Source: Hyphomicrobiales bacterium (GTDB lineage: Bacteria > Pseudomonadota > Alphaproteobacteria > Rhizobiales > Xanthobacteraceae). From it: 64,000 nt of DNA. The position numbers and the translations under genes are program-made. Numbering within the stretch: the stretch's first letter is position 1; each line of letters starts with the position of its first letter. The notes under the pieces were generated by a model. The model searched no databases. It was given only the letters and a program-made list of their open reading frames with translations, and was not told the origin of the DNA. Below are positions 1-64,000 of this stretch, one piece after another. The stretch spans positions 1 to 64,000 of the forward strand of contig JAFKKN010000008.1 of assembly GCA_017305535.1 (NCBI GenBank). The letters run 5' to 3'.

Positions 1-1011
<1,011 letters not shown>

Positions 1012-1042
1012 TCACGTCCGGCGCTTTGTGACGCGCGACAAG

Positions 1043-1077
1043 ATAAATGCCTGGGGCTTGCCCCGGGCATTTATTTT
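1043..1077. terminator. Hairpin terminator shared by convergent thiC and the DUF6968-like gene
   Basis: Bases 1043-1056 pair with 1061-1074: a 14-bp stem with one G-T wobble and a CTTG loop, A-rich on the left arm and followed by TTTT on the right. It sits between two convergent genes and could act on both strands. Confidence 0.85.
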
Positions 1078-1082
1078 GAAAA

Positions 1083-1418
1083 CTACAAGAACCGTTTATC
1101 CTCGCCGACAAGCATGTCCCGCAGGTTTGGCGAGACGGGAAAGCCGTAGCCGCGCCATTCCTGATCCCACATCAATTGCCCCGCTTTGTGTGCATCGCTG
1201 CAATAGAGCTCGGCACCGACCGTCGTCAGCGCGTTAAACAGCGCCTGTATCGCGTCAACTCCCCGACCCGAATTCGAGCGCGGTTGCTCAGGCCAATCAA
1301 TCTCCCATCGGCAATCCCAGGCAGCGTCGCTTGCGATTGGCCAGAAGATGCGGACCGCCACGTCATGCACTACGCCATTTTTCCGCAATTTGAGAATACG
1401 CGTCATTACGCTCGCCAT
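1083..1418 (-). CDS. Small hypothetical protein, DUF6968-like
   Basis: A 111-residue soluble protein (MASVMTRILKLRKNG...). The central part has the look of the DUF6968 family found in alpha- and betaproteobacteria (VRIFWP, CRWEIDWP, GVDAIQALFNAL, WRGYGFP); the assignment is from memory and the function is unknown. The start at 1418 is chosen because GAGG lies 8 bases upstream; an in-frame upstream ATG at 1493 would add 25 unlikely residues. The gene converges on thiC and shares its terminator. No signal peptide or membrane segment is visible. Confidence 0.7.
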   Translation of the reverse strand: MASVMTRILKLRKNGVVHDVAVRIFWPIASDAAWDCRWEIDWPEQPRSNSGRGVDAIQALFNALTTVGAELYCSDAHKAGQLMWDQEWRGYGFPVSPNLRDMLVGEDKRFL

Positions 1419-1602
1419 GTTCAGAACCTCAATTGCAGAAAAGCGGCCGCTAATACGGCCGCCGGGCCATACGCGATCGCGCCCGCGGACCAACTACAGA
1501 CCATTCTGTCACAAACACCGGCCTTATGAGCGCTACGGGTTGCACGGGTGAACCTTTTCCTCCATTGGATCGACTTATGACGGGCCAAGCTGGGAGACTC
1601 TC

Positions 1603-2538
1603 GTGAGACATATCCGGACATTCGTTTTCGCCGCCGCCACGCTTGCGCTCGGCGTCCCCATGCTCTCCGCGTCCGCGATCGCTGAAACCTCGACGGGTGT
1701 CGAAAAGATCAACGCCTATGTCGGTTGCATCAACCGGTTGTCGGAGCGTTCCTACGATTCCCGCAGCCGCTATTTCAGCTGGGCCAAGCCCAGCGGGCCG
1801 ACCGGCAAGGAACGCATCATCTACGGCACCTACACCATTTACGACACCTCCGACTGCCGCAAGAATGTCGAAGCCGCCAACGCGCTGGAACCGCGCGACG
1901 CCGAACTCGAGGCCGCCGCGTCCGCCTATGCCGATGCCGTCTCGAAACTGGAGCCGCTGCTGAAGGAGGCTGACGACTACTACACCCAGCAGAACTACAA
2001 GGACGACAAGATGGCCAAGGGCAAGGCCATGCACCCGAAGCTGGTCGCGGCATGGGATGCGTTCGGGGCCGCCGACAAGAAGCTGCGCGCCGGCATCGAG
2101 ACGATCAACGACAAGCGCGCCGAGGCGCGCCTCGCCGAGATCGAGAGCAAGGAAGGCCGCAAGGTGAACTACCACGTCGCGGCGTTGATGATCCACGCCA
2201 AGCGCGTGCTGCGCGCGGAAACCGCCGACAAGCCCGATATCGCCGCGATCACCCAGGCACTGGGCGATTACGAAACGTCGGTCAAGGCGATCGAGGATGC
2301 ATCCGGCAAGGACGGCGACACCAAGCTCGGCTCGTTCTTCACCAACAACGCCAAATCCTATCTGACCACGGCCAAGCAACTGATGCGCCGCATTCGCGAC
2401 AAAACGCCCTACAGCAGCGGGGAGAAAATGATGCTCGGCAACAGCGGTGGCGGCTGGATGGTCGAAGGCTCGCCGCCCCGGCTGATGCGCGACTATAACC
2501 AGCTCATCGACAGCTACAATCGCGGCGTCAAGATCTGA
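1603..2538 (+). CDS. Exported DUF3829-like protein
   Basis: A 311-residue protein starting at GTG behind GGGAG. An N-terminal signal peptide (about residues 1-28, hydrophobic run FAAATLALGVPML, then SASAIAET) is followed by a mostly helical, charged body. The body resembles DUF3829 (YiiG-like) proteins: a conserved NAYVGCINRL segment, a Tyr/Lys-rich middle and a second helical repeat, with RRIRDK near the end. Function is unknown; it probably acts in the periplasm. The next gene starts 54 bases downstream on the same strand and is also exported, so the two may be co-transcribed. Confidence 0.75.
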   Translation: MRHIRTFVFAAATLALGVPMLSASAIAETSTGVEKINAYVGCINRLSERSYDSRSRYFSWAKPSGPTGKERIIYGTYTIYDTSDCRKNVEAANALEPRDAELEAAASAYADAVSKLEPLLKEADDYYTQQNYKDDKMAKGKAMHPKLVAAWDAFGAADKKLRAGIETINDKRAEARLAEIESKEGRKVNYHVAALMIHAKRVLRAETADKPDIAAITQALGDYETSVKAIEDASGKDGDTKLGSFFTNNAKSYLTTAKQLMRRIRDKTPYSSGEKMMLGNSGGGWMVEGSPPRLMRDYNQLIDSYNRGVKI

Positions 2539-2592
2539 ACCGGTCGCGGTCGATTTCACATCGACCGTCCCTCATCGAACGACGGACGATCC

Positions 2593-2907
2593 ATGACATC
2601 CTTCATTGCCGCCTGCGGCCGGCACGGCCACGCGCGTCTGTCGTTCATCGCGATGCTCCTGCTTGCCGCCACCGTCGCGGCCCAGAACGCATTCGCCGCG
2701 AAACTTGAGGCCGCCGGTCGCACGTGGATCGACACCTGCATCGCGCAGCGTCAGTCGAGCAAGGAGAAAGCCGCCAAGCTGCGCAAATACTGCACCTGCA
2801 TGCGGGAGATCGTGGACAACAACGAACCGTTCGAGAACATCACGGCACTGGAGCGGACCTATCCGCCGGCGCATGAAGTGTGCTGGAAGGATGCAGGCCG
2901 CAAGTGA
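2593..2907 (+). CDS. Small secreted hypothetical protein with paired cysteines
   Basis: A 104-residue protein with a signal peptide (hydrophobic MLLLAATVAA around residues 21-30, likely cleavage after AFA near residue 36). The mature part of about 68 residues has four cysteines: DTC, YCTC and VCW. The spacing suggests two periplasmic disulfides. I do not recognise the family. It lies in the same orientation as the DUF3829-like gene. An in-frame ATG at residue 21 would shorten the signal peptide; the first ATG is kept because the preceding charged stretch suits an n-region. Confidence 0.6.
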   Translation: MTSFIAACGRHGHARLSFIAMLLLAATVAAQNAFAAKLEAAGRTWIDTCIAQRQSSKEKAAKLRKYCTCMREIVDNNEPFENITALERTYPPAHEVCWKDAGRK

Positions 2908-2981
2908 GGCCGCGACACGGCATGGGCTGCACCGGCTGAAACGCCGCGTTATAGTGCGACGATCAACACGAGGATGCACCC

Positions 2982-3362
2982 ATGCCCATCACCCACTTTG
3001 CTTCACCGCCCGGCATCAAGGCGCCGCCACTGTCCTTCGCCACCCGCGTCGGCGATATGCTGTTCGTCTCCGGCATTCCCGGCTTCGATGCCAACGGCGC
3101 GCTGCCGGAGAGCTTCGAGGCGCAGTTCGCCAACGTCGTCACCAATTTCACGCGCGTGCTGAGCGAGGCCGGCGCCACCACGCGCCATCTGCTCAAGCTC
3201 AACGTGCTGCTGACCCGCGCATCCGACGTCGCCACCATGAACAGGCTTTATGCCGACGCATTCGGCCCCGCGCCTTATCCCGCGCGCACCACCTGCGTGG
3301 TACAGGCCCTGCCCGATCCGAAAATGCTGATCGAGATCGAGGGCGTGGCTTCGTTCGCCTAG
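2982..3362 (+). CDS. RidA/YjgF/UK114 family protein
   Basis: A 126-residue cytosolic protein of the RidA family, which deaminates reactive enamine/imine intermediates of PLP enzymes. Seen in the sequence: an N-terminal strand and VGDMLFVSGIPG, a central helix FANVVTNFTRVLSEAGA, and the family signature near the C terminus (YPARTTCVVQALPDP, then IEIEGVA). The arginine in PARTTC corresponds to the substrate-carboxylate-binding Arg of active RidA proteins, so deaminase activity is plausible. The start has GAGG 9 bases upstream. Its stop is 6 bases from that of the convergent CBS gene. Confidence 0.9.
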   Translation: MPITHFASPPGIKAPPLSFATRVGDMLFVSGIPGFDANGALPESFEAQFANVVTNFTRVLSEAGATTRHLLKLNVLLTRASDVATMNRLYADAFGPAPYPARTTCVVQALPDPKMLIEIEGVASFA

Positions 3363-3368
3363 CCTTGA

Positions 3369-4097
3369 TCAGCCGGCGCGGGGCGCGGGATCATCGGCCG
3401 CGAGCGGTTCGGCATAAAATCCTGACCAGTTGTCGATCAGCAGCAAATGGTCGTGCACCGCCTTGACGCCGGTGGTGTTCTCCGCCGCGACGATCGCCGC
3501 CTGCCGCGCTCGTTCGTCGATGATAATACCGTGGAGGTCCGCCACGCCGTCACGCACCGTGACCTGCAAGCCGGCCGGACGCCAATCGGCGGCCATCAGC
3601 GTTTCGACCAGACGCGCACGAATGGTCTCGTCTGTCGCGGCCGGGCCGGTCACCTCCCGTGCCAGTCCGGATACCGCGCGCAGCAGGTTGGCGCGGGTGA
3701 TGATGCCGACGAGACGCCCCGCCCGCGTTACCGGCAGACGCTTGACGTGATGCGCCTCCATCGCGGCGACGAGGTCCTGCAACGACGTTTCCTCGCTCGC
3801 CGTGAATGGATCGCGCGTCATGACGTCCGCGACCTTGCGGCCATGCGCCTGCACGTAATCCATCGCCTCACGGCCGCTGCCGAGAATGAACTGCAACCAT
3901 TTCGGACGCCTGCGTTCGGTGCCGATCTCGGCGCGGCGCAGGAAATCGCCTTCGGTGACGATACCGACCAGCCTGCCATTCTCAACCACCGGCAGGCCGC
4001 TGATATGATTGTCGAGCATTGTCTTGGCGGCGTCGGCCACCGGTGTTTCGGGCAAAACGGTGATGACGTTCCGCGTCATGATCTGGCCGGTCTGCAT
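3369..4097 (-). CDS. CBS-domain pair plus BON domain protein
   Basis: A 242-residue protein. Two CBS motifs come first: about residues 1-60 with ITVLPETPVADAAKTMLDNHISGLPVV, and about 90-150 with DPFTASEETSLQDLVAAMEAH read in two pieces. A BON domain follows at about 170-232 (LQVTVRDGVADLHGIIIDE). CBS pairs usually bind adenosyl ligands; BON domains bind phospholipid or membranes. No catalytic domain is attached, so a stress or sensor role is inferred. The start at 4097 (MQTGQIMTRN) is preferred over the ATG at 4103: the GGGGAG ribosome-binding site directly abuts the first ATG but lies 6 bases before the second. Confidence 0.88.
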   Translation of the reverse strand: MQTGQIMTRNVITVLPETPVADAAKTMLDNHISGLPVVENGRLVGIVTEGDFLRRAEIGTERRRPKWLQFILGSGREAMDYVQAHGRKVADVMTRDPFTASEETSLQDLVAAMEAHHVKRLPVTRAGRLVGIITRANLLRAVSGLAREVTGPAATDETIRARLVETLMAADWRPAGLQVTVRDGVADLHGIIIDERARQAAIVAAENTTGVKAVHDHLLLIDNWSGFYAEPLAADDPAPRAG

Positions 4098-4189
4098 GGA
4101 CATCTCCCCTCGGTCGATGCCGCAAGTCTACCGGACAGGCCCGGCTGCTCTTTGAGCAACCTCAAGTAATCGAACTTTATGCGGGCGGC

Positions 4190-4864
4190 TCAGTCCGCCC
4201 CGTCCTTTTCCGCAGGAGCCCGGCCGTAATACTGCACGCCGAGTTCGATCGGCGCACGGCCCATGGCGCGGCGATGCGCATTGGTGTCGCGCAAGGAATA
4301 GACGCAGCCGCAATATTCCTGCTGATAAAACTCCTCGCGCTTGCTGATCTCGATCATCCGCGCCGCGCCGCCGCCCTTGCGCCAGTTGTAGTCCCAGTAG
4401 CTCAGGCCATCGTAACGGCCGGCGGCGCGCTTTCCGCAATCGTTGATCTGCGCCATGTTCTTCCAGCGCGAGATGCCGAGCGACGACGTCATCACCGGAA
4501 AGCCATGCTCGTGGGCGTACAGCGCGGTGCGCTCGAAGCGCATGTCGAAGCACATGGTGCAGCGCGCGCCGCGTTCCGGCTCCCACTCCATGCCCTTGGC
4601 GCGGGCGAACCAGTTGTCCTTGTCGTAATCCGCATCGACGAACGGCACGTTGTGCTTCTCGGCGAAGCGCACGTTCTCGTCCTTGCGAAGCAGATACTCC
4701 TTCTCCGGATGGATGTTCGGATTGTAGAAGAAGATGGTGTAGTCGACGCCGGAGGCCAGCATCGCTTCCATCACCTCGCCGGAGCACGGCGCGCAGCACG
4801 AATGCAGCAGCACCTTCTTCTCGCCGCCGGGCGGCGTCAGGATAGGGCGGATTACATCGTCCAT
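4190..4864 (-). CDS. queH: Epoxyqueuosine reductase QueH
   Basis: A 224-residue protein that reduces epoxyqueuosine to queuosine, the last step of queuosine tRNA modification, in bacteria lacking QueG. It has the QueH (DUF208) cysteine pattern: HSCCAPCSG near the N terminus (Cys23, Cys24, Cys27), RCTMCFDMR in the middle, and EYCGC toward the C terminus. These supply iron-sulfur and catalytic ligands in the family. The start at 4864 (MDDVIRP) is used; the open frame continues 76 codons upstream but that part is unlike the family. Divergent from the dipZ-like gene, with 257 bases between the starts. Confidence 0.93.
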
Positions 4865-5121
4865 CGGGCAGGCTCTCGAAAATGCATTGAATTCGGGCGA
4901 CCGGGCGCCATTTCGCCGGGACGATAGTGGGGAGCTCCGCACTGTCAAGCCGTTAAGACACCGGAACACCCCTAACCATCCGCTGCGTGCTAAGATCCGC
5001 GCCGATAACGCCCTTCGCACATTCCTGTGAATGGCCTGCCGCGCGCGAAACGAAAGGGAACGGGCACTCGTCCTTGTATGCGAACGCCCCAAATGGCGTT
5101 GTTGCCACGGAGACTTTTCCG

Positions 5122-6915
5122 ATGATCCTGTTTCTGCTCGCCTATCTCGGCGGCGTCCTCACCATCCTCAGCCCCTGCATCCTCCCGGTGCTGCCATTCG
5201 TGTTCGCCCGCGCGGATCGCCCGTTCCTGCGCAACGGGCTGCCGATGCTGATTGGCATGGCGCTGACCTTCGCGCTGGTGGCGACATTGGCCTCGGTCGC
5301 CGGCGGCTGGGCGGTGGCCGCCAACCAGTATGCGCGCTTCGCCGCCATCGCGCTGCTCGCGGTGTTCGGCGTCGCGCTGCTGTTCCCCTCGCTGGCGGAA
5401 CGGATCACCGCGCCGTTGGTGACGCTGGGCGCGAAACTGTCCGACTCGGCCTCCGATGCAAGCCGGGACGCGCGCGGCCACGTCGGATCGTCGCTGCTGC
5501 TCGGCGTCGCCACCGGCCTGCTGTGGGCGCCCTGCGCCGGACCGATCCTCGGGCTGATCCTGACCGGCGCGGCGCTGCAAGGCGCGAGCGTCGGCACCTC
5601 GCTGCTGCTCGCCGCTTATGCCGCAGGCGCCGCGACGTCGCTGGCGCTGGCGCTATTGGTCGGCGGCAAATTGTTCGCGGCGATGAAGCGCTCGCTCGGC
5701 GTCGGCGAATGGGTGCGGCGCGGGCTCGGAGCGCTGGTGCTGGTCGCGGTCGGCGCCATCGCGCTCGGGCTCGATACCGGCATCCTCACGCAAGTCTCGC
5801 TCGCCGGCACCAACCGCATCGAACAGGGCCTGCTCGACAAGTTTCGCGCGGCATCCGGCAATGCGACGACCAAAACCGATACGGCGATGACCAACACCGC
5901 CATGACGAGCACTGCCGCCAAGCCCGAAGCCGACGCGATGGCCGACATGCTGCCGGTCGAAGGCACCATGCCCTCGCTCGACGGCGCGGTGGATTGGCTG
6001 AACTCGCCGCCGCTGACGGCGGAGCAACTTAAAGGCAAGGTCGTGCTGGTCGATTTCTGGACCTATTCCTGCATCAACTGCCTGCGCGCGCTACCTTACG
6101 TGCGCGCATGGGCCGACAAGTACAAGGATCAGGGTCTTGTGGTGATCGGCGTGCACGCGCCGGAATTCGCCTTCGAAAAAATCATCGGCAACGTCAAGAA
6201 AGCGGTGACCGATCTCAAGGTCGATTATCCGGTGGCGATCGACAACAACTACAAGATCTGGCGCGCGTTCAATAACAACTACTGGCCGGCGCATTACTTC
6301 ATCGATGCCGAGGGCCGCATCCGCCATCATCATTTCGGCGAAGGCGACTACGACGAATCCGAGCGCATCATTCAACTGTTGCTGTCGCAGGCCGGCCACA
6401 AGCTGAAAAGCGCGGACCTCGTCAATGTCAGCGCAACCGGTGCCGAAGCCGCGGCGGATATGAACCGCGTCAAGTCGCCGGAAACCTATCTCGGCTACGA
6501 GCGCGCGGAGAATTTCGTCTCGCCCGGCGGCGCGGTGCGCGACATGCGCCATACCTATCAGGCCAGCGTCGACGAGTTGAATGCCTGGGGGCTGACGGGA
6601 GACTGGACCATCGCCAACGAGCGCGCCTCGCTGGATGCGCCCGGCGGCGGCATCGTCTATCGCTTCCACGCGCGCGACCTGCATCTGGTGTTGGGCCCCG
6701 GCAGCGACGGCAAGCCGGTGCGCTTCCGCGTCACCATCGACGGCAAACCGCCGGGCGACGATCACGGCATGGATACCGACGCCGACGGCAACGGCACCGT
6801 CACCGGCGAGCGGCTGTATCAACTCATCCGCCAGAAAGGCGACATCGCGGACCACACCTTCGCGATCGAATTCCTCGATCCCGGCGTGCGGGCTTATGCG
6901 TTTACGTTCGGCTGA
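5122..6915 (+). CDS. dipZ: DipZ-like protein: CcdA membrane domain fused to thioredoxin-like and C-terminal binding domain
   Basis: A 597-residue protein predicted to carry reducing power across the inner membrane to periplasmic thiols. Residues 1-240 are a six-helix CcdA/DsbD core with the paired cysteine motifs [10 protein letters not shown] and [12 protein letters not shown]. An Ala/Thr-rich linker precedes a periplasmic TlpA/thioredoxin-like domain with [15 protein letters not shown] (CINC active site). The last 150 residues ([10 protein letters not shown]..., [13 protein letters not shown]) resemble the carbohydrate-binding-like module of mycobacterial DipZ. Start at 5122 ([11 protein letters not shown]) with GGAG 9 bases upstream; the open frame extends 45 codons further back without a credible start. 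Confidence 0.9.
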
Positions 6916-6987
6916 CGGAGGAAAGCGTCGCCATCATTCCGAACGCCCGATCGCACATTCGTTTTGCAAATTCGCAACACGATAGAA

Positions 6988-7011
6988 TCGTCCCCGCCTT
7001 CGCGGGGACGA
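6988..7011. repeat. Family A palindromic repeat, single hairpin (A1)
   Basis: TCGTCCCCGC at 6988-6997 pairs with its complement at 7002-7011 around a 4-base loop. The same hairpin recurs at 8.1, 12.1, 18.0 and 24.7 kb. Here it is one unit, between convergent dipZ-like and VOC genes. Confidence 0.9.
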
Positions 7012-7062
7012 CGATTATTGTAATATCAGTTCATCCAATTGAGGCTGGCAATCGCGGAGAGA

Positions 7063-7446
7063 TTAACTCCGCTCGAGCAACTCAATCGAAATGCCGTGCG
7101 GGCCACGAATGAAGCAGACGCGCAGGCCGGGGCGCACTTGGCGCACCTCCTCGCTGAACTGCACGCCTTTCGCTTTCAAGTCGGCCACCAGCGCGTCGAG
7201 CCCTTGCACCGCCAGTCCGAAGTGATCGAGCCCCTGATACGGCGTCACCGGTGCCGGATTGATGCCGTCTCCCTCGCTCACCGGAGTCAAGAAGATGCTG
7301 TTTCCGCCGAGCCGCACATCGATACGCGCCGGTGACGGCACGATCTCCGCGCCAAGCATTTCGGCGAACCACCGCGCGGTCGCCTCGGGGTCCGGCGTGC
7401 GGATGTGAGCGTGATCCCATTTCAGTTGCGGCTTTGCATCGGCCAT
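7063..7446 (-). CDS. VOC (glyoxalase/dioxygenase fold) protein
   Basis: A 127-residue single-module VOC protein: WDHAHIRTPDPEATARWFAEMLG at the N terminus (read as two adjoining blocks), GLDHFGLAVQGLDALV in the middle, and a C-terminal FIRGPHGISIELLER strand. Candidate metal ligands are the His in DHAHIR, the His in LDHFGL and the Glu in SIELLE, the usual HHE layout. The substrate cannot be read from sequence. GGGAG lies 10 bases before the ATG. The gene is upstream of nothing obviously related; rsmD lies 30 bases further upstream on the same strand, so the pair may be transcribed together. Confidence 0.85.
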   Translation of the reverse strand: MADAKPQLKWDHAHIRTPDPEATARWFAEMLGAEIVPSPARIDVRLGGNSIFLTPVSEGDGINPAPVTPYQGLDHFGLAVQGLDALVADLKAKGVQFSEEVRQVRPGLRVCFIRGPHGISIELLERS

Positions 7447-7476
7447 CTTGTTGCGCTCCCTATGCTGTTTTGCGAT

Positions 7477-8037
7477 TCATGATCCTTTTGCGCGCAGGAA
7501 TACGAACTCGGTGTCGTCATAGGCGCGGCGTTCCAGTTCCTCGAAGTCGTCCGGCGCGGCGAAGGCCGCCGCCTTGGATTCTTCCACGATCAGCAGCGCA
7601 TCGGGCATCAGCCAGCCACCGTCGTGCAGCGAGGCCAGCGCTTTCTCTGCAAGTCCCATGCCGTAAGGCGGATCGAGAAACACCAGCGCGAACGGCTCGA
7701 CCGGATAGGCCGGGCCGAGATGGGTCGCATCGCGCCGATAGACTTTTGTGACACCGCCGAGCCCGAGCGCCTCGACGTTGTTACGCAGCAGCGCCCGGGA
7801 TTCCGCGCCGTTATCGACGAACAGCGTGAACTTCGCGCCGCGCGACACCGCCTCGATGCCGAGCGCGCCGGTGCCGGCAAACAGATCGAGCACCCGCGCG
7901 CCCTCGATGGGATTGCCGTAAGCGTGCATCAGGATGTTAAACACCGACTCGCGCAGCCGATCCGCCGTCGGCCGAATATCGCGCGACGCCGGCGCGACAA
8001 TGTTGCGGCCCCGCAGCCGTCCCCCGACCACGCGCAT
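7477..8037 (-). CDS. rsmD: 16S rRNA (guanine(966)-N2)-methyltransferase RsmD
   Basis: A 186-residue methyltransferase for G966 of 16S rRNA. It opens with the RsmD signature MRVVGGRLRGR and RPTADRLRESVFNIL, then the SAM-binding loop LDLFAGTGALGIEA (residues 50-63), and the base-flipping/catalytic motif DPPYG at 122-126. Full length for the family. GGAGG sits 9 bases upstream of the start. Between it and the upstream rluB gene on the same strand lies a family A repeat doublet, which may process or end the rluB transcript. Confidence 0.95.
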   Translation of the reverse strand: MRVVGGRLRGRNIVAPASRDIRPTADRLRESVFNILMHAYGNPIEGARVLDLFAGTGALGIEAVSRGAKFTLFVDNGAESRALLRNNVEALGLGGVTKVYRRDATHLGPAYPVEPFALVFLDPPYGMGLAEKALASLHDGGWLMPDALLIVEESKAAAFAAPDDFEELERRAYDDTEFVFLRAKGS

Positions 8038-8108
8038 CAGTGCGTGCCTCCGTCATCCCGAATGCCTGACCGGAAAGTGGCCTTGCCGCGGAGTTGCAAC
8101 ACGAAAAT

Positions 8109-8237
8109 CGTCGTCCCCGCACAGACGGGGACCCATAACCCCTGACGATCATGGTTACGATGATCGTCAAGGATCATGAACGTCGCCCGCATCATGAGCG
8201 ACACGGCGTATGGGTCCCCGCCTGCGCGGGGACGACG
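8109..8237. repeat. Family A inverted doublet (A2)
   Basis: CGTCGTCCCCG (8109-8119) with GGGGACCCATAACCCC opens the element; GTATGGGTCCCC and CGGGGACGACG (8227-8237) close it. Each end is itself a hairpin, and the two ends are inverted copies of one another, giving a 129-base unit between rsmD and rluB. Confidence 0.88.
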
Positions 8238-8272
8238 ACACCGGAATCGCTCCAATCAACACGCCGCATCGC

Positions 8273-10414
8273 TCAATCCCGCGGCGTGAGATCGCGTTTG
8301 CCGTGATAGCCGCGCTTCGGGCGCTGTTGGTGGCCGCGCGCGATCGCTTCGTTATGGGCGCGTGCTTCGTCGCTGCCGGTGCGCTGCACCTTCACGGTGC
8401 GGCCCTTGCGATCCTCGATCTTGGAGGTCTTGGGGCGCAGCTTATTGGCCTTCTTTGAGCGCAGCGGCGTGCCGTCGCGGCCGAGCTTGGGCGTGGCATC
8501 GGGCTCCGCTGTTTTGCCGAACTCCGCGCCGGCCTTTTTCACCACCCTGTCGCCGAGTTGTTCGCGCAGCACGCGGGTCTTGACCTCCTCGACCTCGCCT
8601 TCCGCGACCTCGCCCAACTGGAACGGTCCGTAGGAGATACGGATCAGCCGGTTCACCTCGAGACCAAGCGCCCCGAGGATGTTGCGCACTTCGCGATTCT
8701 TGCCTTCGCGGATGGCAATGGTGATCCAGACGTTGCTGCCCTGGTCGTGCTCAAGTGTCGCTTCCACCGATCCGTATTTGACGCCATCGACCTCGATGCC
8801 GTCGCGCAGCGCATCGAGCTGCGCTTGCGTGATCTCGCCGTGGGCCCGCGCGCGATAACGCCGCAGCCAGCCGGTGTCCGGCAATTCGAGCACGCGCGCG
8901 AGGCCGCCGTCGTTGGTCAGCAGCAGCAGTCCCTCGGTGTTGAAATCCAGCCGACCGATGCTGATGAGCCGCGGCAGACCTTCCGGCAGATGTTCGAACA
9001 CCGTCGGCCGCCCTTCCGGATCGGAATGCGTCGTCATCAGCCCGCGTGGCTTGTGATAGAGGAACAACCGCGTGCGCTCGCGCTCCGGCAACGGCTTGCC
9101 GTCCACCAACACCACGTCATTCTCGGTCACATCGAGCGCGGGCGAATTGATGATGCGGCCGTTGACGGTGACACGCCCCTGCGTCACCCATTCCTCGGCA
9201 TCGCGGCGCGATGCGAGCCCCGCGCGCGACATCAGCTTGGCAATGCGCTCGCCGGCTTTCTTTGGCGCCGGCTCCGGACGCGAGATGCGCTTGTTGGGAT
9301 CGAGCTTGCGCTCGCGGTAGGCGCCGCGCCCACCGAACGCCGGACGCTTGGCGAACACCTTGCTGTCGTCCTCGTTGTCGCGGCGCGGACGATCGCCGAA
9401 ACGCTCGCCGCGGCCCTCACTGCGCGGATGCTCCTGCCAGTCGCGCGATCCGCCGCGATCCTCGCGCGGACGACGGAAGGTCGGACGATCCTCGCGATCC
9501 TCCCTCCCTTCCCTCGGTCGATCGAAACGCGGACGATCTCCGCGAGGCCGATCGAACTTCGGCTTGTCGAACGAGCGCGCCCCACGCTCCGAACCCTCGT
9601 CGCGTGACCGCGAGAAACGTGGACGCTCCTCGCCGCCGCGATCGTCACGCGAGCGATCGAAGCGCGGCTTGTCGAACTTGCGCGCGTCGTCGCGTCCACG
9701 GCTGTCGCGGCGCTCGCGATTCTCCCACGGCTTCTCGTTGCTGCGATCCCGTCCCTCGCCGAAGTCCTTGCGCGGACCGCGCGAAAATTTCGGGCGGTCG
9801 TCGTCGCGGCGAAATCCGCCGTCGCGCGGCCGGTCGAATTTGCGTTCGCCATCGCGGGAGCCAAAGTCCTTGCGCGGGCCATCCTTGCGGAAACCACCTT
9901 CGCCGCGCGGGGTGTAGGGACGCTTCTCGCCAAATTTCTTGTCGCCGAAACGGCCCGCGGGGCGCGCGTCACCACGCTCGCCACGCGGCGTATACGGACG
10001 CTTCTCGCCATCACGATCCTCGCGCGGCCGAAAATCCTTGCGCGGCCCGCGCTCGGGCCGATCGCCGCCACGCGCCGGGCGATCGTCGCGATTGAAGCGC
10101 GCCGGACGCGCATCATCACGATCCCGCCGTGGCCCGTCACCATAGCTGCGGCGCGGCGCATCGCCGTCACGCTTGCCGGCATAGGGCTTCTTGCCGAACG
10201 GCTTGTCGCCGAACGATCTGCCACCTTCGGACTTGCCCGCGTAGGCGCGCCGCTCGCCGTCGGGCTTAGCCCCAGCCGCCCGCTTGGCGAATTTCTTCTC
10301 TGGTCCGCGCTTGGCGCCGGAGCGGCCCTTGTCGGCGGAGCGCCCATTGCCGCCGGTCTGCCGGTCACGCCGGCCGCGCGGCGGGGCGTTGTTTTTGTCG
10401 TTATCGCGGGGCAT
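8273..10414 (-). CDS. rluB: RluB-type rRNA pseudouridine synthase with very long Arg/Asp/Gly-rich N-terminal extension
   Basis: A 713-residue protein, against roughly 250-300 for typical RluB, which makes pseudouridine 2605 in 23S rRNA. Residues 1-385 are low complexity, rich in R, D, G, K, F and P, with recurring phrases such as KRPYTPRGE, GPRKDF, KPRFDR and RPREDR. The S4 RNA-binding domain begins about 387 (GERIAKLMSRAGLASRRDAE), followed by the catalytic GRLDFNTEGLLLLTNDG (Asp490) and VRNILGALGLEVNRL. A basic tail of about 95 residues (KKANKLRPKTSK, RGYHGKRD) ends it. The extension is in frame and keeps strong amino-acid bias, so it is a real coding part, probably a disordered RNA-binding arm. 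Confidence 0.92.
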   Translation of the reverse strand: MPRDNDKNNAPPRGRRDRQTGGNGRSADKGRSGAKRGPEKKFAKRAAGAKPDGERRAYAGKSEGGRSFGDKPFGKKPYAGKRDGDAPRRSYGDGPRRDRDDARPARFNRDDRPARGGDRPERGPRKDFRPREDRDGEKRPYTPRGERGDARPAGRFGDKKFGEKRPYTPRGEGGFRKDGPRKDFGSRDGERKFDRPRDGGFRRDDDRPKFSRGPRKDFGEGRDRSNEKPWENRERRDSRGRDDARKFDKPRFDRSRDDRGGEERPRFSRSRDEGSERGARSFDKPKFDRPRGDRPRFDRPREGREDREDRPTFRRPREDRGGSRDWQEHPRSEGRGERFGDRPRRDNEDDSKVFAKRPAFGGRGAYRERKLDPNKRISRPEPAPKKAGERIAKLMSRAGLASRRDAEEWVTQGRVTVNGRIINSPALDVTENDVVLVDGKPLPERERTRLFLYHKPRGLMTTHSDPEGRPTVFEHLPEGLPRLISIGRLDFNTEGLLLLTNDGGLARVLELPDTGWLRRYRARAHGEITQAQLDALRDGIEVDGVKYGSVEATLEHDQGSNVWITIAIREGKNREVRNILGALGLEVNRLIRISYGPFQLGEVAEGEVEEVKTRVLREQLGDRVVKKAGAEFGKTAEPDATPKLGRDGTPLRSKKANKLRPKTSKIEDRKGRTVKVQRTGSDEARAHNEAIARGHQQRPKRGYHGKRDLTPRD

Positions 10415-10577
10415 GAATGCTCTCGTCTGGTGTGCGTCGAAATCGCGGGTGGAGCGACGGGAGCAGGTTCAAGCGCCCCCGTCTCTAGGGCGCTGTCTCA
10501 GGCAAAAACCGGCATCCACGTGCTGAAGGCGCCCTCATAACAGAGTTCTTTGCGAGAAACGAGGCGAGAAACGCGGT

Positions 10578-11024
10578 ATGAGCGCGGCAACTTTCATGGA
10601 TTTGGCGCTGGAACAGGCCGAAAACGCCGAAAAAGCTGGCGAAGTGCCGATCGGCTGCGTCATCGTCCGCGACGGCGCGGTGATCGCCCGCGCCGGCAAC
10701 CGCACCCTGACCGACCGCGACCCCACCGCCCACGCCGAGGTTCTGGCGCTGCGCCAAGCCGCCCGCGCGCTCGGCACCGAGCGACTGACCGATTGCGACC
10801 TCTATGTGACCTTGGAGCCCTGCACCATGTGCGCGGCCGCGATCTCGTTCGCTCGCGTCCGGCGGCTCTATTTCGGCGCGCTCGACCCCAAGGGCGGCGC
10901 GGTGGACTCCGGCGTGCGCTTCTTCGCCTCGCCCACCTGCCACCACGCGCCGGAAGTCTATCCCGCCGTCGGTGAAACCCGCGCGGCGACACTGCTGCGG
11001 GAATTTTTCAAGGCGCGGCGGTGA
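10578..11024 (+). CDS. tadA: tRNA-specific adenosine deaminase TadA
   Basis: A 148-residue deaminase that makes inosine 34 in tRNA-Arg(ACG). The zinc site is complete: HAE with His52 and proton-shuttle Glu54, and PCTMC with Cys82 and Cys85. Other family blocks are PIGCVIV, GNRTLTDRDPTAHAE and FARVRRLYFGA. Usual length. It is divergent from rluB with a 163-base gap holding both promoters; I saw no convincing -35/-10 pair there. Confidence 0.95.
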   Translation: MSAATFMDLALEQAENAEKAGEVPIGCVIVRDGAVIARAGNRTLTDRDPTAHAEVLALRQAARALGTERLTDCDLYVTLEPCTMCAAAISFARVRRLYFGALDPKGGAVDSGVRFFASPTCHHAPEVYPAVGETRAATLLREFFKARR

Positions 11025-11086
11025 AGGGTCCGCGCTGAGAATTGCTCGGTAGGAAATGGAGACAATGAGACACTCACCTCACCACA

Positions 11087-11179
11087 CGTCATGGCCGGGC
11101 TTGTCCCGGCCATCCACGTCCTGGCGATCTCTCGGTGAGGAAGAAGACGTGGATGGCCGGAATAAATCCGGCCATGACG
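11087..11179. repeat. Family B palindromic element (B1)
   Basis: CGTCATGGCCGG (11087-11098) is the exact inverse of CCGGCCATGACG (11168-11179). Inside, GGCCATCCACGTC pairs with GACGTGGATGGCC. The 93-base element folds into a nearly continuous hairpin. It lies between the convergent tadA and dehalogenase genes. Confidence 0.9.
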
Positions 11180-11195
11180 AGCATTTATCGTTTCC

Positions 11196-12098
11196 TCAAC
11201 CCGCGAAAAATCCCAGCAGCGCCTTGGCGGTCGCGTCGGGATTTTCCTCCGGCATGAAGTGGCCGCTGGCAATCGGCGCACCGGTTACGTTGCTCGCCCA
11301 GGTCTTCCAGGTATCGAGCGGCGTCGCGGCGGCGGCAGCTACCCCGGCATTGCCCCACAGCGCCAGCATCGGCACGGTGATCCTGGTGCCCGCCTCATGG
11401 TCCGCCTTGTCCTGCTCGAAATCGGCGTAGGCGCCGGCGCGATAATCCTCGCACATCGCCTGCACGCGCGAGGGATCGCGCCCCGCCGTGAGATAGTGCA
11501 GGAGCGCGCGCGGATCGAACGCATCGAGCGTATTGGTCGCGGTCCAACTTGCCAGCGTGTGGCGGAAGTAAGCGTCGCTATCGCCGAGGATCAACTTCTC
11601 CGGCAACGGATTCGGCTGCGCCAGAAACGCCCAGTGATAGATCTTCAGCGCATAAGCGCGGTTCATCCGCGCCCAGTATTCGTAGGTCGGCAGGATATCG
11701 AGCACCGCGAGTTGCGACAGCCGACCGGGATGATCCAGCGCCAGCCGATACGATACCCGCGCGCCGCGATCATGCCCGGCCAGCGCGAAATGCACGTGGC
11801 CGAGTTGCTCCATCGCCTCCACCAGCGTCTTCGCCATCGCGCGCTTGGTGTAGGGCGTGTGGTCGGCATCGCTCGAAGGCATGTCGGACCAGCCGTAACC
11901 CGGCAGATCGGCGATGATCACGGTGAAACGCTCGGCCAGTTGCGGCGCCACCTTGTGCCACATCACATGGGTCTGCGGAAATCCGTGCAGCAACAACAGC
12001 GGCGGCCCCTTGCCGCCGACGCGCGCAAAAATGCGCCCGCCGCTGGTCGATATCCATTCGGATTTGTAGCCGGGAAACAGGTCGGCGAGATCGGGCAT
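11196..12098 (-). CDS. Fluoroacetate dehalogenase (alpha/beta hydrolase), RPA1163-type
   Basis: A 300-residue alpha/beta hydrolase expected to hydrolyse the C-F bond of fluoroacetate to glycolate. I recognise close similarity to the structurally studied Rhodopseudomonas palustris enzyme RPA1163. All its functional residues are at the same numbers here: nucleophile Asp110 (AGHDRGAR), Arg111 and Arg114 for the carboxylate, Asp134, halide-pocket His155, Trp156 and Tyr219, Trp185, and catalytic His280 (SGHFMPEE). The start at 12098 ([10 protein letters not shown]) has AGGAG 10 bases upstream; earlier in-frame codons are repeat-derived. It is flanked by family B and family A repeats and has no transporter or fluoride exporter beside it. 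Confidence 0.9.
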
Positions 12099-12114
12099 GA
12101 ATGACAATCTCCTT

Positions 12115-12241
12115 CGTCGTCCCTGCGAAGGCAGGGACCCATGACCCCTGCGCTTCGTTGTGATCAAAGAAACAACAACGAACGATCTTTTCCAACGATC
12201 GACGACACGGCGTATGGGTCCCCGCTTTCGCGGGGACGACG
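12115..12241. repeat. Family A inverted doublet (A3)
   Basis: CGTCGTCCCTGCG with GGGACCCATGACCCC opens the element; CACGGCGTATGGGTCCCC and CGGGGACGACG close it at 12241. Same architecture as the 8.1-kb copy. It occupies nearly all the space between the dehalogenase and purD. Confidence 0.88.
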
Positions 12242-12246
12242 CGGAA

Positions 12247-13527
12247 CTAGGTTGTTTGTTCCCGCTCCACCGCGCGCCAGCCGATGTCGCGGCGGCAGAA
12301 GCCTTCCGGCCACTTGATCAGATCGACGGCCTGATAAGCGCGCGCCTGCGCCTCCTTCACCGTCTTGCCGGAGGCGCAGATGTTCAGCACGCGGCCGCCA
12401 TTGGCGACGATGTGGCCGTCGATGCGCTTGGTGCCGGCATGGAAAATCTCGACGCCCTCGACCTTCGCGGCGTCTTCAAGCCCCTCGATGCGCGAACCCT
12501 TCGGCGCATCGCCCGGATAACCCTTGGTCGCCATGATCACGGTGAGCGCGGGCTCGGGATACCAGCGCAGATCGAAATGCTTCAACTCGCCATCGACCGA
12601 CGCCAGCAGCGCCGGCACGATGTCCGACATCATGCGGATCATCAGCACCTGACATTCCGGATCGCCGAAGCGCGCGTTGTATTCAACCAGCTTCGGCCCG
12701 TCCTTGGTGATCATCACGCCGGCATAGAGCACACCCTTGTACGGCGTCCCCATCGCCTTCAACGCGTGCAGCGTCGGCATCACCATCTCGTCCATCACGC
12801 GCTTGTTCATCGCGTCAGTCATCACCGGCGCCGGCGAATAAGCGCCCATGCCGCCGGTATTGGGTCCGACGTCGCCGTCGAAGGCGCGCTTGTGATCCTG
12901 CGCGGTGGCGAGCGGCAGCGCGGTGTCGCCGTCGCACAGTGCGAAGAAGGATGCTTCCTCGCCCTCCATGAATTCCTCGATCACGACTTCCGCGCCGGCC
13001 TCGCCAAACCCGCCGCCGAACATCATGTCGATGGCTTCGAGGGCCTCATCAATCGTCGTCGCCACCACAACGCCCTTGCCGGCCGCGAGCCCGTCGGCCT
13101 TCACCACGATCGGCGCGCCCTGCTGGCGCACGTAATCCTTCGCGGCCACCGCGTCGGTGAAATGCGCATAAGCGGCGGTCGGAATGTCGTTGTCGCGGCA
13201 GAGCTCTTTGGTGAAGCTCTTCGAGCTTTCCAGCTTCCCCGCTGCCTGCGTCGGCCCAAACGTCTTGAAACCGGCGGCGGTGAGGTCGTCGACGATCCCC
13301 GCCGCGATCAGCGCGTCCGGCCCGACCACCACCAGATCCATCTTGTTTTCGCGACAGAACGCGATCACCGCCGCATGATCAGTGACGTCGAGGCCGACGC
13401 ATTCGGCGTCCTGCGCAATGCCGGCATTGCCCGGCGCGCACCACAGCTTCGTCAAGAGCGGCGACGCCGCGATCTTCCAGCACAGCGCATGTTCGCGGCC
13501 GCCGGAACCAAGCACGAGAATATTCAT
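12247..13527 (-). CDS. purD: Phosphoribosylamine-glycine ligase PurD
   Basis: A 426-residue ATP-grasp enzyme of purine synthesis (phosphoribosylamine + glycine + ATP to GAR). It begins with the canonical [17 protein letters not shown] and contains the ATP-grasp elements [30 protein letters not shown] (as consecutive motifs), [14 protein letters not shown] and [12 protein letters not shown]. The ATG at 13527 is chosen over one at 13533, because AGGAG touches the earlier ATG and lies 6 bases before the later one. In related genomes purD usually neighbours xseA; here a three-gene operon stands between. Confidence 0.95.
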
Positions 13528-13590
13528 ATCCATCTCCTGAACCGTCCGGTTAGCGGCTCAGCCCCGGCGAGACAAGAGGCGGCAACACAT

Positions 13591-13887
13591 CTATCCGGCG
13601 GACTCGATGATTTGCCGTAGCAGCGCGACGTGCCGCGCGAAGGCGGCCCGGCCGTCGGCCGTGGCCTTCACCGTGGTCTGCGGCTTTTTGCCGACGAACG
13701 CCTTTTCCACGCCGACATAGCCGGTCCGGGCCAGGGTCTCGATATGGGCCCCGAGATTGCCGTCGGTTGCCCCGGTCAGCTTCTTCAGCCGGGCGAATTC
13801 CAGCCCGGTGCCATTCGGCAGGGCGTTCAGCGCCGCCATGATTTTCAGCCGCAACGGCTGATGGATGATGTCGTCGAGTTCGGCCAT
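13591..13887 (-). CDS. Small winged-helix transcriptional regulator
   Basis: A 98-residue protein made of one winged helix-turn-helix of the short DNA-binding class that often accompanies membrane proteins (HTH_34-like). It opens with IIHQPLRLKIMAALNALP, has the recognition region ATDGNLGAHIETLARTGYV and a wing VGKKPQTTVKATADGRAAF. Its start lies 3 bases after the stop of the membrane-protein gene, so it is the last gene of that operon. It probably represses its own operon, whose promoter contains a 16-bp palindrome at 15476-15491; this link is inference. Confidence 0.82.
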   Translation of the reverse strand: MAELDDIIHQPLRLKIMAALNALPNGTGLEFARLKKLTGATDGNLGAHIETLARTGYVGVEKAFVGKKPQTTVKATADGRAAFARHVALLRQIIESAG

Positions 13888-13890
13888 CCG

Positions 13891-14448
13891 TCAGCCCCGG
13901 CGCATCCAGAGCCCGCCGAGCACGAGGCCGCCGCCGTTGAAAAGCGCCATCCACAGGTCGTACCACGCACCGACGAAGACATATCCGATCAGGGTCAGCC
14001 CGGTGATTCCAAGGCCGATGGCGACGAAGGCCGGCCCGACCCACAGACCGACGATGGTATAGACCATCATGAAATAGGTCGGCCAGAACGCGCACGCCTG
14101 ACGTGGCGTGAGATGCGCGATTCCGACCGACCACAGGAACCCGAACGCAAAGAACAACAGCAGCCCCAGAAGCATTCGCCCGTCGAACGAGCGAACGCCG
14201 GATCGCCTGTGCTCGCGCGAGCCGATCAGCAGCGATCCCGCGATCCCGATGACGTAGATCGCGATCCACGTCCACTGCGCCTGACGGGGAAAGACGTAAC
14301 CCGCGATATATCCGGCGAAGGTCAGCGCACCCCATAGCACCAGCATCAGGCTGGCGAGATTGTAGACCCTCGATTGCCGGACCCGCCGTGAGATATCGTC
14401 GATATCCGAAAGCGCCGAAGCCGCCTGCCGCGCGTCGATATTGGTCAT
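13891..14448 (-). CDS. Multipass inner-membrane protein of unknown function
   Basis: A 185-residue protein. After a soluble N terminus of about 30 residues it has about five or six hydrophobic segments, including LASLMLVLWGALTFAGYIAG, WIAIYVIGIAGSLLIG, LLGLLLFFAFGFLWSVGIA and GPAFVAIGLGITGLTLIGYV. No catalytic motif is visible. Its ATG overlaps the stop of the upstream hydrolase by four bases (ATGA) and its stop is 3 bases before the regulator, so translation of all three is coupled. The pairing with a small winged-helix regulator is common for proteins of this kind. Confidence 0.75.
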   Translation of the reverse strand: MTNIDARQAASALSDIDDISRRVRQSRVYNLASLMLVLWGALTFAGYIAGYVFPRQAQWTWIAIYVIGIAGSLLIGSREHRRSGVRSFDGRMLLGLLLFFAFGFLWSVGIAHLTPRQACAFWPTYFMMVYTIVGLWVGPAFVAIGLGITGLTLIGYVFVGAWYDLWMALFNGGGLVLGGLWMRRG

Positions 14449-15440
14449 GACTTCACGTCCGAATGCGCGATGTCCTCGGCGATGCGCGCCGTCGCCGCCG
14501 GATCGCTGACGATCCCCATGTGATTGACGCCCGGAAGAAGCGTGACTTTCACCTTGTCTCCGACCGTAGCCTGATAGTTGTCGGACCGCATCAACTCGTC
14601 ATCCGTGCCGGAATAGATCGAGACCGGGCGCGTCGCCGCCGCCAGACTCTCGCGAAAATCCAGCCCCGCCCCGAAATCGAACAGAAGCCGGTAGGAATAA
14701 TGCGATGCCGCGGCCATCGCGGAGTGCGGCGGCACGGCGAAGGCGATGACGGGAAGCGATTCACAGCACGCGATATGCATTCGCCGCAAGGCGATCAGCC
14801 CGACGATGCGCGGATAGTCCGGAGCCGCCCATCCGCCGCCATTGGGCCGGTTGGTCGTTTCCTTATAACCAAGATACGGCGCGAGCAGAATCGTGCGCGT
14901 GAACAGTTGCTGGATCGACGATCCGGCCATGCGCAGGGCGAAACCGCCTCCCGCCGAGTGGCCGAGCAGAACCAACGGCGCCGTCGGATGGGTCAGACGG
15001 ACCGTCGCCACCAGGTCCGCGAGGTCGTCCTGCAATTGGCCACCATAGCCAATATCGCCGCGCGTCCCAGAGGCGCCGTGCCCACGAATATCGGGCGCAA
15101 AGGTTTCGACGCCATGCTGGGCCAGCGCCTTGGCAAGCTGATGAACCGCTGTGCTCGATCCGGCCGACCCGTGCACGAGGACGGCGACGGTTTCGACGCC
15201 GGCCACGCGAGCGGGATAATGACGGAACGCGAGGAAGGTCCCATCCCTCGCCTGAAAATGCTCAAGCGGCGGCATGTCCGACCGATCGACCGATCGGACC
15301 GTCTGTGAAATCGACACCAGTGGCGCGGGTCGCGAAAGCGGTTGCGCGATCAGGCCCACGAGCACCACCGCGACCAGGCCGACGGCCGCCAGTCCCCACA
15401 CAAAAACTCTCCGAAAGACTCGAAACAACATGCGCGTCAT
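14445..15440 (-). CDS. Membrane-anchored alpha/beta hydrolase (lysophospholipase-like)
   Basis: A 331-residue protein with an N-terminal membrane anchor (about residues 10-35, VFVWGLAAVGLVAVVLVGLIA), then an alpha/beta hydrolase domain facing the periplasm. The oxyanion region is VLVHGSAGSS, the nucleophile elbow is LLGHSAGGGFAL, and the catalytic His is in LLPGVNHMGI. The fold suggests an ester or lipid substrate; none can be named. The start at 15440 (MTRMLFRVFRR) is chosen because GGGAGG lies 6 bases before it; further upstream the frame is open but runs through the promoter palindrome. First gene of a three-gene overlapping operon. Confidence 0.82.
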   Translation of the reverse strand: MTRMLFRVFRRVFVWGLAAVGLVAVVLVGLIAQPLSRPAPLVSISQTVRSVDRSDMPPLEHFQARDGTFLAFRHYPARVAGVETVAVLVHGSAGSSTAVHQLAKALAQHGVETFAPDIRGHGASGTRGDIGYGGQLQDDLADLVATVRLTHPTAPLVLLGHSAGGGFALRMAGSSIQQLFTRTILLAPYLGYKETTNRPNGGGWAAPDYPRIVGLIALRRMHIACCESLPVIAFAVPPHSAMAAASHYSYRLLFDFGAGLDFRESLAAATRPVSIYSGTDDELMRSDNYQATVGDKVKVTLLPGVNHMGIVSDPAATARIAEDIAHSDVKS

Positions 15441-15471
15441 CGCCGGCCTCCCGCCGAACATCTCATAAATT

Positions 15472-15503
15472 CCAATATAGAGTACTCTATACAACAGAGT
15501 CAA
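15472..15503 (-). promoter_or_regulatory. Promoter with 16-bp palindromic operator for the hydrolase operon
   Basis: On the minus strand TTGACT is followed after 18 bases by TATATT, a good sigma-70-like pair, about 30 bases before the gene start. Between them lies the perfect palindrome TATAGAGTACTCTATA (15476-15491 on the plus strand), which overlaps the -10. A further AGAGT half-site lies at 15497-15501. A repressor bound here would block RNA polymerase; the winged-helix protein of the same operon is the natural candidate. Confidence 0.6.
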
Positions 15504-15588
15504 TGGCAACTCGTCTGCCCCGCGCGGTCGGCGCGGACACGGCGCGCAACCAGAGCAGGACGGAGTCAGGGTGAATCACCCTCTTGGT

Positions 15589-15750
15589 CCTGGCCGGGCA
15601 CAGCCAAATAGCCATTTAAACAGCGGCGTCGCTTCGCTTGCCTATGCGCAGAACGGCGTCGCTTCGCTCCGCCGATGTCCCGGCCATCCACGTCTTTGAA
15701 CCGGCAATGCTTTCAAGACGTGGATGTACGGTATAAAGCCGGGCATGACG
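15589..15750. repeat. Degenerate family B element with internal insert (B3)
   Basis: It starts with CTGGCCGGGCACAGCC and ends with AGCCGGGCATGACG, with CCCGGCCATCCACGTCTT opposite AAGACGTGGATG inside. It carries extra sequence with GGCGTCGCTTCGCT twice; a close relative of that insert is in the 24.6-kb copy. Confidence 0.75.
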
Positions 15751-15808
15751 GATCGGGTTGAATGCATCATGCTCCGAACCGGCAGCTTTCCTGAACGTAT
15801 CGATTCGA

Positions 15809-17419
15809 ATGTCTGAAACCCCGACAGCACGCCCGAATTCACCCGAATACACCGTCTCGGAGCTGTCTTCCGACCTCAAGCGGACGGTGGAGGACGCGTT
15901 CGGCCATGTCCGGGTGCGCGGCGAGATTTCCGGCTTTCGAGGGGTCCACGCCTCCGGCCACTGCTATTTCGCGTTGAAGGACGACAAGGCCAAGATCGAG
16001 GCGGTGATCTGGCGGGGAGCCTACGGCCGGATGCGGTTCAAGCCGCAGGAAGGGCTCGAGGTCGTCGCCACCGGCAAGCTGACCACCTATCCCGGCTCCT
16101 CGAAATACCAGATCGTGATCGACGCGCTGGAGCCTGCCGGCGTCGGCGCCCTCATGGCGCTGATGGAGGAGCGCAAGAAGAAGCTCGCCGCCGAAGGCCT
16201 GTTCGACGAGGCGCGCAAGCAGCTTCTGCCCTACCTGCCCGAGGTGATCGGCGTCGTCACCTCGCCGACCGGCGCGGTGATCCGCGACATCCTGCATCGC
16301 CTCGACGATCGTTTCCCGCGCCATGTCGTGGTGTGGCCGGTGCGGGTGCAGGGCGAAGGCTCGGCGGAACAGATCGCCGCCGCGATCAACGGCTTCAACG
16401 CGCTGGAAGACGGCGGTAAAATTCCCAAGCCTGATCTGCTCATCGTCGCGCGCGGCGGCGGCTCGCTGGAAGACCTGTGGTCGTTCAACGAGGAGATCGT
16501 GGTGCGCGCGGCGGCGGAGAGCATGATCCCGCTGATCTCGGCGGTGGGGCATGAAACCGACGTGACGCTGATCGATTACGTCTCCGACAAGCGCGCGCCG
16601 ACGCCAACCGCCGCCGCCGAGATGGCGGTGCCGGTGCGCGCCGAATTGTTCGCCGAAATCGCCAATTACGGACGCCGCGCCATCCTGTGCTGGCAGCGTG
16701 AGCAGGAGCATCGCCGTAGCGCGTTGCGCGGTCTCGCGCGGGCGCTGCCTTCCGCGTCCGACGTGCTGGCGATTCCGCGCCAGCGCCTCGATGCCGCCAC
16801 AAGCGCCCTGCCCCGTGCACTCACGGTGAACACGCAACTGCATCACCGCCGCTTCACGCGCGTCGCCGGAGAACTGACACTCAACGTGCTGCGCGCGCAG
16901 GTCGCGCAGGCGCGCCAGCAGGTGACGACCGGCGGCATTCGCCTCGCGCATTGCGCGCGGGCCGTGACACGGCAACGCCGCGACCGCTTCGAGGGATTGG
17001 CACTGCGATTGAAAGCGGCGCGATCCGCGAGCGCACAGGCCCATCGCGTTGCGATTGCGCGCGATGGCGAGCGCACGCAACGCCTTGCGGAACGCGCTCG
17101 ACGCGCGCTCTCGACGCTGCTGCAACGCCAGCACGCCCGTGCCGACCACGCGGGACAATTGCTGGCGGCCCTTTCCTACAAAAGCGTGCTGGCGCGCGGC
17201 TTCGCGCTGGTGCGTGACGAAGCCGGCCACGCGCTGCGCAACGCGGCAGCGGTCGCCCCCGGAATGCGGCTCGACCTCGAATTCGCCGACGGTCGCGTTG
17301 CGGCGGTTGCCGATGGCGATCCGCCTGCATCGCCTCCCCGACGCGAGCCGTCGAAAGTTGCCGCGAAACCGGCGACGAAGCGCTCCCCAAAACCGTCGGA
17401 TCAGGGCGATCTGTTTTAA
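15809..17419 (+). CDS. xseA: Exodeoxyribonuclease VII large subunit XseA
   Basis: A 536-residue subunit of the single-strand exonuclease ExoVII. Order seen: OB-fold ([27 protein letters not shown] as consecutive blocks, then [21 protein letters not shown]), catalytic core with [62 protein letters not shown], then a long coiled-coil arm, and the C-terminal [11 protein letters not shown] block. Start at 15809 (MSETPTARP); an upstream in-frame ATG at 15758 adds repeat-derived residues. The small subunit XseB is not in this window. Confidence 0.95.
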
Positions 17420-17743
17420 AGACCTTCCTTTCAGCCGTTATGACGATGACTATCCGACGTCATGGCCGGGCTCGTCCCGGCCATCCACGTCCTTGTTGCT
17501 GACTAGCGGCCAAGACAAAACGTGGATGGCCGGAATAAATCCGGCCATGACGAGACACGGTGGGCCGTCCTCCGATCTGACAGAGGCGCACTTCGCGTCG
17601 GGCCCCATCACTGGTTCCCCTGCAAACACCGCGAACCTGCCCTATCTATCCGGTATGTCGCGCCCGCCGTTCTGTGCTAAACGACAGCATCCCATCGACC
17701 GATTGCGCGGCCTGCCCTTGAGACGACCGCGAGGAGACTGACC
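17420..17743. other. Intergenic region mostly filled by a family B repeat
   Basis: 324 bases between xseA and the DUF2093 gene. Bases 17458-17552 are repeat B2. The rest holds no gene or clear promoter; the last 20 bases carry a GAGGAG ribosome-binding site. Confidence 0.65.
17458..17552. repeat. Family B palindromic element (B2)
   Basis: CGTCATGGCCGGG at the left end is inverted as CCGGCCATGACG at the right end. Internal GGCCATCCACGT pairs with ACGTGGATGGCC. Nearly identical arms to the 11.1-kb copy, with a different central loop. Confidence 0.9.
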
Positions 17744-17965
17744 GTGCTGAACAAATTCGGGCCGTCGAGCCATGGCGAAGCCAAGCTGGAATATCTCGAC
17801 GGCGACTTCCGCGTCATCTCGCCGGGCGCCTACGTGATCTGCGCCGTCAGCGGCACCCACATCCCGATCGACGAACTGAAATACTGGAGCGTCGACCGCC
17901 AGGAAGCCTATGCGACCCCCGAGGCGGTCTTGAAGCGGCATTTTCCAGAAGCGCTGAACGGATAA
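17744..17965 (+). CDS. DUF2093 protein
   Basis: A 73-residue protein of the DUF2093 family, a small alphaproteobacterial family of unknown function typically encoded next to xseA or lpxK, as here. Sequence: GEAKLEYLDGDFRVISPGAYVIC in two blocks, then IPIDELKYWSVDRQEAYATPE. It starts at GTG behind a strong GAGGAG 7 bases upstream. No signal peptide. A two-Cys metal site is not evident, with a single Cys in VICAVSG. Confidence 0.88.
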   Translation: MLNKFGPSSHGEAKLEYLDGDFRVISPGAYVICAVSGTHIPIDELKYWSVDRQEAYATPEAVLKRHFPEALNG

Positions 17966-17975
17966 AACACTTCAC

Positions 17976-18108
17976 CGTCGTCCCCGCGAAGGCGGGGACC
18001 CAGACTCCGCAGCGCCGGTGAGACAAGCAGCGTTCGTGATCTTTGACCGACCATCACACGAACCATAACCGTTAGGGGTTATGGGTCCCCGCCTGCGCGG
18101 GGACGACG
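17976..18108. repeat. Family A inverted doublet (A4)
   Basis: CGTCGTCCCCGC with GCGGGGACCCAGA opens it; GGGGTTATGGGTCCCC and CGGGGACGACG close it. The ends are inverted copies; the 133-base unit separates the convergent DUF2093 and lpxK genes. Confidence 0.88.
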
Positions 18109-18157
18109 ATGTTCGTGTTGCGCGTCGGCGCGTCCAAAGCCACTGACGATTGGACTC

Positions 18158-19168
18158 TCAAGACAACCGGCCCACGTTACGCAACCTTGACGCGATTAAC
18201 TCGCGCAGCCGCGCTCCGTCGTCGAACCGCAGCGTCACGGGCAGCGGCGTGATCCCCTCCGCGAGCGACGCGAGATCGCCGCCGCTCAGTCGTGCGAAAT
18301 CCTTCTCCGTCGTCACCAGTGCAAGTCCGTCACGCGCGGCCTCTGCGCGCAACGCCCACACCTCGTCCTTCGTGAAGCGATGATGATCGGGGAACGTCCG
18401 CTCCGCCGCCACCTCGATGCCGTGCGCACGCAACGTGTCGAAGAAACGGCCGGGATCGCCGATGCCGGCGAAGGCCAGCACGCGTTGGCCACGCAGCGTC
18501 GCGACAACCTCCGCATCGGGCGTGACGTGCGCGTGAAACACCGGCACGCCGCGCGCAGCCAACGTATGTTCCACATCCGCGGCGGCATCGCCCTCGCCGA
18601 TCACCAGCAGCGCATCGGTGCGCACGAGTTGCGGTGCAAGCGGCGCGCGAAGCGGTCCGGCCGGAAACACGCTGCCATTACCCAGCCCTCGCCCACCACC
18701 CACGACGATCAGCGAAAAATCCTTGCGCAGCGCCGGGTTCTGGAAACCATCGTCCATCACGATGACGCTCGCGCCCTCGCCGCGCGCAAGTGTTGCACCG
18801 GCGACGCGATCACGCGCGATCACCACCGGCGCATGCGCCGCCATCATCAGCGGTTCGTCGCCCACTTCCGCCGCAGCGTGCCGCGCGACATCGACGCGGA
18901 TCGGCCCCACCACCGATCCGCCGTAACCGCGACTGAGCACGAACGGCATTTCGCCCAGTTCATGCAGCATAGTCACCAGCGCCAGCACGGTCGGCGTCTT
19001 GCCGGCGCCGCCAGTGTGATAGTTGCCGACGCAGATCACCGGCACGCCGGCGTTCGCGCCCGGCCGCGCCATCCGCCGCGCGGCGATGGCTCCGTAGAGA
19101 GCCGCGAACGGCGTCAGAAGTCGCGAGGTCAGCGATGATGGCCGGTGCCAGAAGGCAGGCTCATGCAT
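18158..19168 (-). CDS. lpxK: Tetraacyldisaccharide 4'-kinase LpxK
   Basis: A 336-residue inner-membrane-associated kinase that phosphorylates the lipid A disaccharide at the 4' position. Family start MHEPAFWHRP, membrane-proximal helix LLTPFAALYGAIAARRMARP, P-loop VGNYHTGGAGKTPT (residues 48-60), VLSRGYGG, and the DDGFQNPAL motif. The ATG at 19168 is used; it overlaps the end of waaA by 8 bases. Part of an overlapping minus-strand run DUF4170, acyltransferase-like, waaA, lpxK. Confidence 0.94.
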   Translation of the reverse strand: MHEPAFWHRPSSLTSRLLTPFAALYGAIAARRMARPGANAGVPVICVGNYHTGGAGKTPTVLALVTMLHELGEMPFVLSRGYGGSVVGPIRVDVARHAAAEVGDEPLMMAAHAPVVIARDRVAGATLARGEGASVIVMDDGFQNPALRKDFSLIVVGGGRGLGNGSVFPAGPLRAPLAPQLVRTDALLVIGEGDAAADVEHTLAARGVPVFHAHVTPDAEVVATLRGQRVLAFAGIGDPGRFFDTLRAHGIEVAAERTFPDHHRFTKDEVWALRAEAARDGLALVTTEKDFARLSGGDLASLAEGITPLPVTLRFDDGARLRELIASRLRNVGRLS

Positions 19169-20465
19169 CGGCGGCGCCCCGATCGAACCGCAGTTGCAGG
19201 AGATAAGGCCGCAGCGAATCCAGCGTGCGGTCGAGCGCGCCGCCAAGTTCTCCGAGCACCTGCTCGGCCGCGGCGATCGACGCCTGCCGCTCGCGCGTGT
19301 CCTTGAGCAGACGACCGAGCTCCTGCACCAGTTCCTTTTCGCCGGCCGCGATCCGCGCGCCGCCGGCGCGATCGAACGCGTCATAGACTTCGGTGAAGTT
19401 GAAGACGTGCGGCCCGTGCACGATGGCGGCACCAAGCTTCGCCGGCTCGATCGGATTCTGTCCACCGTGCGGCACCAGCGAGCCGCCCATGAACACGATC
19501 GGCGCGAGGCGATAAAACAGGCCGAGTTCGCCCATGGTATCGGCGACATAGACGCCGGTGCGCACGCCGGGCAACTCCTCGTGCGAACGCAGCGCCACCT
19601 CGAGCCCCGCCTCCGATACCAGTTTCGCCACCGCCTCGCCGCGCTGCGGATGGCGCGGCACGATCACGGTGAGCAGGCCCGGGAAATACGAGGCCAGTTT
19701 CTTGTGCGCGGCGAGGATGACTTCCTCCTCGCCGGGATGGGTCGAGGCGGCGACCACCACCTGGCGACCGCGCGTTAGCGCCATTAGCCGCTCCAACCGC
19801 ACATTGTCGGCGGGTGGCGCTTCGACATCCCATTTCAGGTTGCCAGTGACGGCAACGCTTTCGGCGCCCAGTGCCGCGAAGCGTTCGGCATCGGCCTGCG
19901 ATTGCGCGAGGCAGATATCGAAGCGGCCGAGCAGCGCGGCGATGGTCTGCGCCGCGCGCTGCCAGCGCGGAAACGAACGCGGCGACATGCGGCCGTTGAT
20001 CAAGACCATCGGCAAGCGCCGCGACGAACAGGCCAGAATGAGATTCGGCCACAGATCGGATTCGATGAACAGCGCCAGCGACGGCTGCCAGTGATCGAGA
20101 AACCGCGCGACGAATTTCGGCGCGTCGTAAGGCAGGTACTGGTGCAGCACGTCGGCTGGAAAACGCTTGGCCACGATGGCCGCCGAAGTGACGGTGCCTG
20201 ACGTCACCAACACGTGGAAACCGCGTGTGCGCAGCCGCTCGATCAGCGCCGCCGCCGCCAGCACCTCGCCGACGCTGGCGCCGTGAATCCACACCAGCGG
20301 GCCGCTCGGGCGCGGCTTGCTGGCGATGCCGCGACGTTCGCTGACGCGCACGGGGTCTTCCTTGCCCTGCTTGATGCGGCGCTTGGCGAGAAGCCTTGTG
20401 ATCGGCGGCGCCGCCGAGGACATCGCGCGATAGGCGCGCAACAGTGGCGGCAACGGATCAGGCAT
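19161..20465 (-). CDS. waaA: 3-deoxy-D-manno-octulosonic acid transferase WaaA (KdtA)
   Basis: A 434-residue glycosyltransferase (GT30) that adds Kdo from CMP-Kdo to lipid IVA at the inner membrane. Family features: N-terminal anchor region LLRAYRAMSSAAPP, WIHGASVGEVLAA with the catalytic Glu at residue 67, ESDLWPNLI, and the CMP-Kdo-binding C-terminal part with GGSLVPHGGQNPIEPA. The start at 20465 (MPDPLPPLLR) has GAGGG 5 bases upstream and overlaps the previous gene by 8 bases; an upstream start at 20492 is less likely. Confidence 0.93.
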   Translation of the reverse strand: MPDPLPPLLRAYRAMSSAAPPITRLLAKRRIKQGKEDPVRVSERRGIASKPRPSGPLVWIHGASVGEVLAAAALIERLRTRGFHVLVTSGTVTSAAIVAKRFPADVLHQYLPYDAPKFVARFLDHWQPSLALFIESDLWPNLILACSSRRLPMVLINGRMSPRSFPRWQRAAQTIAALLGRFDICLAQSQADAERFAALGAESVAVTGNLKWDVEAPPADNVRLERLMALTRGRQVVVAASTHPGEEEVILAAHKKLASYFPGLLTVIVPRHPQRGEAVAKLVSEAGLEVALRSHEELPGVRTGVYVADTMGELGLFYRLAPIVFMGGSLVPHGGQNPIEPAKLGAAIVHGPHVFNFTEVYDAFDRAGGARIAAGEKELVQELGRLLKDTRERQASIAAAEQVLGELGGALDRTLDSLRPYLLQLRFDRGAADA

Positions 20466-21165
20466 CGCCGCCCTCGCGGCCGACCGCGACATAGGCGCGC
20501 CGGGTGGCGTCGTTCAATGTCGCTTCCAGTTGCGCCCGCAGGGCTTCCATCGTGGCAGCATCCGCATCCGGCGGAACCGTGATCACCTCGCCGCCGACCA
20601 GCGCGCCCCGGCCGAACGGCAGATTGATGGTGGTGCGGTCCCAGTTGTTCAAACGCACGTAACGACTGGTGGCCATCGCGAACGGCATGATCGGCCGCCC
20701 CGACTCGCGCGCCAGCATGATAATCCCCATCCCGGCGACGCGCGACCGCTTCGGCACGTCGGCGGTGAGCGCCATGTTGTAGTTTTCCTCAAGCGCCCGG
20801 ACCATTTCGCGGAACGCGCCGACGCCGCCCTTGCGATGGAAGGCCGAGCCGTGATCGCCGGACCCGCGCACCGCGCCGATTTTCAGCCGCGCCGCGGTGA
20901 TGGCGTTGATCTCGCCGTCGCGATGGCGCGAGATCAGCACCTTGCCGCGATGGCCGTCCCTGCGGATGAAGGGCGTCATGAAATGCTGGCCGTGCCAGAA
21001 CGCCAGGATCACCGGCATCTCCGGCTCGACGATGTCGTAGACATCGACGGGATCGAAGCTGAAGCGGTTGGTCAGCCAGACCAGCCGCAGGTATTCGGCC
21101 GCCGCGACGCCGGCGGCGCGCTGAAACCAGGGCGAGCGCAAGGCATTGCGAAAGAACGATTTCAA
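20458..21165 (-). CDS. DUF374 lysophospholipid acyltransferase-like protein
   Basis: A 235-residue LPLAT-superfamily protein. The DUF374 domain has ILAFWHGQHFM (the HX4D-like region reads WHGQ), VLISRHRDGE, GSGDHGSAFHRKGG, LTADVPKRSRVAGMGIIML in pieces, and RPIMPFAMATSRY. In related genomes it lies beside waaA and is presumed to act on lipid A or another envelope lipid; not proven. The start is a TTG at 21165 whose TGA-overlap (TTGA) with the DUF4170 stop suggests coupled translation. The frame is open for 41 codons upstream but lacks family similarity. Confidence 0.85.
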   Translation of the reverse strand: MKSFFRNALRSPWFQRAAGVAAAEYLRLVWLTNRFSFDPVDVYDIVEPEMPVILAFWHGQHFMTPFIRRDGHRGKVLISRHRDGEINAITAARLKIGAVRGSGDHGSAFHRKGGVGAFREMVRALEENYNMALTADVPKRSRVAGMGIIMLARESGRPIMPFAMATSRYVRLNNWDRTTINLPFGRGALVGGEVITVPPDADAATMEALRAQLEATLNDATRRAYVAVGREGGDA

Positions 21166-21425
21166 TTGGCGGGCTTCGTGTCTTGGATCGTGTCTTGGGT
21201 CTGGCCCGGATCGAGCAGCCGATGCAGGTGCACGATGAAGTAACGCATATGCGCGTTGTCCACCGTCTGCTGCGCCTTGGCTTTCCACGCCGTCAATGCC
21301 GTCGCGTAATTGGGATACACGCCGACGATATCGACCTTGTCGAGATCCTTGAAGGTGACATTATCGAGGTTCGTCAGTTCTCCACCGATCACCAGATGGA
21401 GCAACTGCCGCGCGGGCTCCGTCAT
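21162..21425 (-). CDS. DUF4170 protein
   Basis: An 87-residue protein of the DUF4170 family, conserved in Hyphomicrobiales next to lipid A genes, function unknown. Blocks seen: LHLVIGGEL, VDIVGVYPNYATALTAWKAKAQQTVDNA and MRYFIVHLHRLLDP. The fold is probably a small alpha-beta domain. Its stop overlaps the TTG start of the DUF374 gene. First gene of the overlapping envelope run; the cysQ stop lies 82 bases upstream of it on the same strand. Confidence 0.88.
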   Translation of the reverse strand: MTEPARQLLHLVIGGELTNLDNVTFKDLDKVDIVGVYPNYATALTAWKAKAQQTVDNAHMRYFIVHLHRLLDPGQTQDTIQDTKPAN

Positions 21426-21507
21426 CGACGTCCTGTCCTCATCAACGAATGTTAGTTGGCCGTGCCGAATAGCCGTGAATAGAATGCCTGTGGATGTATG
21501 GCGCGAC

Positions 21508-22329
21508 TCACGACCACGGAAGTGGGTGGTTGTGGAAATGCGTGATCACGGAGGCATGACGTTCACGCCCCGCGGCAACCAGCACACCATGTCTTACGTC
21601 CGGGCGATTATAGCCGATCGGCTCGCCCGAAAGCATCGTCATTCTACCACCCGCTTCGTGCACGATCAAATCCGCCGCCGCAAGGTCCCAGTCGCGGCTT
21701 TGCCCACCGGCGAAGGCGATATCCAGCGTCCCGTCGCCGATCCGGCACAACCGCAGCGCCAAGGAGCCTATTCGCGGATGAATTGCCGCACCGTCGCGCG
21801 GCAGACCGAGCCGTTCGACGATCGGCTTGGGACCCGCCACCCTGCTAAAGTCCAATGCTGTCCCGGCAGTGGCGTGAATTGACGCCTCGTGCAGCGTCGC
21901 GCCACTGCCCCGCACGGCGAAGAAGAATTCATCGGTGACCGGTGCGAATACGGCCGCCAGCACCGGCGCGTCGTCCTCGACCAGCGCCACACTGACGCAC
22001 CAGTCCTCGCGGCCGGCGAGATAGCTACGGGTGCCGTCGATCGGATCGACGATCCACACCTTCTTCTGCGACAGCCGCGCCTTGTCGTCGGCGCTCTCTT
22101 CCGACAGCCAGCCGTAATCCGGCGTCGCCTGCCGCAACCGCTGCTCGATCAGGTTGTTGACCGCGATGTCGGCTTCCGACACCGGCGACGATGCACCCTT
22201 GGTCCAAGTCTTCAGATCGGTCTGAAACTTCGACAGCGCCAAGGCGCCCGCCTCGCGCACCGTCGCCGCCAGCAGCGCGCCATCGCGCCCGGCGTGCTCG
22301 GTGGCCAGCGCGGGATCAGCGTCCGGCAA
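21508..22329 (-). CDS. cysQ: 3'(2'),5'-bisphosphate nucleotidase / inositol monophosphatase-family protein
   Basis: A 273-residue Li+-sensitive phosphatase-family protein. The metal-binding motifs are complete: WLSEES (residues 74-79), DPIDGT (95-100), and WDLAAADLIVHEAGG toward the C terminus. CysQ dephosphorylates PAP, the by-product of sulfate assimilation; an inositol monophosphatase role is the alternative. Position between DUF4170 and the TldD/PmbA gene is the usual one in this group. Its start overlaps the upstream gene by 14 bases, so the two are probably co-translated. Confidence 0.87.
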   Translation of the reverse strand: MPDADPALATEHAGRDGALLAATVREAGALALSKFQTDLKTWTKGASSPVSEADIAVNNLIEQRLRQATPDYGWLSEESADDKARLSQKKVWIVDPIDGTRSYLAGREDWCVSVALVEDDAPVLAAVFAPVTDEFFFAVRGSGATLHEASIHATAGTALDFSRVAGPKPIVERLGLPRDGAAIHPRIGSLALRLCRIGDGTLDIAFAGGQSRDWDLAAADLIVHEAGGRMTMLSGEPIGYNRPDVRHGVLVAAGRERHASVITHFHNHPLPWS

Positions 22330-23722
22330 TCGTCAACCCTTCGATGCGCAAGGTCGGCGCGTTGACGCCGTAGCGGAATTCGAGATCGTTGGCGGGACGC
22401 AGCGACTTGAAAATATCGAACAGATGCCCGGCGATGGTCATTTCGCTCACCGCATAGGTCGGCTTGCCGTTCTCGATCCAGAAGCCCGACGCGCCGCGGC
22501 TGTAGTCGCCAGTGACGCCGTTGACACCGGAGCCGATCAGGTCGGTGACATAAAAGCCTTGCTTGATGTCGGCCATCAGTTCGGCCGGCGTCACCTCGCC
22601 TGCTTCCATATGCAAATTATATGCGCCCGGCATCGGCGACGACGATACGCCGCGATGTGCATGACCCGTCGTGGTCATGCACAGTTCGCGCGCGGTGGCA
22701 GAATCCAGCAGCCACGAGGTCAAGACGCCGTCGTCGATGATGGCGAGTTGCTTCGTCGCAACGCCCTCGGCATCGAACGACTGTGAGCGCAGGCCGCGCA
22801 CGCGGCGCGGATCGTCGATGATGCGGATGCCGCTGGCGAACAACTGTTGTCCGAGGCGATCCTTCAAGAAGCTTGTCTTGCGCGCGATCGACGCGCCGTT
22901 CGCCGCGCCCACGACATGTCCAACGATTGAACCCGCGACGCGCGGATCGAAGATCACGGGCGCCTTGCAGGTTTCCGCCTTGCGCGGATTGGCGCGCGCC
23001 ACCGCACGGTCGCCGGCGCTACGGCCGATGCTTTCGGGCGATGCCAGATCAGAGCCGTGCAGCGCCGAGCTGAAATCATAGTCGCGCTCCATTCCGGTGC
23101 CCGTGCCGGAAATCGCGGTCATCGAGATGCCCTGGCTCGAACGCAAGTAAGCGCCGTGAAAACCGGTCGACGTCACCAGCACCATGCCGCCGATACCGCT
23201 CGACGCCGATGCGCCGCCGGACTTGGTGACGCCCTTCACCGCGATGCCCGCCGCTTCGGCTTCCAGCGCGCGACGTTCGAGTTCAGCGGTCGACGGCATC
23301 GAGGGATCGAGCAGATCGAGATTTGGAAACTCGCGCGCCAGCAACGCCGGATCGGCGAGGCCAACATATTCGTCGTCGGGCGCGACGCGCGCCATCGCCA
23401 CCGCGCGCTCGGCGAGCTTCGCGATGCCGTCGCCGCCGACGTCGTTGGTGGACACAACCGCCTGCCGCTTGCCGACCAGCACGCGCAAGCCGACATCGTC
23501 GCCTTCGGAGCGCTCGGATTCCTCGACGCGTCCGTCACGCACTTCGACACCCTGCGAGACGCCACGTACCGCAACCGCGTCGGCAGCATCCGCGCCGGCG
23601 CGCCGCGCGGCCTCGACGAGGCGCTGCGCGAGATCGCTGAGCGCCGACTGATCGAGCAGTCCGGCATCGGTGGAGCGCGTTTTTTCTGCGGTCGAATTGT
23701 TTGGTGAAGCAATCACGAACAA
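22316..23722 (-). CDS. pmbA: TldD/PmbA (TldE)-family protein
   Basis: A 468-residue protein of the TldD/PmbA family. TldD/TldE form a metalloprotease complex that processes peptides such as microcin precursors. Seen: N-terminal helical domain LSDLAQRLVEAARRAGADAADAVAV in pieces, EVRDGRVEESERSE, LRVLVGKRQAVVSTND, and C-terminal SGVNGVTGDYSRGASGFWIENGKP plus VSEMTIAGHLFDIF. The HEXXH-like motif of TldD (HExxxH) is not found, so this is the PmbA/TldE type. The start is uncertain: TTG at 23722 or GTG at 23716, neither with a good ribosome-binding site. Confidence 0.9.
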   Translation of the reverse strand: MFVIASPNNSTAEKTRSTDAGLLDQSALSDLAQRLVEAARRAGADAADAVAVRGVSQGVEVRDGRVEESERSEGDDVGLRVLVGKRQAVVSTNDVGGDGIAKLAERAVAMARVAPDDEYVGLADPALLAREFPNLDLLDPSMPSTAELERRALEAEAAGIAVKGVTKSGGASASSGIGGMVLVTSTGFHGAYLRSSQGISMTAISGTGTGMERDYDFSSALHGSDLASPESIGRSAGDRAVARANPRKAETCKAPVIFDPRVAGSIVGHVVGAANGASIARKTSFLKDRLGQQLFASGIRIIDDPRRVRGLRSQSFDAEGVATKQLAIIDDGVLTSWLLDSATARELCMTTTGHAHRGVSSSPMPGAYNLHMEAGEVTPAELMADIKQGFYVTDLIGSGVNGVTGDYSRGASGFWIENGKPTYAVSEMTIAGHLFDIFKSLRPANDLEFRYGVNAPTLRIEGLTIAGR

Positions 23723-23999
23723 AATCCCAAAGAAGCGAACGAGAGGCCCATCAGGCGCAGATGTGCCCGATTTGCGCGGAATTCAAGCGCGGGGCGGCGC
23801 TTTCACGGCAAATCGTCCGGCCTTGTCGGGACCTTGGCAACGACTCGTCAATCATCCCCGCCAAGGACTTGTCAATCATGCCCGCGAAACCAGGGCAAGT
23901 GACTTTCGATTAACCAGCCTTCTTAAGCGAATCCGGACGCGGCTCTGGCACAGTCTCACGCATCGATCGGGAACATAATCCCGGCGGGGAGACAAGACC

Positions 24000-24521
24000 T
24001 TGAGACGTCAAACAGCGACAGGCGGGATCAATCCCGCAGGGTCGGGCCGCATCGCGCGGCTCGACCCCCACTCACTCCCGGTCAGCTTCGAGGCGCACGA
24101 CACGCGCGCCGACGGCAACGTCCGGCACATCGAAATGCATCGCGAACACATCGTGCTACGCCGCGCCGTTCACGGCATGCGTATGGCGATCAACGTACAG
24201 GTGCGCGATTTCCTCGGCGTCGCGATCCGCGACCGTGGCGAGACGCAGATGCTGGTGCTGATGCATCGCGATCCTTCGCTGTCGGTGCCGCTGTGCGAGA
24301 TCGACGATCCGGAAGCGATCAACGACACCTGGCAATCGTGGAGTGAATTGTTCGCGCTGCCGCAACTCGTCGAGTTCAAGCGCCAGCCGGCACAGCGTCG
24401 CCGCCGTCGCAACGCGGTCGCCAAACGCCGCCCGCGCTTCCTCGCCCGCCGCCGCGCCGGGCAGATGTCCGATGCGCCGACGATCCATCGCGGCGAGCAC
24501 GAGATCATCGCGCGGGATTGA
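24000..24521 (+). CDS. DUF6101 protein
   Basis: A 173-residue protein of the DUF6101 family, seen in Bradyrhizobium relatives near ubiA; function unknown. The N-terminal two thirds look like a folded domain (GRIARLDPHSLPVSFEAHD, MAINVQVRDFLGVAIRDRG, DDTWQSWS-like NDTWQSWSELFALPQLVEF), and the C terminus is strongly basic (QRRRRRNAVAKRRPRFLARRR). TTG start with GGGGAG 8 bases upstream. Divergent from the TldD/PmbA gene and convergent with ubiA. Confidence 0.78.
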   Translation: MRRQTATGGINPAGSGRIARLDPHSLPVSFEAHDTRADGNVRHIEMHREHIVLRRAVHGMRMAINVQVRDFLGVAIRDRGETQMLVLMHRDPSLSVPLCEIDDPEAINDTWQSWSELFALPQLVEFKRQPAQRRRRRNAVAKRRPRFLARRRAGQMSDAPTIHRGEHEIIARD

Positions 24522-24558
24522 TTACTTCGTCGTTGCGTGACGCAAAGCGCCAACCACT

Positions 24559-24684
24559 CGTCATGCCCGGGCATAGCCGTTTGAAGAACGGCGTCACTTC
24601 GCTTGCCTATGTCCCGGGCATCTACGTCCTGGCAACATCGCAGCAATGAAGACGTGGATGGCCGTAACAAGTCCGGCCATGACG
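24559..24684. repeat. Family B element with internal insert (B4)
   Basis: CGTCATGCCCGGG at the left is inverted in CCGGCCATGACG at the right, with some mismatches. Inside are CATCTACGTC and GACGTGGATGGCC. The insert GAACGGCGTCACTTCGCTTG is shared with the copy at 15.6 kb. Confidence 0.85.
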
Positions 24685-24715
24685 ATGGCTGATGCTGTCA
24701 TCGACGATGTAATAA

Positions 24716-24733
24716 TCCCTGCCTGCGCAGGGA
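24716..24733. repeat. Family A single hairpin (A5)
   Basis: TCCCTGC (24716-24722) pairs with GCAGGGA (24727-24733), followed by CGACCAG. A half unit placed right after a family B element, so the two families are stacked before the end of ubiA. Confidence 0.75.
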
Positions 24734-24740
24734 CGACCAG

Positions 24741-25673
24741 CTAGGCCGCCCGCAACACCGCGTCGATCACCAGCATCGCGAACAGCAACAGTCCGGCGTC
24801 GCGGTTGGATTTGAAGATGCGCAGGCACAGCGCGGAATCCGAAATATCCAATCGGCGCACCTGCCACGCCAGATGCGCGGCGAAAGCCGCGAGCCCGAGC
24901 GCCGCCGGCCAGCCCGCGCCGGCAAGCCACAGCGCGGTGCCGATCAATACAACAGCCGCGGAATAGAAGATCGTCAGCGCCAGTTTGGTCTTGTCGCCGA
25001 ACAACAGCGCCGTCGACTTGATGCCGACCAGCACGTCGTCCTCGGTGTCCTGATGCGCGTAGATTGTGTCGTAGGCGATCACCCAGCAGATCGAACCGGC
25101 GTAGAGCACCAGCGCTGCCGGCTCCAGCCGCCCGAGGATCACCGCGAAGCCCATCAGCGCGCCCCACGAGAACGCAAGACCGAGCGTGATCTGCGGCCAG
25201 TAGGTAATGCGCTTCATGAACGGATAGACCGCGACGATCGCGAGCGAGGCAATGCCGGTCCAGATCGCGAAGCGATTGAACTGCAACAACACGACGAGAC
25301 CGACCAGCGCCTGCAACACCAGGAACACCAGCGCCTGCGTCACGCTCACCTGCCCGGCCGGGATCGGCCGCGAGCGGGTGCGCTCCACCTTGGTGTCGAG
25401 GTTGCGATCGGTGATGTCGTTCCAGGTGCAGCCCGCACCGCGCATCACGAACGCGCCGATGAAGAACAAAAGCACGGTGCGCGGCAGGTCGCTGACGTCA
25501 TGGGCAACGCCGGCGGCGAGCGCTGCCGACCACCAGCACGGCATCAGCAACAGCCACGATCCGATCGGGCGGTCATAACGCGCGAGGCGCAGATAAGGCC
25601 GCGTCCACAGCGGCGCGCGATTGTCGACCCAGTTGCCGGTGGAATCGGCGACGCGGGCGGTCGCGCCGCTCAT
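24741..25673 (-). CDS. ubiA: 4-hydroxybenzoate polyprenyltransferase UbiA
   Basis: A 310-residue integral membrane prenyltransferase of ubiquinone synthesis. The first Asp-rich motif is NDITDRNLDTKVERTRSRP (Asn85, Asp86, Asp89, Asp93) and the second is YAHQDTEDDVLVGIKST. About nine hydrophobic helices are readable. The N-terminal YDRPIGSWLLLMPCWW block is typical. It converges on the DUF6101 gene with two repeat elements between. Confidence 0.95.
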   Translation of the reverse strand: MSGATARVADSTGNWVDNRAPLWTRPYLRLARYDRPIGSWLLLMPCWWSAALAAGVAHDVSDLPRTVLLFFIGAFVMRGAGCTWNDITDRNLDTKVERTRSRPIPAGQVSVTQALVFLVLQALVGLVVLLQFNRFAIWTGIASLAIVAVYPFMKRITYWPQITLGLAFSWGALMGFAVILGRLEPAALVLYAGSICWVIAYDTIYAHQDTEDDVLVGIKSTALLFGDKTKLALTIFYSAAVVLIGTALWLAGAGWPAALGLAAFAAHLAWQVRRLDISDSALCLRIFKSNRDAGLLLFAMLVIDAVLRAA

Positions 25674-25701
25674 GGCCGCACCGCGATGGCGCGGGCCGAT
25701 C

Positions 25702-26451
25702 TCATCGCGTCAGCACGTTGCCGCTGAGCGTATCGAAGGTGCTGCCGCCCTTCTTGCCTCTCGTCGGCTCCGATGCCGAGGCCGAGGAGCCGAGCACATC
25801 GGACAGGCTCGGGCCAGCGGGTCCACGCGGCTGCTGCGCCTGCTGATGCGCCACGTTGCAGACCTGCTTCAGCATCTTCTCGGTGTTCTTGTGCCCGTCC
25901 TTGAGCTGGTCGGTCACCTGCGACGGGATTCCGCATTTGTGCTGGTTCGACTGGACGTATTTGATCATCTTCACTTCGGCCTGCGAGAAATTGCCGATCA
26001 GCTTGCAGGCTTCGGCCGCGGGCGCGTGGCGCTCGCTGGCAGCCTTGATCAGCTTGCCGCGCCGTTCCGCTTCCTTGCGCAACGGCATGAAGTCTTTCAT
26101 GCAGTCTTCTCCACCGGGCGGCGGTCCGCCTTGCGGCGCGGAGAACGCGCCGCCACCGGCGACAGGCGGAGCACCATTCGAGGGGAACGGACTCGGTCCT
26201 CCCATCGATGCGCTGGGCGCACCATTGACCGGCGGGAACGGCGAATTAGCCGCGGCGTTCACCGGCGGAAACGCGGGATCGTTCTTAATCACACCACCGC
26301 TGTTATTGACGGACGGGAACGGCGACGACTTTTGAGCCGGCGTCACGCCCGCCGGCAACGGCGCGGGAAATGCGCCTTGCGCGCAAACCGGACCAGCCAC
26401 TCCCAGCAGGGCGGCGACTGTCAACGGCACGATCAGGCTGCGAATGCTCAC
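25702..26451 (-). CDS. Exported protein with Pro-rich SPFPP-type repeats
   Basis: A 249-residue protein starting at GTG behind GGAGGGG. Signal peptide about residues 1-25 (LIVPLTVAALLGVAGPVCAQ). Residues 30-95 are low complexity with repeated (S/A)PFPxVN units (SPFPSVNNS, PAFPPVNAA, SPFPPVNGA, SPFPSNGAP). A folded helical part follows with three cysteines (GGEDCMKD, EACKLI, HKCGIPS, and VCNVA, making four in all), suggesting disulfides. Function unknown; related proteins occur in Bradyrhizobium. It lies 28 bases upstream of ubiA on the same strand. Confidence 0.75.
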   Translation of the reverse strand: MSIRSLIVPLTVAALLGVAGPVCAQGAFPAPLPAGVTPAQKSSPFPSVNNSGGVIKNDPAFPPVNAAANSPFPPVNGAPSASMGGPSPFPSNGAPPVAGGGAFSAPQGGPPPGGEDCMKDFMPLRKEAERRGKLIKAASERHAPAAEACKLIGNFSQAEVKMIKYVQSNQHKCGIPSQVTDQLKDGHKNTEKMLKQVCNVAHQQAQQPRGPAGPSLSDVLGSSASASEPTRGKKGGSTFDTLSGNVLTR

Positions 26452-26644
26452 GGTTTCCCCTCCGGCAAATACGACGGTCGGCAAGGTTCTCGAATACGAT
26501 GCGATTTGCGGTTTCAAACCTTTTACGATTCCCGCGCCCGCATAACAACCCGTCGAATGGGGCAAGAGCGCGGCGCGAGGCCGCGACAAGCTGGCATTCA
26601 CAAGATGACATGCCTAAAACGTTCCGATCATTGGATTTTCGAAC

Positions 26645-27397
26645 ATGTCCCTCGCCGATTTCCGCAGTCCTCGCCTGTTCGTCGATGCGCCGCTGTCCGC
26701 GGGCGCTCAGGTCGCGCTGGAACGCGGGCAAGCCAACTATCTCGGTAACGTGCTGCGGCTTAACGCCGGCAGCACCATTCTCGTCTTCAACGGCCGCGAC
26801 GGTGAATGGCGCGCGGCGATTGGCGGCGGCAAGCGGCCGGATCGTCTCGACATCCTCGATCTGACCCGGCCACAGGACACTCTTCCCGATCTCGCTTACG
26901 TCTTCGCGCCGCTGAAACACGCTCGCCTCGACTATATGGTGCAGAAGGCGGTCGAAATGGGCGCGGCAACGCTGCAACCGGTCGTGACGCAGCATACCCA
27001 GGTGAGCCGCATCAACGGCGAGCGGATGCGCGCCAATGTCATCGAGGCCGCGGAACAATGCGGCATCCTCAGTATCGCAGCGGTGGAGCAGCCGCTCGCA
27101 CTGGACCGTTATCTCGCCGCGCGTGGGTCGCAGCGCCTGCTGGTATTTTGTGACGAGGGAGCCGAGGTCGCCTCCCCCGTCGCCGCGCTGAGCGGAGCGC
27201 ACAACGCCGGCGTCGATATCCTGATCGGCCCTGAAGGCGGATTTGCCGAGGCTGAACGGACCACACTGCTGAAACAGCCCAAGGTGCTGCGGCTGTCATT
27301 GGGGCCGCGCATCCTTCGCGCCGACACCGCCGCCGTGGCGGCGCTGACGCTGGTTCAGGCGACGCTGGGAGACTGGCGCGCGGCGTCCATGCCCTGA
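26645..27397 (+). CDS. rsmE: 16S rRNA (uracil(1498)-N3)-methyltransferase RsmE
   Basis: A 250-residue SPOUT-class methyltransferase for U1498 of 16S rRNA. N-terminal PUA-like domain (SPRLFVDAPL, QANYLGNVLRLNAG), then the knot domain with MVQKAVEMGAATLQPVVTQHTQ, IEAAEQCG, LIGPEGGFAEAE and LSLGPRILRADTAAVAAL. All the SPOUT SAM-binding loops are intact. Divergent from the exported Pro-rich protein. Confidence 0.95.
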   Translation: MSLADFRSPRLFVDAPLSAGAQVALERGQANYLGNVLRLNAGSTILVFNGRDGEWRAAIGGGKRPDRLDILDLTRPQDTLPDLAYVFAPLKHARLDYMVQKAVEMGAATLQPVVTQHTQVSRINGERMRANVIEAAEQCGILSIAAVEQPLALDRYLAARGSQRLLVFCDEGAEVASPVAALSGAHNAGVDILIGPEGGFAEAERTTLLKQPKVLRLSLGPRILRADTAAVAALTLVQATLGDWRAASMP

Positions 27398-27524
27398 CAG
27401 CGGACCGCTTCGCCTCTCTCCGGCCGAGCAATATTCCATAAGCTCGTCCCGCCAGGCAGACGGGCACCGCCCTTCCCGCTCCGCCCGCGACAATATTGAC
27501 CGGTCGCAAGTTCCACTTTCTTAT

Positions 27525-27573
27525 TGCAAATGACTTGCATATGCATCTTTAGTGCTCTTGCGAATTAGTTGCA
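27525..27573 (+). promoter_or_regulatory. Two Fur/Mur-like boxes upstream of the TonB receptor
   Basis: TGCAA-N5-TTGCA at 27525-27539 and TGCGA-N5-TTGCA at 27559-27573 are two inverted repeats of the same design, 34 bases centre to centre. They match the TGCRA/TTGCA half-site style of alphaproteobacterial Fur/Mur operators. The second ends one base before the GGAG of the receptor ribosome-binding site. Confidence 0.6.
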
Positions 27574-27583
27574 GGAGAGCTTG

Positions 27584-29725
27584 ATGAAACGGGCGGTATG
27601 GGTCGCGGGGCTGGCGTGTCTGGTCGGCACGCCGTCTTCTTCCGAAGTCCGCGCCCAGGAGGAACTGCCGGAAATCACCGTCAGGGCGCCAAAACCAGCC
27701 AAGCGCCGGGCCCGCGTCGCCGTCCGTCCTGCCGCTCCGGCGCCAACCCCGGCCTTGCCGCCATCCACCGCTCCGGAAGAACTGCGCATGGATGCACCGC
27801 TCGCCTCCGAAAGCCGGCTGACGGCCGAACATGTCCTCGCCCGCGGCGCGGCTTCTCTCGGCGACACGCTCGGCACCACGCCCGGCGTGTCCGCCACCTC
27901 ATTCTCACCGGTCGCGAGCCGCCCCGTGATCCGGGGTCTCGGGGGCTTTCGCATCCGGACTCAGGAGGACGGCATCGGCACCGCTGACATGGCCAATCTT
28001 GGCGAGGACCACGCGGTGAGCATCGATCCGCTGGTGGCCGGCCAAGTCGAGGTCATTCGCGGCCCCGGCACGTTACGCTACGGCTCGCAGGCGACAGGCG
28101 GCGTGGTCAGCGCCAGCAACAACCGCATTCCCACCACGATCCCGAGGAACGGCATCGCGTTCGAGGCGCGCGGCGGGCTCAACAGCGTCAGTAACGGCGC
28201 CGACGGCGCGGTGCTGCTCGATGCCGGCGGCGGCAATGTCGCGATCCATGCCGACGCCTACCGGCGGCAGGCGGGGAACTATCGCATCCCCGGCGGGGTG
28301 CAGGCCAATTCGAGCTATCGCGCCGAAGGCCATGCCGTCGGCGGCTCCTACATCTTCGAGCGCGGTTTTATCGGCATGTCGTTTCAGAACACGGCGATGA
28401 CCTACTTCATCCCCGGCATCGATTCCGCGAAGGTGAAGAACCACATCGACCTGCATCAGAAAAAATGGACAAGTCGCGGCGAGTTGCGCGTTGGTGAAAG
28501 CGGTATCGATACCGTGCGCTATTGGCTCGGCTACACCGACTATCACCACAACGAGATCAACGGCGTCGGCGCGGACGCGGAGATCGGTTCGCGTTTCAAG
28601 AACCGCGAACTCGAATCACGCGTCGAGGTCGCGCATCTGCCATTCGCAACCGGACTCGGAGAGTTGCGCGGCTCCGCCGGGCTACAGTGGGGTCAGCGCG
28701 ATCTGTCGGTCGCGGGCGCGACGGAGGCCCTGCTGGCGCCGACGCAAACCAGCAATCTCGCGACCTTTCTGTTCGAGGAATTGCGGATGACGCCACGCCT
28801 GCGTGCGCAGGCCGCGCTACGCATCGAACAAACCAACACCAACGGCACCGGCGCCCGCTTTCCCGCAACCTTCCTGCCGCCACCGGATCAGCCGACGATT
28901 TTCCCGGTGGAGCGACGCTTCCTCCCGGTCAGCGCCAGCGCGGGACTGCTCTATGACTTGCCGCACGACATCGTCGCACGCGTCACGGTGCAGCATGTCG
29001 AGCGCGCGCCCGATCCGATCGAAATGTTCTACAAAGGACCGCACGACACGCCTCGCACATTCGAGATCGGCGATCCCGCCATGACGTTGGAGAAAGCCGA
29101 TACGGTCGAACTTGGTTTGAAGCGCGCGCGGGGCGACACCCGCTTCGAGGCATCGATCTACTACTCGCGCTATCAGAACTTCATCTTCAAGAACTTCACC
29201 GGCATCCGCTGCAACGAAAACTTTGCATCCTGCGGCGCACCCGGGGCGACTTACGACCAGATCATCTATTCGCAGCGCGACGCCCGGTTCGTCGGCGGCG
29301 AAATTCAGATCGAGCATGACGTGGCACGTATCTGGAACGGCGTGTTCGGCGTCGAGGCGCAATACGACATCGTCCACGCGACCTTCGCCGATGGCGGTTT
29401 CGTGCCGAAGATTCCGCCGCAGCGGCTCGGCGGCGGCCTCTACTATCGCGACGCCAACTGGACGGCGCGCGTCAATCTGCTCCACGCCTTCGCCCAGACC
29501 AACCTCGGCGCGTTCGAAACGCCGACGCCTGACTTCAACCTGCTCAACGCCGAGGTGAGCCACACCACGACATTGCCGAACGGCAATTGGCCGGTGGCGC
29601 TCACCGTCGGGCTCAAAGGCGAAAACCTGCTGAACGCCGACATCCGCTTTCACCAGTCCTATAAGAAGGACGAAGTGCTTCAGCCCGGCCGCAATATCCG
29701 CCTGTTCGCCTCGATGAAGTTCTGA
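27584..29725 (+). CDS. TonB-dependent outer-membrane receptor, ZnuD-like
   Basis: A 713-residue receptor. Signal peptide about 1-25 (MKRAVWVAGLACLVGTPSSS), TonB box EITVRA right after cleavage, a Pro/Ala-rich spacer, plug domain (GTTPGVSATSFSPVASRPVI, RGLGGFRIRTQEDGIGTADM, VEVIRGPGTLRYGSQATGG), then a 22-strand barrel ending in the usual aromatic Phe (LFASMKF). The plug wording and the single-domain layout resemble ZnuD metal receptors. Upstream Fur/Mur-like boxes support a metal (Fe, Mn or Zn) role; haem is also possible. The ATG at 27584 follows AGGAG by 6 bases. Confidence 0.9.
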   Translation: MKRAVWVAGLACLVGTPSSSEVRAQEELPEITVRAPKPAKRRARVAVRPAAPAPTPALPPSTAPEELRMDAPLASESRLTAEHVLARGAASLGDTLGTTPGVSATSFSPVASRPVIRGLGGFRIRTQEDGIGTADMANLGEDHAVSIDPLVAGQVEVIRGPGTLRYGSQATGGVVSASNNRIPTTIPRNGIAFEARGGLNSVSNGADGAVLLDAGGGNVAIHADAYRRQAGNYRIPGGVQANSSYRAEGHAVGGSYIFERGFIGMSFQNTAMTYFIPGIDSAKVKNHIDLHQKKWTSRGELRVGESGIDTVRYWLGYTDYHHNEINGVGADAEIGSRFKNRELESRVEVAHLPFATGLGELRGSAGLQWGQRDLSVAGATEALLAPTQTSNLATFLFEELRMTPRLRAQAALRIEQTNTNGTGARFPATFLPPPDQPTIFPVERRFLPVSASAGLLYDLPHDIVARVTVQHVERAPDPIEMFYKGPHDTPRTFEIGDPAMTLEKADTVELGLKRARGDTRFEASIYYSRYQNFIFKNFTGIRCNENFASCGAPGATYDQIIYSQRDARFVGGEIQIEHDVARIWNGVFGVEAQYDIVHATFADGGFVPKIPPQRLGGGLYYRDANWTARVNLLHAFAQTNLGAFETPTPDFNLLNAEVSHTTTLPNGNWPVALTVGLKGENLLNADIRFHQSYKKDEVLQPGRNIRLFASMKF

Positions 29726-29952
29726 TCTGCGGCAGGAGCCTTCGGCCGCTATCAACCTTTCCGTCAAACGAGACGAGGAACGAGGTCGAAACTCGTTCTC
29801 TGCCGTGCTAAGGGCTTCCGCAGCGAATGCGCCCGGCGGCGCGGCGATCGCGCCACTCCGTCGATATTCGATTAATGTCAATATGTTAGGCAATCGCGCG
29901 ACGCCATCCGGAGAAGGCGCGCGACGCCTCGACGATACCTTGGACGATCCCG

Positions 29953-31125
29953 ATGACCGACACCCAAGCCCCAGAGGCGACCGGAACCGCCGCTTGGGCG
30001 GCGGCCCTGCTGTCGTCATTCGCGCAGGCCGGCTACATCCGCGCCGAGCCACCTATCCTGCAACCGGCCGAGCCGTTCCTCGATCTTTCCGGCGAAGGCA
30101 TCCGCCGCAGCCTGTACCTGACCAGCGATCCGGGCGGCGAGGAACTGTGCCTGCGCCCCGACCTCACCATCCCGGTGGCGCGCGACTATCTTGCCTCCCG
30201 CCGCAGCGGCCAGCCCGCCGGGTTCTGCTACCTCGGCCCGGTGTTCCGCTATCGCGGCGGCAAGCCGAGCGAATTCCTTCAGGCCGGCGTCGAATCCTTC
30301 GGCCGACAGGACCGCGCCGCCGCCGACGCCGAAATGCTGGCCCTCGGCTGTGAAGCGACCGCCGCCTTCGGCGTCACTGATGTCGATATCAAGACCGGCG
30401 ACGTCGCGCTGTTCATTGCATTGATCGACGCGCTGAAGCTCTATCCAGTCTGGCGCCGCCGCCTGATCAAGGATTTCAACCGCAAGATCAGCCTCGCCAA
30501 GGATATCGAGCAACTGACGCTCGCGGCCAGCCCGACCCATAACGAATACGAAGGCGTACTGGCGGCGCTGGCCGGCTCCGACCGCAAGGCCGCGCTGGCG
30601 CTGGTCACCGACCTGATGACGATCGCCGGCACCACCAATGTCGGTGGCCGCACCGTGGCCGAGATCGCCGACCGCTTTCTCGAACAATCGACCTTGAAGG
30701 GCGGCGCCTTGCCGCGCGACGCCTTGCAGACGATCAATCGTTTCCTCACCATCGCCGGTACGCCCGACGAAGCGCTGCGTCAGTTGCGCGCGCTTGCCGC
30801 CGACGCCAGGCTCGACATCGATGCCGCCATCGACCAGTTCGAAAGCCGCACGCAATTCATGAAAACGCGCGGCATCGACCTTAACACGGTTCGTTTCGCG
30901 ACCGCCTTCGGTCGCGGCGTCGACTACTACACCGGCTTCGAGTTCGAACTGCACCGCAAGGGCAACGGCGACGACCCGCTGGTGGCGGGCGGACGCTACG
31001 ACGGACTGCTCACCCAGCTCGGCGCGGCCACGCCTATCCCCGCTGTCGGCTTCTCGATCTGGGTCGAAGCGCTGACACAACTTCGTCACCAGATTGCCGC
31101 AAGAATCCCCGGGGCCAATTCATGA
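29953..31125 (+). CDS. hisZ: ATP phosphoribosyltransferase regulatory subunit HisZ
   Basis: A 390-residue histidyl-tRNA-synthetase-like protein with no aminoacylation role, the regulatory partner of HisG. Class II motifs are recognisable: [48 protein letters not shown], and the C-terminal [15 protein letters not shown] with [13 protein letters not shown]. Its stop overlaps the hisG start by 4 bases, as expected for a heteromeric pair. Confidence 0.93.
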
Positions 31126-32102
31126 CCACGCCATTCGTTCTCGCGGTCCCCTCCAAGGGCCGCTTGCAGGAAAATGCCGAGGCATTCTTCAGCCGCGCCG
31201 GCCTCACATTGTCGAAGCCCGGCGGCGCGCGCGACTATCGCGGCACCATCGCCGGATTGGACAATGTCGAAATCGCCTACCTCTCCGCGAGCGAGATCGC
31301 ATCGCAACTGGCGCGCGGCAGCGTGCATCTCGGCATCACCGGCGAAGATCTGATCCGCGAGAGCATTCTCGACGCGGATCGTCGCGTCGCGCTGATCAAT
31401 CCGCTCGGCTTCGGTTACGCCAACGTCGTCGTCGCGGTACCGCAGGCATGGATCGATGTCCGCACCATGGCCGATCTCGACGACGTCACCACGGAATTTC
31501 GCGCGCAGCACAATCGTCGCATGCGCGTCGCCACCAAGTACATCAACCTGACGCGCATGTTTTTTGCGGCGCAAGGCATCATCGATTATCGCATCGTCGA
31601 AAGCGCCGGTGCCACCGAGGGCGCGCCCGCGACGGGCACCGCCGAGATGATCGTCGACATCACCACCACCGGAGCGACGCTCGCCGCTAACGGACTAAAG
31701 GTGCTGGACGACGGCGTGATGCTGCGCAGCCAGGCCAATCTCGTCGCCTCGCGCAATGCCGACTGGTCCGCCGACGCGCGTGAGACCGCACGCGTCATCC
31801 TCGACCACATCGCCGCCCGCGCGCGCGCCAGCAAATACAAGGAAGTCCGCACCCGGTTCAAAGGCTGCAACGCCGAACTTCTCGCGGAGGCGCACAATCG
31901 CTTCGGCGTGGTTTCGCCGTTCGGCGGCCCGACCTCGTCCGGCATGGTGACGCTGCACTGCCCACCCGCGCAGATCTACGCGCTCGGCAGCTTCCTGCGC
32001 GATCACGGCGCCGACACCGTGTCCGTCGCGTCGCTCGACTACGTGCTGGACCGCGAGAACCCGCTGTTCGCCAAGCTGGCGGCATTCCTTCCGCCCGCGT
32101 AA
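31122..32102 (+). CDS. hisG: ATP phosphoribosyltransferase HisG (326 residues, with HisZ)
   Basis: A 326-residue enzyme for the first step of histidine synthesis (ATP + PRPP to phosphoribosyl-ATP). Catalytic part: [41 protein letters not shown] (two blocks), [13 protein letters not shown], and the PRPP loop [15 protein letters not shown]. HisG proteins that work with HisZ are usually about 210-230 residues; this one has about 100 more, including a C-terminal part ([39 protein letters not shown] in pieces) that resembles the regulatory HisG_C domain. Overlaps hisZ by 4 bases. Confidence 0.93.
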
Positions 32103-32195
32103 TCGTAATTTCACCGATAGGACTCATTGTCGAATTTATTCCTCGGCCTCATATTATTGATCGGGACGAGAATAACGGTGGCGGATATTCAATCG

Positions 32196-33242
32196 ATGGC
32201 GGACGACAAGCACATCACAGGCGCGTCCATTGAGGTTGCCGGCGGTAACGGCCATCGGCTTTCGATTGTGGTGCCGGTCTACAACGAAGCGGCCGGGCTT
32301 GCTTTGCTGCACGAGCGGCTCACCCGCCTCGCCGAGAAGCTGCACCAGCGCTATGCGATCACTTGCGAAGTGATCTATGTCGACGACGGCAGCAAGGACG
32401 CGACACTGTCGATCGCCCGCGGTCTCCCGGCTGATCTGCTCGATATGCAGGTGGTGTCGCTGTCGCGTAACTTCGGCAAGGAGGCCGCCCTGATGGCGGG
32501 CCTCGATCACGCCGGAGACGGTGCCATCCTGTTCATGGACGGCGACGGCCAGCACCCGCCGGACCTCGTCGAAAAATTGGTAAGCCACTGGATCGATGAC
32601 GGCTACGATGTGGTCTATACCGCCAAGGCGCATCGCAACAACGAGTCCGCGTTGCGCCGCTTCGCGGTGCACGGCTTCTACGCGCTGATCAATTGGGGCG
32701 CGCGGCAGAAAATCCCCGAAGACGCGGGAGACTTCCGCCTGCTGTCGCCGCGCGCCGTCGCGGCGCTGCGCCGCCTGCCCGAACGCAACCGCTTCTTCAA
32801 GGGCCTCGCGAGCTGGATCGGCTTTCGCCAGATCCGCGTCGACTACGAACCTGCGCCGCGCGCGCACGGAGTCACCAGCTTCAGCCCGGCACGGCTGCTC
32901 GGGTTGTCGATCGAAGGGCTCACTTCGTTCTCGGTCGCGCCGCTTCGCTTCGCCAGCCTGCTGGGATTGCTGCTGGCATTCGTCGCCTTCCTGTTCGGAC
33001 TGTCGATCCTGTGGGAAACGCTGGTCAAGGGCGAGAGCGTCCCCGGTTATCCGTCGCTGATCGTCGGCCTGATGACCATCGGCGGCGTGCAACTGATCAT
33101 GATCGGCATCGTCGGCGAATACATCGGAAAGATTCTGTCCGAGTTGAAGGCGCGGCCGATCTATTTCGTCGCCGAGCACGACATCAAGCGGTCCCCGCAT
33201 CGCATCGACACCACGACCATCGAGCGGGTCACCTCTGAATGA
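32196..33242 (+). CDS. Family 2 glycosyltransferase with two C-terminal membrane helices
   Basis: A 348-residue polyprenol-phosphate sugar transferase-like protein (GtrB/ArnC/DPM1 type). GT-A motifs: SIVVPVYNEAAGLALL, EVIYVDDGSKDATL, SLSRNFGKEAALMAGLDHA, ILFMDGDGQHPPDLVEKL, and FKGLASWIGFRQ with YEPAPRAHGVTSFSP. Two hydrophobic hairpins close it (LLGLLLAFVAFLFGLSIL; LMTIGGVQLIMIGIVGEYIG). It likely loads a sugar onto undecaprenyl phosphate. Start uncertain: ATG 32196 or GTG 32178. Its stop overlaps the ChbG-like start by 4 bases. Confidence 0.88.
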   Translation: MADDKHITGASIEVAGGNGHRLSIVVPVYNEAAGLALLHERLTRLAEKLHQRYAITCEVIYVDDGSKDATLSIARGLPADLLDMQVVSLSRNFGKEAALMAGLDHAGDGAILFMDGDGQHPPDLVEKLVSHWIDDGYDVVYTAKAHRNNESALRRFAVHGFYALINWGARQKIPEDAGDFRLLSPRAVAALRRLPERNRFFKGLASWIGFRQIRVDYEPAPRAHGVTSFSPARLLGLSIEGLTSFSVAPLRFASLLGLLLAFVAFLFGLSILWETLVKGESVPGYPSLIVGLMTIGGVQLIMIGIVGEYIGKILSELKARPIYFVAEHDIKRSPHRIDTTTIERVTSE

Positions 33243-34081
33243 GCGCCCCACCGCCGCGTCGCATCTGGCTGTGCGCCGATGACTACGGCATCAGCCCCGG
33301 CGTCAATCGCGGCATTCGTGACTTAATCGAACGCAAGCGTCTCAACGCGACATCGGTGATGGTGGTGGGGCCGGCGGTCAACCGCGACGAAGTGACCGCG
33401 TTGCAGACAGCAGTTGCGGCCAGTGCACATTGCGCAATCGGGCTGCACGCAGTGCTGACCGCGCCGTTTGATCCGCTGACGATGCATTTCAAGCCGCTCG
33501 CCGGCGGCCAATTCCTGCCGTTGTCGAAAATGCTGCGGGTCAGCCTGCTGCGTCGCCTCGACAGCGAAATCATCCGCACCGAACTAAGCGCGCAGGTCGC
33601 CAAGTTCATCGAGCTGTTCGGACGCGCGCCTGACTATCTCGACGGCCATCAGCATGTGCAATTGTTTCCGCAAGTCTGCGATGCCTTTCTCGACGCGGCG
33701 AAAACCGGCGCACCTGGCGCGTGGGTCCGCCAGTGCGGCCGCGCGCAACCATTCCGACACGGTCTCGGTTCACCCAAGGCGCTGCTGCTCGACGGACTGA
33801 GCCGGCAATTCCGCCGCAAGACCGCTCAGGCCGGGCTCCTGTTCAATCCCGGTTTCGCCGGGGCCTACGACTTTTCGGAGGGCGGCGATTTCGGTGCTCT
33901 GATGCGCCAGTTTCTCGACGGCCTTCCCGACGGCGGGCTGATCATGTGCCACCCCGGATTCGTCGACGACACATTGCGCGAACTCGATCCCCTCACCGAT
34001 CAGCGCGAGCGGGAATACGCCTATCTCGCGAGCGACGACTTCCCGGCCTTGCTAACCTCAACGCAGGCCGAACTGCGCTGA
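33239..34081 (+). CDS. ChbG/HpnK (YdjC) family carbohydrate deacetylase
   Basis: A 280-residue metal-dependent deacetylase of the YdjC superfamily. Metal-site features: LCADDYGISPGVNRGI (Asp-Asp), HCAIGLHAVLT, and DYLDGHQHVQLFP. Relatives remove acetyl groups from diacetylchitobiose (ChbG) or act in hopanoid side-chain synthesis (HpnK). Tight overlap with a polyprenol-phosphate glycosyltransferase suggests it trims an N-acetyl sugar made or transferred by that enzyme, perhaps for an envelope glycolipid; inferred from context. No other hopanoid genes are nearby. Confidence 0.87.
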   Translation: MSAPPPRRIWLCADDYGISPGVNRGIRDLIERKRLNATSVMVVGPAVNRDEVTALQTAVAASAHCAIGLHAVLTAPFDPLTMHFKPLAGGQFLPLSKMLRVSLLRRLDSEIIRTELSAQVAKFIELFGRAPDYLDGHQHVQLFPQVCDAFLDAAKTGAPGAWVRQCGRAQPFRHGLGSPKALLLDGLSRQFRRKTAQAGLLFNPGFAGAYDFSEGGDFGALMRQFLDGLPDGGLIMCHPGFVDDTLRELDPLTDQREREYAYLASDDFPALLTSTQAELR

Positions 34082-34190
34082 CATTGCCGAAATGTAATCC
34101 GCCACGCGGTGAACGAAATATTTTTGGCCGCTACTTATTGCGACACAAAGCGCGCCTACATCTTCTCCCGGTTTCGCATTGGAGAATGCC

Positions 34191-34973
34191 ATGACACCGC
34201 AAGAACGCCAGATGATCGATGACCTCTTCGACCGGCTGGCCCGCGTCGAAAGTGTTGCGCGCGACCCGGAAGCCGAGGACGCGATCGCCCGGGCGTGGCA
34301 GCGCGCACCTAACGCATCCTATGCGCTGGTGCAGACCGTGCTCGTCCAGGACGAAGCGTTGAAGCGGGCGCATGAACGCATCGAGGCGCTTGAGGCTCGT
34401 GGAGCCCCCGAGCAAAAGCCGGCCGGCGGCTTCCTCGATTCCATGCGCGATAATCTATTCGGACAAGGTCAAGGGCGTGGATCAGTGCCCAATGTTCCTC
34501 CGCCCGGCAATGCTCCCCCCAACCGTCCCGCATGGAACACCGGACAGGTCCTCGGCCAGGGTGGGCCTGAACCCTATCCGCCGCAGCAGCAACCACAAGC
34601 AGCAGGCGGCGGTGGCGGATCGTTTCTCGGAACGGCGGCAGCTGCGGCGGCAGGCGTTGTTGGCGGTTCGTTGTTGCTGAACAGCTTCCGCTCGATGATG
34701 GGCGGCGGTCATCAGGGCTTCGGCGACGCATCGGCCTTCGGCAGCCGGGGTGGCGGCAGCCCGTGGAGTTCCGATCAATCCGGCGGCAACCTCGCCCGCG
34801 ACGCTGGTGTGAATGACATCGGCTCCGGCGGACGCGGCAGCAGCCGACAGGATCAATTCGATCAGGCCCAGGCCGATGCCGATCAGGACCAGGATCAAGA
34901 CCAGGACGACGAGGACAATTTCGCCGACAACGACGACGGATATGACGGCGACGACGACAGCGATTTCGCTTAA
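34191..34973 (+). CDS. DUF2076 protein with strongly acidic C-terminal tail
   Basis: A 260-residue protein. Residues 1-75 form the DUF2076 coiled N terminus (MTPQERQMIDDLFDRLARVE, ALVQTVLVQDEALKRAHERI). A Pro/Gly/Gln-rich middle contains a short hydrophobic stretch (GTAAAAAAGVVGGSLLLNSF) that may insert in a membrane. The last 50 residues are Gln/Asp-rich (repeats of QD, then DNDDGYDGDDDS). Function unknown. The ATG at 34191 is chosen because GGAGA lies 6 bases upstream. A perfect terminator hairpin follows. Confidence 0.85.
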   Translation: MTPQERQMIDDLFDRLARVESVARDPEAEDAIARAWQRAPNASYALVQTVLVQDEALKRAHERIEALEARGAPEQKPAGGFLDSMRDNLFGQGQGRGSVPNVPPPGNAPPNRPAWNTGQVLGQGGPEPYPPQQQPQAAGGGGGSFLGTAAAAAAGVVGGSLLLNSFRSMMGGGHQGFGDASAFGSRGGGSPWSSDQSGGNLARDAGVNDIGSGGRGSSRQDQFDQAQADADQDQDQDQDDEDNFADNDDGYDGDDDSDFA

Positions 34974-34993
34974 TGGCTCTGACGTCCTAAATG

Positions 34994-35023
34994 AAAACGG
35001 CCGCTCGAATGAGCGGCCGTTTT
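34994..35023. terminator. Perfect bidirectional terminator
   Basis: A 13-bp perfect stem (AAAACGGCCGCTC / GAGCGGCCGTTTT) around the loop GAAT. The A-tract and T-tract flank it symmetrically, so it can end both the DUF2076 gene and the convergent L,D-transpeptidase gene. Confidence 0.93.
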
Positions 35024-35042
35024 GCGTCCAAGGTTACATAAA

Positions 35043-35840
35043 CTAAATAACGACGACGCGAGCGCCGACGTGGACGCGTCCATAGAGATCGATAACATCC
35101 TCATTGCGCATACGGATGCAGCCGGAGGACACGTTGGTGCCGATGGTCCATGGTTCGTTCGAGCCATGGATGCGGTAGAGCGAGGAGCCGAGATACATCG
35201 CGCGCGCGCCAAGCGGATTTTCCGGCCCGCCCTCCATGAAGCGCGGCAAATCGGGACGACGCCTGAGCATATCCGCCGGCGGCGTCCATGACGGCCATTC
35301 CTTCTTCGCGGTAATCGACTTTACACCCGACCATGTGAAGCCGGGGCGGCCGACGCCGATACCGTAACGCAACGCCGCGCCGCCTGGTTGCACCAGATAG
35401 AGAAATTTGTTGGGCGTATCGACCACGATGGTGCCGGGATGCTCCTTGCCGTGATATTCGACGAGCTGCTTCTCGTATTTCGGATCGAAGCCCGGGCGCG
35501 CCGCTTCCATCGGACCACCCTGGCGATACATCGTCTGTTGCGGCACGGGCTCCGGTGCCATCTGCTCGGGTGACGGCGGATAGATCGGCCGGCGATCGTA
35601 GGATGGTTGCGCGTGATAGCCGCGCGGCTGCGCCTGTTCGTCGCCGAACAGGAATTCGATGAAGCCACCGCCCATGTTTGAGCGCTGCGCATAGGCAACT
35701 TGCGTCGGCGCGGGCTGACCCGCGTAGACTACGGTCGACGACGTAACGGGATACGATCTCTCGAAGGCGGTGGCGGGACAGAGCCCCGCGCCAAAACCAG
35801 CCGCACCAACGCACATCACCAGGGAAAATTTCTTCAGCAT
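35043..35840 (-). CDS. L,D-transpeptidase (YkuD domain)
   Basis: A 265-residue exported enzyme that forms 3-3 peptidoglycan crosslinks or tethers proteins to the wall. Signal peptide about 1-25 (FSLVMCVGAAGFGAGLCPATA), then a Pro/Gln-rich spacer, then the YkuD domain from about 125: IVVDTPNKFLYLVQPGG, GVGRPGFTWSG, MYLGSSLYRIHGSNEP and the catalytic block SSGCIRMRNEDVIDLY with His and Cys present. Start at 35840 (MLKKFSLVMC). Divergent from cheZ. Confidence 0.92.
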   Translation of the reverse strand: MLKKFSLVMCVGAAGFGAGLCPATAFERSYPVTSSTVVYAGQPAPTQVAYAQRSNMGGGFIEFLFGDEQAQPRGYHAQPSYDRRPIYPPSPEQMAPEPVPQQTMYRQGGPMEAARPGFDPKYEKQLVEYHGKEHPGTIVVDTPNKFLYLVQPGGAALRYGIGVGRPGFTWSGVKSITAKKEWPSWTPPADMLRRRPDLPRFMEGGPENPLGARAMYLGSSLYRIHGSNEPWTIGTNVSSGCIRMRNEDVIDLYGRVHVGARVVVI

Positions 35841-36025
35841 CGACGTACTCTGCACTGTTTCGTCGTGAATTGCCGCGAGGCGGCCCATGGAACTAATAAA
35901 GTTCAAAACCGCGTCGGTTTGGTAAACAGAACGGGCTCGCGGATTCACCACGCTCGACGAAAGCCGCGTTCTTGCGGACAGCGTTTATTTTCCGTCAACG
36001 CCGACACGCGATGGTTAACCGATGA

Positions 36026-36048
36026 TTATCGCAAAATCCCTGCGATAA
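36026..36048. promoter_or_regulatory. Perfect 8-bp inverted repeat upstream of cheZ
   Basis: TTATCGCA (36026-36033) and TGCGATAA (36041-36048) flank a 7-base spacer, 73 bases before the cheZ start. Shape and position suit a regulator binding site; the protein is not known. Confidence 0.5.
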
Positions 36049-36121
36049 AGTTCCCGCTGTGAACCTCGCGTTAAAGGCCGATGTTCTACAACCGTCAGAA
36101 TTGATTGGCGGGGATGGGGCG

Positions 36122-36883
36122 ATGGTTCAGCGCAAACGCTTTCGCATTGAGGATACTGTCGGCAGCGCGCCGGCTCCGGAACAAGAGATAAATAACGACG
36201 CGGTGCCGACGCATCGCCAGATCATGGCGGAGCTGCGAGCGATCCGGGATCAGATGGCCACGCCGGGCCGGATCGATGTCGTGCACGACGACGATGCGTC
36301 ACCTCAGGTTATCGAGGCTCACAACCTGCTCCAGACCTATCGCGCGCAGATTGAACAGTGCGAGAAGCTGAAGGTCGAACTCGACCTGATTTACGACGCC
36401 ATCAACCGCACGAAGCAGGAAATCGCCGTGCTGCACGGCAAGAGCTTCAACGGCGCGGAGATGGCGAAGGTCACTGGCGAACTTGGCGCAGTCGTCGGCG
36501 GCACCGAGGAAGCCACGCAGCAGATCCTGGAAGCGGCCGAAGCGATCGACCAGTCCGCTTCCGCGCTCGCCGGCGGCACCTCGGCCGATCAGCAACATCG
36601 GCTCAGCGAGGAAATCCAGGACCGGGTCGTCGCGATCTTCGAGGCCTGTAATTTCCAGGATCTGACCGGGCAGCGCATCAGCAAGGTGATGAACACGATG
36701 AAGTTCATCGAACATCACATCAACGTCATGATGGACATCTGGGGCGGCGTCGACGCCATCAAGGCGCATGCGCCGGCGGTTATCGATGATCGCGTCGGCG
36801 ACGCTCGCCTGCTCAACGGGCCGAAGCTCGACGGCGACACCGATCACGCCTCGCAGGACGATATCGACGCGATGTTTGGCTGA
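36122..36883 (+). CDS. cheZ: Alphaproteobacterial CheZ-type chemotaxis phosphatase
   Basis: A 253-residue mostly helical protein. The conserved CheZ region is FEACNFQDLTGQRISKVMNTMKFIE (read in two blocks), in which the Asp and Gln of QDLTGQR correspond to the residues that dephosphorylate CheY-P. The extreme C terminus ends DDIDAMFG, matching the CheZ C-terminal peptide that docks on CheY. The start at 36122 (MVQRKRFRIED) is preceded by GGGG 7-10 bases upstream; an earlier GTG at 36059 is less likely. It stands alone, about 22 kb from the flagellar genes. Confidence 0.87.
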   Translation: MVQRKRFRIEDTVGSAPAPEQEINNDAVPTHRQIMAELRAIRDQMATPGRIDVVHDDDASPQVIEAHNLLQTYRAQIEQCEKLKVELDLIYDAINRTKQEIAVLHGKSFNGAEMAKVTGELGAVVGGTEEATQQILEAAEAIDQSASALAGGTSADQQHRLSEEIQDRVVAIFEACNFQDLTGQRISKVMNTMKFIEHHINVMMDIWGGVDAIKAHAPAVIDDRVGDARLLNGPKLDGDTDHASQDDIDAMFG

Positions 36884-37279
36884 TCGCGACAGGCAGGTCG
36901 GGTAGGTTTCGATCTATCCGCCTCACCTCTCCTTCGTCCGATCAAGCGGAAGCAATATCGTTCGCGGCCGTTATCGACGACACTTGCCATGTGCCTGAGC
37001 ACGTCTCCGCAAGGCAACGACCAGCGGTGTCCATTGGACAACGAAAGAGCACTCATCACCTCTCTCCTTCTCGCTGTTCGAAGCACCGTTGTCTTATCAG
37101 CCCCTTGGTAAGCCTCGATAATTTTCACATGACGTTGCGCGGGCCGATCCCGGATTGAACAGGGATTCGAGCAATTTCGCTGCAATGCGATATCGATCTT
37201 TTCGAAAATCTTTCGCAATTTCGATTTTTGTTATAGAAGCGCTGCTCTCGGGTTTGTTGCTCACCGACAGGAGCACTCC
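36884..37279. other. Intergenic region upstream of the amide locus
   Basis: 396 bases between cheZ and amiC, more AT-rich near amiC. A TTTTCGAAAA palindrome lies about 80 bases before amiC and a possible -10 (TATAGA) about 45 bases before it. An open frame on the minus strand (36844-37218) lacks any recognisable protein and is not called. The amiC ribosome-binding site AGGAG is 7 bases before its ATG. Confidence 0.55.
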
Positions 37280-38431
37280 ATGCTGAGCTCGTCTCGCAAG
37301 ACCCTCGCCCCTTGGCGCATCGGGGTGTTGTTTTCCCGCACCGGCTTCATGTCAGTGATCGAGGAGACCCAGTATCACGGGACCATGTTCGCCATCGAGG
37401 AGATCAACGCGGCTGGCGGCATCAATGGCCGCGAGTTGATCCCCGTTATTTATGATCCCGGCTCCGAAGCAATGGCTTTCGGCCATTTTGCGAAGCGACT
37501 GATGATCGAAGACAATGTCAGCACCATCTTCGGCTGCTACACGTCATCGAGTCGCAAGGCGGTCCTGCCGGTGGTGGAGCGCCTCAACGGGTTATTGTGG
37601 TACCCAACCCTGTATGAGGGCTTCGAGGCCTCGCCCAACGTCATCTATACCGGCGCGGCACCCAATCAGAACAGTCTCGCCCTGTGCCGGTTTCTGATGC
37701 GAACCTACGGCAATCGTTTCTATTTCATCGGATCGGATTACATCTATCCACGCGAGTCCAACCGCGTGATGCGAGAGATACTCAAGGAAAACGGAGGCTC
37801 GGTCGTCGGCGAGCGATATCTGAACATTCGCGCTCGACGGCAGGATTTTCTGCCGATCGTGAATGAGATTCGACGCCTGCAACCCGATGTCATTTTCTCG
37901 ACTGTCGTGGGCGACGGAACGGTTTTCCTCTACCAAGCTTACACCGAATCCGGGCTTGATCCGCGCACCATGCCGATTGCGAGCCTCACCACGACCGAGG
38001 CCGAAATCCGCGCGATGGGATTCGACGTCGGTGAGGGACACATCACCGCCGCGCCCTATTTCGAAGGCGTCGCCGGAGATGCCAATGCCGCGTTCGTCGC
38101 CAAATTCAAGAAGCGGTTTGGAGATGATTGCTCGACGAACATGTGCGTCGAGTCATCCTATTTCCAGTTGCATCTGTTCGCGAAAGCGCTCGAGCACGCG
38201 AACACGCTTGATACCGACGTCTTGCGCGCCATGGTGTTGGGAGCAACCTTCGACGCACCTCAAGGGCAGGTAACGGTTGATCCGTTATCGGGGCATACCG
38301 ATCTCTGGACCCGAATCGGACGTGCCGATCGACGCGGACAGTTTGAAATTCTCGATCAGTCCGTATCACCAGTTCATCCGGACCCTTTCCTTATCGGATA
38401 TGGACGCGCAATGGCCGGTGTGGAGTCATGA
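37280..38431 (+). CDS. amiC: Amide-sensing regulator AmiC (cytoplasmic, periplasmic-binding-protein fold)
   Basis: A 383-residue type I periplasmic-binding fold without a signal peptide: it begins MLSSSRKTLAPWRIGVLFSR and goes straight into the first strand. Conserved blocks: MFAIEEINAAGGINGREL, IFGCYTSSSRKAVLPVVE, WYPTLYEGFEASPNVIYTG, YFIGSDYIYPRESNRV and VIFSTVVGDGTVF. In Pseudomonas aeruginosa AmiC binds AmiR and lets it go when short-chain amides bind. The same design fits here because AmiR follows with a 4-base overlap. A closely related, exported version is encoded two genes downstream. Confidence 0.9.
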   Translation: MLSSSRKTLAPWRIGVLFSRTGFMSVIEETQYHGTMFAIEEINAAGGINGRELIPVIYDPGSEAMAFGHFAKRLMIEDNVSTIFGCYTSSSRKAVLPVVERLNGLLWYPTLYEGFEASPNVIYTGAAPNQNSLALCRFLMRTYGNRFYFIGSDYIYPRESNRVMREILKENGGSVVGERYLNIRARRQDFLPIVNEIRRLQPDVIFSTVVGDGTVFLYQAYTESGLDPRTMPIASLTTTEAEIRAMGFDVGEGHITAAPYFEGVAGDANAAFVAKFKKRFGDDCSTNMCVESSYFQLHLFAKALEHANTLDTDVLRAMVLGATFDAPQGQVTVDPLSGHTDLWTRIGRADRRGQFEILDQSVSPVHPDPFLIGYGRAMAGVES

Positions 38432-39078
38432 CGATGAACGATCTCAGCAAGCCGAAGGTGAAGATCGAAAGCGTTGTTGGTGATCACAAATCCGTCGTCC
38501 AGGAACTGAACGGATTAACAGTTGTCGTCGTCGCCCCCCTCGACGATCAGATTGCTTTTCTGGTTCGCGAACTGCAACGTTTGCGAATACGCGCGCGGCA
38601 AACCTGGCCAATGCCCGAGACAATTCCGGGTGACGCCGACGTCGTCTATTGCGAATACGCATCCGATCTGGCGCGACGGTTGCCGTGGATTCCCGGCGAT
38701 GCACGTTCAGCACTGGTCGTTATTCTTCCGAATGGCGATCCGATTCAGGTTGAAGCCCTTGCGCACGCGACACCGGACGCCGTCCTGTCGCGGCCTTTCA
38801 GCGGCAACGCCGTGGTTGCAAGTCTTGTACTTGCGCGAAGCCAGTTTCGTTATGAGCAACGTCTGCGCACCAAGATCGAACGGCTTGATGAGAATCTCAG
38901 ATCGATGCGCACCGTCGAGCGCGCGAAAGCCATTCTGATGACGACAAGACGCATGGCGGAGAACGAAGCTTACAGTTTCATCCGACGACAAGCGATGGAT
39001 CGCCGCGTGTCGACAAGCGTCGTCGCCGCGGCAATAGTTGACTCATTCGAATTGCTTGGCTACGATCAGCAACACTAA
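38428..39078 (+). CDS. amiR: ANTAR-domain antiterminator AmiR
   Basis: A 216-residue protein: an N-terminal pseudo-receiver (about 28-135, TVVVVAPLDDQIAFLVREL, SALVVILPNG, AVLSRPF) without the usual phosphorylatable Asp cluster, a coiled coil (about 140-160), and a C-terminal ANTAR RNA-binding domain (about 160-213: SMRTVERAKAILMTTRRM, SFIRRQAMDRRVSTSVVA, IVDSFELL). AmiR binds leader RNA and stops termination when AmiC is ligand-bound. A terminator with two upstream hexaloop hairpins begins at its stop codon, so its target is probably immediately downstream. Confidence 0.9.
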   Translation: MTMNDLSKPKVKIESVVGDHKSVVQELNGLTVVVVAPLDDQIAFLVRELQRLRIRARQTWPMPETIPGDADVVYCEYASDLARRLPWIPGDARSALVVILPNGDPIQVEALAHATPDAVLSRPFSGNAVVASLVLARSQFRYEQRLRTKIERLDENLRSMRTVERAKAILMTTRRMAENEAYSFIRRQAMDRRVSTSVVAAAIVDSFELLGYDQQH

Positions 39079-39114
39079 TCCCCAATAGAGGGGATCGGCG
39101 GCGACACTGCCGTC
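39078..39114 (+). ncRNA. Candidate ANTAR-responsive leader: two tandem hexaloop hairpins
   Basis: Hairpin 1: ATCCCC / GGGGAT (39078-39095) with loop AATAGA. Hairpin 2: 39097-39102 with 39109-39114, six pairs including one G-U, loop GACACT. Two six-pair stems with six-base loops side by side, ahead of a terminator, is the ANTAR target layout. The expected G at loop position 4 is missing in both, and loop 2 also lacks A at position 1. Confidence 0.6.
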
Positions 39115-39132
39115 AACTTTAACATCGGCAAC

Positions 39133-39180
39133 AAAGCCCTCCCAATGCTCGCGGATCGCGCGCATCGGGAGGGCTTTTTT
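39133..39180 (+). terminator. Strong intrinsic terminator in the amide operon leader
   Basis: AAAGCCCTCCC (39133-39143) pairs perfectly with GGGAGGGCTTT (39167-39177), with an inner ATGC/GCAT and CGCG/CGCG extension, then TTTTTTGTTTTT. It lies between amiR and the solute-binding protein gene, so it must be read through for transport and amidase expression, the step AmiR would control. Confidence 0.92.
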
Positions 39181-39201
39181 GTTTTTGAACAGGGGATGGA
39201 A

Positions 39202-40452
39202 ATGAAACTGACGCGGCGACAACTCCTCAGAAATACCGCAGCATTCGGCGCTTTCGCGAGCACGGGCTTTCCGCACATCTGGATCAAGAATGCAGATCTC
39301 GCTTCGGCCGCGGCCGGAGAGATCAAGGTTGGCGTGCTGTTTTCGCTCACCGGCACCACGGCAATCATCGAAGAATCCCTCAACAAAGCGACGCTTCTGG
39401 CGATCGAGGAGATCAACGCGGCTGGCGGCATCAAGGGCATGAAGATCGTTCCTGTTGTCGAGGACCCCGCGTCAGACCCCGCGACCTTCGCGGACAAGGC
39501 GCGCAAGCTGGTCGTCGGCGACAAATGCGTCAGCGTGTTCGGCTCCTACACGTCCGCCAGCCGCAAGGCAGTGCTGCCGGTCTTCGAACGCCAGAACAAT
39601 CTCTATTGGTATCCGACGCTTTACGAAGGGCGCGAGTGTTCGAAGAACGTGATCTACACCGGTGCTGTGCCCAATCAGCAGCAGGACGAATTCATCCCCT
39701 GGCTGATCAATAAATTCGGCAAGAAGTTCTATCTGATCGGATCGAACTACATCTATCCGAAGGAAGAGAACAACTATTGCAAGAAGCTTTTGCAGAAGCA
39801 TGGCGGCGAAGTCGTCGCGGAAGAGTATGTACCGCTCGGGCATTCCGAATTCTCGTCCGTCATCAACAAGTTCAAGTCGACGCAACCCAACGTCATCTTC
39901 TCCACGGTGGTCGGTGATTCCGTGGTTGCGCTGCATCGGCAGTATCACGCCGCCGGTCTCGATCCCGAGAAAATGCCGATGGCGAGTCTGACGACGTCGG
40001 AGAACGAGATCGCGGCCATGGGTGGCGAAGCCGCCGCCGGTCACTTCACGTCCGCGCCCTATTTCATGGTCTTCCAGTCGCCGGAAAACGAGAAGTTCGT
40101 CGCCGCCTACAAGAAGCGCTGGGGCGCCGACAAGGTGACCCACTTCGTCTCCGAGGCCTGCTACTTCCAGATCCATCTGTTCAAGCAGGCGGTCGAGAAG
40201 CTCGCCGTCAGCGACATCACGCCGCCGAACATTCGCGACGCGGTAAAGGGCCAGGAGACATTGGCCCCTCAAGGCAAGGTCCGCATCGAGCCGGAAAACC
40301 TGCACACGTGGCTCTGGCCCAAGATCGCACAGGCGCAATCGGACGGGCAGTTCAAGATTCTCGTGCAGGCGAAGAACTGGCTCAAGCCACTGCCTTACGC
40401 AGCCTATCCCGGGCAGGTGTGCAGCGAAAAAGGTCTCGTCGTTCAAAACTGA
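39202..40452 (+). CDS. Amide/urea-type ABC transporter solute-binding protein
   Basis: A 416-residue exported binding protein of the UrtA/FmdD/AmiC group. Tat signal MKLTRRQLLRNTAAFGAFAS (twin Arg), mature start near residue 37. Conserved blocks: GEIKVGVLFSLTGTTAII, LLAIEEINAAGGIKGMKI, VFGSYTSASRKAVLPVFE, WYPTLYEGRECSKNVIYTG. It shares these with the cytoplasmic AmiC of the same locus. With AmiE downstream, short-chain amides rather than urea are the likely ligands. The ATG at 39202 is used; AGGGG touches an earlier ATG at 39196 and is 6 bases from this one. Confidence 0.9.
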   Translation: MKLTRRQLLRNTAAFGAFASTGFPHIWIKNADLASAAAGEIKVGVLFSLTGTTAIIEESLNKATLLAIEEINAAGGIKGMKIVPVVEDPASDPATFADKARKLVVGDKCVSVFGSYTSASRKAVLPVFERQNNLYWYPTLYEGRECSKNVIYTGAVPNQQQDEFIPWLINKFGKKFYLIGSNYIYPKEENNYCKKLLQKHGGEVVAEEYVPLGHSEFSSVINKFKSTQPNVIFSTVVGDSVVALHRQYHAAGLDPEKMPMASLTTSENEIAAMGGEAAAGHFTSAPYFMVFQSPENEKFVAAYKKRWGADKVTHFVSEACYFQIHLFKQAVEKLAVSDITPPNIRDAVKGQETLAPQGKVRIEPENLHTWLWPKIAQAQSDGQFKILVQAKNWLKPLPYAAYPGQVCSEKGLVVQN

Positions 40453-40516
40453 TGCGGTGCCGGACGCGTGCGCCGATCGCGCGTCCGGCCTGTCACGCCA
40501 TGCGGAGCATCGACGA

Positions 40517-41386
40517 ATGGATCAATTCATCCAGCAGTTTCTGACCGGCCTCAGCATCGGATCGATTCTGCTTCTTGTGGCGATCGGCCTATCGATCATC
40601 TACGGCGCGATGGGGATCATCAATCTCGCGCACGGCGAATTCGTCATGTTGGGCGCCTACGCGGCCTGGTTCCTACAAGTTCAGTTCGGAATGGGGCTGC
40701 TGACCAGCCTGGTACCGATCTTCCTTCTGGTGGCCGCCTTCGGATGGCTGATTGAACGCTTCGTTCTGAGTTTCCTGAACAACCGCCCGCTCGACACCAT
40801 CCTCGCGACCTGGGGCGTCGGCATCATGTTGCAGCAAGCGGTGCGCCTGACCGCCGGCGGCGAGCTGCGGTACGTCAAGATGCCCGAGGCACTTTCGAAT
40901 AGCACGGACATTTTAGGCGTTCAGATTTCGCTCTATCGGGTTTTTCTGCTGGTCGCCTCGCTCGTTCTTTTTGCCGCGACATGGCTGCTGATGAACCGAA
41001 CCACCGTCGGCATGAAACTGCGCGCCATCATTCAGGATCGATCAGTCGCCGCATCGTTCGGAGTCAATGCCCGGCGGATCTACGGCCTCACATTCGCCTA
41101 CGGCGCAGGGCTCGCTGGCCTCGCCGGCGCGCTGGTGTCTCCGCTTAAAAGCGTCTCGCCTGAAATGGGCACCGGTTACGTGATCGATGCGTTCATGGTG
41201 GTGGTTCTCGGCGGCGTACAGAGCCTCGTCGGCACCGTGGCAAGCGCCTTCATTCTCGGTGAGCTTTCGGGCGTCATCGCATTCCTGCAGAACGATACGG
41301 TCGCCAAGGCGATCGTCCTTCTTGCGATCGTCGTGCTCATCCGGTTCAGGCCCCAGGGCATGTTTGCAACACGCGTCCGCGCCTAA
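40517..41386 (+). CDS. ABC transporter permease (UrtB/LivH type)
   Basis: A 289-residue inner-membrane permease of the branched-chain amino-acid/urea/amide family. Hydrophobic helices start at residue 10 (FLTGLSIGSILLLVAIGLSI), with the family loop YGAMGIINLAHGEFVMLGAY and the conserved ATPase-contact region RTTVGMKLRAIIQDRSVAASFG. It ends VLLAIVVLIRFRPQGMF. ATG at 40517 with GGAG 9 bases upstream. Partner of the next permease. Confidence 0.92.
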   Translation: MDQFIQQFLTGLSIGSILLLVAIGLSIIYGAMGIINLAHGEFVMLGAYAAWFLQVQFGMGLLTSLVPIFLLVAAFGWLIERFVLSFLNNRPLDTILATWGVGIMLQQAVRLTAGGELRYVKMPEALSNSTDILGVQISLYRVFLLVASLVLFAATWLLMNRTTVGMKLRAIIQDRSVAASFGVNARRIYGLTFAYGAGLAGLAGALVSPLKSVSPEMGTGYVIDAFMVVVLGGVQSLVGTVASAFILGELSGVIAFLQNDTVAKAIVLLAIVVLIRFRPQGMFATRVRA

Positions 41387-41404
41387 TGGGATGATTCAAA
41401 AATC

Positions 41405-42544
41405 ATGATGCAGCCGAAGTCCATCGATCCTATCTCTCGTCATCGCCCGAGCGCAGAGCTTGTCGCCATCCTCCTCGTCTGCGCTCTCGTCATCGTGGCG
41501 CCGGTTCTGCTCAACAACGACTACCTGCTCAACAAGGTGGCGCGCTATCTCGTGCTCGGGATGCTGGCGATGTCACTATCGTTGTCCTGGGGTTATGCAG
41601 GAATTCTCAATCTCGGTCAGGCGATGAGTTTTGGCCTTGGCTCCTACGCCATGGCCATGACGCTGAAGCTGAAGACTGTGCCCGTCCATACCGGCCCGCA
41701 GGGACTGCCGGACTTCATGGTCTGGAACAACGTCACTCAACTGCCGTGGTTCTGGTGGCCGTTCGAATCGCAAACGTTCGCCATCTTTGCCGGCATGGCG
41801 ATCCCCGCGGCGGTTGCGGCCGCACTCGGCTGGTTCATGTTTCGCGGACGCATCACCGGCGTCTATGTCGCGATCATTACGCTGGCGGCAATGGTCGTGC
41901 TCAATCTCGTCATTATCGATCAACAGCAATACACTGGCGGCTTCAACGGCATCACCGATCTTGCGCAACTCGAACTATTCGGAATCGCGTTCGATGCCTA
42001 TGGCCGTTCGACCTACTATCTCGTCGCAATCTGCATGACCGGTGCGCTACTCGGCGCCTATGCTTTCACGCGAACCAAAGCCGGACTGATCATTCAAGCG
42101 ATCCGCGACCATGAAAGCCGGGTGCGATACTTCGGCTACGATGTCGGCGCGTACCAGATTGCCGCGTTCGCATTGTCCGCTGCGATCGCCGGGCTTGCCG
42201 GCATGCTCTACACCATCGTGATGGAGTTCGCCTCACCGACATTTCTCGGCGTGCAGCTCAGTCTCTCCGTTGTGGTGTGGTGCGCGGTCGGCGGCCGTCA
42301 GAGCCTGCTTGGCGCCCTGCTCGGCGCCATCCTCGTCGCCGGTGTCCAGGGCGCGCTGTCTGAATCCGCGACATTCCTCGAAACATGGACACTCGTGATG
42401 GGTGGGCTGTTCGTCCTCATCGTGCTGTTCCTGCCGAAGGGTTTGGCCGGGCTCGTATCATCGCTGTGGACCCTGGCCCGGCAGCGTTCGTTCCGTCCGT
42501 TTCGCAGCCTGCACCGCATTGGACAGACGGAGGGCGGCGCATGA
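41405..42544 (+). CDS. ABC transporter permease (UrtC/LivM type)
   Basis: A 379-residue second permease subunit. About ten hydrophobic segments; family blocks LSLSWGYAGILNLGQAMSFGLGSY (read in two parts), WFMFRGRITGVYVAIITLAA, RTKAGLIIQAIRDHESRVRYFG and GAILVAGVQGALSE. The extra 50-residue loop after helix 3 (KTVPVHTGPQGLPDFMVWNN) is typical of UrtC. Its TGA overlaps the next ATG (ATGA). Confidence 0.92.
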   Translation: MMQPKSIDPISRHRPSAELVAILLVCALVIVAPVLLNNDYLLNKVARYLVLGMLAMSLSLSWGYAGILNLGQAMSFGLGSYAMAMTLKLKTVPVHTGPQGLPDFMVWNNVTQLPWFWWPFESQTFAIFAGMAIPAAVAAALGWFMFRGRITGVYVAIITLAAMVVLNLVIIDQQQYTGGFNGITDLAQLELFGIAFDAYGRSTYYLVAICMTGALLGAYAFTRTKAGLIIQAIRDHESRVRYFGYDVGAYQIAAFALSAAIAGLAGMLYTIVMEFASPTFLGVQLSLSVVVWCAVGGRQSLLGALLGAILVAGVQGALSESATFLETWTLVMGGLFVLIVLFLPKGLAGLVSSLWTLARQRSFRPFRSLHRIGQTEGGA

Positions 42545-43293
42545 ATCCGTATCTGCAATTGAGCAACGTAACAGTGAGCTTCAACGGCTTTCTCGCACTG
42601 AACGATCTCAATCTCGACGTGAGCAAAGGCGAACTACGCTGCCTGATCGGCCCTAATGGCGCCGGGAAGACGACGGCGCTCGATCTTATCTGCGGCAAAA
42701 TCAAACAATCCGCCGGCTCGATTGCCTTCAACGGTACGGCTCTCGACGGTCTCGAAGAGTATCGGATCGCGCGCGCCGGGATTGGACGCAAATTCCAGGT
42801 GCCAAGTGTTTTTCGTGAGTTGACGGTCAGCGACAATCTGCGTGTCGCCTGCGCGCACCATCCCGGCGTCCTCAGCAATCTCCGTCCGGGCCATCGCCGA
42901 GCCGATGATGAGGCGGTGGAGCGGCTCGCCGAACTTGTCGGGCTCACCGACCAGCTCAGGAAGCCCGCGGCGTTCCTGTCGCACGGCCAGACCCAATGGC
43001 TCGAAATCGGGATGCTTGTCGCCCAGAACGCCGCGCTGATTTTGATGGATGAGCCGACCGCGGGCATGACCGCGCAGGAAACGCGTAAGACCGCCGATCT
43101 GTTTCTGCGTCTCAAGGGCCGCCATACGCTGATCGTCGTCGAGCATGACATGGGTTTCGTCAAGGCCATCGGCGATGTGATTTCGGTAATGCACCTCGGA
43201 CGGCTGCTGGCGGAGGGCTCGGCGAGCGAGATCGAGTCAAACCCTGCCGTACGCAAAGCCTATCTGGGCAGAGGAGGCATCACCCATGCTTGA
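42541..43293 (+). CDS. ABC transporter ATP-binding protein (UrtD/LivG type)
   Basis: A 250-residue ATPase. Walker A GPNGAGKTT (37-45), the Y-loop region FQVPSVFRELTVSDNLRVA, signature LSHGQTQWLEIGM (LSHGQ rather than LSGGQ), Walker B LILMDEPTAGM, and switch His in VEHDMGFVKAI. Overlaps the upstream permease by 4 bases and the next ATPase by 8, so subunits are co-translated. Confidence 0.93.
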   Translation: MNPYLQLSNVTVSFNGFLALNDLNLDVSKGELRCLIGPNGAGKTTALDLICGKIKQSAGSIAFNGTALDGLEEYRIARAGIGRKFQVPSVFRELTVSDNLRVACAHHPGVLSNLRPGHRRADDEAVERLAELVGLTDQLRKPAAFLSHGQTQWLEIGMLVAQNAALILMDEPTAGMTAQETRKTADLFLRLKGRHTLIVVEHDMGFVKAIGDVISVMHLGRLLAEGSASEIESNPAVRKAYLGRGGITHA

Positions 43294-43981
43294 GATGTCT
43301 CACGTCGATGCCTTCTATGGCAACAGCCGCGCTCTGCAAGGCATCAACCTCGCGGTGGGCGCAGGCGAGTTTCTCGCCGTGCTGGGCCGCAATGGGGTCG
43401 GCAAGACCACGCTGATGCGGACGATCCTCGGACTCATGGATCGTTCCACTGGCGACATCGTCCTCGATGGGAGCGATATTTCGCGGCTTCCGACGCACCG
43501 CCGTGCCAAGGCGGGGGTAGCCTATGTCCCGCAAGGTCGCGGAATATTGCCGCGCTTCACCGTTCGAGAGAATCTCACCCTCGGCACCTTCGCCGCGAAC
43601 GATAGCGACGATGATCTCGAAGGATGGGTGATCGATCTGTTTCCAATGCTGAAGGAATTCATGCAGCGGCACGGCGGCAACCTGTCAGGCGGTCAGCAAC
43701 AGCAACTCGCGATTGCGCGGGCATTGCTGGCGCGACCAAAGGTCATTCTGCTCGACGAGCCGACGGAAGGCATTCAACCCAACATCGTCGAGCAAATCGA
43801 GGATGTCATCATTCGCCTGAATCGGGAGCGCGGCATCACCGTGATCCTGGTGGAACAGAACGTTGCCTTTGCAAGAAGGGCCGCGACCCGCTTCACGTTT
43901 CTCGAGAAAGGACGCGTCGTCGCGAACGGAGTGATCTCCGAGCTTTCAGACGACCTCGTTCAGCGGCACATGGCGGTTTGA
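43286..43981 (+). CDS. ABC transporter ATP-binding protein (UrtE/LivF type)
   Basis: A 231-residue ATPase, second nucleotide-binding subunit. Walker A GRNGVGKTT, GVAYVPQGRGILPRFTVREN, signature LSGGQQQQLAIARALLARP, Walker B VILLDEPTEGI and VEQNVAFARRAATRFTFLEKG. Typical LivF/UrtE length. It is the last transporter gene; amiE follows after 51 bases with its own strong AAGGAG. Confidence 0.93.
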   Translation: MLEMSHVDAFYGNSRALQGINLAVGAGEFLAVLGRNGVGKTTLMRTILGLMDRSTGDIVLDGSDISRLPTHRRAKAGVAYVPQGRGILPRFTVRENLTLGTFAANDSDDDLEGWVIDLFPMLKEFMQRHGGNLSGGQQQQLAIARALLARPKVILLDEPTEGIQPNIVEQIEDVIIRLNRERGITVILVEQNVAFARRAATRFTFLEKGRVVANGVISELSDDLVQRHMAV

Positions 43982-44032
43982 TCAAATGCCGCGCGATCAC
44001 CTCATCTCTCACCGAACCCAAGGAGCCTGAAG

Positions 44033-45070
44033 ATGTTGCACGGGGATATTTCAAGCAGCAAGGACACAGTCGGCGTTGCTGTGGTCAACTACAAGATGCC
44101 GCGCCTGCATACCAAAGCTGAGGTGCTGGCGAACGCGCGGAACATCGCGTCGATGGTCGAGGGAATGAAGGTCGGCCTGCCCGGCATGGACCTCGTCATT
44201 TTCCCGGAATATTCGACGCACGGCATCATGTACGACTCCAAGGAGATGTACGAAACTGCCTCCAGCGTTCCCGGCGAAGAAACCCAGATCTTCGCCGATG
44301 CCTGCCGGAAGGCGAAGACATGGGGCGTGTTCTCGCTGACAGGCGAACGACACGAGGAGCACCCTAACAAAGCCCCCTACAACACTCTGATCCTGATGAA
44401 CGACAAGGGCGAGATCGTGCAGAAGTATCGCAAGATCATGCCCTGGGTGCCGATCGAGGGCTGGTATCCGGGAAATTGCACTTACGTCTCCGAAGGCCCA
44501 AAAGGACTCAAGATCAGCCTGATCATCTGCGACGATGGAAATTACCCTGAGATCTGGCGCGATTGCGCGATGCGCGGCGCGGAATTGATCGTGCGTTGCC
44601 AGGGCTACATGTATCCCGCCAAGGAACAACAGATCTTGATGGCAAAGGCGATGGCCTGGGCCAACAACTGTTACGTCGCGGTAGCGAACGCGTCCGGATT
44701 CGACGGCGTGTATTCCTACTTCGGCCATTCATCGATCGTCGGCTTCGACGGCCGAACCCTCGGCGAATGCGGCACCGAGGAAAACGGCATCCAGTTCGCG
44801 CAACTCTCGACCTCGCTGATCCGCGATGCCCGACGCACCGGACAATCCAACAACCACCTGTTCAAGCTGGTGCACCGCGGCTACACCGGCATGATCAATT
44901 CCGGCGACGGGGCGCGCGGCGTGGCGGCATGTCCGTATGACTTCTATAAAAAGTGGATCGCCGATCCGGACGGTACACGCGAGATGGTCGAAGCCATGAC
45001 GCGCCCCACCGTCGGCACCGAGGAGTGCCCGATCGAGGGCCTGCCGAACCAGAAGACGGCGCATCGCTGA
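44033..45070 (+). CDS. amiE: Aliphatic amidase AmiE
   Basis: A 345-residue nitrilase-superfamily amidase that hydrolyses acetamide and other short aliphatic amides to acid and ammonia. The catalytic residues are at the same numbers as in the Pseudomonas aeruginosa enzyme: Glu59 (IFPEY), Lys134 (KYRKIMPW), Cys166 ([10 protein letters not shown]), and Glu142. The N terminus ([20 protein letters not shown]) is strongly conserved. It is expected to be hexameric and cytosolic. AAGGAG precedes the ATG. A 10-bp hairpin follows 12 bases after its stop. Confidence 0.96.
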
Positions 45071-45082
45071 TCTCTATTGCGG

Positions 45083-45111
45083 GAGGCTGGGCAGACACCC
45101 CGCCCAGCCTC
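45083..45111 (+). promoter_or_regulatory. Intercistronic hairpin after amiE
   Basis: GAGGCTGGGC (45083-45092) pairs perfectly with GCCCAGCCTC (45102-45111) around a 9-base loop. No T-run follows, so it is more likely an mRNA-stabilising or attenuating hairpin than a full terminator. It sits between amiE and the AAA+ gene. Confidence 0.65.
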
Positions 45112-45125
45112 GTTCCGAAATTTGG

Positions 45126-45950
45126 ATGTCTATGATGCCTGACGAAGCGACCGCTCTCGACCAATATCGTCTTCTCGACGAACCTTATTATCGGGCCGTC
45201 GGACGAGAGATCGATCTCTTCTCGGCCGCCTATGCCAGCCGGATGCCAGTCATGCTCAAGGGGCCGACCGGCTGTGGCAAGACCCGCTTCATTGAGCACA
45301 TGGCCTGGCGGCTTGGCAAACCGCTGGTCACGGTAGCATGTCATGAGGACATGACGGCGTCGGATCTTGTCGGTCGCTGGCTGCTTGATGCCGAAGGAAC
45401 AGTCTGGCGCGATGGACCGTTGACGACTGCCGTTCGCGATGGTGCGATCTGCTACCTCGACGAGATTGTCGAGGCACGGCAGGATACGACGGTGGTCATC
45501 CATCCTCTGACCGACGATCGCAGAATTCTCCCCCTGGAAAAGCGCGGCGAACTCGTCCACGCGCATCCCGATTTCCAGCTCGTGATCTCATACAATCCCG
45601 GTTACCAGAGCGCGATCAAGGACCTGAAAGAATCCACTAAACAACGCTTCGCTTCGCTCGACTTCGGCTACCCGGAAATGTCAGTCGAGACGGAGATTGT
45701 TCGGCGCGAGGCACGGATCAAAGCGGATGTCGCTGAATTTCTGGTCAAGATCGCAAAGCATAGCCGGCACCTCAAGGGACAGGGACTGGACGAGGGTGCA
45801 TCGACCCGCATGTTGATCAACGCGGGCCGTCTTGTCGGACAGGGCATCATGCTCGACGAGGCATGTGAAATCACTCTGGTGACGCCTTTGACGGATGACG
45901 ACGACGTTCGAAGGGTTCTGCGTGACGCAATCGTCGCATGCGTTCCTTAG
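45126..45950 (+). CDS. MoxR-class AAA+ ATPase, CbbQ/NirQ/NorQ type
   Basis: A 274-residue AAA+ protein. Walker A GPTGCGKTRF (Lys52, Thr53), pore/substrate region CHEDMTASDLVGRW, Walker B ICYLDEI (109-113), sensor LVISYNPGYQ, and arginine-bearing STKQRFASLDF. This is the CbbQ/NorQ group, which acts with a VWA partner to activate or insert cofactors into an enzyme (Rubisco, NO reductase). The VWA gene follows after 63 bases. In Pseudomonas ami operons an ATPase gene, amiB, also accompanies amiE; the AAA+ gene here may play that part. Start codon uncertain among ATGs at 45126, 45132 and 45135. Confidence 0.88.
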   Translation: MSMMPDEATALDQYRLLDEPYYRAVGREIDLFSAAYASRMPVMLKGPTGCGKTRFIEHMAWRLGKPLVTVACHEDMTASDLVGRWLLDAEGTVWRDGPLTTAVRDGAICYLDEIVEARQDTTVVIHPLTDDRRILPLEKRGELVHAHPDFQLVISYNPGYQSAIKDLKESTKQRFASLDFGYPEMSVETEIVRREARIKADVAEFLVKIAKHSRHLKGQGLDEGASTRMLINAGRLVGQGIMLDEACEITLVTPLTDDDDVRRVLRDAIVACVP

Positions 45951-46013
45951 TTCCAGCGTGTTTGCTTCACGCAAACCGCAACTCACTTAAGAAATACTCT
46001 TGCAGGTGAAACG

Positions 46014-48269
46014 TTGACTGCCGCGCAAGTTGCCTCACTCACCAGCTTTCGTGTCGAGCGGCGGTTGCACGCTCTTCTCAATGCATATGACGATCTGGAA
46101 CCGGCGTTTGCTGCGGCATGTCGAGTGATCGACAATCATGCCTCGTCTACCGATACAAAAGCCTGGTGCGAGTCCATTATCGATCTGCTGGAACTCAATC
46201 TCGGCGCGGCCACACTCCGCGCGTTCCTTGGTTTGTCGGAGCGCTGGCCACACACGCGACCGCTCGTCGATCTAATTGCTATCGGCCGGTCGTTGCACCG
46301 GATCGGGCGAGAGGCAGGCAGCAGCGCTACACAAGCCCTCCTTGATGCGCTGCCGACATCCTTACGCAGAATCCCGCGTTCATCCGATCTCGGCCGGATA
46401 CTCAACACGCTGACCCAACTTGCCGAACAAGCACCGGAATCCGTCGTCCTTGTAGCGGCAAGATTGAATCCGCTTCTCGAACATCTTGATGCGATCGGCT
46501 TCGAGACATGGCTAACCGCCGGACTACGAGCTCACCGCGCGAACCCACGGAAGCGGCGCGAATATTTCGCGATCGATGATCCGCTATCCTCGCCATCCGC
46601 AATCGACGAGTTCTCAAGGGTCGAGCGGCGGCTGACGATAGGCATCGCGGCACTTTGGAATCAGCGCCCGATATTGCGTCCGACAAAAGCGCGGCGATCC
46701 AGCCTTGTCGGTGGGGTCATCGGCTTGCCGGGATCCTTTCTGGGCACGTCCGGCGATGCATCCGATCGATTGTATTGGGCCGCGATGACCCATGCCGGTG
46801 CGCATTTCGCTTTCTCGGGTCCACCGTTTCCGATCGGAAAACTCAAGCCACTCCAGGTCGCACTCATATCGCTGGTCGAGGATGCCCGCGTCGAGCAACT
46901 GGCAATGCAGCAGATGCCGGGGCTGGCCCGACTATGGCGTCCCTACCATGTGGCGCAGGCATCCGGTCACGCTACCGCAGCGGACCTTCTGGCGCGATTG
47001 TCACGCGCGTTGATCGATCCGTCCTATCACGACGACCACGGCTGGATCGAGAAAGGGCGGGAATTGTTCGCCACCGCCAAGACGGATTGGCACGATCCGG
47101 CAATCAGTCGCCACATCGGAGGTCTGCTCGGCAATGACATCGGGCAAATGCGGCTGCAGTTCAATCCGCGTGCCTATATCATCGAGCCGCCCTATCGTGA
47201 TGACAATATGGGCCTGTGGGATTTCGGCGATCAGCACGGCGAACTCGCCGAAGAGATCGAGGTTGGCGCCGAGTCGGTCCGCATCGAGCAGAAGGAGCGC
47301 GACGACGGTAAACCGAATGAGCAGATCAATGAGACGAGCCCGCGCGCACGGCCTCGGCAAACCGTGGAGGCGGAAGGCGTTCTGGTCGCCCGCTATCCGG
47401 AATGGGATCATGCACTGGGCCGCCTTCGCGGCAACTGGGTGACTGTGCGGGAAAGTGAATCCGGCATCATGTCCCAACCGTCTGAACCGATGCCCGCTGG
47501 CACGAATGTTATCGCACAACGCATCATGGCGATTGCGCGTGGCACCGCGATCGGCCGGCGGATTCGCGAAAAGCGGCAAAACGAGGGAGAGATCCTCGAT
47601 CTCGACGCCTGCATTGCTGCGGCCGTCGCGCGGCGCGGCGGACAGCCTCCCGAAGATCGGGTCTTTCAACGGGAAAATCCGGGGCCGCGCGATCTGGCGC
47701 TGCTGTTGCTGCTGGACATGTCGCAATCAACCGCAGACATAGGCCGCGATGGACGATCATTGCTGGCCGTCGAAAAAGACGCCGCATCGATTCTCGGGGC
47801 GGCTTTCGAGGCCGCCGGGGATGCGCTGGCAATTCACGCGTTCAATTCGGATGGGCGCGAGAAGGTACGCTACGTTCAACTCAAGAGTTTCATCGATCCC
47901 ATGGACGTCATTACCCGTCGACGCCTCGCCGCGATTGCCAGCGAGCATTCGACCCGGCTGGGCGCCGCGTTACGCCACGCCGGCACCTATCTGCAACGGC
48001 AGCGCGCCTTCCGCCACGTGCTGGTGGTCCTGACTGATGGCGAACCTTCCGACATCGACGTGCAAGACCCGGCATATCTTGTCGAAGACGCGCGACACGC
48101 CGCGCAGGCGCTGCGCCGCTCAGGCACCGACGTGCTGGCTTTCGGCCTGGGCCAGGGATCGTTTCGCGCACTTGACCGAATTGTCGGCAGCAAATACGCG
48201 TTTCGGGTGCCACGCATCGAAACGCTGCCGGAGCGAATGATTCAGCTCTATGCACGATTGAAGGCGTAA
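46014..48269 (+). CDS. VWA-domain protein, CbbO/NorD type
   Basis: A 751-residue soluble protein, TTG start with AGGTGA upstream. The N-terminal 400 residues are helical, with the CbbO/NorD region GASDRLYWAAMTHAGAHFAFS-like text (SGDASDRLYWAAMTHAGAHF) and VALISLVEDARVEQLAMQQMPGL in pieces. The C-terminal VWA domain begins about 560 with LLLLLDMSQSTAD (MIDAS DxSxS), then VLVVLTDGEPSDID. In CbbO and NorD the VWA domain binds the target enzyme and the N-terminal part binds the AAA+ ring. Last gene of the amide locus. Confidence 0.88.
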   Translation: MTAAQVASLTSFRVERRLHALLNAYDDLEPAFAAACRVIDNHASSTDTKAWCESIIDLLELNLGAATLRAFLGLSERWPHTRPLVDLIAIGRSLHRIGREAGSSATQALLDALPTSLRRIPRSSDLGRILNTLTQLAEQAPESVVLVAARLNPLLEHLDAIGFETWLTAGLRAHRANPRKRREYFAIDDPLSSPSAIDEFSRVERRLTIGIAALWNQRPILRPTKARRSSLVGGVIGLPGSFLGTSGDASDRLYWAAMTHAGAHFAFSGPPFPIGKLKPLQVALISLVEDARVEQLAMQQMPGLARLWRPYHVAQASGHATAADLLARLSRALIDPSYHDDHGWIEKGRELFATAKTDWHDPAISRHIGGLLGNDIGQMRLQFNPRAYIIEPPYRDDNMGLWDFGDQHGELAEEIEVGAESVRIEQKERDDGKPNEQINETSPRARPRQTVEAEGVLVARYPEWDHALGRLRGNWVTVRESESGIMSQPSEPMPAGTNVIAQRIMAIARGTAIGRRIREKRQNEGEILDLDACIAAAVARRGGQPPEDRVFQRENPGPRDLALLLLLDMSQSTADIGRDGRSLLAVEKDAASILGAAFEAAGDALAIHAFNSDGREKVRYVQLKSFIDPMDVITRRRLAAIASEHSTRLGAALRHAGTYLQRQRAFRHVLVVLTDGEPSDIDVQDPAYLVEDARHAAQALRRSGTDVLAFGLGQGSFRALDRIVGSKYAFRVPRIETLPERMIQLYARLKA

Positions 48270-48506
48270 CGCCTTGAACGCGCCGACAGGAACATTCCAC
48301 ATGCCGGCGCACCGCCCAGCCGACACTCTATTCGGCTAAGTCCTGGCTCGCCTCCTCTGGATCATGTAGATCGGCTTATACACCGGATCTCTGAAAAGGG
48401 GGCCCTTTCAAGTTATAGTGTGTTTACGCCTCAAATCGACGGATACTAAATAGAGCCAAGCTGGGAAACGCGAGCTTTCCGGCAGCGTAATTTTCAGGCT
48501 CAAGCC

Positions 48507-49664
48507 ATGGCTGGCACACGGACCTTCCGCTGGATTCTGCTGATCGTCGGCTTGCTTTGCGGCGGCTATCTGGGCTGGCGGTATTTCCATGCAGAGCCCC
48601 GCAATATTGCGACTTCATCATCAGGAGACGGCATCGGCATCCCCGTCACCGTGACGACGGTGAAAACAACAGACCTTCCGGTTTATCTTCAGGGGCTGGG
48701 CACCGTTCAGGGCTTCAACACGGTCGTGGTGCGGACACGTGTCGATGGACAGGTGGACAAGATTGCTTTCAAGGAAGGGCAACTCGTCAAACAGGGCGAC
48801 CTGATTGCCCAGATCGATCCCCGGCCGTTCCAAGCCACGCTCGATCAGGCCAAGGCGAAAAAAGATCAGGACGAAGCGAGCCTCGCCAACGCCAATCTTG
48901 ATTTGAAGCGTTACACCGAACTTGGCGAATTTGCGACCCGGCAGCAGCTCGATACGCAACGCGCCACCGTTCGCCAAGGGACCGCGCAAGTCGAAGCCGA
49001 TACTGCCGCAATCGCCAATGCCCAGACGCAACTGGACTACACCACGATCCGCGCGCCTATCGCCGGCGTCACTGGGTTTCGTCAGGTCGACCAGGGCAAC
49101 ATCGTCAATGCCTCGACCCAGACGGGCATTGTCACCATCGCGCAAGTCGAGCCGATCGCGGTGATTTTCACGGCCCCGGAAGAAAGGCTTCCGGACATCA
49201 AAACCGCCATGGCCTCGCACGCTTGCAAGGTGATCGCATTGTCGACAGATGGCAAAAAAATACTGTCCGAGGGAACGCTCTCGCTCATCAACAATCAAGT
49301 CGATACGACCAGTGGAACAATTCGCCTGAAGGCGGTGTTTGACAATGCTGATCACGCGCTATGGCCCGGTCAATCCGTCTCAACGCGCCTGCTCCTCAAT
49401 ACCGTGAAAGATGCGGTGGTGGTGCCGGATGATGTGGTTCAACACGGCGCCAACGGCCTTTATGCCTATGTGGTCGGCCCGGACAACAAGGCAGAGCTGC
49501 ATCAGATCGCGATCGGCGCCTCCACCGACGGGCAAACGATCATCGAGAAAGGCCTGACGCCTGGGCAGAACGTGATCGTATCCGGGCAGTACAGGGTGCA
49601 GCCCGGGACCGTCCTTACAACGACTGTTGCGGACGCCGGACAAACCCCGGCCAAGGCCGAATAG
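48507..49664 (+). CDS. RND efflux periplasmic adaptor (MdtA-like)
   Basis: A 385-residue membrane fusion protein. N-terminal anchor WILLIVGLLCGGYLGW, then biotinyl-lipoyl half VVVRTRVDGQVDKIAFKEGQ, a coiled-coil hairpin (about 115-180), second lipoyl half TTIRAPIAGVTGFRQVDQGN and a beta-barrel domain. Wording (GTVQGFNTVVVRTRVDGQV) matches the MdtA group. Links the inner-membrane pump in the next gene to an outer-membrane channel, not encoded here. Two bases separate its stop from the pump start. Confidence 0.92.
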   Translation: MAGTRTFRWILLIVGLLCGGYLGWRYFHAEPRNIATSSSGDGIGIPVTVTTVKTTDLPVYLQGLGTVQGFNTVVVRTRVDGQVDKIAFKEGQLVKQGDLIAQIDPRPFQATLDQAKAKKDQDEASLANANLDLKRYTELGEFATRQQLDTQRATVRQGTAQVEADTAAIANAQTQLDYTTIRAPIAGVTGFRQVDQGNIVNASTQTGIVTIAQVEPIAVIFTAPEERLPDIKTAMASHACKVIALSTDGKKILSEGTLSLINNQVDTTSGTIRLKAVFDNADHALWPGQSVSTRLLLNTVKDAVVVPDDVVQHGANGLYAYVVGPDNKAELHQIAIGASTDGQTIIEKGLTPGQNVIVSGQYRVQPGTVLTTTVADAGQTPAKAE

Positions 49665-49666
49665 AT

Positions 49667-52600
49667 ATGAGCGTGAGCATATCAGCGCCCTTCATTCGTT
49701 ACCCGATTGCCACATCACTGTTGATGGCGGGCGTGCTGTTCGTCGGCCTGGTTGCTTATCCGCTCTTGCCGGTGGCCCCCCTGCCGCAGGTCGATTTTCC
49801 GACCATTCAGGTCTCCGCGTCCCTCCCCGGCGCCAGTCCTGAAACCATGGCATCGTCGGTCGCCCAACCGCTCGAACGACAGTTCGCGCAGATTCCCGGC
49901 ATCTCGCAGATGACGTCGACAAGCTCCCTGGGGTCGACCGCCATCACCATTCAGTTCGATCTTAATCGCAATATCGATGCCGCCACTAACGACGTGCTGG
50001 GCGGCATCAACGCCGCCGGCGGTCAGTTACCCAAGAACCTTCCTTCGCCGCCTACCTATCGCAAGGTCAATCCCGCGGATTCGCCGATCCTGCTGTTGTC
50101 GGTCACCTCCGATACATTGCCATTGACCGAGGTTGACGACTACGCTGACACACGGATGGCGCAGCAGATCAGCCAGATTTCAGGGGTGGCCCAAGTCACC
50201 ATCGGCGGTCAGCAAAAGCCGGCCATCCGAATTCAGATCGATCCCGCGAAACTGGTCGCCAAGGGATTGGCGCTCGAAGACGTTCGCAACCAGATCGGCA
50301 TTGCCACGGTCGATAGTCCGAAGGGCAACGTCGATGGCCAGACGCGGAGCTATACTATCTACGCCAACGACCAGTTGTTGAGCGCCAAGGAGTGGAACAA
50401 CGTCATCATCGCCTATCGCAACGGCGGGCCGCTTCGCATTCGCGACATCGGCGAGGCCGTTGCCGGTCCCGAAGACGTCAAGCAGGCGGCCTGGGCGAAT
50501 GGCAAACGCGGCGTATTCCTCGTGGTCTTCAAGCAGCCGGGCGCCAACGTCATTGACACTGTCGACAAGATCAAGGCACGACTGCCGCAAATGATCGCGG
50601 CGTTCCCGCCTGCCATTCATGTCTCGATCTTGAGCGATCGCACCCAAACCATCCGCGCCGCAGTGCAGGACGTTCAATATACGTTGCTTCTGACGATCTT
50701 TCTCGTCGTCATGGTCATCTTCCTATTCCTGCGCAACATTTGGGCCACCGTGATTCCCAGCGTCACGGTCCCCTTGGCGTTGCTCGGCGCCTGTGCGCTG
50801 ATGTGGGCGTTCGGTTACACACTGGACAATCTGTCGTTGATGGCGCTGACCATTTCGGTCGGATTTGTGGTCGACGACGCCATCGTCATGCTTGAAAATA
50901 TCACTCGCTATGTCGAGCATGGCGAAATGCCTTTTGCCGCGGCGTTGAAAGGCGCCGGTGAAATCGCTTTCACCATCGTTTCGATCAGCATCTCGCTGAT
51001 CGCCGTGCTTATTCCCCTACTCTTGATGGGAGGAATCATCGGGAGGTTATTCCGGGAGTTCGCGGTGACCCTCGCCATGACGATTCTGGTGTCCATGGTG
51101 GTCTCGCTGACCTTGACGCCGATGCTGGCCTCTCGCTTTCTGAAAGCGCATAGCGAGCAAAACCGGCACGGCCGTATTTATCAACTCAGTGAGCGTGGTT
51201 TCGATTCTCTGCTTCGCGCCTATGAACGCGGCCTCAACCTGGTGTTACGATGGCGACGGACGACACTGTGCGTCTTTTTCGCCACCGTCGCGCTGTCGGT
51301 ATATCTGTTTGCCGTCATTCCAAAGGGCTTTTTCCCTCAGCAGGATACCGGGCTGCTCACGGCGGTCACCGAAGCAGGCCAGGATGTTTCATTTGCTGAA
51401 ATGAAACATCTTCAGGAACAGGCCGGCGAAATCATGCTTGCGGATCCGGACGTCGCCGGTGTCGCCATGGCGATCGGCGGAGGAGGAAGCGCACTCAACA
51501 CCGGGCGCATGTATGTGACTCTGAAGCCTAGAGACGAGCGCAAGGCCAACGCGCAACAGATCATCGCGCGGTTGCGGACTCAATTCGACAAGCTACAGGG
51601 CGTTCGGGTTTACATGCAGGCCGCGCAGGACGTTCGCCTCGGCGGACGCGCCACACGAACACAGTTCGAATACACCTTGCAGGATGCCGATCTCGATGCG
51701 TTGAATTCGTGGGCGCCAAAGATTCTCGCAAAGCTGAAAACCCTGCCGGAACTGCGCGACGTCGCCACGGACCAGCAGACCGAGGGGACGACGCTGACGC
51801 TGACGATCGATCGCGATACGGCGTCGCGCTACGGCATTCAACCGCAATTGATCGACGATACGTTGAATGATGCCTTCGGTCAGCGGCAGGTCGCGCAGTA
51901 TTTCACTCAGGTCAACAGCTACCACGTGGTGTTGGAGATTCTACCCGCCTTGCAGGGCAAGCTCGACACGCTAAATAAAATCTACATCAAGTCGCCGACC
52001 ACCGGCGATCAGATTCCTTTGTCGGTATTTGCCAAATGGACCACGGTGCCGATCCGCCCGCTCTCCATCAGCCATCAAGGGCAATTCCCGGCAACAACCA
52101 TTAGTTTCAACCTCGCGCAGGGCGTTGCACTCGGTCAGGCAACGCAAGCCATTACGCGGGCGGTCTCGGAATTGGGGGCTCCTGAAACCCTCAGCGGTAG
52201 CTTTCAAGGAACCGCGCAGGCCTTCCAGCAATCGCTCGGCACGGTACCGCTCCTGATCCTCGCAGCGCTGGTGGTGGTCTATCTCATTCTCGGCATCCTG
52301 TATGAGAGCTACATTCATCCGCTCACCATCATATCCACTCTGCCTTCGGCTGGCGTCGGCGCGTTGGCGACATTGATGTTGTTCGGCTACGACTTCAGCC
52401 TCATCGCGCTGATCGGCATCGTCCTCTTGATCGGCATCGTCAAGAAAAACGGAATCATGATGGTCGATTTCGCCATCGTCGCCGAGCGAGACGAGCACCT
52501 CTCGTCGGAGGCCGCGATCCGCAAGGCGGCGCTGATCCGCTTTCGCCCCATCATGATGACAACAATGGCGGCCGCCCTGGGCGGCGTGCCATTGATGCTC

Positions 52601-52798
52601 GGCACCGGAACGGGATCGGAGATTCGCCAACCGCTCGGCTATGCGATGGTCGGCGGGTTGCTAGTCAGCCAGATGCTGACGCTCTTCACAACTCCCGTGA
52701 TTTATCTTTACCTCGACAAACTGTCGAACTTGCTATCCGGCATGGGGCGAACGACCACAACCGAACACCGTGTATTGCCTCTGACGCGATCAGGATAA
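49667..52798 (+). CDS. RND efflux pump, MdtB/MdtC (HAE-1) type
   Basis: A 1043-residue proton-driven transporter with the usual duplicated 12-helix layout. It starts SAPFIRYPIATSLLMAGVLF; helix 4 carries VGFVVDDAIVMLENI with the proton-relay Asp pair; helix-10 region QQDTGLLTAVTEAGQD; C-terminal GIVLLIGIVKKNGIMMVDFA. The wording and length match the MdtB/C group, which export bile-salt-like and other hydrophobic compounds in enterics. One pump gene only, no TolC-type gene and no adjacent regulator. Confidence 0.94.
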   Translation: MSVSISAPFIRYPIATSLLMAGVLFVGLVAYPLLPVAPLPQVDFPTIQVSASLPGASPETMASSVAQPLERQFAQIPGISQMTSTSSLGSTAITIQFDLNRNIDAATNDVLGGINAAGGQLPKNLPSPPTYRKVNPADSPILLLSVTSDTLPLTEVDDYADTRMAQQISQISGVAQVTIGGQQKPAIRIQIDPAKLVAKGLALEDVRNQIGIATVDSPKGNVDGQTRSYTIYANDQLLSAKEWNNVIIAYRNGGPLRIRDIGEAVAGPEDVKQAAWANGKRGVFLVVFKQPGANVIDTVDKIKARLPQMIAAFPPAIHVSILSDRTQTIRAAVQDVQYTLLLTIFLVVMVIFLFLRNIWATVIPSVTVPLALLGACALMWAFGYTLDNLSLMALTISVGFVVDDAIVMLENITRYVEHGEMPFAAALKGAGEIAFTIVSISISLIAVLIPLLLMGGIIGRLFREFAVTLAMTILVSMVVSLTLTPMLASRFLKAHSEQNRHGRIYQLSERGFDSLLRAYERGLNLVLRWRRTTLCVFFATVALSVYLFAVIPKGFFPQQDTGLLTAVTEAGQDVSFAEMKHLQEQAGEIMLADPDVAGVAMAIGGGGSALNTGRMYVTLKPRDERKANAQQIIARLRTQFDKLQGVRVYMQAAQDVRLGGRATRTQFEYTLQDADLDALNSWAPKILAKLKTLPELRDVATDQQTEGTTLTLTIDRDTASRYGIQPQLIDDTLNDAFGQRQVAQYFTQVNSYHVVLEILPALQGKLDTLNKIYIKSPTTGDQIPLSVFAKWTTVPIRPLSISHQGQFPATTISFNLAQGVALGQATQAITRAVSELGAPETLSGSFQGTAQAFQQSLGTVPLLILAALVVVYLILGILYESYIHPLTIISTLPSAGVGALATLMLFGYDFSLIALIGIVLLIGIVKKNGIMMVDFAIVAERDEHLSSEAAIRKAALIRFRPIMMTTMAAALGGVPLMLGTGTGSEIRQPLGYAMVGGLLVSQMLTLFTTPVIYLYLDKLSNLLSGMGRTTTTEHRVLPLTRSG

Positions 52799-54108
<1,310 letters not shown>

Positions 54109-54168
54109 GCGAGCCGCAATCGCCGGTCGCGGACAAGCGACCGGCCTCTCTATCTTAAGGAAGAAGCC

Positions 54169-54924
54169 ATGACCGCGCTGGTGCTGAGGACCGACAAGGA
54201 TGGCTGCGCCGTCCTGACACTCAACCGTCCCGACAAGCTGAACTCGCTCAACGTCGCACTGTTCGCCGAGCTTGACGCGCATGTCGACGCCATCGCGAGC
54301 GAGACCGATCGCATCGGGCTGGTGATGGTGCGCGGCGCCGGCAAGTGCTTCTCGGCCGGGCATGACCTCAACGACATTTCCGCCGGCGAGAAGCCGCCGC
54401 GTCCAAACTTCCAGGCCAGCATCATCGAGAAGCTGGCCAACCTGCCGCAACCGGTGATCACCGCCGTGCACGGCCATTGCTACACCGGCGCTCTCGAATT
54501 GGCGTTGGCGGGCGACCTGTTGATCTGCTCGGAGGGAGCTAGGTTCGCCGACACCCACGCGCGCTGGGCGCTGACGCCGGTGTGGGGCATGAGTCAACGC
54601 CTGCCGCGCCGCGTCGGCCTGCCGAAAGCGCGCGAAATGATGTTCACCTGCCGCACCTATTCCGGACGCGAGGCCGAAGCCATGAGCCTCGCCAACATCT
54701 GCGTGCCGGACGCCGACTTCGATGCCGAGTTGGAGAAGCTGGCGAAGACCATCCTCGCCAATTCATGGTTCAGTCATCGCGCCAACAAGGCGTTGCTGGT
54801 GGAAACCGACGGCCTGCCGCTCGCCACGGGCCTCAGCTACGAGATCGCGCGCAGCCGCGGGCGAGGTCCCGACATGGCGGATCGCATCGCCGCCTTCCAG
54901 AACAAGACCGCGAAAGTTTCATGA
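54169..54924 (+). CDS. Enoyl-CoA hydratase/isomerase-family protein
   Basis: A 251-residue crotonase-fold protein. CoA-binding block GKCFSAGHDLNDISAGE, oxyanion/first-Glu block VHGHCYTGALELALAGDLLI, then ARFADTHARWALTPVWGMSQRL. In true hydratases the second block reads GQPE; here the Glu is replaced (ADTH), so the first catalytic Glu is kept and the second is lost. An isomerase, hydrolase or other crotonase reaction is therefore at least as likely as hydration. AAGGAAG upstream of ATG. Confidence 0.88.
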   Translation: MTALVLRTDKDGCAVLTLNRPDKLNSLNVALFAELDAHVDAIASETDRIGLVMVRGAGKCFSAGHDLNDISAGEKPPRPNFQASIIEKLANLPQPVITAVHGHCYTGALELALAGDLLICSEGARFADTHARWALTPVWGMSQRLPRRVGLPKAREMMFTCRTYSGREAEAMSLANICVPDADFDAELEKLAKTILANSWFSHRANKALLVETDGLPLATGLSYEIARSRGRGPDMADRIAAFQNKTAKVS

Positions 54925-55058
54925 GCTTAACTCAACTTCCCGAACTATAGCCTTTGGTGGAGTTTATCGATCACCCCGCGCGACTGAAGACGGCGAACGC
55001 CGCGAGGGCGTCTTTCTCACGGCGTTCGATCGATCTGCACGGCCATCGCGCCCGCACG

Positions 55059-56462
55059 TTATGTCGGGATTTCGATTGAAACCTGCGTGCCAGAATTTGG
55101 CTCACTCTCCAGTTCGATACGCCCGCGCAGCGTCGACATGACAGCATTGAACACGACATGCAGGCCCAAACCCGTATGTCCCTTGTCTCGTCGCGTGGTG
55201 AAAAACGGATCGAATACGTTCGCCTTGAGTTCATCGGGAATGCCGACGCCGCTATCGGCGCAAACGATCCGCACCGTCTTCGGATCGGGCTGTGTCACCG
55301 TCACCCTGAAAACGCCGCCCTTGCCATCAGGATAGGCATGAACCGCAGCGTTGAGCGCGAGGTTGCTAATGACTTGAGCGAGTGCGCCCGGGTAACTGTT
55401 CACCGCAATACCGGTTGGCGAAACAATCTCGACGGTCAATCCGAGGCGGGACAGCATCACTTTGCGCTTCGCAATAAGCTCCAAGAGCCAATCGCTCAAC
55501 TCGAACGTACTGCGATCCTCGTCGGCATGATCGATCGCGACCTGCTTGAAACTATAGAGCATGTCCGACGCACGATTGAGGTTATCGAAGGTCATCCGAA
55601 GCCCCTCCCCGAACCGTCCCATGCTCCTGGTCAGATCCGATCGCCGGACGGGGCTGCCGTTGAGGGCACGCTCCATCGCCTTGAGGTCGCTCTCCATCGC
55701 TGTGGATGTCGTCAACGCGAGTCCGAGCGGCGTGCTGACTTCATGCGCGACACCGGCGACGAGCTGACCGAGCGATGCAAGCTTTTCCGCTTGCACGAGG
55801 CGCGCCTGTGTCTCGCGCAATTCTTCCAGTGAGGCTTCCGAGCGCAGCTTCTCGCGTTGCAGGGCCTCGGCTGTCCGAAATTGTTTCCGCGCTTGATACT
55901 CGCGCGCCCCGACGCCGTAGAGCGAAAGGGCGTAGGCATTGCCAACTAGGAAATGATTGATGAACCGCAGGCCGCCCGGCAACTCCGGCGCGAAAGATTC
56001 CGCCACGACCAGGGCGATCCACGTCGACACACAGAAAACCGCGAGCGATCCGACCCGCAACGGCAGCATGGTCGAAACGAACAGAATGACCATGATCATG
56101 CCGGCCGCGGCGTAGGTAAAGCCGGACGGCAAGACGAGGTAGACGCTCGGCAACACGCAGCCCGGCACCACGCAATAGACGAGGTAGATTGCCTCGGCCC
56201 TTGCCTTGACCGGCAGGGAAAGCAGCGCTGTGAGCGGCAACAAGACGAGGAAGGCGGTTCCTCCACGGATCGCGAACGTGATCGGCACCACCTCGGGATA
56301 AAGCACCCAATCCCAAAACGTATATCCGGCGTATGTCACCACGCCGAGCAGCATCGCGACTTGCGTCCAGCCAATGCTGCCGCGCACGTATTGGTCGATA
56401 AAGCGCCGCTCTTCGTCAGCGTCTTCGAAGCGCAGGCCGAGGCGCGTCAATAATCTTTGCAT
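55059..56462 (-). CDS. Membrane sensor histidine kinase
   Basis: A 467-residue kinase. About five hydrophobic helices lie between residues 34 and 180, with no large periplasmic domain, so it probably senses a signal in or near the membrane. A coiled coil (190-230) leads to the H-box GVAHEVSTPLG with His240, then N-box NLALNAAVHAYPDGKGG, G1 DSGVGIPDE, F-box DPFFTTRRDKGHTGLGL and the final G2-like region ESEPNSGTQVSIEIP. No response regulator is adjacent. The start at 56462 (MQRLLTRLGL) is a best guess; ATGs at 56504 and 56540 are in frame. Confidence 0.88.
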   Translation of the reverse strand: MQRLLTRLGLRFEDADEERRFIDQYVRGSIGWTQVAMLLGVVTYAGYTFWDWVLYPEVVPITFAIRGGTAFLVLLPLTALLSLPVKARAEAIYLVYCVVPGCVLPSVYLVLPSGFTYAAAGMIMVILFVSTMLPLRVGSLAVFCVSTWIALVVAESFAPELPGGLRFINHFLVGNAYALSLYGVGAREYQARKQFRTAEALQREKLRSEASLEELRETQARLVQAEKLASLGQLVAGVAHEVSTPLGLALTTSTAMESDLKAMERALNGSPVRRSDLTRSMGRFGEGLRMTFDNLNRASDMLYSFKQVAIDHADEDRSTFELSDWLLELIAKRKVMLSRLGLTVEIVSPTGIAVNSYPGALAQVISNLALNAAVHAYPDGKGGVFRVTVTQPDPKTVRIVCADSGVGIPDELKANVFDPFFTTRRDKGHTGLGLHVVFNAVMSTLRGRIELESEPNSGTQVSIEIPT

Positions 56463-56628
56463 TGCAGAATTCTTGCGAGGCAATACGGAAATCGGGCAAG
56501 CCATGGTCTGGGAGCAAAGCACCCGGGAAAACATGGTCATAGCACCGCCGCTCCGAAAAGGAGCGATTATCTGACTAAAACCGGAATAATGCCGCCACCC
56601 GGCGCCGGCTCCGCTATCGCCTCCGGCG

Positions 56629-57267
56629 CTAAACTTTACGATAGCGGATCAATGAGAAGTGCCCCATTGGCGGCATCGGCCGCCGCTCCGCCAGACTGAC
56701 GCCGCCGTGCCGCGCCGCCCAATCGACCAGCCGCGCCCAGGGGAATTCGGGACGCCAGCCGAGCCGCCGCGCCAACGGCGAGAACGCCAGTTCAAAGACC
56801 CGGCGTGGGCCGGTCTCGGCACCGATGTGATTGACCAGAATGAGTTCGCCGCCGGGCTTCAGGACACGGACAAAATCGTCCAGCGTCGCCTCGGGGTCCG
56901 GCACCGCCGTAATGACGTATTGCGCCACCACCGCATCGAAGGAGGCATCTGCGAACGCAAGATTCTTGGCGTCCATCACTGCCAGCGTTTCGACATTGTC
57001 GAGCTTCAGCGCCTTGACCCGCTCCTGCGCCTTGCGCAGCATGGGTTCGGAAATATCAACGCCGCACAGTCGCGTGGTCCGTGCATAATCCGACAGCGAA
57101 AGACCTGTGCCGACACCGACATCGAGGATTCGGCCACCGATCCGGTCGGCCTCCGCGATCGTGGACTGACGCCCGTGATCAAACACCTTGCCGAACACCA
57201 GATCGTAAATCGGTGCCCAGCGCCCATACGCCTTGGCCACGCCGGCGCGGTCGATATCGTTAGCCAT
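56629..57267 (-). CDS. pmtA: Phosphatidylethanolamine N-methyltransferase-like SAM methyltransferase
   Basis: A 212-residue class I methyltransferase of the Rhodobacter sphaeroides PmtA type: AYGRWAPIYDLVFGKVFDHGR at the N terminus (membrane-binding helix, in two blocks), SAM loop ILDVGVGTGLSLSDY, VDISEPML, and VLKPGGELILVNHIG. PmtA methylates phosphatidylethanolamine to phosphatidylcholine. A ubiE-like quinone methyltransferase is the alternative, but the FGKVF block favours PmtA. It lies 14 bases downstream of mnmA. Confidence 0.82.
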   Translation of the reverse strand: MANDIDRAGVAKAYGRWAPIYDLVFGKVFDHGRQSTIAEADRIGGRILDVGVGTGLSLSDYARTTRLCGVDISEPMLRKAQERVKALKLDNVETLAVMDAKNLAFADASFDAVVAQYVITAVPDPEATLDDFVRVLKPGGELILVNHIGAETGPRRVFELAFSPLARRLGWRPEFPWARLVDWAARHGGVSLAERRPMPPMGHFSLIRYRKV

Positions 57268-57281
57268 GCCCCGTCCCGCGA

Positions 57282-58499
57282 TCAGCCACGCGCCGTGGCG
57301 GCAGCGAATTGAACATCGGCCTCGCGCACCGGGCTTTCCGAAGCCGCCGGGAGAGCACCGTCATGGCGCGCCGTGGCGCTCTTGATGAAGCCGCCGCCAA
57401 GCACCCGCGCCTGCCCCGCCGGTGCATCGTAGAAGACACAAGCCTGGCCCGCCGATACGCCTTCCTCACCCGCGACCAATTCGACTTCATACTCGCCATC
57501 GACTGTCCGCAGCCATGCCGCCTGTGGCGCACGCGTCGAACGCACCCTCACGAAAATCTCGCGGCCTTGCGCGGCTGCCTGATCGAGCGTGCCATCGCCG
57601 ATCCAATTGATGTCACGCAGACGAATGCGATGCATCCGCAACGCTTCGCGCGGGCCGACCACGACACGCCGCTGGGCGACATCGAGCCTCACCACGTAGA
57701 GCGGCGCACTTGCGGCAATACCGAGACCACGCCTTTGTCCGACGGTGAAATGCGCGATGCCGTGATGACGACCGAGAATACGCCCGGACAGATCAACGAT
57801 ATCGCCCGGCTCCATCGCATTCGGCTTCAGCCGTTCGACGATGTCGGTGTAGCGCCCGGTCGGCACGAAGCAGATGTCCTGGCTGTCGTGCTTCTCCGCC
57901 ACCGGCAATTCGAAGCGTCGCGCCAGTTCGCGCACCTGTGGCTTGGTCATGTCGCCAAGCGGGAAACGCAGATGGGTAAGTTGCTCGCGCGTGGTCGCAA
58001 ACAGAAAATAACTTTGATCGCGGTCGGCATCGGCGGCGCAGACCAGCCCGCGCGACCCGTCCGCCAGCCGCCGCGATGCAACGTAATGTCCCGTCGCCAG
58101 CGCGGCGGCGCCGAGCTCGCGCGCAGTCGCCAACAAATCGCGGAACTTCACCGAGCGATTGCATTCGATGCACGGCACCGGCGTTTCACCCAGCGCGTAG
58201 CTTTCGGCGAAACTGTTGATCACCGATTCACGGAAGCGGCTTTCATAATCCAGAACGTAGTGCGGGATGCCGAGCCGTTCCGCGACATCGCGGGCATCAT
58301 GGATGTCCTGCCCGGCGCAACAAGCCCCCTTACGATGCGTGGCGGCGCCATGATCGTAAAGCTGCAAGGTAATCCCGACGACGTCATAGCCCTCGGATTT
58401 CAATAATGCCGCGGTCGCCGACGAATCGACGCCACCGGACATCGCCACGACAACACGGGTGTCCTGCGGGCGGCCTTCGATATCCAGACTGTTCAGCAT
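57282..58499 (-). CDS. mnmA: tRNA-specific 2-thiouridylase MnmA
   Basis: A 405-residue enzyme that makes 2-thiouridine at wobble position 34. PP-loop [19 protein letters not shown], tRNA-binding [10 protein letters not shown], first catalytic Cys in [29 protein letters not shown], and second catalytic Cys in [11 protein letters not shown]-terminal beta domain intact with GQACVFYD. Start at 58499 (MLNSLDIEG) preferred; an ATG at 58526 is in frame. Divergent from fliK. Confidence 0.95.
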
Positions 58500-58825
58500 T
58501 GACCGGTCTTGCTCGCGATCACGCAAGATGTTTCGCGATCGTCAGGTTCCATGCCAGGCGGCAGAAGCGTCTCACGTTCCGCCGATCGAGGCATCACTTC
58601 TTATCTTATCTTATCTACATAACGTTGGTGTCCCGGAGAGGCAATCACGGCGTCATCGCCAGATTTGGCGGCAAATCTTGCCGCCGGGCAGAAACCGGCT
58701 CCCCCGCGCGCTCCCATACCGTTCTCGAATATTGTTCATATCATTGATATATAACGATTTTAATCGTCATAAGAACTGGCCTGTTCTTTGCTGGGTAAGT
58801 CTCGGTTTCATGAGCCGAGGTTCCC
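58500..58825. other. Intergenic region between mnmA and fliK
   Basis: 326 bases with the divergent promoters. It contains TCTTATCTTATCTTATC (three TCTTA copies) near 58600, an AT-rich stretch with CGATTTTAATCG, a TTGATA-N17-TCATAA pair, and a CTCGG/CCGAG hairpin covering the fliK ribosome-binding site. No gene is visible. Confidence 0.6.
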
Positions 58826-60406
58826 GTGTTCAGCGTCACATCCGAATCCAGCGCAACTACCCCCATCCGACCGGAGCCGCCACGCACTCTGGCCCCGGAC
58901 GCGCTGCCGCAATCGAACGGTTTCGGGGCACTGGTCGACGCTAATGCGACAGCGGAACCCGCGCGGCCCACTGCGCCCGATCGCCATGACACCCCGCAAG
59001 CCTCTTCCCGCATGCCCTCCCAGGACCGCAACCCATCGCGCGAAACCACCACGGAGCCGGTAGCCGCCTCGTCCACCCCCTCTCGGAACACCGAGAGCAC
59101 GGCAGCCAGCGAGCACTCTCGGCACGAGACCGGCAAGTCATCGAAACACACGAAGTCCGTGAAGGCGGCCGACGATTCAGCGAATGCCAGTTCCGGACGA
59201 ACCACCGAAGCTGACGCAGCGATCGCATCCGCCCCCGATATGACATTGGACCCGACGGCCATTGCCGTCGTAGCCACCACAGTTTCACTCACAGCACCGG
59301 TCCCGACGTCTCCGCAGCAAGGCTCGGGATCGGCCAACACCGCCCCGTTGAGCATCGCGGCAGCAGCGATCGCGACCTCGGCGCAAGCATCGGCAATGCC
59401 GACCGCCTCCAGCGGTGATACCTCGGCGATCGTTGAAGCCGTCGCCGGCGCGGCAAGCGAAGTGAATGCAACCAATTTCACCATAGCCAAGACAATCGCC
59501 ACGACACCCGTGCCGGCGACCGAGACAAAAGCAGAGGCACAGCCGACCGCCGCCCCTCAACTGGCATCGGCCGTCGCGTCCGCAGCTTCCAAAGTGATCA
59601 AATCAGGTGACAAATTGCCGGCAACACACGCGGAAGCAACCGCCGGTGCAACATCATCCGATAACGCGGCTCAACCGCCTGCGTCATCGACCCTGCCGTC
59701 ATCCGCCGCGCAGCCCGGCGCAACTCAGGCGAACCCGCATCTCGCCAGCAATGCCAGCGCCGACACAACGACCGCATCGGCACCTTCCGACATTGATCGT
59801 TCGGCCAGCGATGCCGCGACCGCCCCGCCGCAAGGCGGGCATCACACCCCGAACATCGCTTCGCAGCCGACCACCGTGGATGCCATGTCCCAACTCGGCG
59901 CAAGCGTGATGGCACCGCAAACGGCGGCCACCACAGCAATTTCCGCAGCGCAACTGACGGCAACTCCCGTAACCAATCTCGCGGTCCCCGTCAGCGGTCT
60001 TGCCGTGCAGATCGCCGCCAGCGCACGCGCCGGCAACAGCCGATTTGAAATCCGTCTCGATCCGGCCGAGCTCGGCCGCATCGACGTTCGGCTCGACGTC
60101 GATCGGCACGGGCACGTCTCGTCGCACCTCACGGTGGAAAAACCTGAAACGCTGGCGATGTTGCGGCAGGACGCTCCGCAGCTTCAGCGCGCCCTGGAAG
60201 ATGCCGGATTGAAGACCGGGCAGAACGGCCTGCAATTCAGCCTGCGTGATCAATCCTCGGGCCAACAAAACAATAATAACGGACAAGCGGAACGCCAGCC
60301 GCAACGCCTCATGATCAGCGAGACCACCGCCGCACCGGTGGTCGCCGCGAGCACCACATATTCATACGCCGCCGGCGCCAGCCGCGGCCTCGATATCAGA
60401 GTTTAG
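58826..60406 (+). CDS. fliK: Flagellar hook-length control protein FliK
   Basis: A 526-residue Ala/Thr/Ser-rich protein, GTG start behind GAGG. The first 390 residues are low complexity, as expected for the molecular-ruler part. The C-terminal Flg_hook domain (about 395-490) has NSRFEIRLDPAELGRIDVRLD in two blocks, HGHVSSHLTVEKPETLAMLR and DAPQLQRALEDAGLKTGQNG, the export-gate switch region. Its stop TAG overlaps the AGGAG of flgD. Confidence 0.9.
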   Translation: MFSVTSESSATTPIRPEPPRTLAPDALPQSNGFGALVDANATAEPARPTAPDRHDTPQASSRMPSQDRNPSRETTTEPVAASSTPSRNTESTAASEHSRHETGKSSKHTKSVKAADDSANASSGRTTEADAAIASAPDMTLDPTAIAVVATTVSLTAPVPTSPQQGSGSANTAPLSIAAAAIATSAQASAMPTASSGDTSAIVEAVAGAASEVNATNFTIAKTIATTPVPATETKAEAQPTAAPQLASAVASAASKVIKSGDKLPATHAEATAGATSSDNAAQPPASSTLPSSAAQPGATQANPHLASNASADTTTASAPSDIDRSASDAATAPPQGGHHTPNIASQPTTVDAMSQLGASVMAPQTAATTAISAAQLTATPVTNLAVPVSGLAVQIAASARAGNSRFEIRLDPAELGRIDVRLDVDRHGHVSSHLTVEKPETLAMLRQDAPQLQRALEDAGLKTGQNGLQFSLRDQSSGQQNNNNGQAERQPQRLMISETTAAPVVAASTTYSYAAGASRGLDIRV

Positions 60407-60415
60407 GAGATCGCC

Positions 60416-61114
60416 ATGGGCGTCGAAGCATCGCTTCCAAATACCATTGTCTCGGCGCCAGCGAACCCGGCGACATCAACCGGCTCGACGTCGACGAGCA
60501 AGACGTCAGGCATCGCCGACAATTTCCAGACGTTCCTGACGCTGCTGACAACGCAATTGCAGAACCAGAACCCACTCGACCCGCTCGATACCAATCAGTT
60601 CACCCAGCAACTGGTGCAGTTCGCCGGCGTCGAGCAGCAACTCAAGACCAACGATCAACTCACCTCGCTGGTGGCTTTGCAGAAGACAGCGCAATCGACC
60701 CAGGCGTTGAACTTCGTCGGCTCCACTGCCGTGGTGGATGGCAGTACAGCAAGCTTGAGCGACGGCAAGGCAACGTGGGCACTCGGCGTCAGCAAACCAT
60801 CGAGCGTCACCGTCACGATCAGCAATTCCACCGGTCAGGCGGTCTATTCGGGCAATTTCTCGATGAACGCGGGCGATCATCAGGCGTTTCAGTGGGACGG
60901 CCGTGGTAGCGATGGCTCACAGTGGCCCGACGGCAACTACACCTTGACCGCCACCGCCAAGGATGCGTCCGGCCAGACGGTCGCGGTCTCCACCGAAATC
61001 CAGGGCGTCGTGCAGGCGGCGGATTTAAGTCAGGACCCGCCGATGCTTTCGATTGGCGATCAAAGTTTCACGGTCGACAAGATCAAGAAGGTGATCGCCC
61101 GCACCTCCTCGTGA
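60416..61114 (+). CDS. flgD: Flagellar hook assembly (hook-capping) protein FlgD
   Basis: A 232-residue hook-capping protein. N-terminal conserved block NFQTFLTLLTTQLQNQNPLD then TNQFTQQLVQFAGVEQQLKT, followed by the FlgD Ig/tudor-like part (SVTVTISNSTGQAVYSGNFS, FQWDGRGSDGSQWPDGNYTL). AGGAG overlaps the upstream fliK stop. A strong terminator follows 40 bases after its stop, ending the fliK-flgD transcript. Confidence 0.95.
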   Translation: MGVEASLPNTIVSAPANPATSTGSTSTSKTSGIADNFQTFLTLLTTQLQNQNPLDPLDTNQFTQQLVQFAGVEQQLKTNDQLTSLVALQKTAQSTQALNFVGSTAVVDGSTASLSDGKATWALGVSKPSSVTVTISNSTGQAVYSGNFSMNAGDHQAFQWDGRGSDGSQWPDGNYTLTATAKDASGQTVAVSTEIQGVVQAADLSQDPPMLSIGDQSFTVDKIKKVIARTSS

Positions 61115-61153
61115 GCACCTACCGTCTCTCCCTCCCACGCTCGATCCTGCTTC

Positions 61154-61178
61154 AGCCCGCCCTCAGGCGGGCTTTTTT
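61154..61178 (+). terminator. Intrinsic terminator after flgD
   Basis: AGCCCGCC / GGCGGGCT stem (8 bp, loop CTCA) followed by TTTTTT. Confidence 0.92.
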
Positions 61179-61229
61179 ATGCCCATTCCAAGGTCAGGTT
61201 CCAAAGCCATTCGGATTGCAGCGGTATGC

Positions 61230-61244
61230 TTAGGCAAATTTTAA
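61230..61244 (+). promoter_or_regulatory. CtrA-box-like site upstream of sciP
   Basis: TTAG-N7-TTAA, seven of eight bases of the CtrA consensus TTAA-N7-TTAA with exact spacing, 57 bases before the sciP start. Confidence 0.55.
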
Positions 61245-61300
61245 GCCGACCCGAGTACCTTGCGATGGTGAGTTCAGTGGTTAGTGTTTGTGAGTATGCC

Positions 61301-61576
61301 ATGACCGAACCCCATCGCCCGAGGGTGAAATACGTCATCGGGCCCGACGGAAGTCCGTTAACAATCGCGGACCTTCCCGCGCCCGGAACCAAGCGGTGGG
61401 TCATCCGCCGCAAGGCCGAAGTCGTTGCCGCGGTGCGCGGCGGGCTATTGTCCCTCGAAGAGGCCTGTAGCCGCTATACGCTGACCGTGGACGAGTTCCT
61501 GTCCTGGCAGTTTTCCATCGACCAGCATGGTCTTGCCGGCTTGCGCACGACCCGCATCCAGCAATATCGCCAGTAA
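61301..61576 (+). CDS. sciP: SciP-type (DUF1153) cell-cycle transcriptional regulator
   Basis: A 91-residue helix-turn-helix protein of the DUF1153/SciP family. In Caulobacter SciP holds down CtrA-activated promoters in G1. Conserved blocks: PRVKYVIGPDGSPLTIADLP, KRWVIRRKAEVVAAVRGGLL, SLEEACSRYTLTVDEFLSWQ. Start at 61301 (MTEPHRPRVK), the family start; upstream in-frame ATGs lack family similarity. Sits between flgD and fliF, and has a CtrA-like box upstream. Confidence 0.93.
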   Translation: MTEPHRPRVKYVIGPDGSPLTIADLPAPGTKRWVIRRKAEVVAAVRGGLLSLEEACSRYTLTVDEFLSWQFSIDQHGLAGLRTTRIQQYRQ

Positions 61577-61601
61577 GCCCTCCTAAAATCGCGAATTGTC
61601 T

Positions 61602-61633
61602 AAAAATCGGCTCCTACCCGGGAGCCGATTTTT
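61602..61633 (+). terminator. Intrinsic terminator after sciP
   Basis: Perfect 13-bp stem AAAAATCGGCTCC / GGAGCCGATTTTT with loop TACCCG, ending in the T-tract. Confidence 0.92.
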
Positions 61634-61660
61634 AGTCGTTTCCAGATTTCGTCACCGGAG

Positions 61661-61674
61661 TTAACCGCCGTTAA
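61661..61674 (+). promoter_or_regulatory. TTAA-N6-TTAA site upstream of fliF
   Basis: TTAACCGCCGTTAACCAT: two TTAACC blocks 10 bases apart, one base short of the CtrA spacing, 72 bases before the fliF start. fliF is a CtrA target in Caulobacter. Confidence 0.5.
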
Positions 61675-61745
61675 CCATATGGAAACCATCCCATGGGCAA
61701 ATTTTGCCCAGTCGGCGTTCCATGCCGAATCTCAGGGGTTGGTTC

Positions 61746-63365
61746 GTGCAGGGCTTGTCCGCATTCCTTAAAGGCTTGGGTGCATCGCGACTGGCCGCGA
61801 TGGCCGCGGTGACGCTGGCGCTGATCGGGTTCTTCGGTTTCGTCATTATGCGCGTCACAACGCCGCAGATGACGACGCTGTTCACCGATCTCAGCGTCGA
61901 GGACTCCTCCAGCATCATCAAGGAGCTCGAGCGGCAGGCGATCCCGTACGAGATGCGTAACGATGGCGCCATCCTGATGGTGCCGAAGGACAAGGTGACC
62001 CGGCTGCGCATGAAGCTCGCCGAAGGCGGCCTGCCCAAGGGTGGCGGCGTCGGCTACGAGATCTTCGACAAGTCCGACACCCTCGGCTCCACCAGTTTCG
62101 TCCAGAACATCAATCATTTGCGGGCACTGGAAGGCGAACTGGCGCGCACCATCCGCGCCATCGACCGGATTCAGGCCGCCCGCGTTCATCTGGTCCTTCC
62201 GGAACGCCCGCTGTTCTCGCGGGAAGCGCCCGAACCATCCGCCTCCATCGTGTTGCGCGTCCGTGGCGCGCTGGAACAACAGCAGGTCCGCGCCATCCGG
62301 CATCTGGTCGCCTCTGCCGTCAATGGTCTGAAGCCGCAACGCGTCTCCATCGTCGACGAGGCCGGTCAACTACTGGCGGACGGTGCCGCAGGCGATCCCG
62401 CGAACGGCGGCGCGACCAGCGACGAGCGTCGAATCAACTACGAAAAGCGACTGCGCGGCGAAATCGAATCGATCGTCTCGTCAGTGGTCGGCTCGGGCCG
62501 CGCCCGCGTGCAGCTCTCGGCGGACTTCGACTACAACAAGGTGACACAGACTTCCGACAAGTTCGATCCGGAAGGCCGCGTGCTCCGCTCCAGCCAGACC
62601 CGCGAAGAATCCTCCCTCACCGCCGACAATCGCGACGGCCAAGTGACGGTGAACAACGAACTGCCGGGCAATCAGCGGCAAGACACGGCACCCACCGCCC
62701 GCGACCAGAGCAAGAAGAGCGAAGAAACCAACAACTACGAAATCTCCCGCACCACCAAGACGGAGGTGACCGAAGCCGGTCGCGTCAACCGTATCTCCGT
62801 CGCGGTGCTGGTCGACGGTACCTATGCCAAGAACGACAAGGGCGAGATGGTCTATCAGGCGCGCGACAAGGAGCAGCTTGATCGGATCGCCGCGCTGGTG
62901 CGCTCGGCGATCGGTTTCGACCAGAAGCGCGGCGATCAGGTAGAAGTCGTCAATCTCAAGTTCGCCGAACCGCCGACCGTTCAGCCGATCAGCGAGCCGA
63001 CCGGAATGCTCGGCATGCTGTCGTTCACCAAGGACGACGTCATGAACCTGATCGAGATGGTAGTCGTGCTGTTGCTCGGCCTCGTGGTGGTGTTCATGGT
63101 GGTTCGCCCGCTGGTGAAGCGGATTCTCAGTCCCGATCCGGCCGCCGCTCCTGCTCCCGCCCCGGTCCCTGCCTTGGCCGATGCCACGCAGCCGCCCGCA
63201 GGCCAGAACCTCGTACCCAGCAACGCCACGTCACAGATGATCGACGTCGCTCAGGTTCAAGGTCAGGTTCACGCGCAATCGGTGCATCGCGTCGGTGAAC
63301 TGGCCGACCGCAATCCGTCCGAAACCGTCTCCATCATTCGTCAATGGCTTTCGGAGCCCGCTTGA
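61746..63365 (+). CDS. fliF: Flagellar MS-ring protein FliF
   Basis: A 539-residue MS-ring protein. First helix [19 protein letters not shown], ring-building motifs [39 protein letters not shown] in pieces, [50 protein letters not shown]; second helix [20 protein letters not shown] and a C-terminal tail that binds FliG ([20 protein letters not shown]). The GTG at 61746 ([10 protein letters not shown]) fits close relatives and has AGGGG 7 bases upstream; an in-frame ATG lies at 61722. Confidence 0.95.
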
Positions 63366-63367
63366 TC

Positions 63368-64000
63368 ATGGCCGTTCCGCAAACCGTCGCCCAATCCAAC
63401 AACGATATCGCCAGTGTCGTCGCCACCCTCGCCGCGCGTCAAAGCACCCGCGCCAAAAGCAAGCCGATGTCTGGGCCGCAACGCGCCGCCATCCTGATGC
63501 TGGCGCTGGGGGAGCAATATGGCGGCAAGGTCTGGTCCATGCTGGACGATGAAGAAGTTCGTGAACTCTCGGTCGTGATGTCGTCGCTTGGCACCATCGA
63601 GGCCGACGTCGTCGAGGACCTTCTGCTCGAATTCGTCTCGCGGATGTCGGCATCCGGGGCGCTGATGGGCAACTTCGACGCCACCGAACGCTTGCTGCAA
63701 CAGTATCTGCCGTCTGACCGCGTCACCGGCATCATGGATGAAATTCGCGGGCCTGCCGGCCGCAACATGTGGGAGAAGCTCTCCAACGTTCAGGAAGAAG
63801 TTCTCGCGAATTACCTGAAAAACGAATATCCGCAGACCATCGCCGTGGTGCTGTCGAAACTGAAGCCGGAGCACGCCGCCCGCGTTCTGGCGATTCTTCC
63901 GGAAGACATGGCGCTCGACGTCGTCGGCCGGATGCTGAAGATGGAGGCCGTGCAGAAAGAGGTCATCGAGCGCGTCGAGCAGACGTTGCGCAGCGAGTTC
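63368..64000 (+). CDS. fliG: Flagellar motor switch protein FliG, 5' part (3' end outside window)
   Basis: The frame opens at ATG 63368, two bases after the fliF stop, and stays open to the window end (211 codons). Conserved FliG text: [25 protein letters not shown] in pieces, [30 protein letters not shown], then the middle domain [22 protein letters not shown] and [20 protein letters not shown]. FliG couples the MS ring to the stator; its torque-generating C-terminal domain lies beyond the window. Confidence 0.95.

Follow-up and report, generated by a model that had tools for sequence, protein, structure and literature searches.

MoxR AAA+/VWA pairs are widespread, and to our knowledge very few of them have a known client. 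In the 64,000-nucleotide stretch of Hyphomicrobiales DNA analysed here (the window), the genes of one such pair follow amiE, which raises the question of which enzyme the pair acts on and what it does to it. The nearest named relatives are a Hyphomicrobiales MAG and Bradyrhizobium, which points to Alphaproteobacteria. The first-pass annotation had placed amiE, AAA+ and VWA genes in a row on one strand, with short gaps, behind a urea-type ABC transporter, and the exact coordinates confirm this arrangement, the upstream genes being an amiR/urt-type transporter operon:

37280..38431, + strand: UrtA/AmiC-like binding protein (Peripla_BP_5, 464 bits; TIGR03407, 361.3 against a cut-off of 492.75)
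38428..39078, + strand: AmiR-type ANTAR regulator (AmiR_N and ANTAR pass the cut-off)
39145..40452, + strand: UrtA-like substrate-binding protein of the transporter (Peripla_BP_5, 482 bits; TIGR03407, 421.7 against a cut-off of 492.75)
40457..43981, + strand: urtBCDE-type ABC transporter genes (UrtB, UrtC and UrtE pass NCBIfam cut-offs)
42385-43293, + strand: UrtD, ABC ATPase (ABC_tran, 101.5 bits)
44033-45070, + strand: amiE, 345 aa, aliphatic amidase and proposed client
45062..45067, + strand: codons of the AmiE His344-Arg345 tag, followed by the stop codon
45080..45117, + strand: strong RNA hairpin in the amiE/AAA+ intergenic region (MFE -28.4 kcal/mol for 45068-45128, z -3.89)
45126-45950, + strand: AAA+ gene, 274 aa, CbbQ-type, proposed motor
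46014-48269, + strand: VWA gene, 751 aa, TTG start, CbbO-like VWA/MIDAS adaptor

The gaps are 51 bp between urtE and amiE, 55 bp between amiE and the AAA+ gene and 63 bp between the AAA+ and VWA genes. Both UrtA-like proteins score under the NCBIfam UrtA cut-off, and the one encoded ahead of the regulator is the probable sensor partner of AmiR.

In a profile search, AmiE reached 717.8 bits against NCBIfam NF009802 (cut-off 427), and Glu59, Lys134 and Cys166, which we take to be the catalytic residues, are all found in it. A structure model of AmiE made to judge tail exposure was poor (pLDDT 60) and was kept out of the analysis. The earlier assignment of the AAA+ protein to the CbbQ/NorQ type is borne out by its matches to AAA_5 (123.8 bits) and CbbQ_C (96.3 bits), both over the gathering score, and by its best PDB sequence match, the CbbQ/NirQ/NorQ domain protein 5c3c (E 8.6e-120); its Walker A motif reads GPTGCGKT. 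In the VWA protein, PF00092 is the sole domain over its cut-off, and the layout is a helical N-terminal part, a disordered linker and the VWA domain. Its structure model (pLDDT 87) was best matched in Foldseek by the NorD VWA 9qh6_G (TM 0.76 by target length). The MIDAS residues are intact (D568-S570-S572...T647...D675) and invariant in 42 VWA sequences, 4 of which are from Rubisco loci.

The linkage extends well beyond this genome. A genome scan was narrowed to the 80 best VWA relatives: amiE shares the contig with 53 of them, form I Rubisco is present for 21, and six lack both (L126, L145, L156, L175, L189 and L197); all of these six except L145 are cut near the pair by a contig end. An IstB-like ORF was read by eye upstream at L145. 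The order amiE-AAA+-VWA is present in many chromosomes and on plasmids of Shinella, Rhizobium, Roseibium, Paraburkholderia and Aestuarium, and because of this recurrence across many chromosomes and plasmids of five genera it is not a chance arrangement. The concern that the pair might adjoin amiE in the window only can thus be set aside, given such widespread linkage. In a phylum-wide sample, the pair is present in 8 of 31 AmiE genomes (window included) and absent from the other 23. Six genomes carry the VWA adaptor alone beside amiE, and such adaptor-only genomes perhaps borrow CbbQ. An operon of this kind was noted in P. veronii Yu15 in 2026, with a role in assembly or activation suggested, and the available portion of that paper makes no mention of a C-terminal AmiE tag (PMC13209695). 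The tag is the new finding here.

AmiE ends in His-(Arg/Lys/Ala/Ser) in 81/81 loci that contain the VWA gene and in 0/37 that do not, so that tag state matches VWA presence or absence in all 118 loci examined. The count includes the partial AmiE of L109 and L131, neither of which entered the tree or the column scan; it excludes three weaker amidases, 44 of 64 plasmid records (20 were read) and L008, whose amidase is over the family cut-off (457 bits), is 56% identical and ends in KM and whose 4 kb hold no VWA match. For plasmid AmiE, the penultimate His was predicted beforehand, correctly in 16/16 cases. When every AmiE column was scanned (73 paired vs 27 unpaired enzymes), His344 differed most between the two groups, with Arg345 next. 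In an AmiE tree made without the tail, VWA presence and tail are identical in all 100 rows and each change 9 times. The best tree gives nine independent pairs, three of them on well-supported branches; a sign test yields p 0.25 for the three switches on strongly supported branches, the only ones so placed, and would give p 0.004 for 9/9 on the whole best tree. Within one genus (g172), L100 has both the VWA gene and the tag, and three same-genus relatives have neither (one 99%-supported clade).

The tag corresponds to a known recognition element. CbbQO-activated Rubiscos need a C-terminal H-K/R tail in which the penultimate His is critical, according to the accessible parts of two studies (PMC4660213, PMC8718961), and in the former (Tsai et al., 2015) the last Rubisco residue was replaceable, whereas deletion or extension by one residue abolished activation. 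The His tail is present on all 33 RbcL-like proteins (21 + 12) that were read from loci with adjacent CbbQO, and AmiE repeats the pattern, with His fixed and R, K, A or S as the last residue. The systems also share the AAA_5 plus CbbQ_C motor (the window AAA+ is 64-70% identical to seven Rubisco-linked CbbQ), a VWA adaptor with an intact MIDAS and the gene order enzyme-Q-VWA. They differ in the client, which here is the nitrilase-superfamily amidase AmiE and not Rubisco, in the adaptor, which shares only about 26-33% identity with Rubisco-linked CbbO, and in the occurrence of the adaptor alone beside amiE in some genomes. In a FastTree phylogeny, Rubisco-linked VWA proteins group on a branch with 99% local support that excludes the ami VWA proteins. 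The window genome (99.4% complete) gave no match to RuBisCO_large at E 1e-5. The CbbQ/NorQ-like AAA+ is the only one of its type there, and a search for VWA relatives matched this gene alone. Besides this AAA+, the genome encodes at least one MoxR-type AAA_3 protein (201.7 bits), and none is close to CbbQ.

From the linkage, the co-variation of tag and adaptor, the intact residues of motor, MIDAS and active site and the Rubisco-less genome, all of which are observed, we infer docking, remodelling and reactivation of AmiE. On this sequence evidence, the AAA+ and VWA proteins are fairly likely to form a CbbQO-type remodelling machine with AmiE as its client, docked on the C-terminal tail. The CbbQ-like AAA+ would be the ring motor and the CbbO-like VWA protein the adaptor that grips the His-Arg tail, while the MIDAS metal would probably hold a second, acidic site on AmiE; the scan of 73 vs 27 enzymes gave no clear acidic residue specific to paired AmiE as a candidate MIDAS ligand. 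ATP hydrolysis would rotate the adaptor and strain AmiE, and the strain would open active sites blocked by a dead-end ligand or adduct and thereby restore activity to AmiE. Against this reading, AmiE is not known to need an activase, and most AmiE genomes in the phylum-wide sample do without the pair (23 of 31). By homology, reactivation of inhibited AmiE or removal of an inhibitor is the best fit and the most likely job. A carbamoyl-cysteine derived from urea can only be guessed at as the trap, and a literature search for urea as an AmiE inhibitor found nothing. The first-pass annotation had proposed that the pair serves in maturation, disassembly or inhibitor removal, acting on AmiE or on an enzyme that takes up the AmiE product. 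The AmiE branch of that proposal is well supported, because the linkage is widespread and the AmiE tag tracks the VWA gene and equals the CbbQO-Rubisco tag; the product-user branch is weak, since acetyl-CoA synthetase (Acs) occurs in just 3/81 VWA loci.

The pair could instead be an assembly or maturation chaperone that folds AmiE or assembles its hexamer, with the tail as a handle and no repair involved. This seems rather unlikely to us: in the classical model AmiE has no metal or cofactor to be inserted, and 37 of the 118 AmiE in the count come from loci that lack the VWA gene. The tail correlation would fit any direct client relation, and NorQD offers a precedent, since it works in maturation according to the available text of PMC9976466, as does the assembly or activation role suggested for P. 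veronii Yu15. The tail, however, is the CbbQO recognition element. NorQD resembles the present system in being an AAA+/VWA pair and in the match of the modelled VWA domain to NorD VWA, but NorD-type proteins occupy a separate branch of the VWA tree, with the ami VWA apart from both NorD and CbbO branches, and the NorB-like proteins have no tail (3/3 readable, of seven NorQD-type loci fetched). A reading by eye of the 30-52 kb ORF lists turned up no norCB.

A machine that dismantles or parks AmiE when amides are absent is very improbable. AAA+ machines commonly disassemble complexes, and the strong hairpin ahead of the AAA+ gene might mean that the pair is expressed less than AmiE; yet the closest characterised relatives, CbbQO, are activators in the parts of PMC4660213 available, and an operon with an AmiR-type regulator is an odd place for an inhibitor. 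Service to another neighbour (transporter, urease or acetyl-CoA synthetase), with the AmiE tail unrelated, has still less probability, even though UreC occurs in 19/81 VWA loci vs 1/35 others and a penultimate His ends UrtD in 18/65 VWA loci vs 1/30 others, perhaps because the UrtD end overlaps the urtE start. In the stretches fetched, 62/81 VWA loci have no UreC and 78/81 no Acs, the pair stands beside AmiE even without a matched urt-like gene (e.g. L097, 14.9 kb), and the tag is found on 0/19 UreC, 0/61 UrtC and 0/81 UrtE of VWA loci. Urease maturation was a tempting role, because several loci have urease genes separating amiE from the pair, and was rejected on these UreC counts. Such an insertion was seen in L124 (by Pfam) and in Ancylobacter (as annotated).

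Other amidase operons carry a different ATPase, AmiB, a name we take to denote their ClpB-type AAA+. An AmiB-like gene also adjoins amiE, lying directly after it in 12 of the 13 loci that have it (including Parageobacillus L278) and divergently in the 13th (Rhodococcus L274). It belongs to a different AAA+ family, with AAA_2 and ClpB_D2-small in the seven tested, whereas the window AAA+ has no ClpB-like AAA_2. AmiB-like genes occur in 0/75 VWA loci, and AmiE tails of AmiB-like loci bear Glu-Lys/Arg in place of the His tag (13/13).

Returning to AmiE as the client of a CbbQO-type machine, these observations suggest that enzyme repair of this kind reaches beyond carbon fixation. A wider reading is offered tentatively: there may be a general repair system in which one CbbQ motor works with a variety of VWA adaptors, which recognise one and the same C-terminal His tag on unrelated enzymes, AmiE being a client outside Rubisco. 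In adaptor-only genomes, the CbbQ of the Rubisco system would then be shared by carbon fixation and amide use, and the AmiE tail would act as a code that specifies the AAA+ partner (His-Arg for the CbbQO-like machine, Glu-Lys/Arg for AmiB), giving AmiB a role. The pattern of tails and partners also suggests a way to probe that role in Pseudomonas-type amidase operons. Because sequence suffices to name the client and the docking residue has already been mapped in the Rubisco system, the idea lends itself to tests by two-residue truncation and with a peptide. If it is true, the H-K/R tail would be a search key for further clients, and Rubisco would not be the sole enzyme whose trapped active site is reactivated at the cost of ATP.

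The amiE, AAA+ and VWA genes that the first-pass annotation placed in a row on one strand behind a urea-type ABC transporter are borne out, with urtBCDE-type genes upstream. The features are as follows.

44033-45070, same strand as the AAA+ and VWA genes: amiE (ORF list)
45080-45117, in the amiE/AAA+ gap: strong hairpin (z -3.89)
45126-45950, same strand as amiE: AAA+ protein gene, 274 aa (ORF list)
46014-48269, same strand as amiE: VWA protein gene, 751 aa (ORF list)

The AmiE active-site residues, the AAA+ Walker A motif and the VWA MIDAS residues are intact in the window proteins, and two UrtA-like proteins and an AmiR-type regulator are encoded 5' of amiE together with the transporter genes. 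The hairpin may set enzyme expression above activase expression; in five other loci the corresponding gap gave z values between 0.14 and -3.84. After the operon, the ORF list by eye gives membrane-fusion and RND efflux-like genes on the same strand (48507-52798).

The linkage of amiE with the AAA+ and VWA genes is widespread, not universal. When its recurrence across genomes was checked, as the first-pass annotation had proposed, AmiE occurred in 31 of 398 genomes of a phylum-wide sample and both genes lay beside it in 8 of the 31, window included. In the other 23, a VWA match was absent from 16 and, in seven, confined to profile positions 387-731, towards the C terminus, as expected of NorD. 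A scan of GTDB genome contigs with an alignment of 15 VWA proteins matched at least 590 stretches, of which 558 were confirmed; the best 80 of these had AmiE (53), Form I Rubisco (21) or neither (6) on the contig. The arrangement has a precedent on a Pseudomonas veronii plasmid, in an operon that combines amiE, CbbQ/NorQ-like and NorD-like genes, amiC and amiR, with BLASTN homologues in Burkholderiales, where the accessible portions of the paper state that the two proteins could act in assembly or activation, with unclear roles, and contain no AmiE C-terminal tag (PMC13209695, 2026). This was the only relevant report found for amidase with CbbQ, VWA, AmiB or MoxR in the open-access literature, in which absence is no proof, and none of PMC4660213, PMC8718961 and PMC4633670 mentions amidase in its main text.

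AmiE carries a candidate client tag. In CbbQO-activated Rubiscos, according to the available parts of the reports, a C-terminal His-Lys/Arg motif is required: loss of one or two residues or addition of one abolishes activation, and the penultimate His is critical while the last residue is exchangeable (PMC4660213; PMC8718961). Penultimate His was present in 33/33 RbcL-like proteins adjoining CbbQO (21 and 12 from two sets), including two of the 12 that end HA and HS. AmiE follows the same pattern of penultimate His and variable last residue, the window protein ending His344-Arg345. The tag occurred in 15/15 AmiE with the pair nearby and 0/23 without in the first set and, over all sets before plasmids, in 75/75 whose stretch holds a VWA gene and 0/27 of the rest; the last residue of the 75 is Arg (69), Lys (4), Ala (1) or Ser (1). 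Sixteen tail predictions, fixed in advance from plasmid listings, were all correct (6/6 tags, 10/10 absences), giving totals of 81/81 with a VWA gene in the locus and 0/37 without. Comparison of all AmiE columns between 73 paired and 27 unpaired sequences ranked His344 most differential and Arg345 second; one unpaired row has His aligned at 344, though not as its penultimate residue. Among other proteins of the VWA loci, the tag was absent from UrtB (0/57), UrtC (0/61), UrtE (0/81), VWA (0/79) and UreC (0/19) and rare in AmiR (1/44) and AAA+ (1/73). The exception is UrtD (18/65), whose penultimate His possibly results from codon overlap with the urtE start (the window UrtD ends at 43293). Three of three readable NorB-like proteins (COX1 family), from seven NorQD-type loci fetched, lacked it.

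These counts are not independent events, because paired AmiE are related. On a tree of 100 AmiE sequences with the last 14 residues removed, VWA presence and tail each changed nine times, and since their states are identical in 100/100 rows, all nine independent pairs agree on the best tree (p 0.004); strongly supported branches hold only three of the nine (p 0.25). Within genus g172, locus L100 has the VWA gene and ends PHR, and L088, L096 and L099 have neither gene nor tag. A Bradyrhizobium MAG (L138) with the VWA gene and an AHR tail falls among rows of g169, presumably Bradyrhizobium, that lack the gene and end NY (support 87-92).

Some loci have an adaptor and no motor of their own. A further class sample had AmiE in 12/321 genomes; of 11 new ones fetched, seven had a VWA gene in the stretch (tail in 7/7) and four did not (0/4), and an AAA+ relative was missing from the stretch in six of the seven.

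L209, L210, L211, L212, L214, L216: adaptor-only AmiE loci, VWA gene present and AAA+ relative absent from the stretch

All six genomes encode a CbbQ-like protein elsewhere (65-69% identity), adjoining RbcL in three (L248, L250, L251), a CbbO-like VWA gene with no RbcL in 15 kb in two (L246, L249), and neither in one (L247). Genomes G713 and G908 have CbbQ (67%) and an untagged AmiE with no VWA gene in its stretch, the region searched for the adaptor. Adaptor-only AmiE are tagged and these two are not, so in this small set the tag goes with the adaptor rather than with the motor. In adaptor-only genomes the AmiE adaptor may share the CbbQ motor. In Acidithiobacillus caldus (L265) the VWA match is annotated as two genes, AmiE ends HK and no AAA+ match was found in the 10 kb fetched.

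A second candidate AAA+ partner accompanies a different tail. A ClpB-like gene, which we take to be AmiB, adjoins amiE in 13 of 37 VWA-less AmiE loci and in 0/75 VWA loci; seven of seven tested have AAA_2 and ClpB_D2-small domains.

L278, 810-3046: ClpB-type AmiB-like gene beside amiE, Parageobacillus plasmid, Glu-Lys-bearing AmiE tail
L274, 6811-9038: ClpB-type AmiB-like gene beside amiE, Rhodococcus plasmid, Glu-Lys-bearing AmiE tail

Glu-Lys or Glu-Arg lies within the last ten AmiE residues in 13/13 of these loci and in 3/24 that lack both partners (L087, L219, L271). A single clade holds eleven of the 13 AmiE, and the other two come from Actinomycetota and Bacillota. The tails are thus suggestive, not strong, evidence that the AmiE terminus may be a code for its AAA+ partner. 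Unpaired AmiE of g169 and an Agrobacterium plasmid share an Asn-Tyr ending (L079, L080, L082, L084-L087, L093, L268), for which neither AmiB nor VWA was found; it may be a third tail type with a further partner, or chance.

Service to Rubisco is unlikely for the window pair, because no Rubisco (E 1e-5), second CbbQ-type AAA+ protein (E 1e-10) or other VWA relative (E 1e-8) was found in the window genome (99.4% complete). The genome does encode one or more further MoxR-type AAA_3 proteins. In a VWA tree (FastTree, 130 rows, long branches flagged), NorD-type proteins form one branch, Rubisco loci form another together with four loci whose stretch lacks RbcL, and six adaptor-only ami loci form a third. 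An ami branch spans 72 rows, three of them non-ami (two cut contigs and L145).

In the AlphaFold model of the VWA protein (pLDDT 87), a disordered linker (408-452) joins a helical N-terminal part to a VWA domain, and the closest PDB matches to that domain are the VWA domains of NorD within NorQD complexes. In the accessible description of NorQD structures, a VWA finger sits inside the AAA+ pore and the VWA domain rotates (PMC13036017). By homology, the AmiE machine would drive as NorQD does, with the C-terminal AmiE tail as one handle. As for the inhibitor, UreC in 19/81 VWA loci vs 1/35 others (stretch lengths differ) hints at urea, but the single urease match of the window genome is on another contig, and no report supporting urea inhibition of AmiE was found in the open-access literature. 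Some loci carry urease genes within the operon.

L124, 12344-17495; L262, 9108-14195; others: sets of urease genes (ureE, F, fused AB, C, G, D) that separate amiE from the pair

FmdA has the opposite distribution to UreC (7/81 VWA loci vs 27/35 others). A cytosine/purine-permease family gene was also seen in 13/81 VWA loci and 0/35 others (e.g. L119 6736-8067, L161 6622-7788). The main rival purpose is AmiE assembly, which the P. veronii report names beside activation. As the nearest relatives of the pair are activases using this tag, its purpose is most likely the reactivation of inhibited AmiE.
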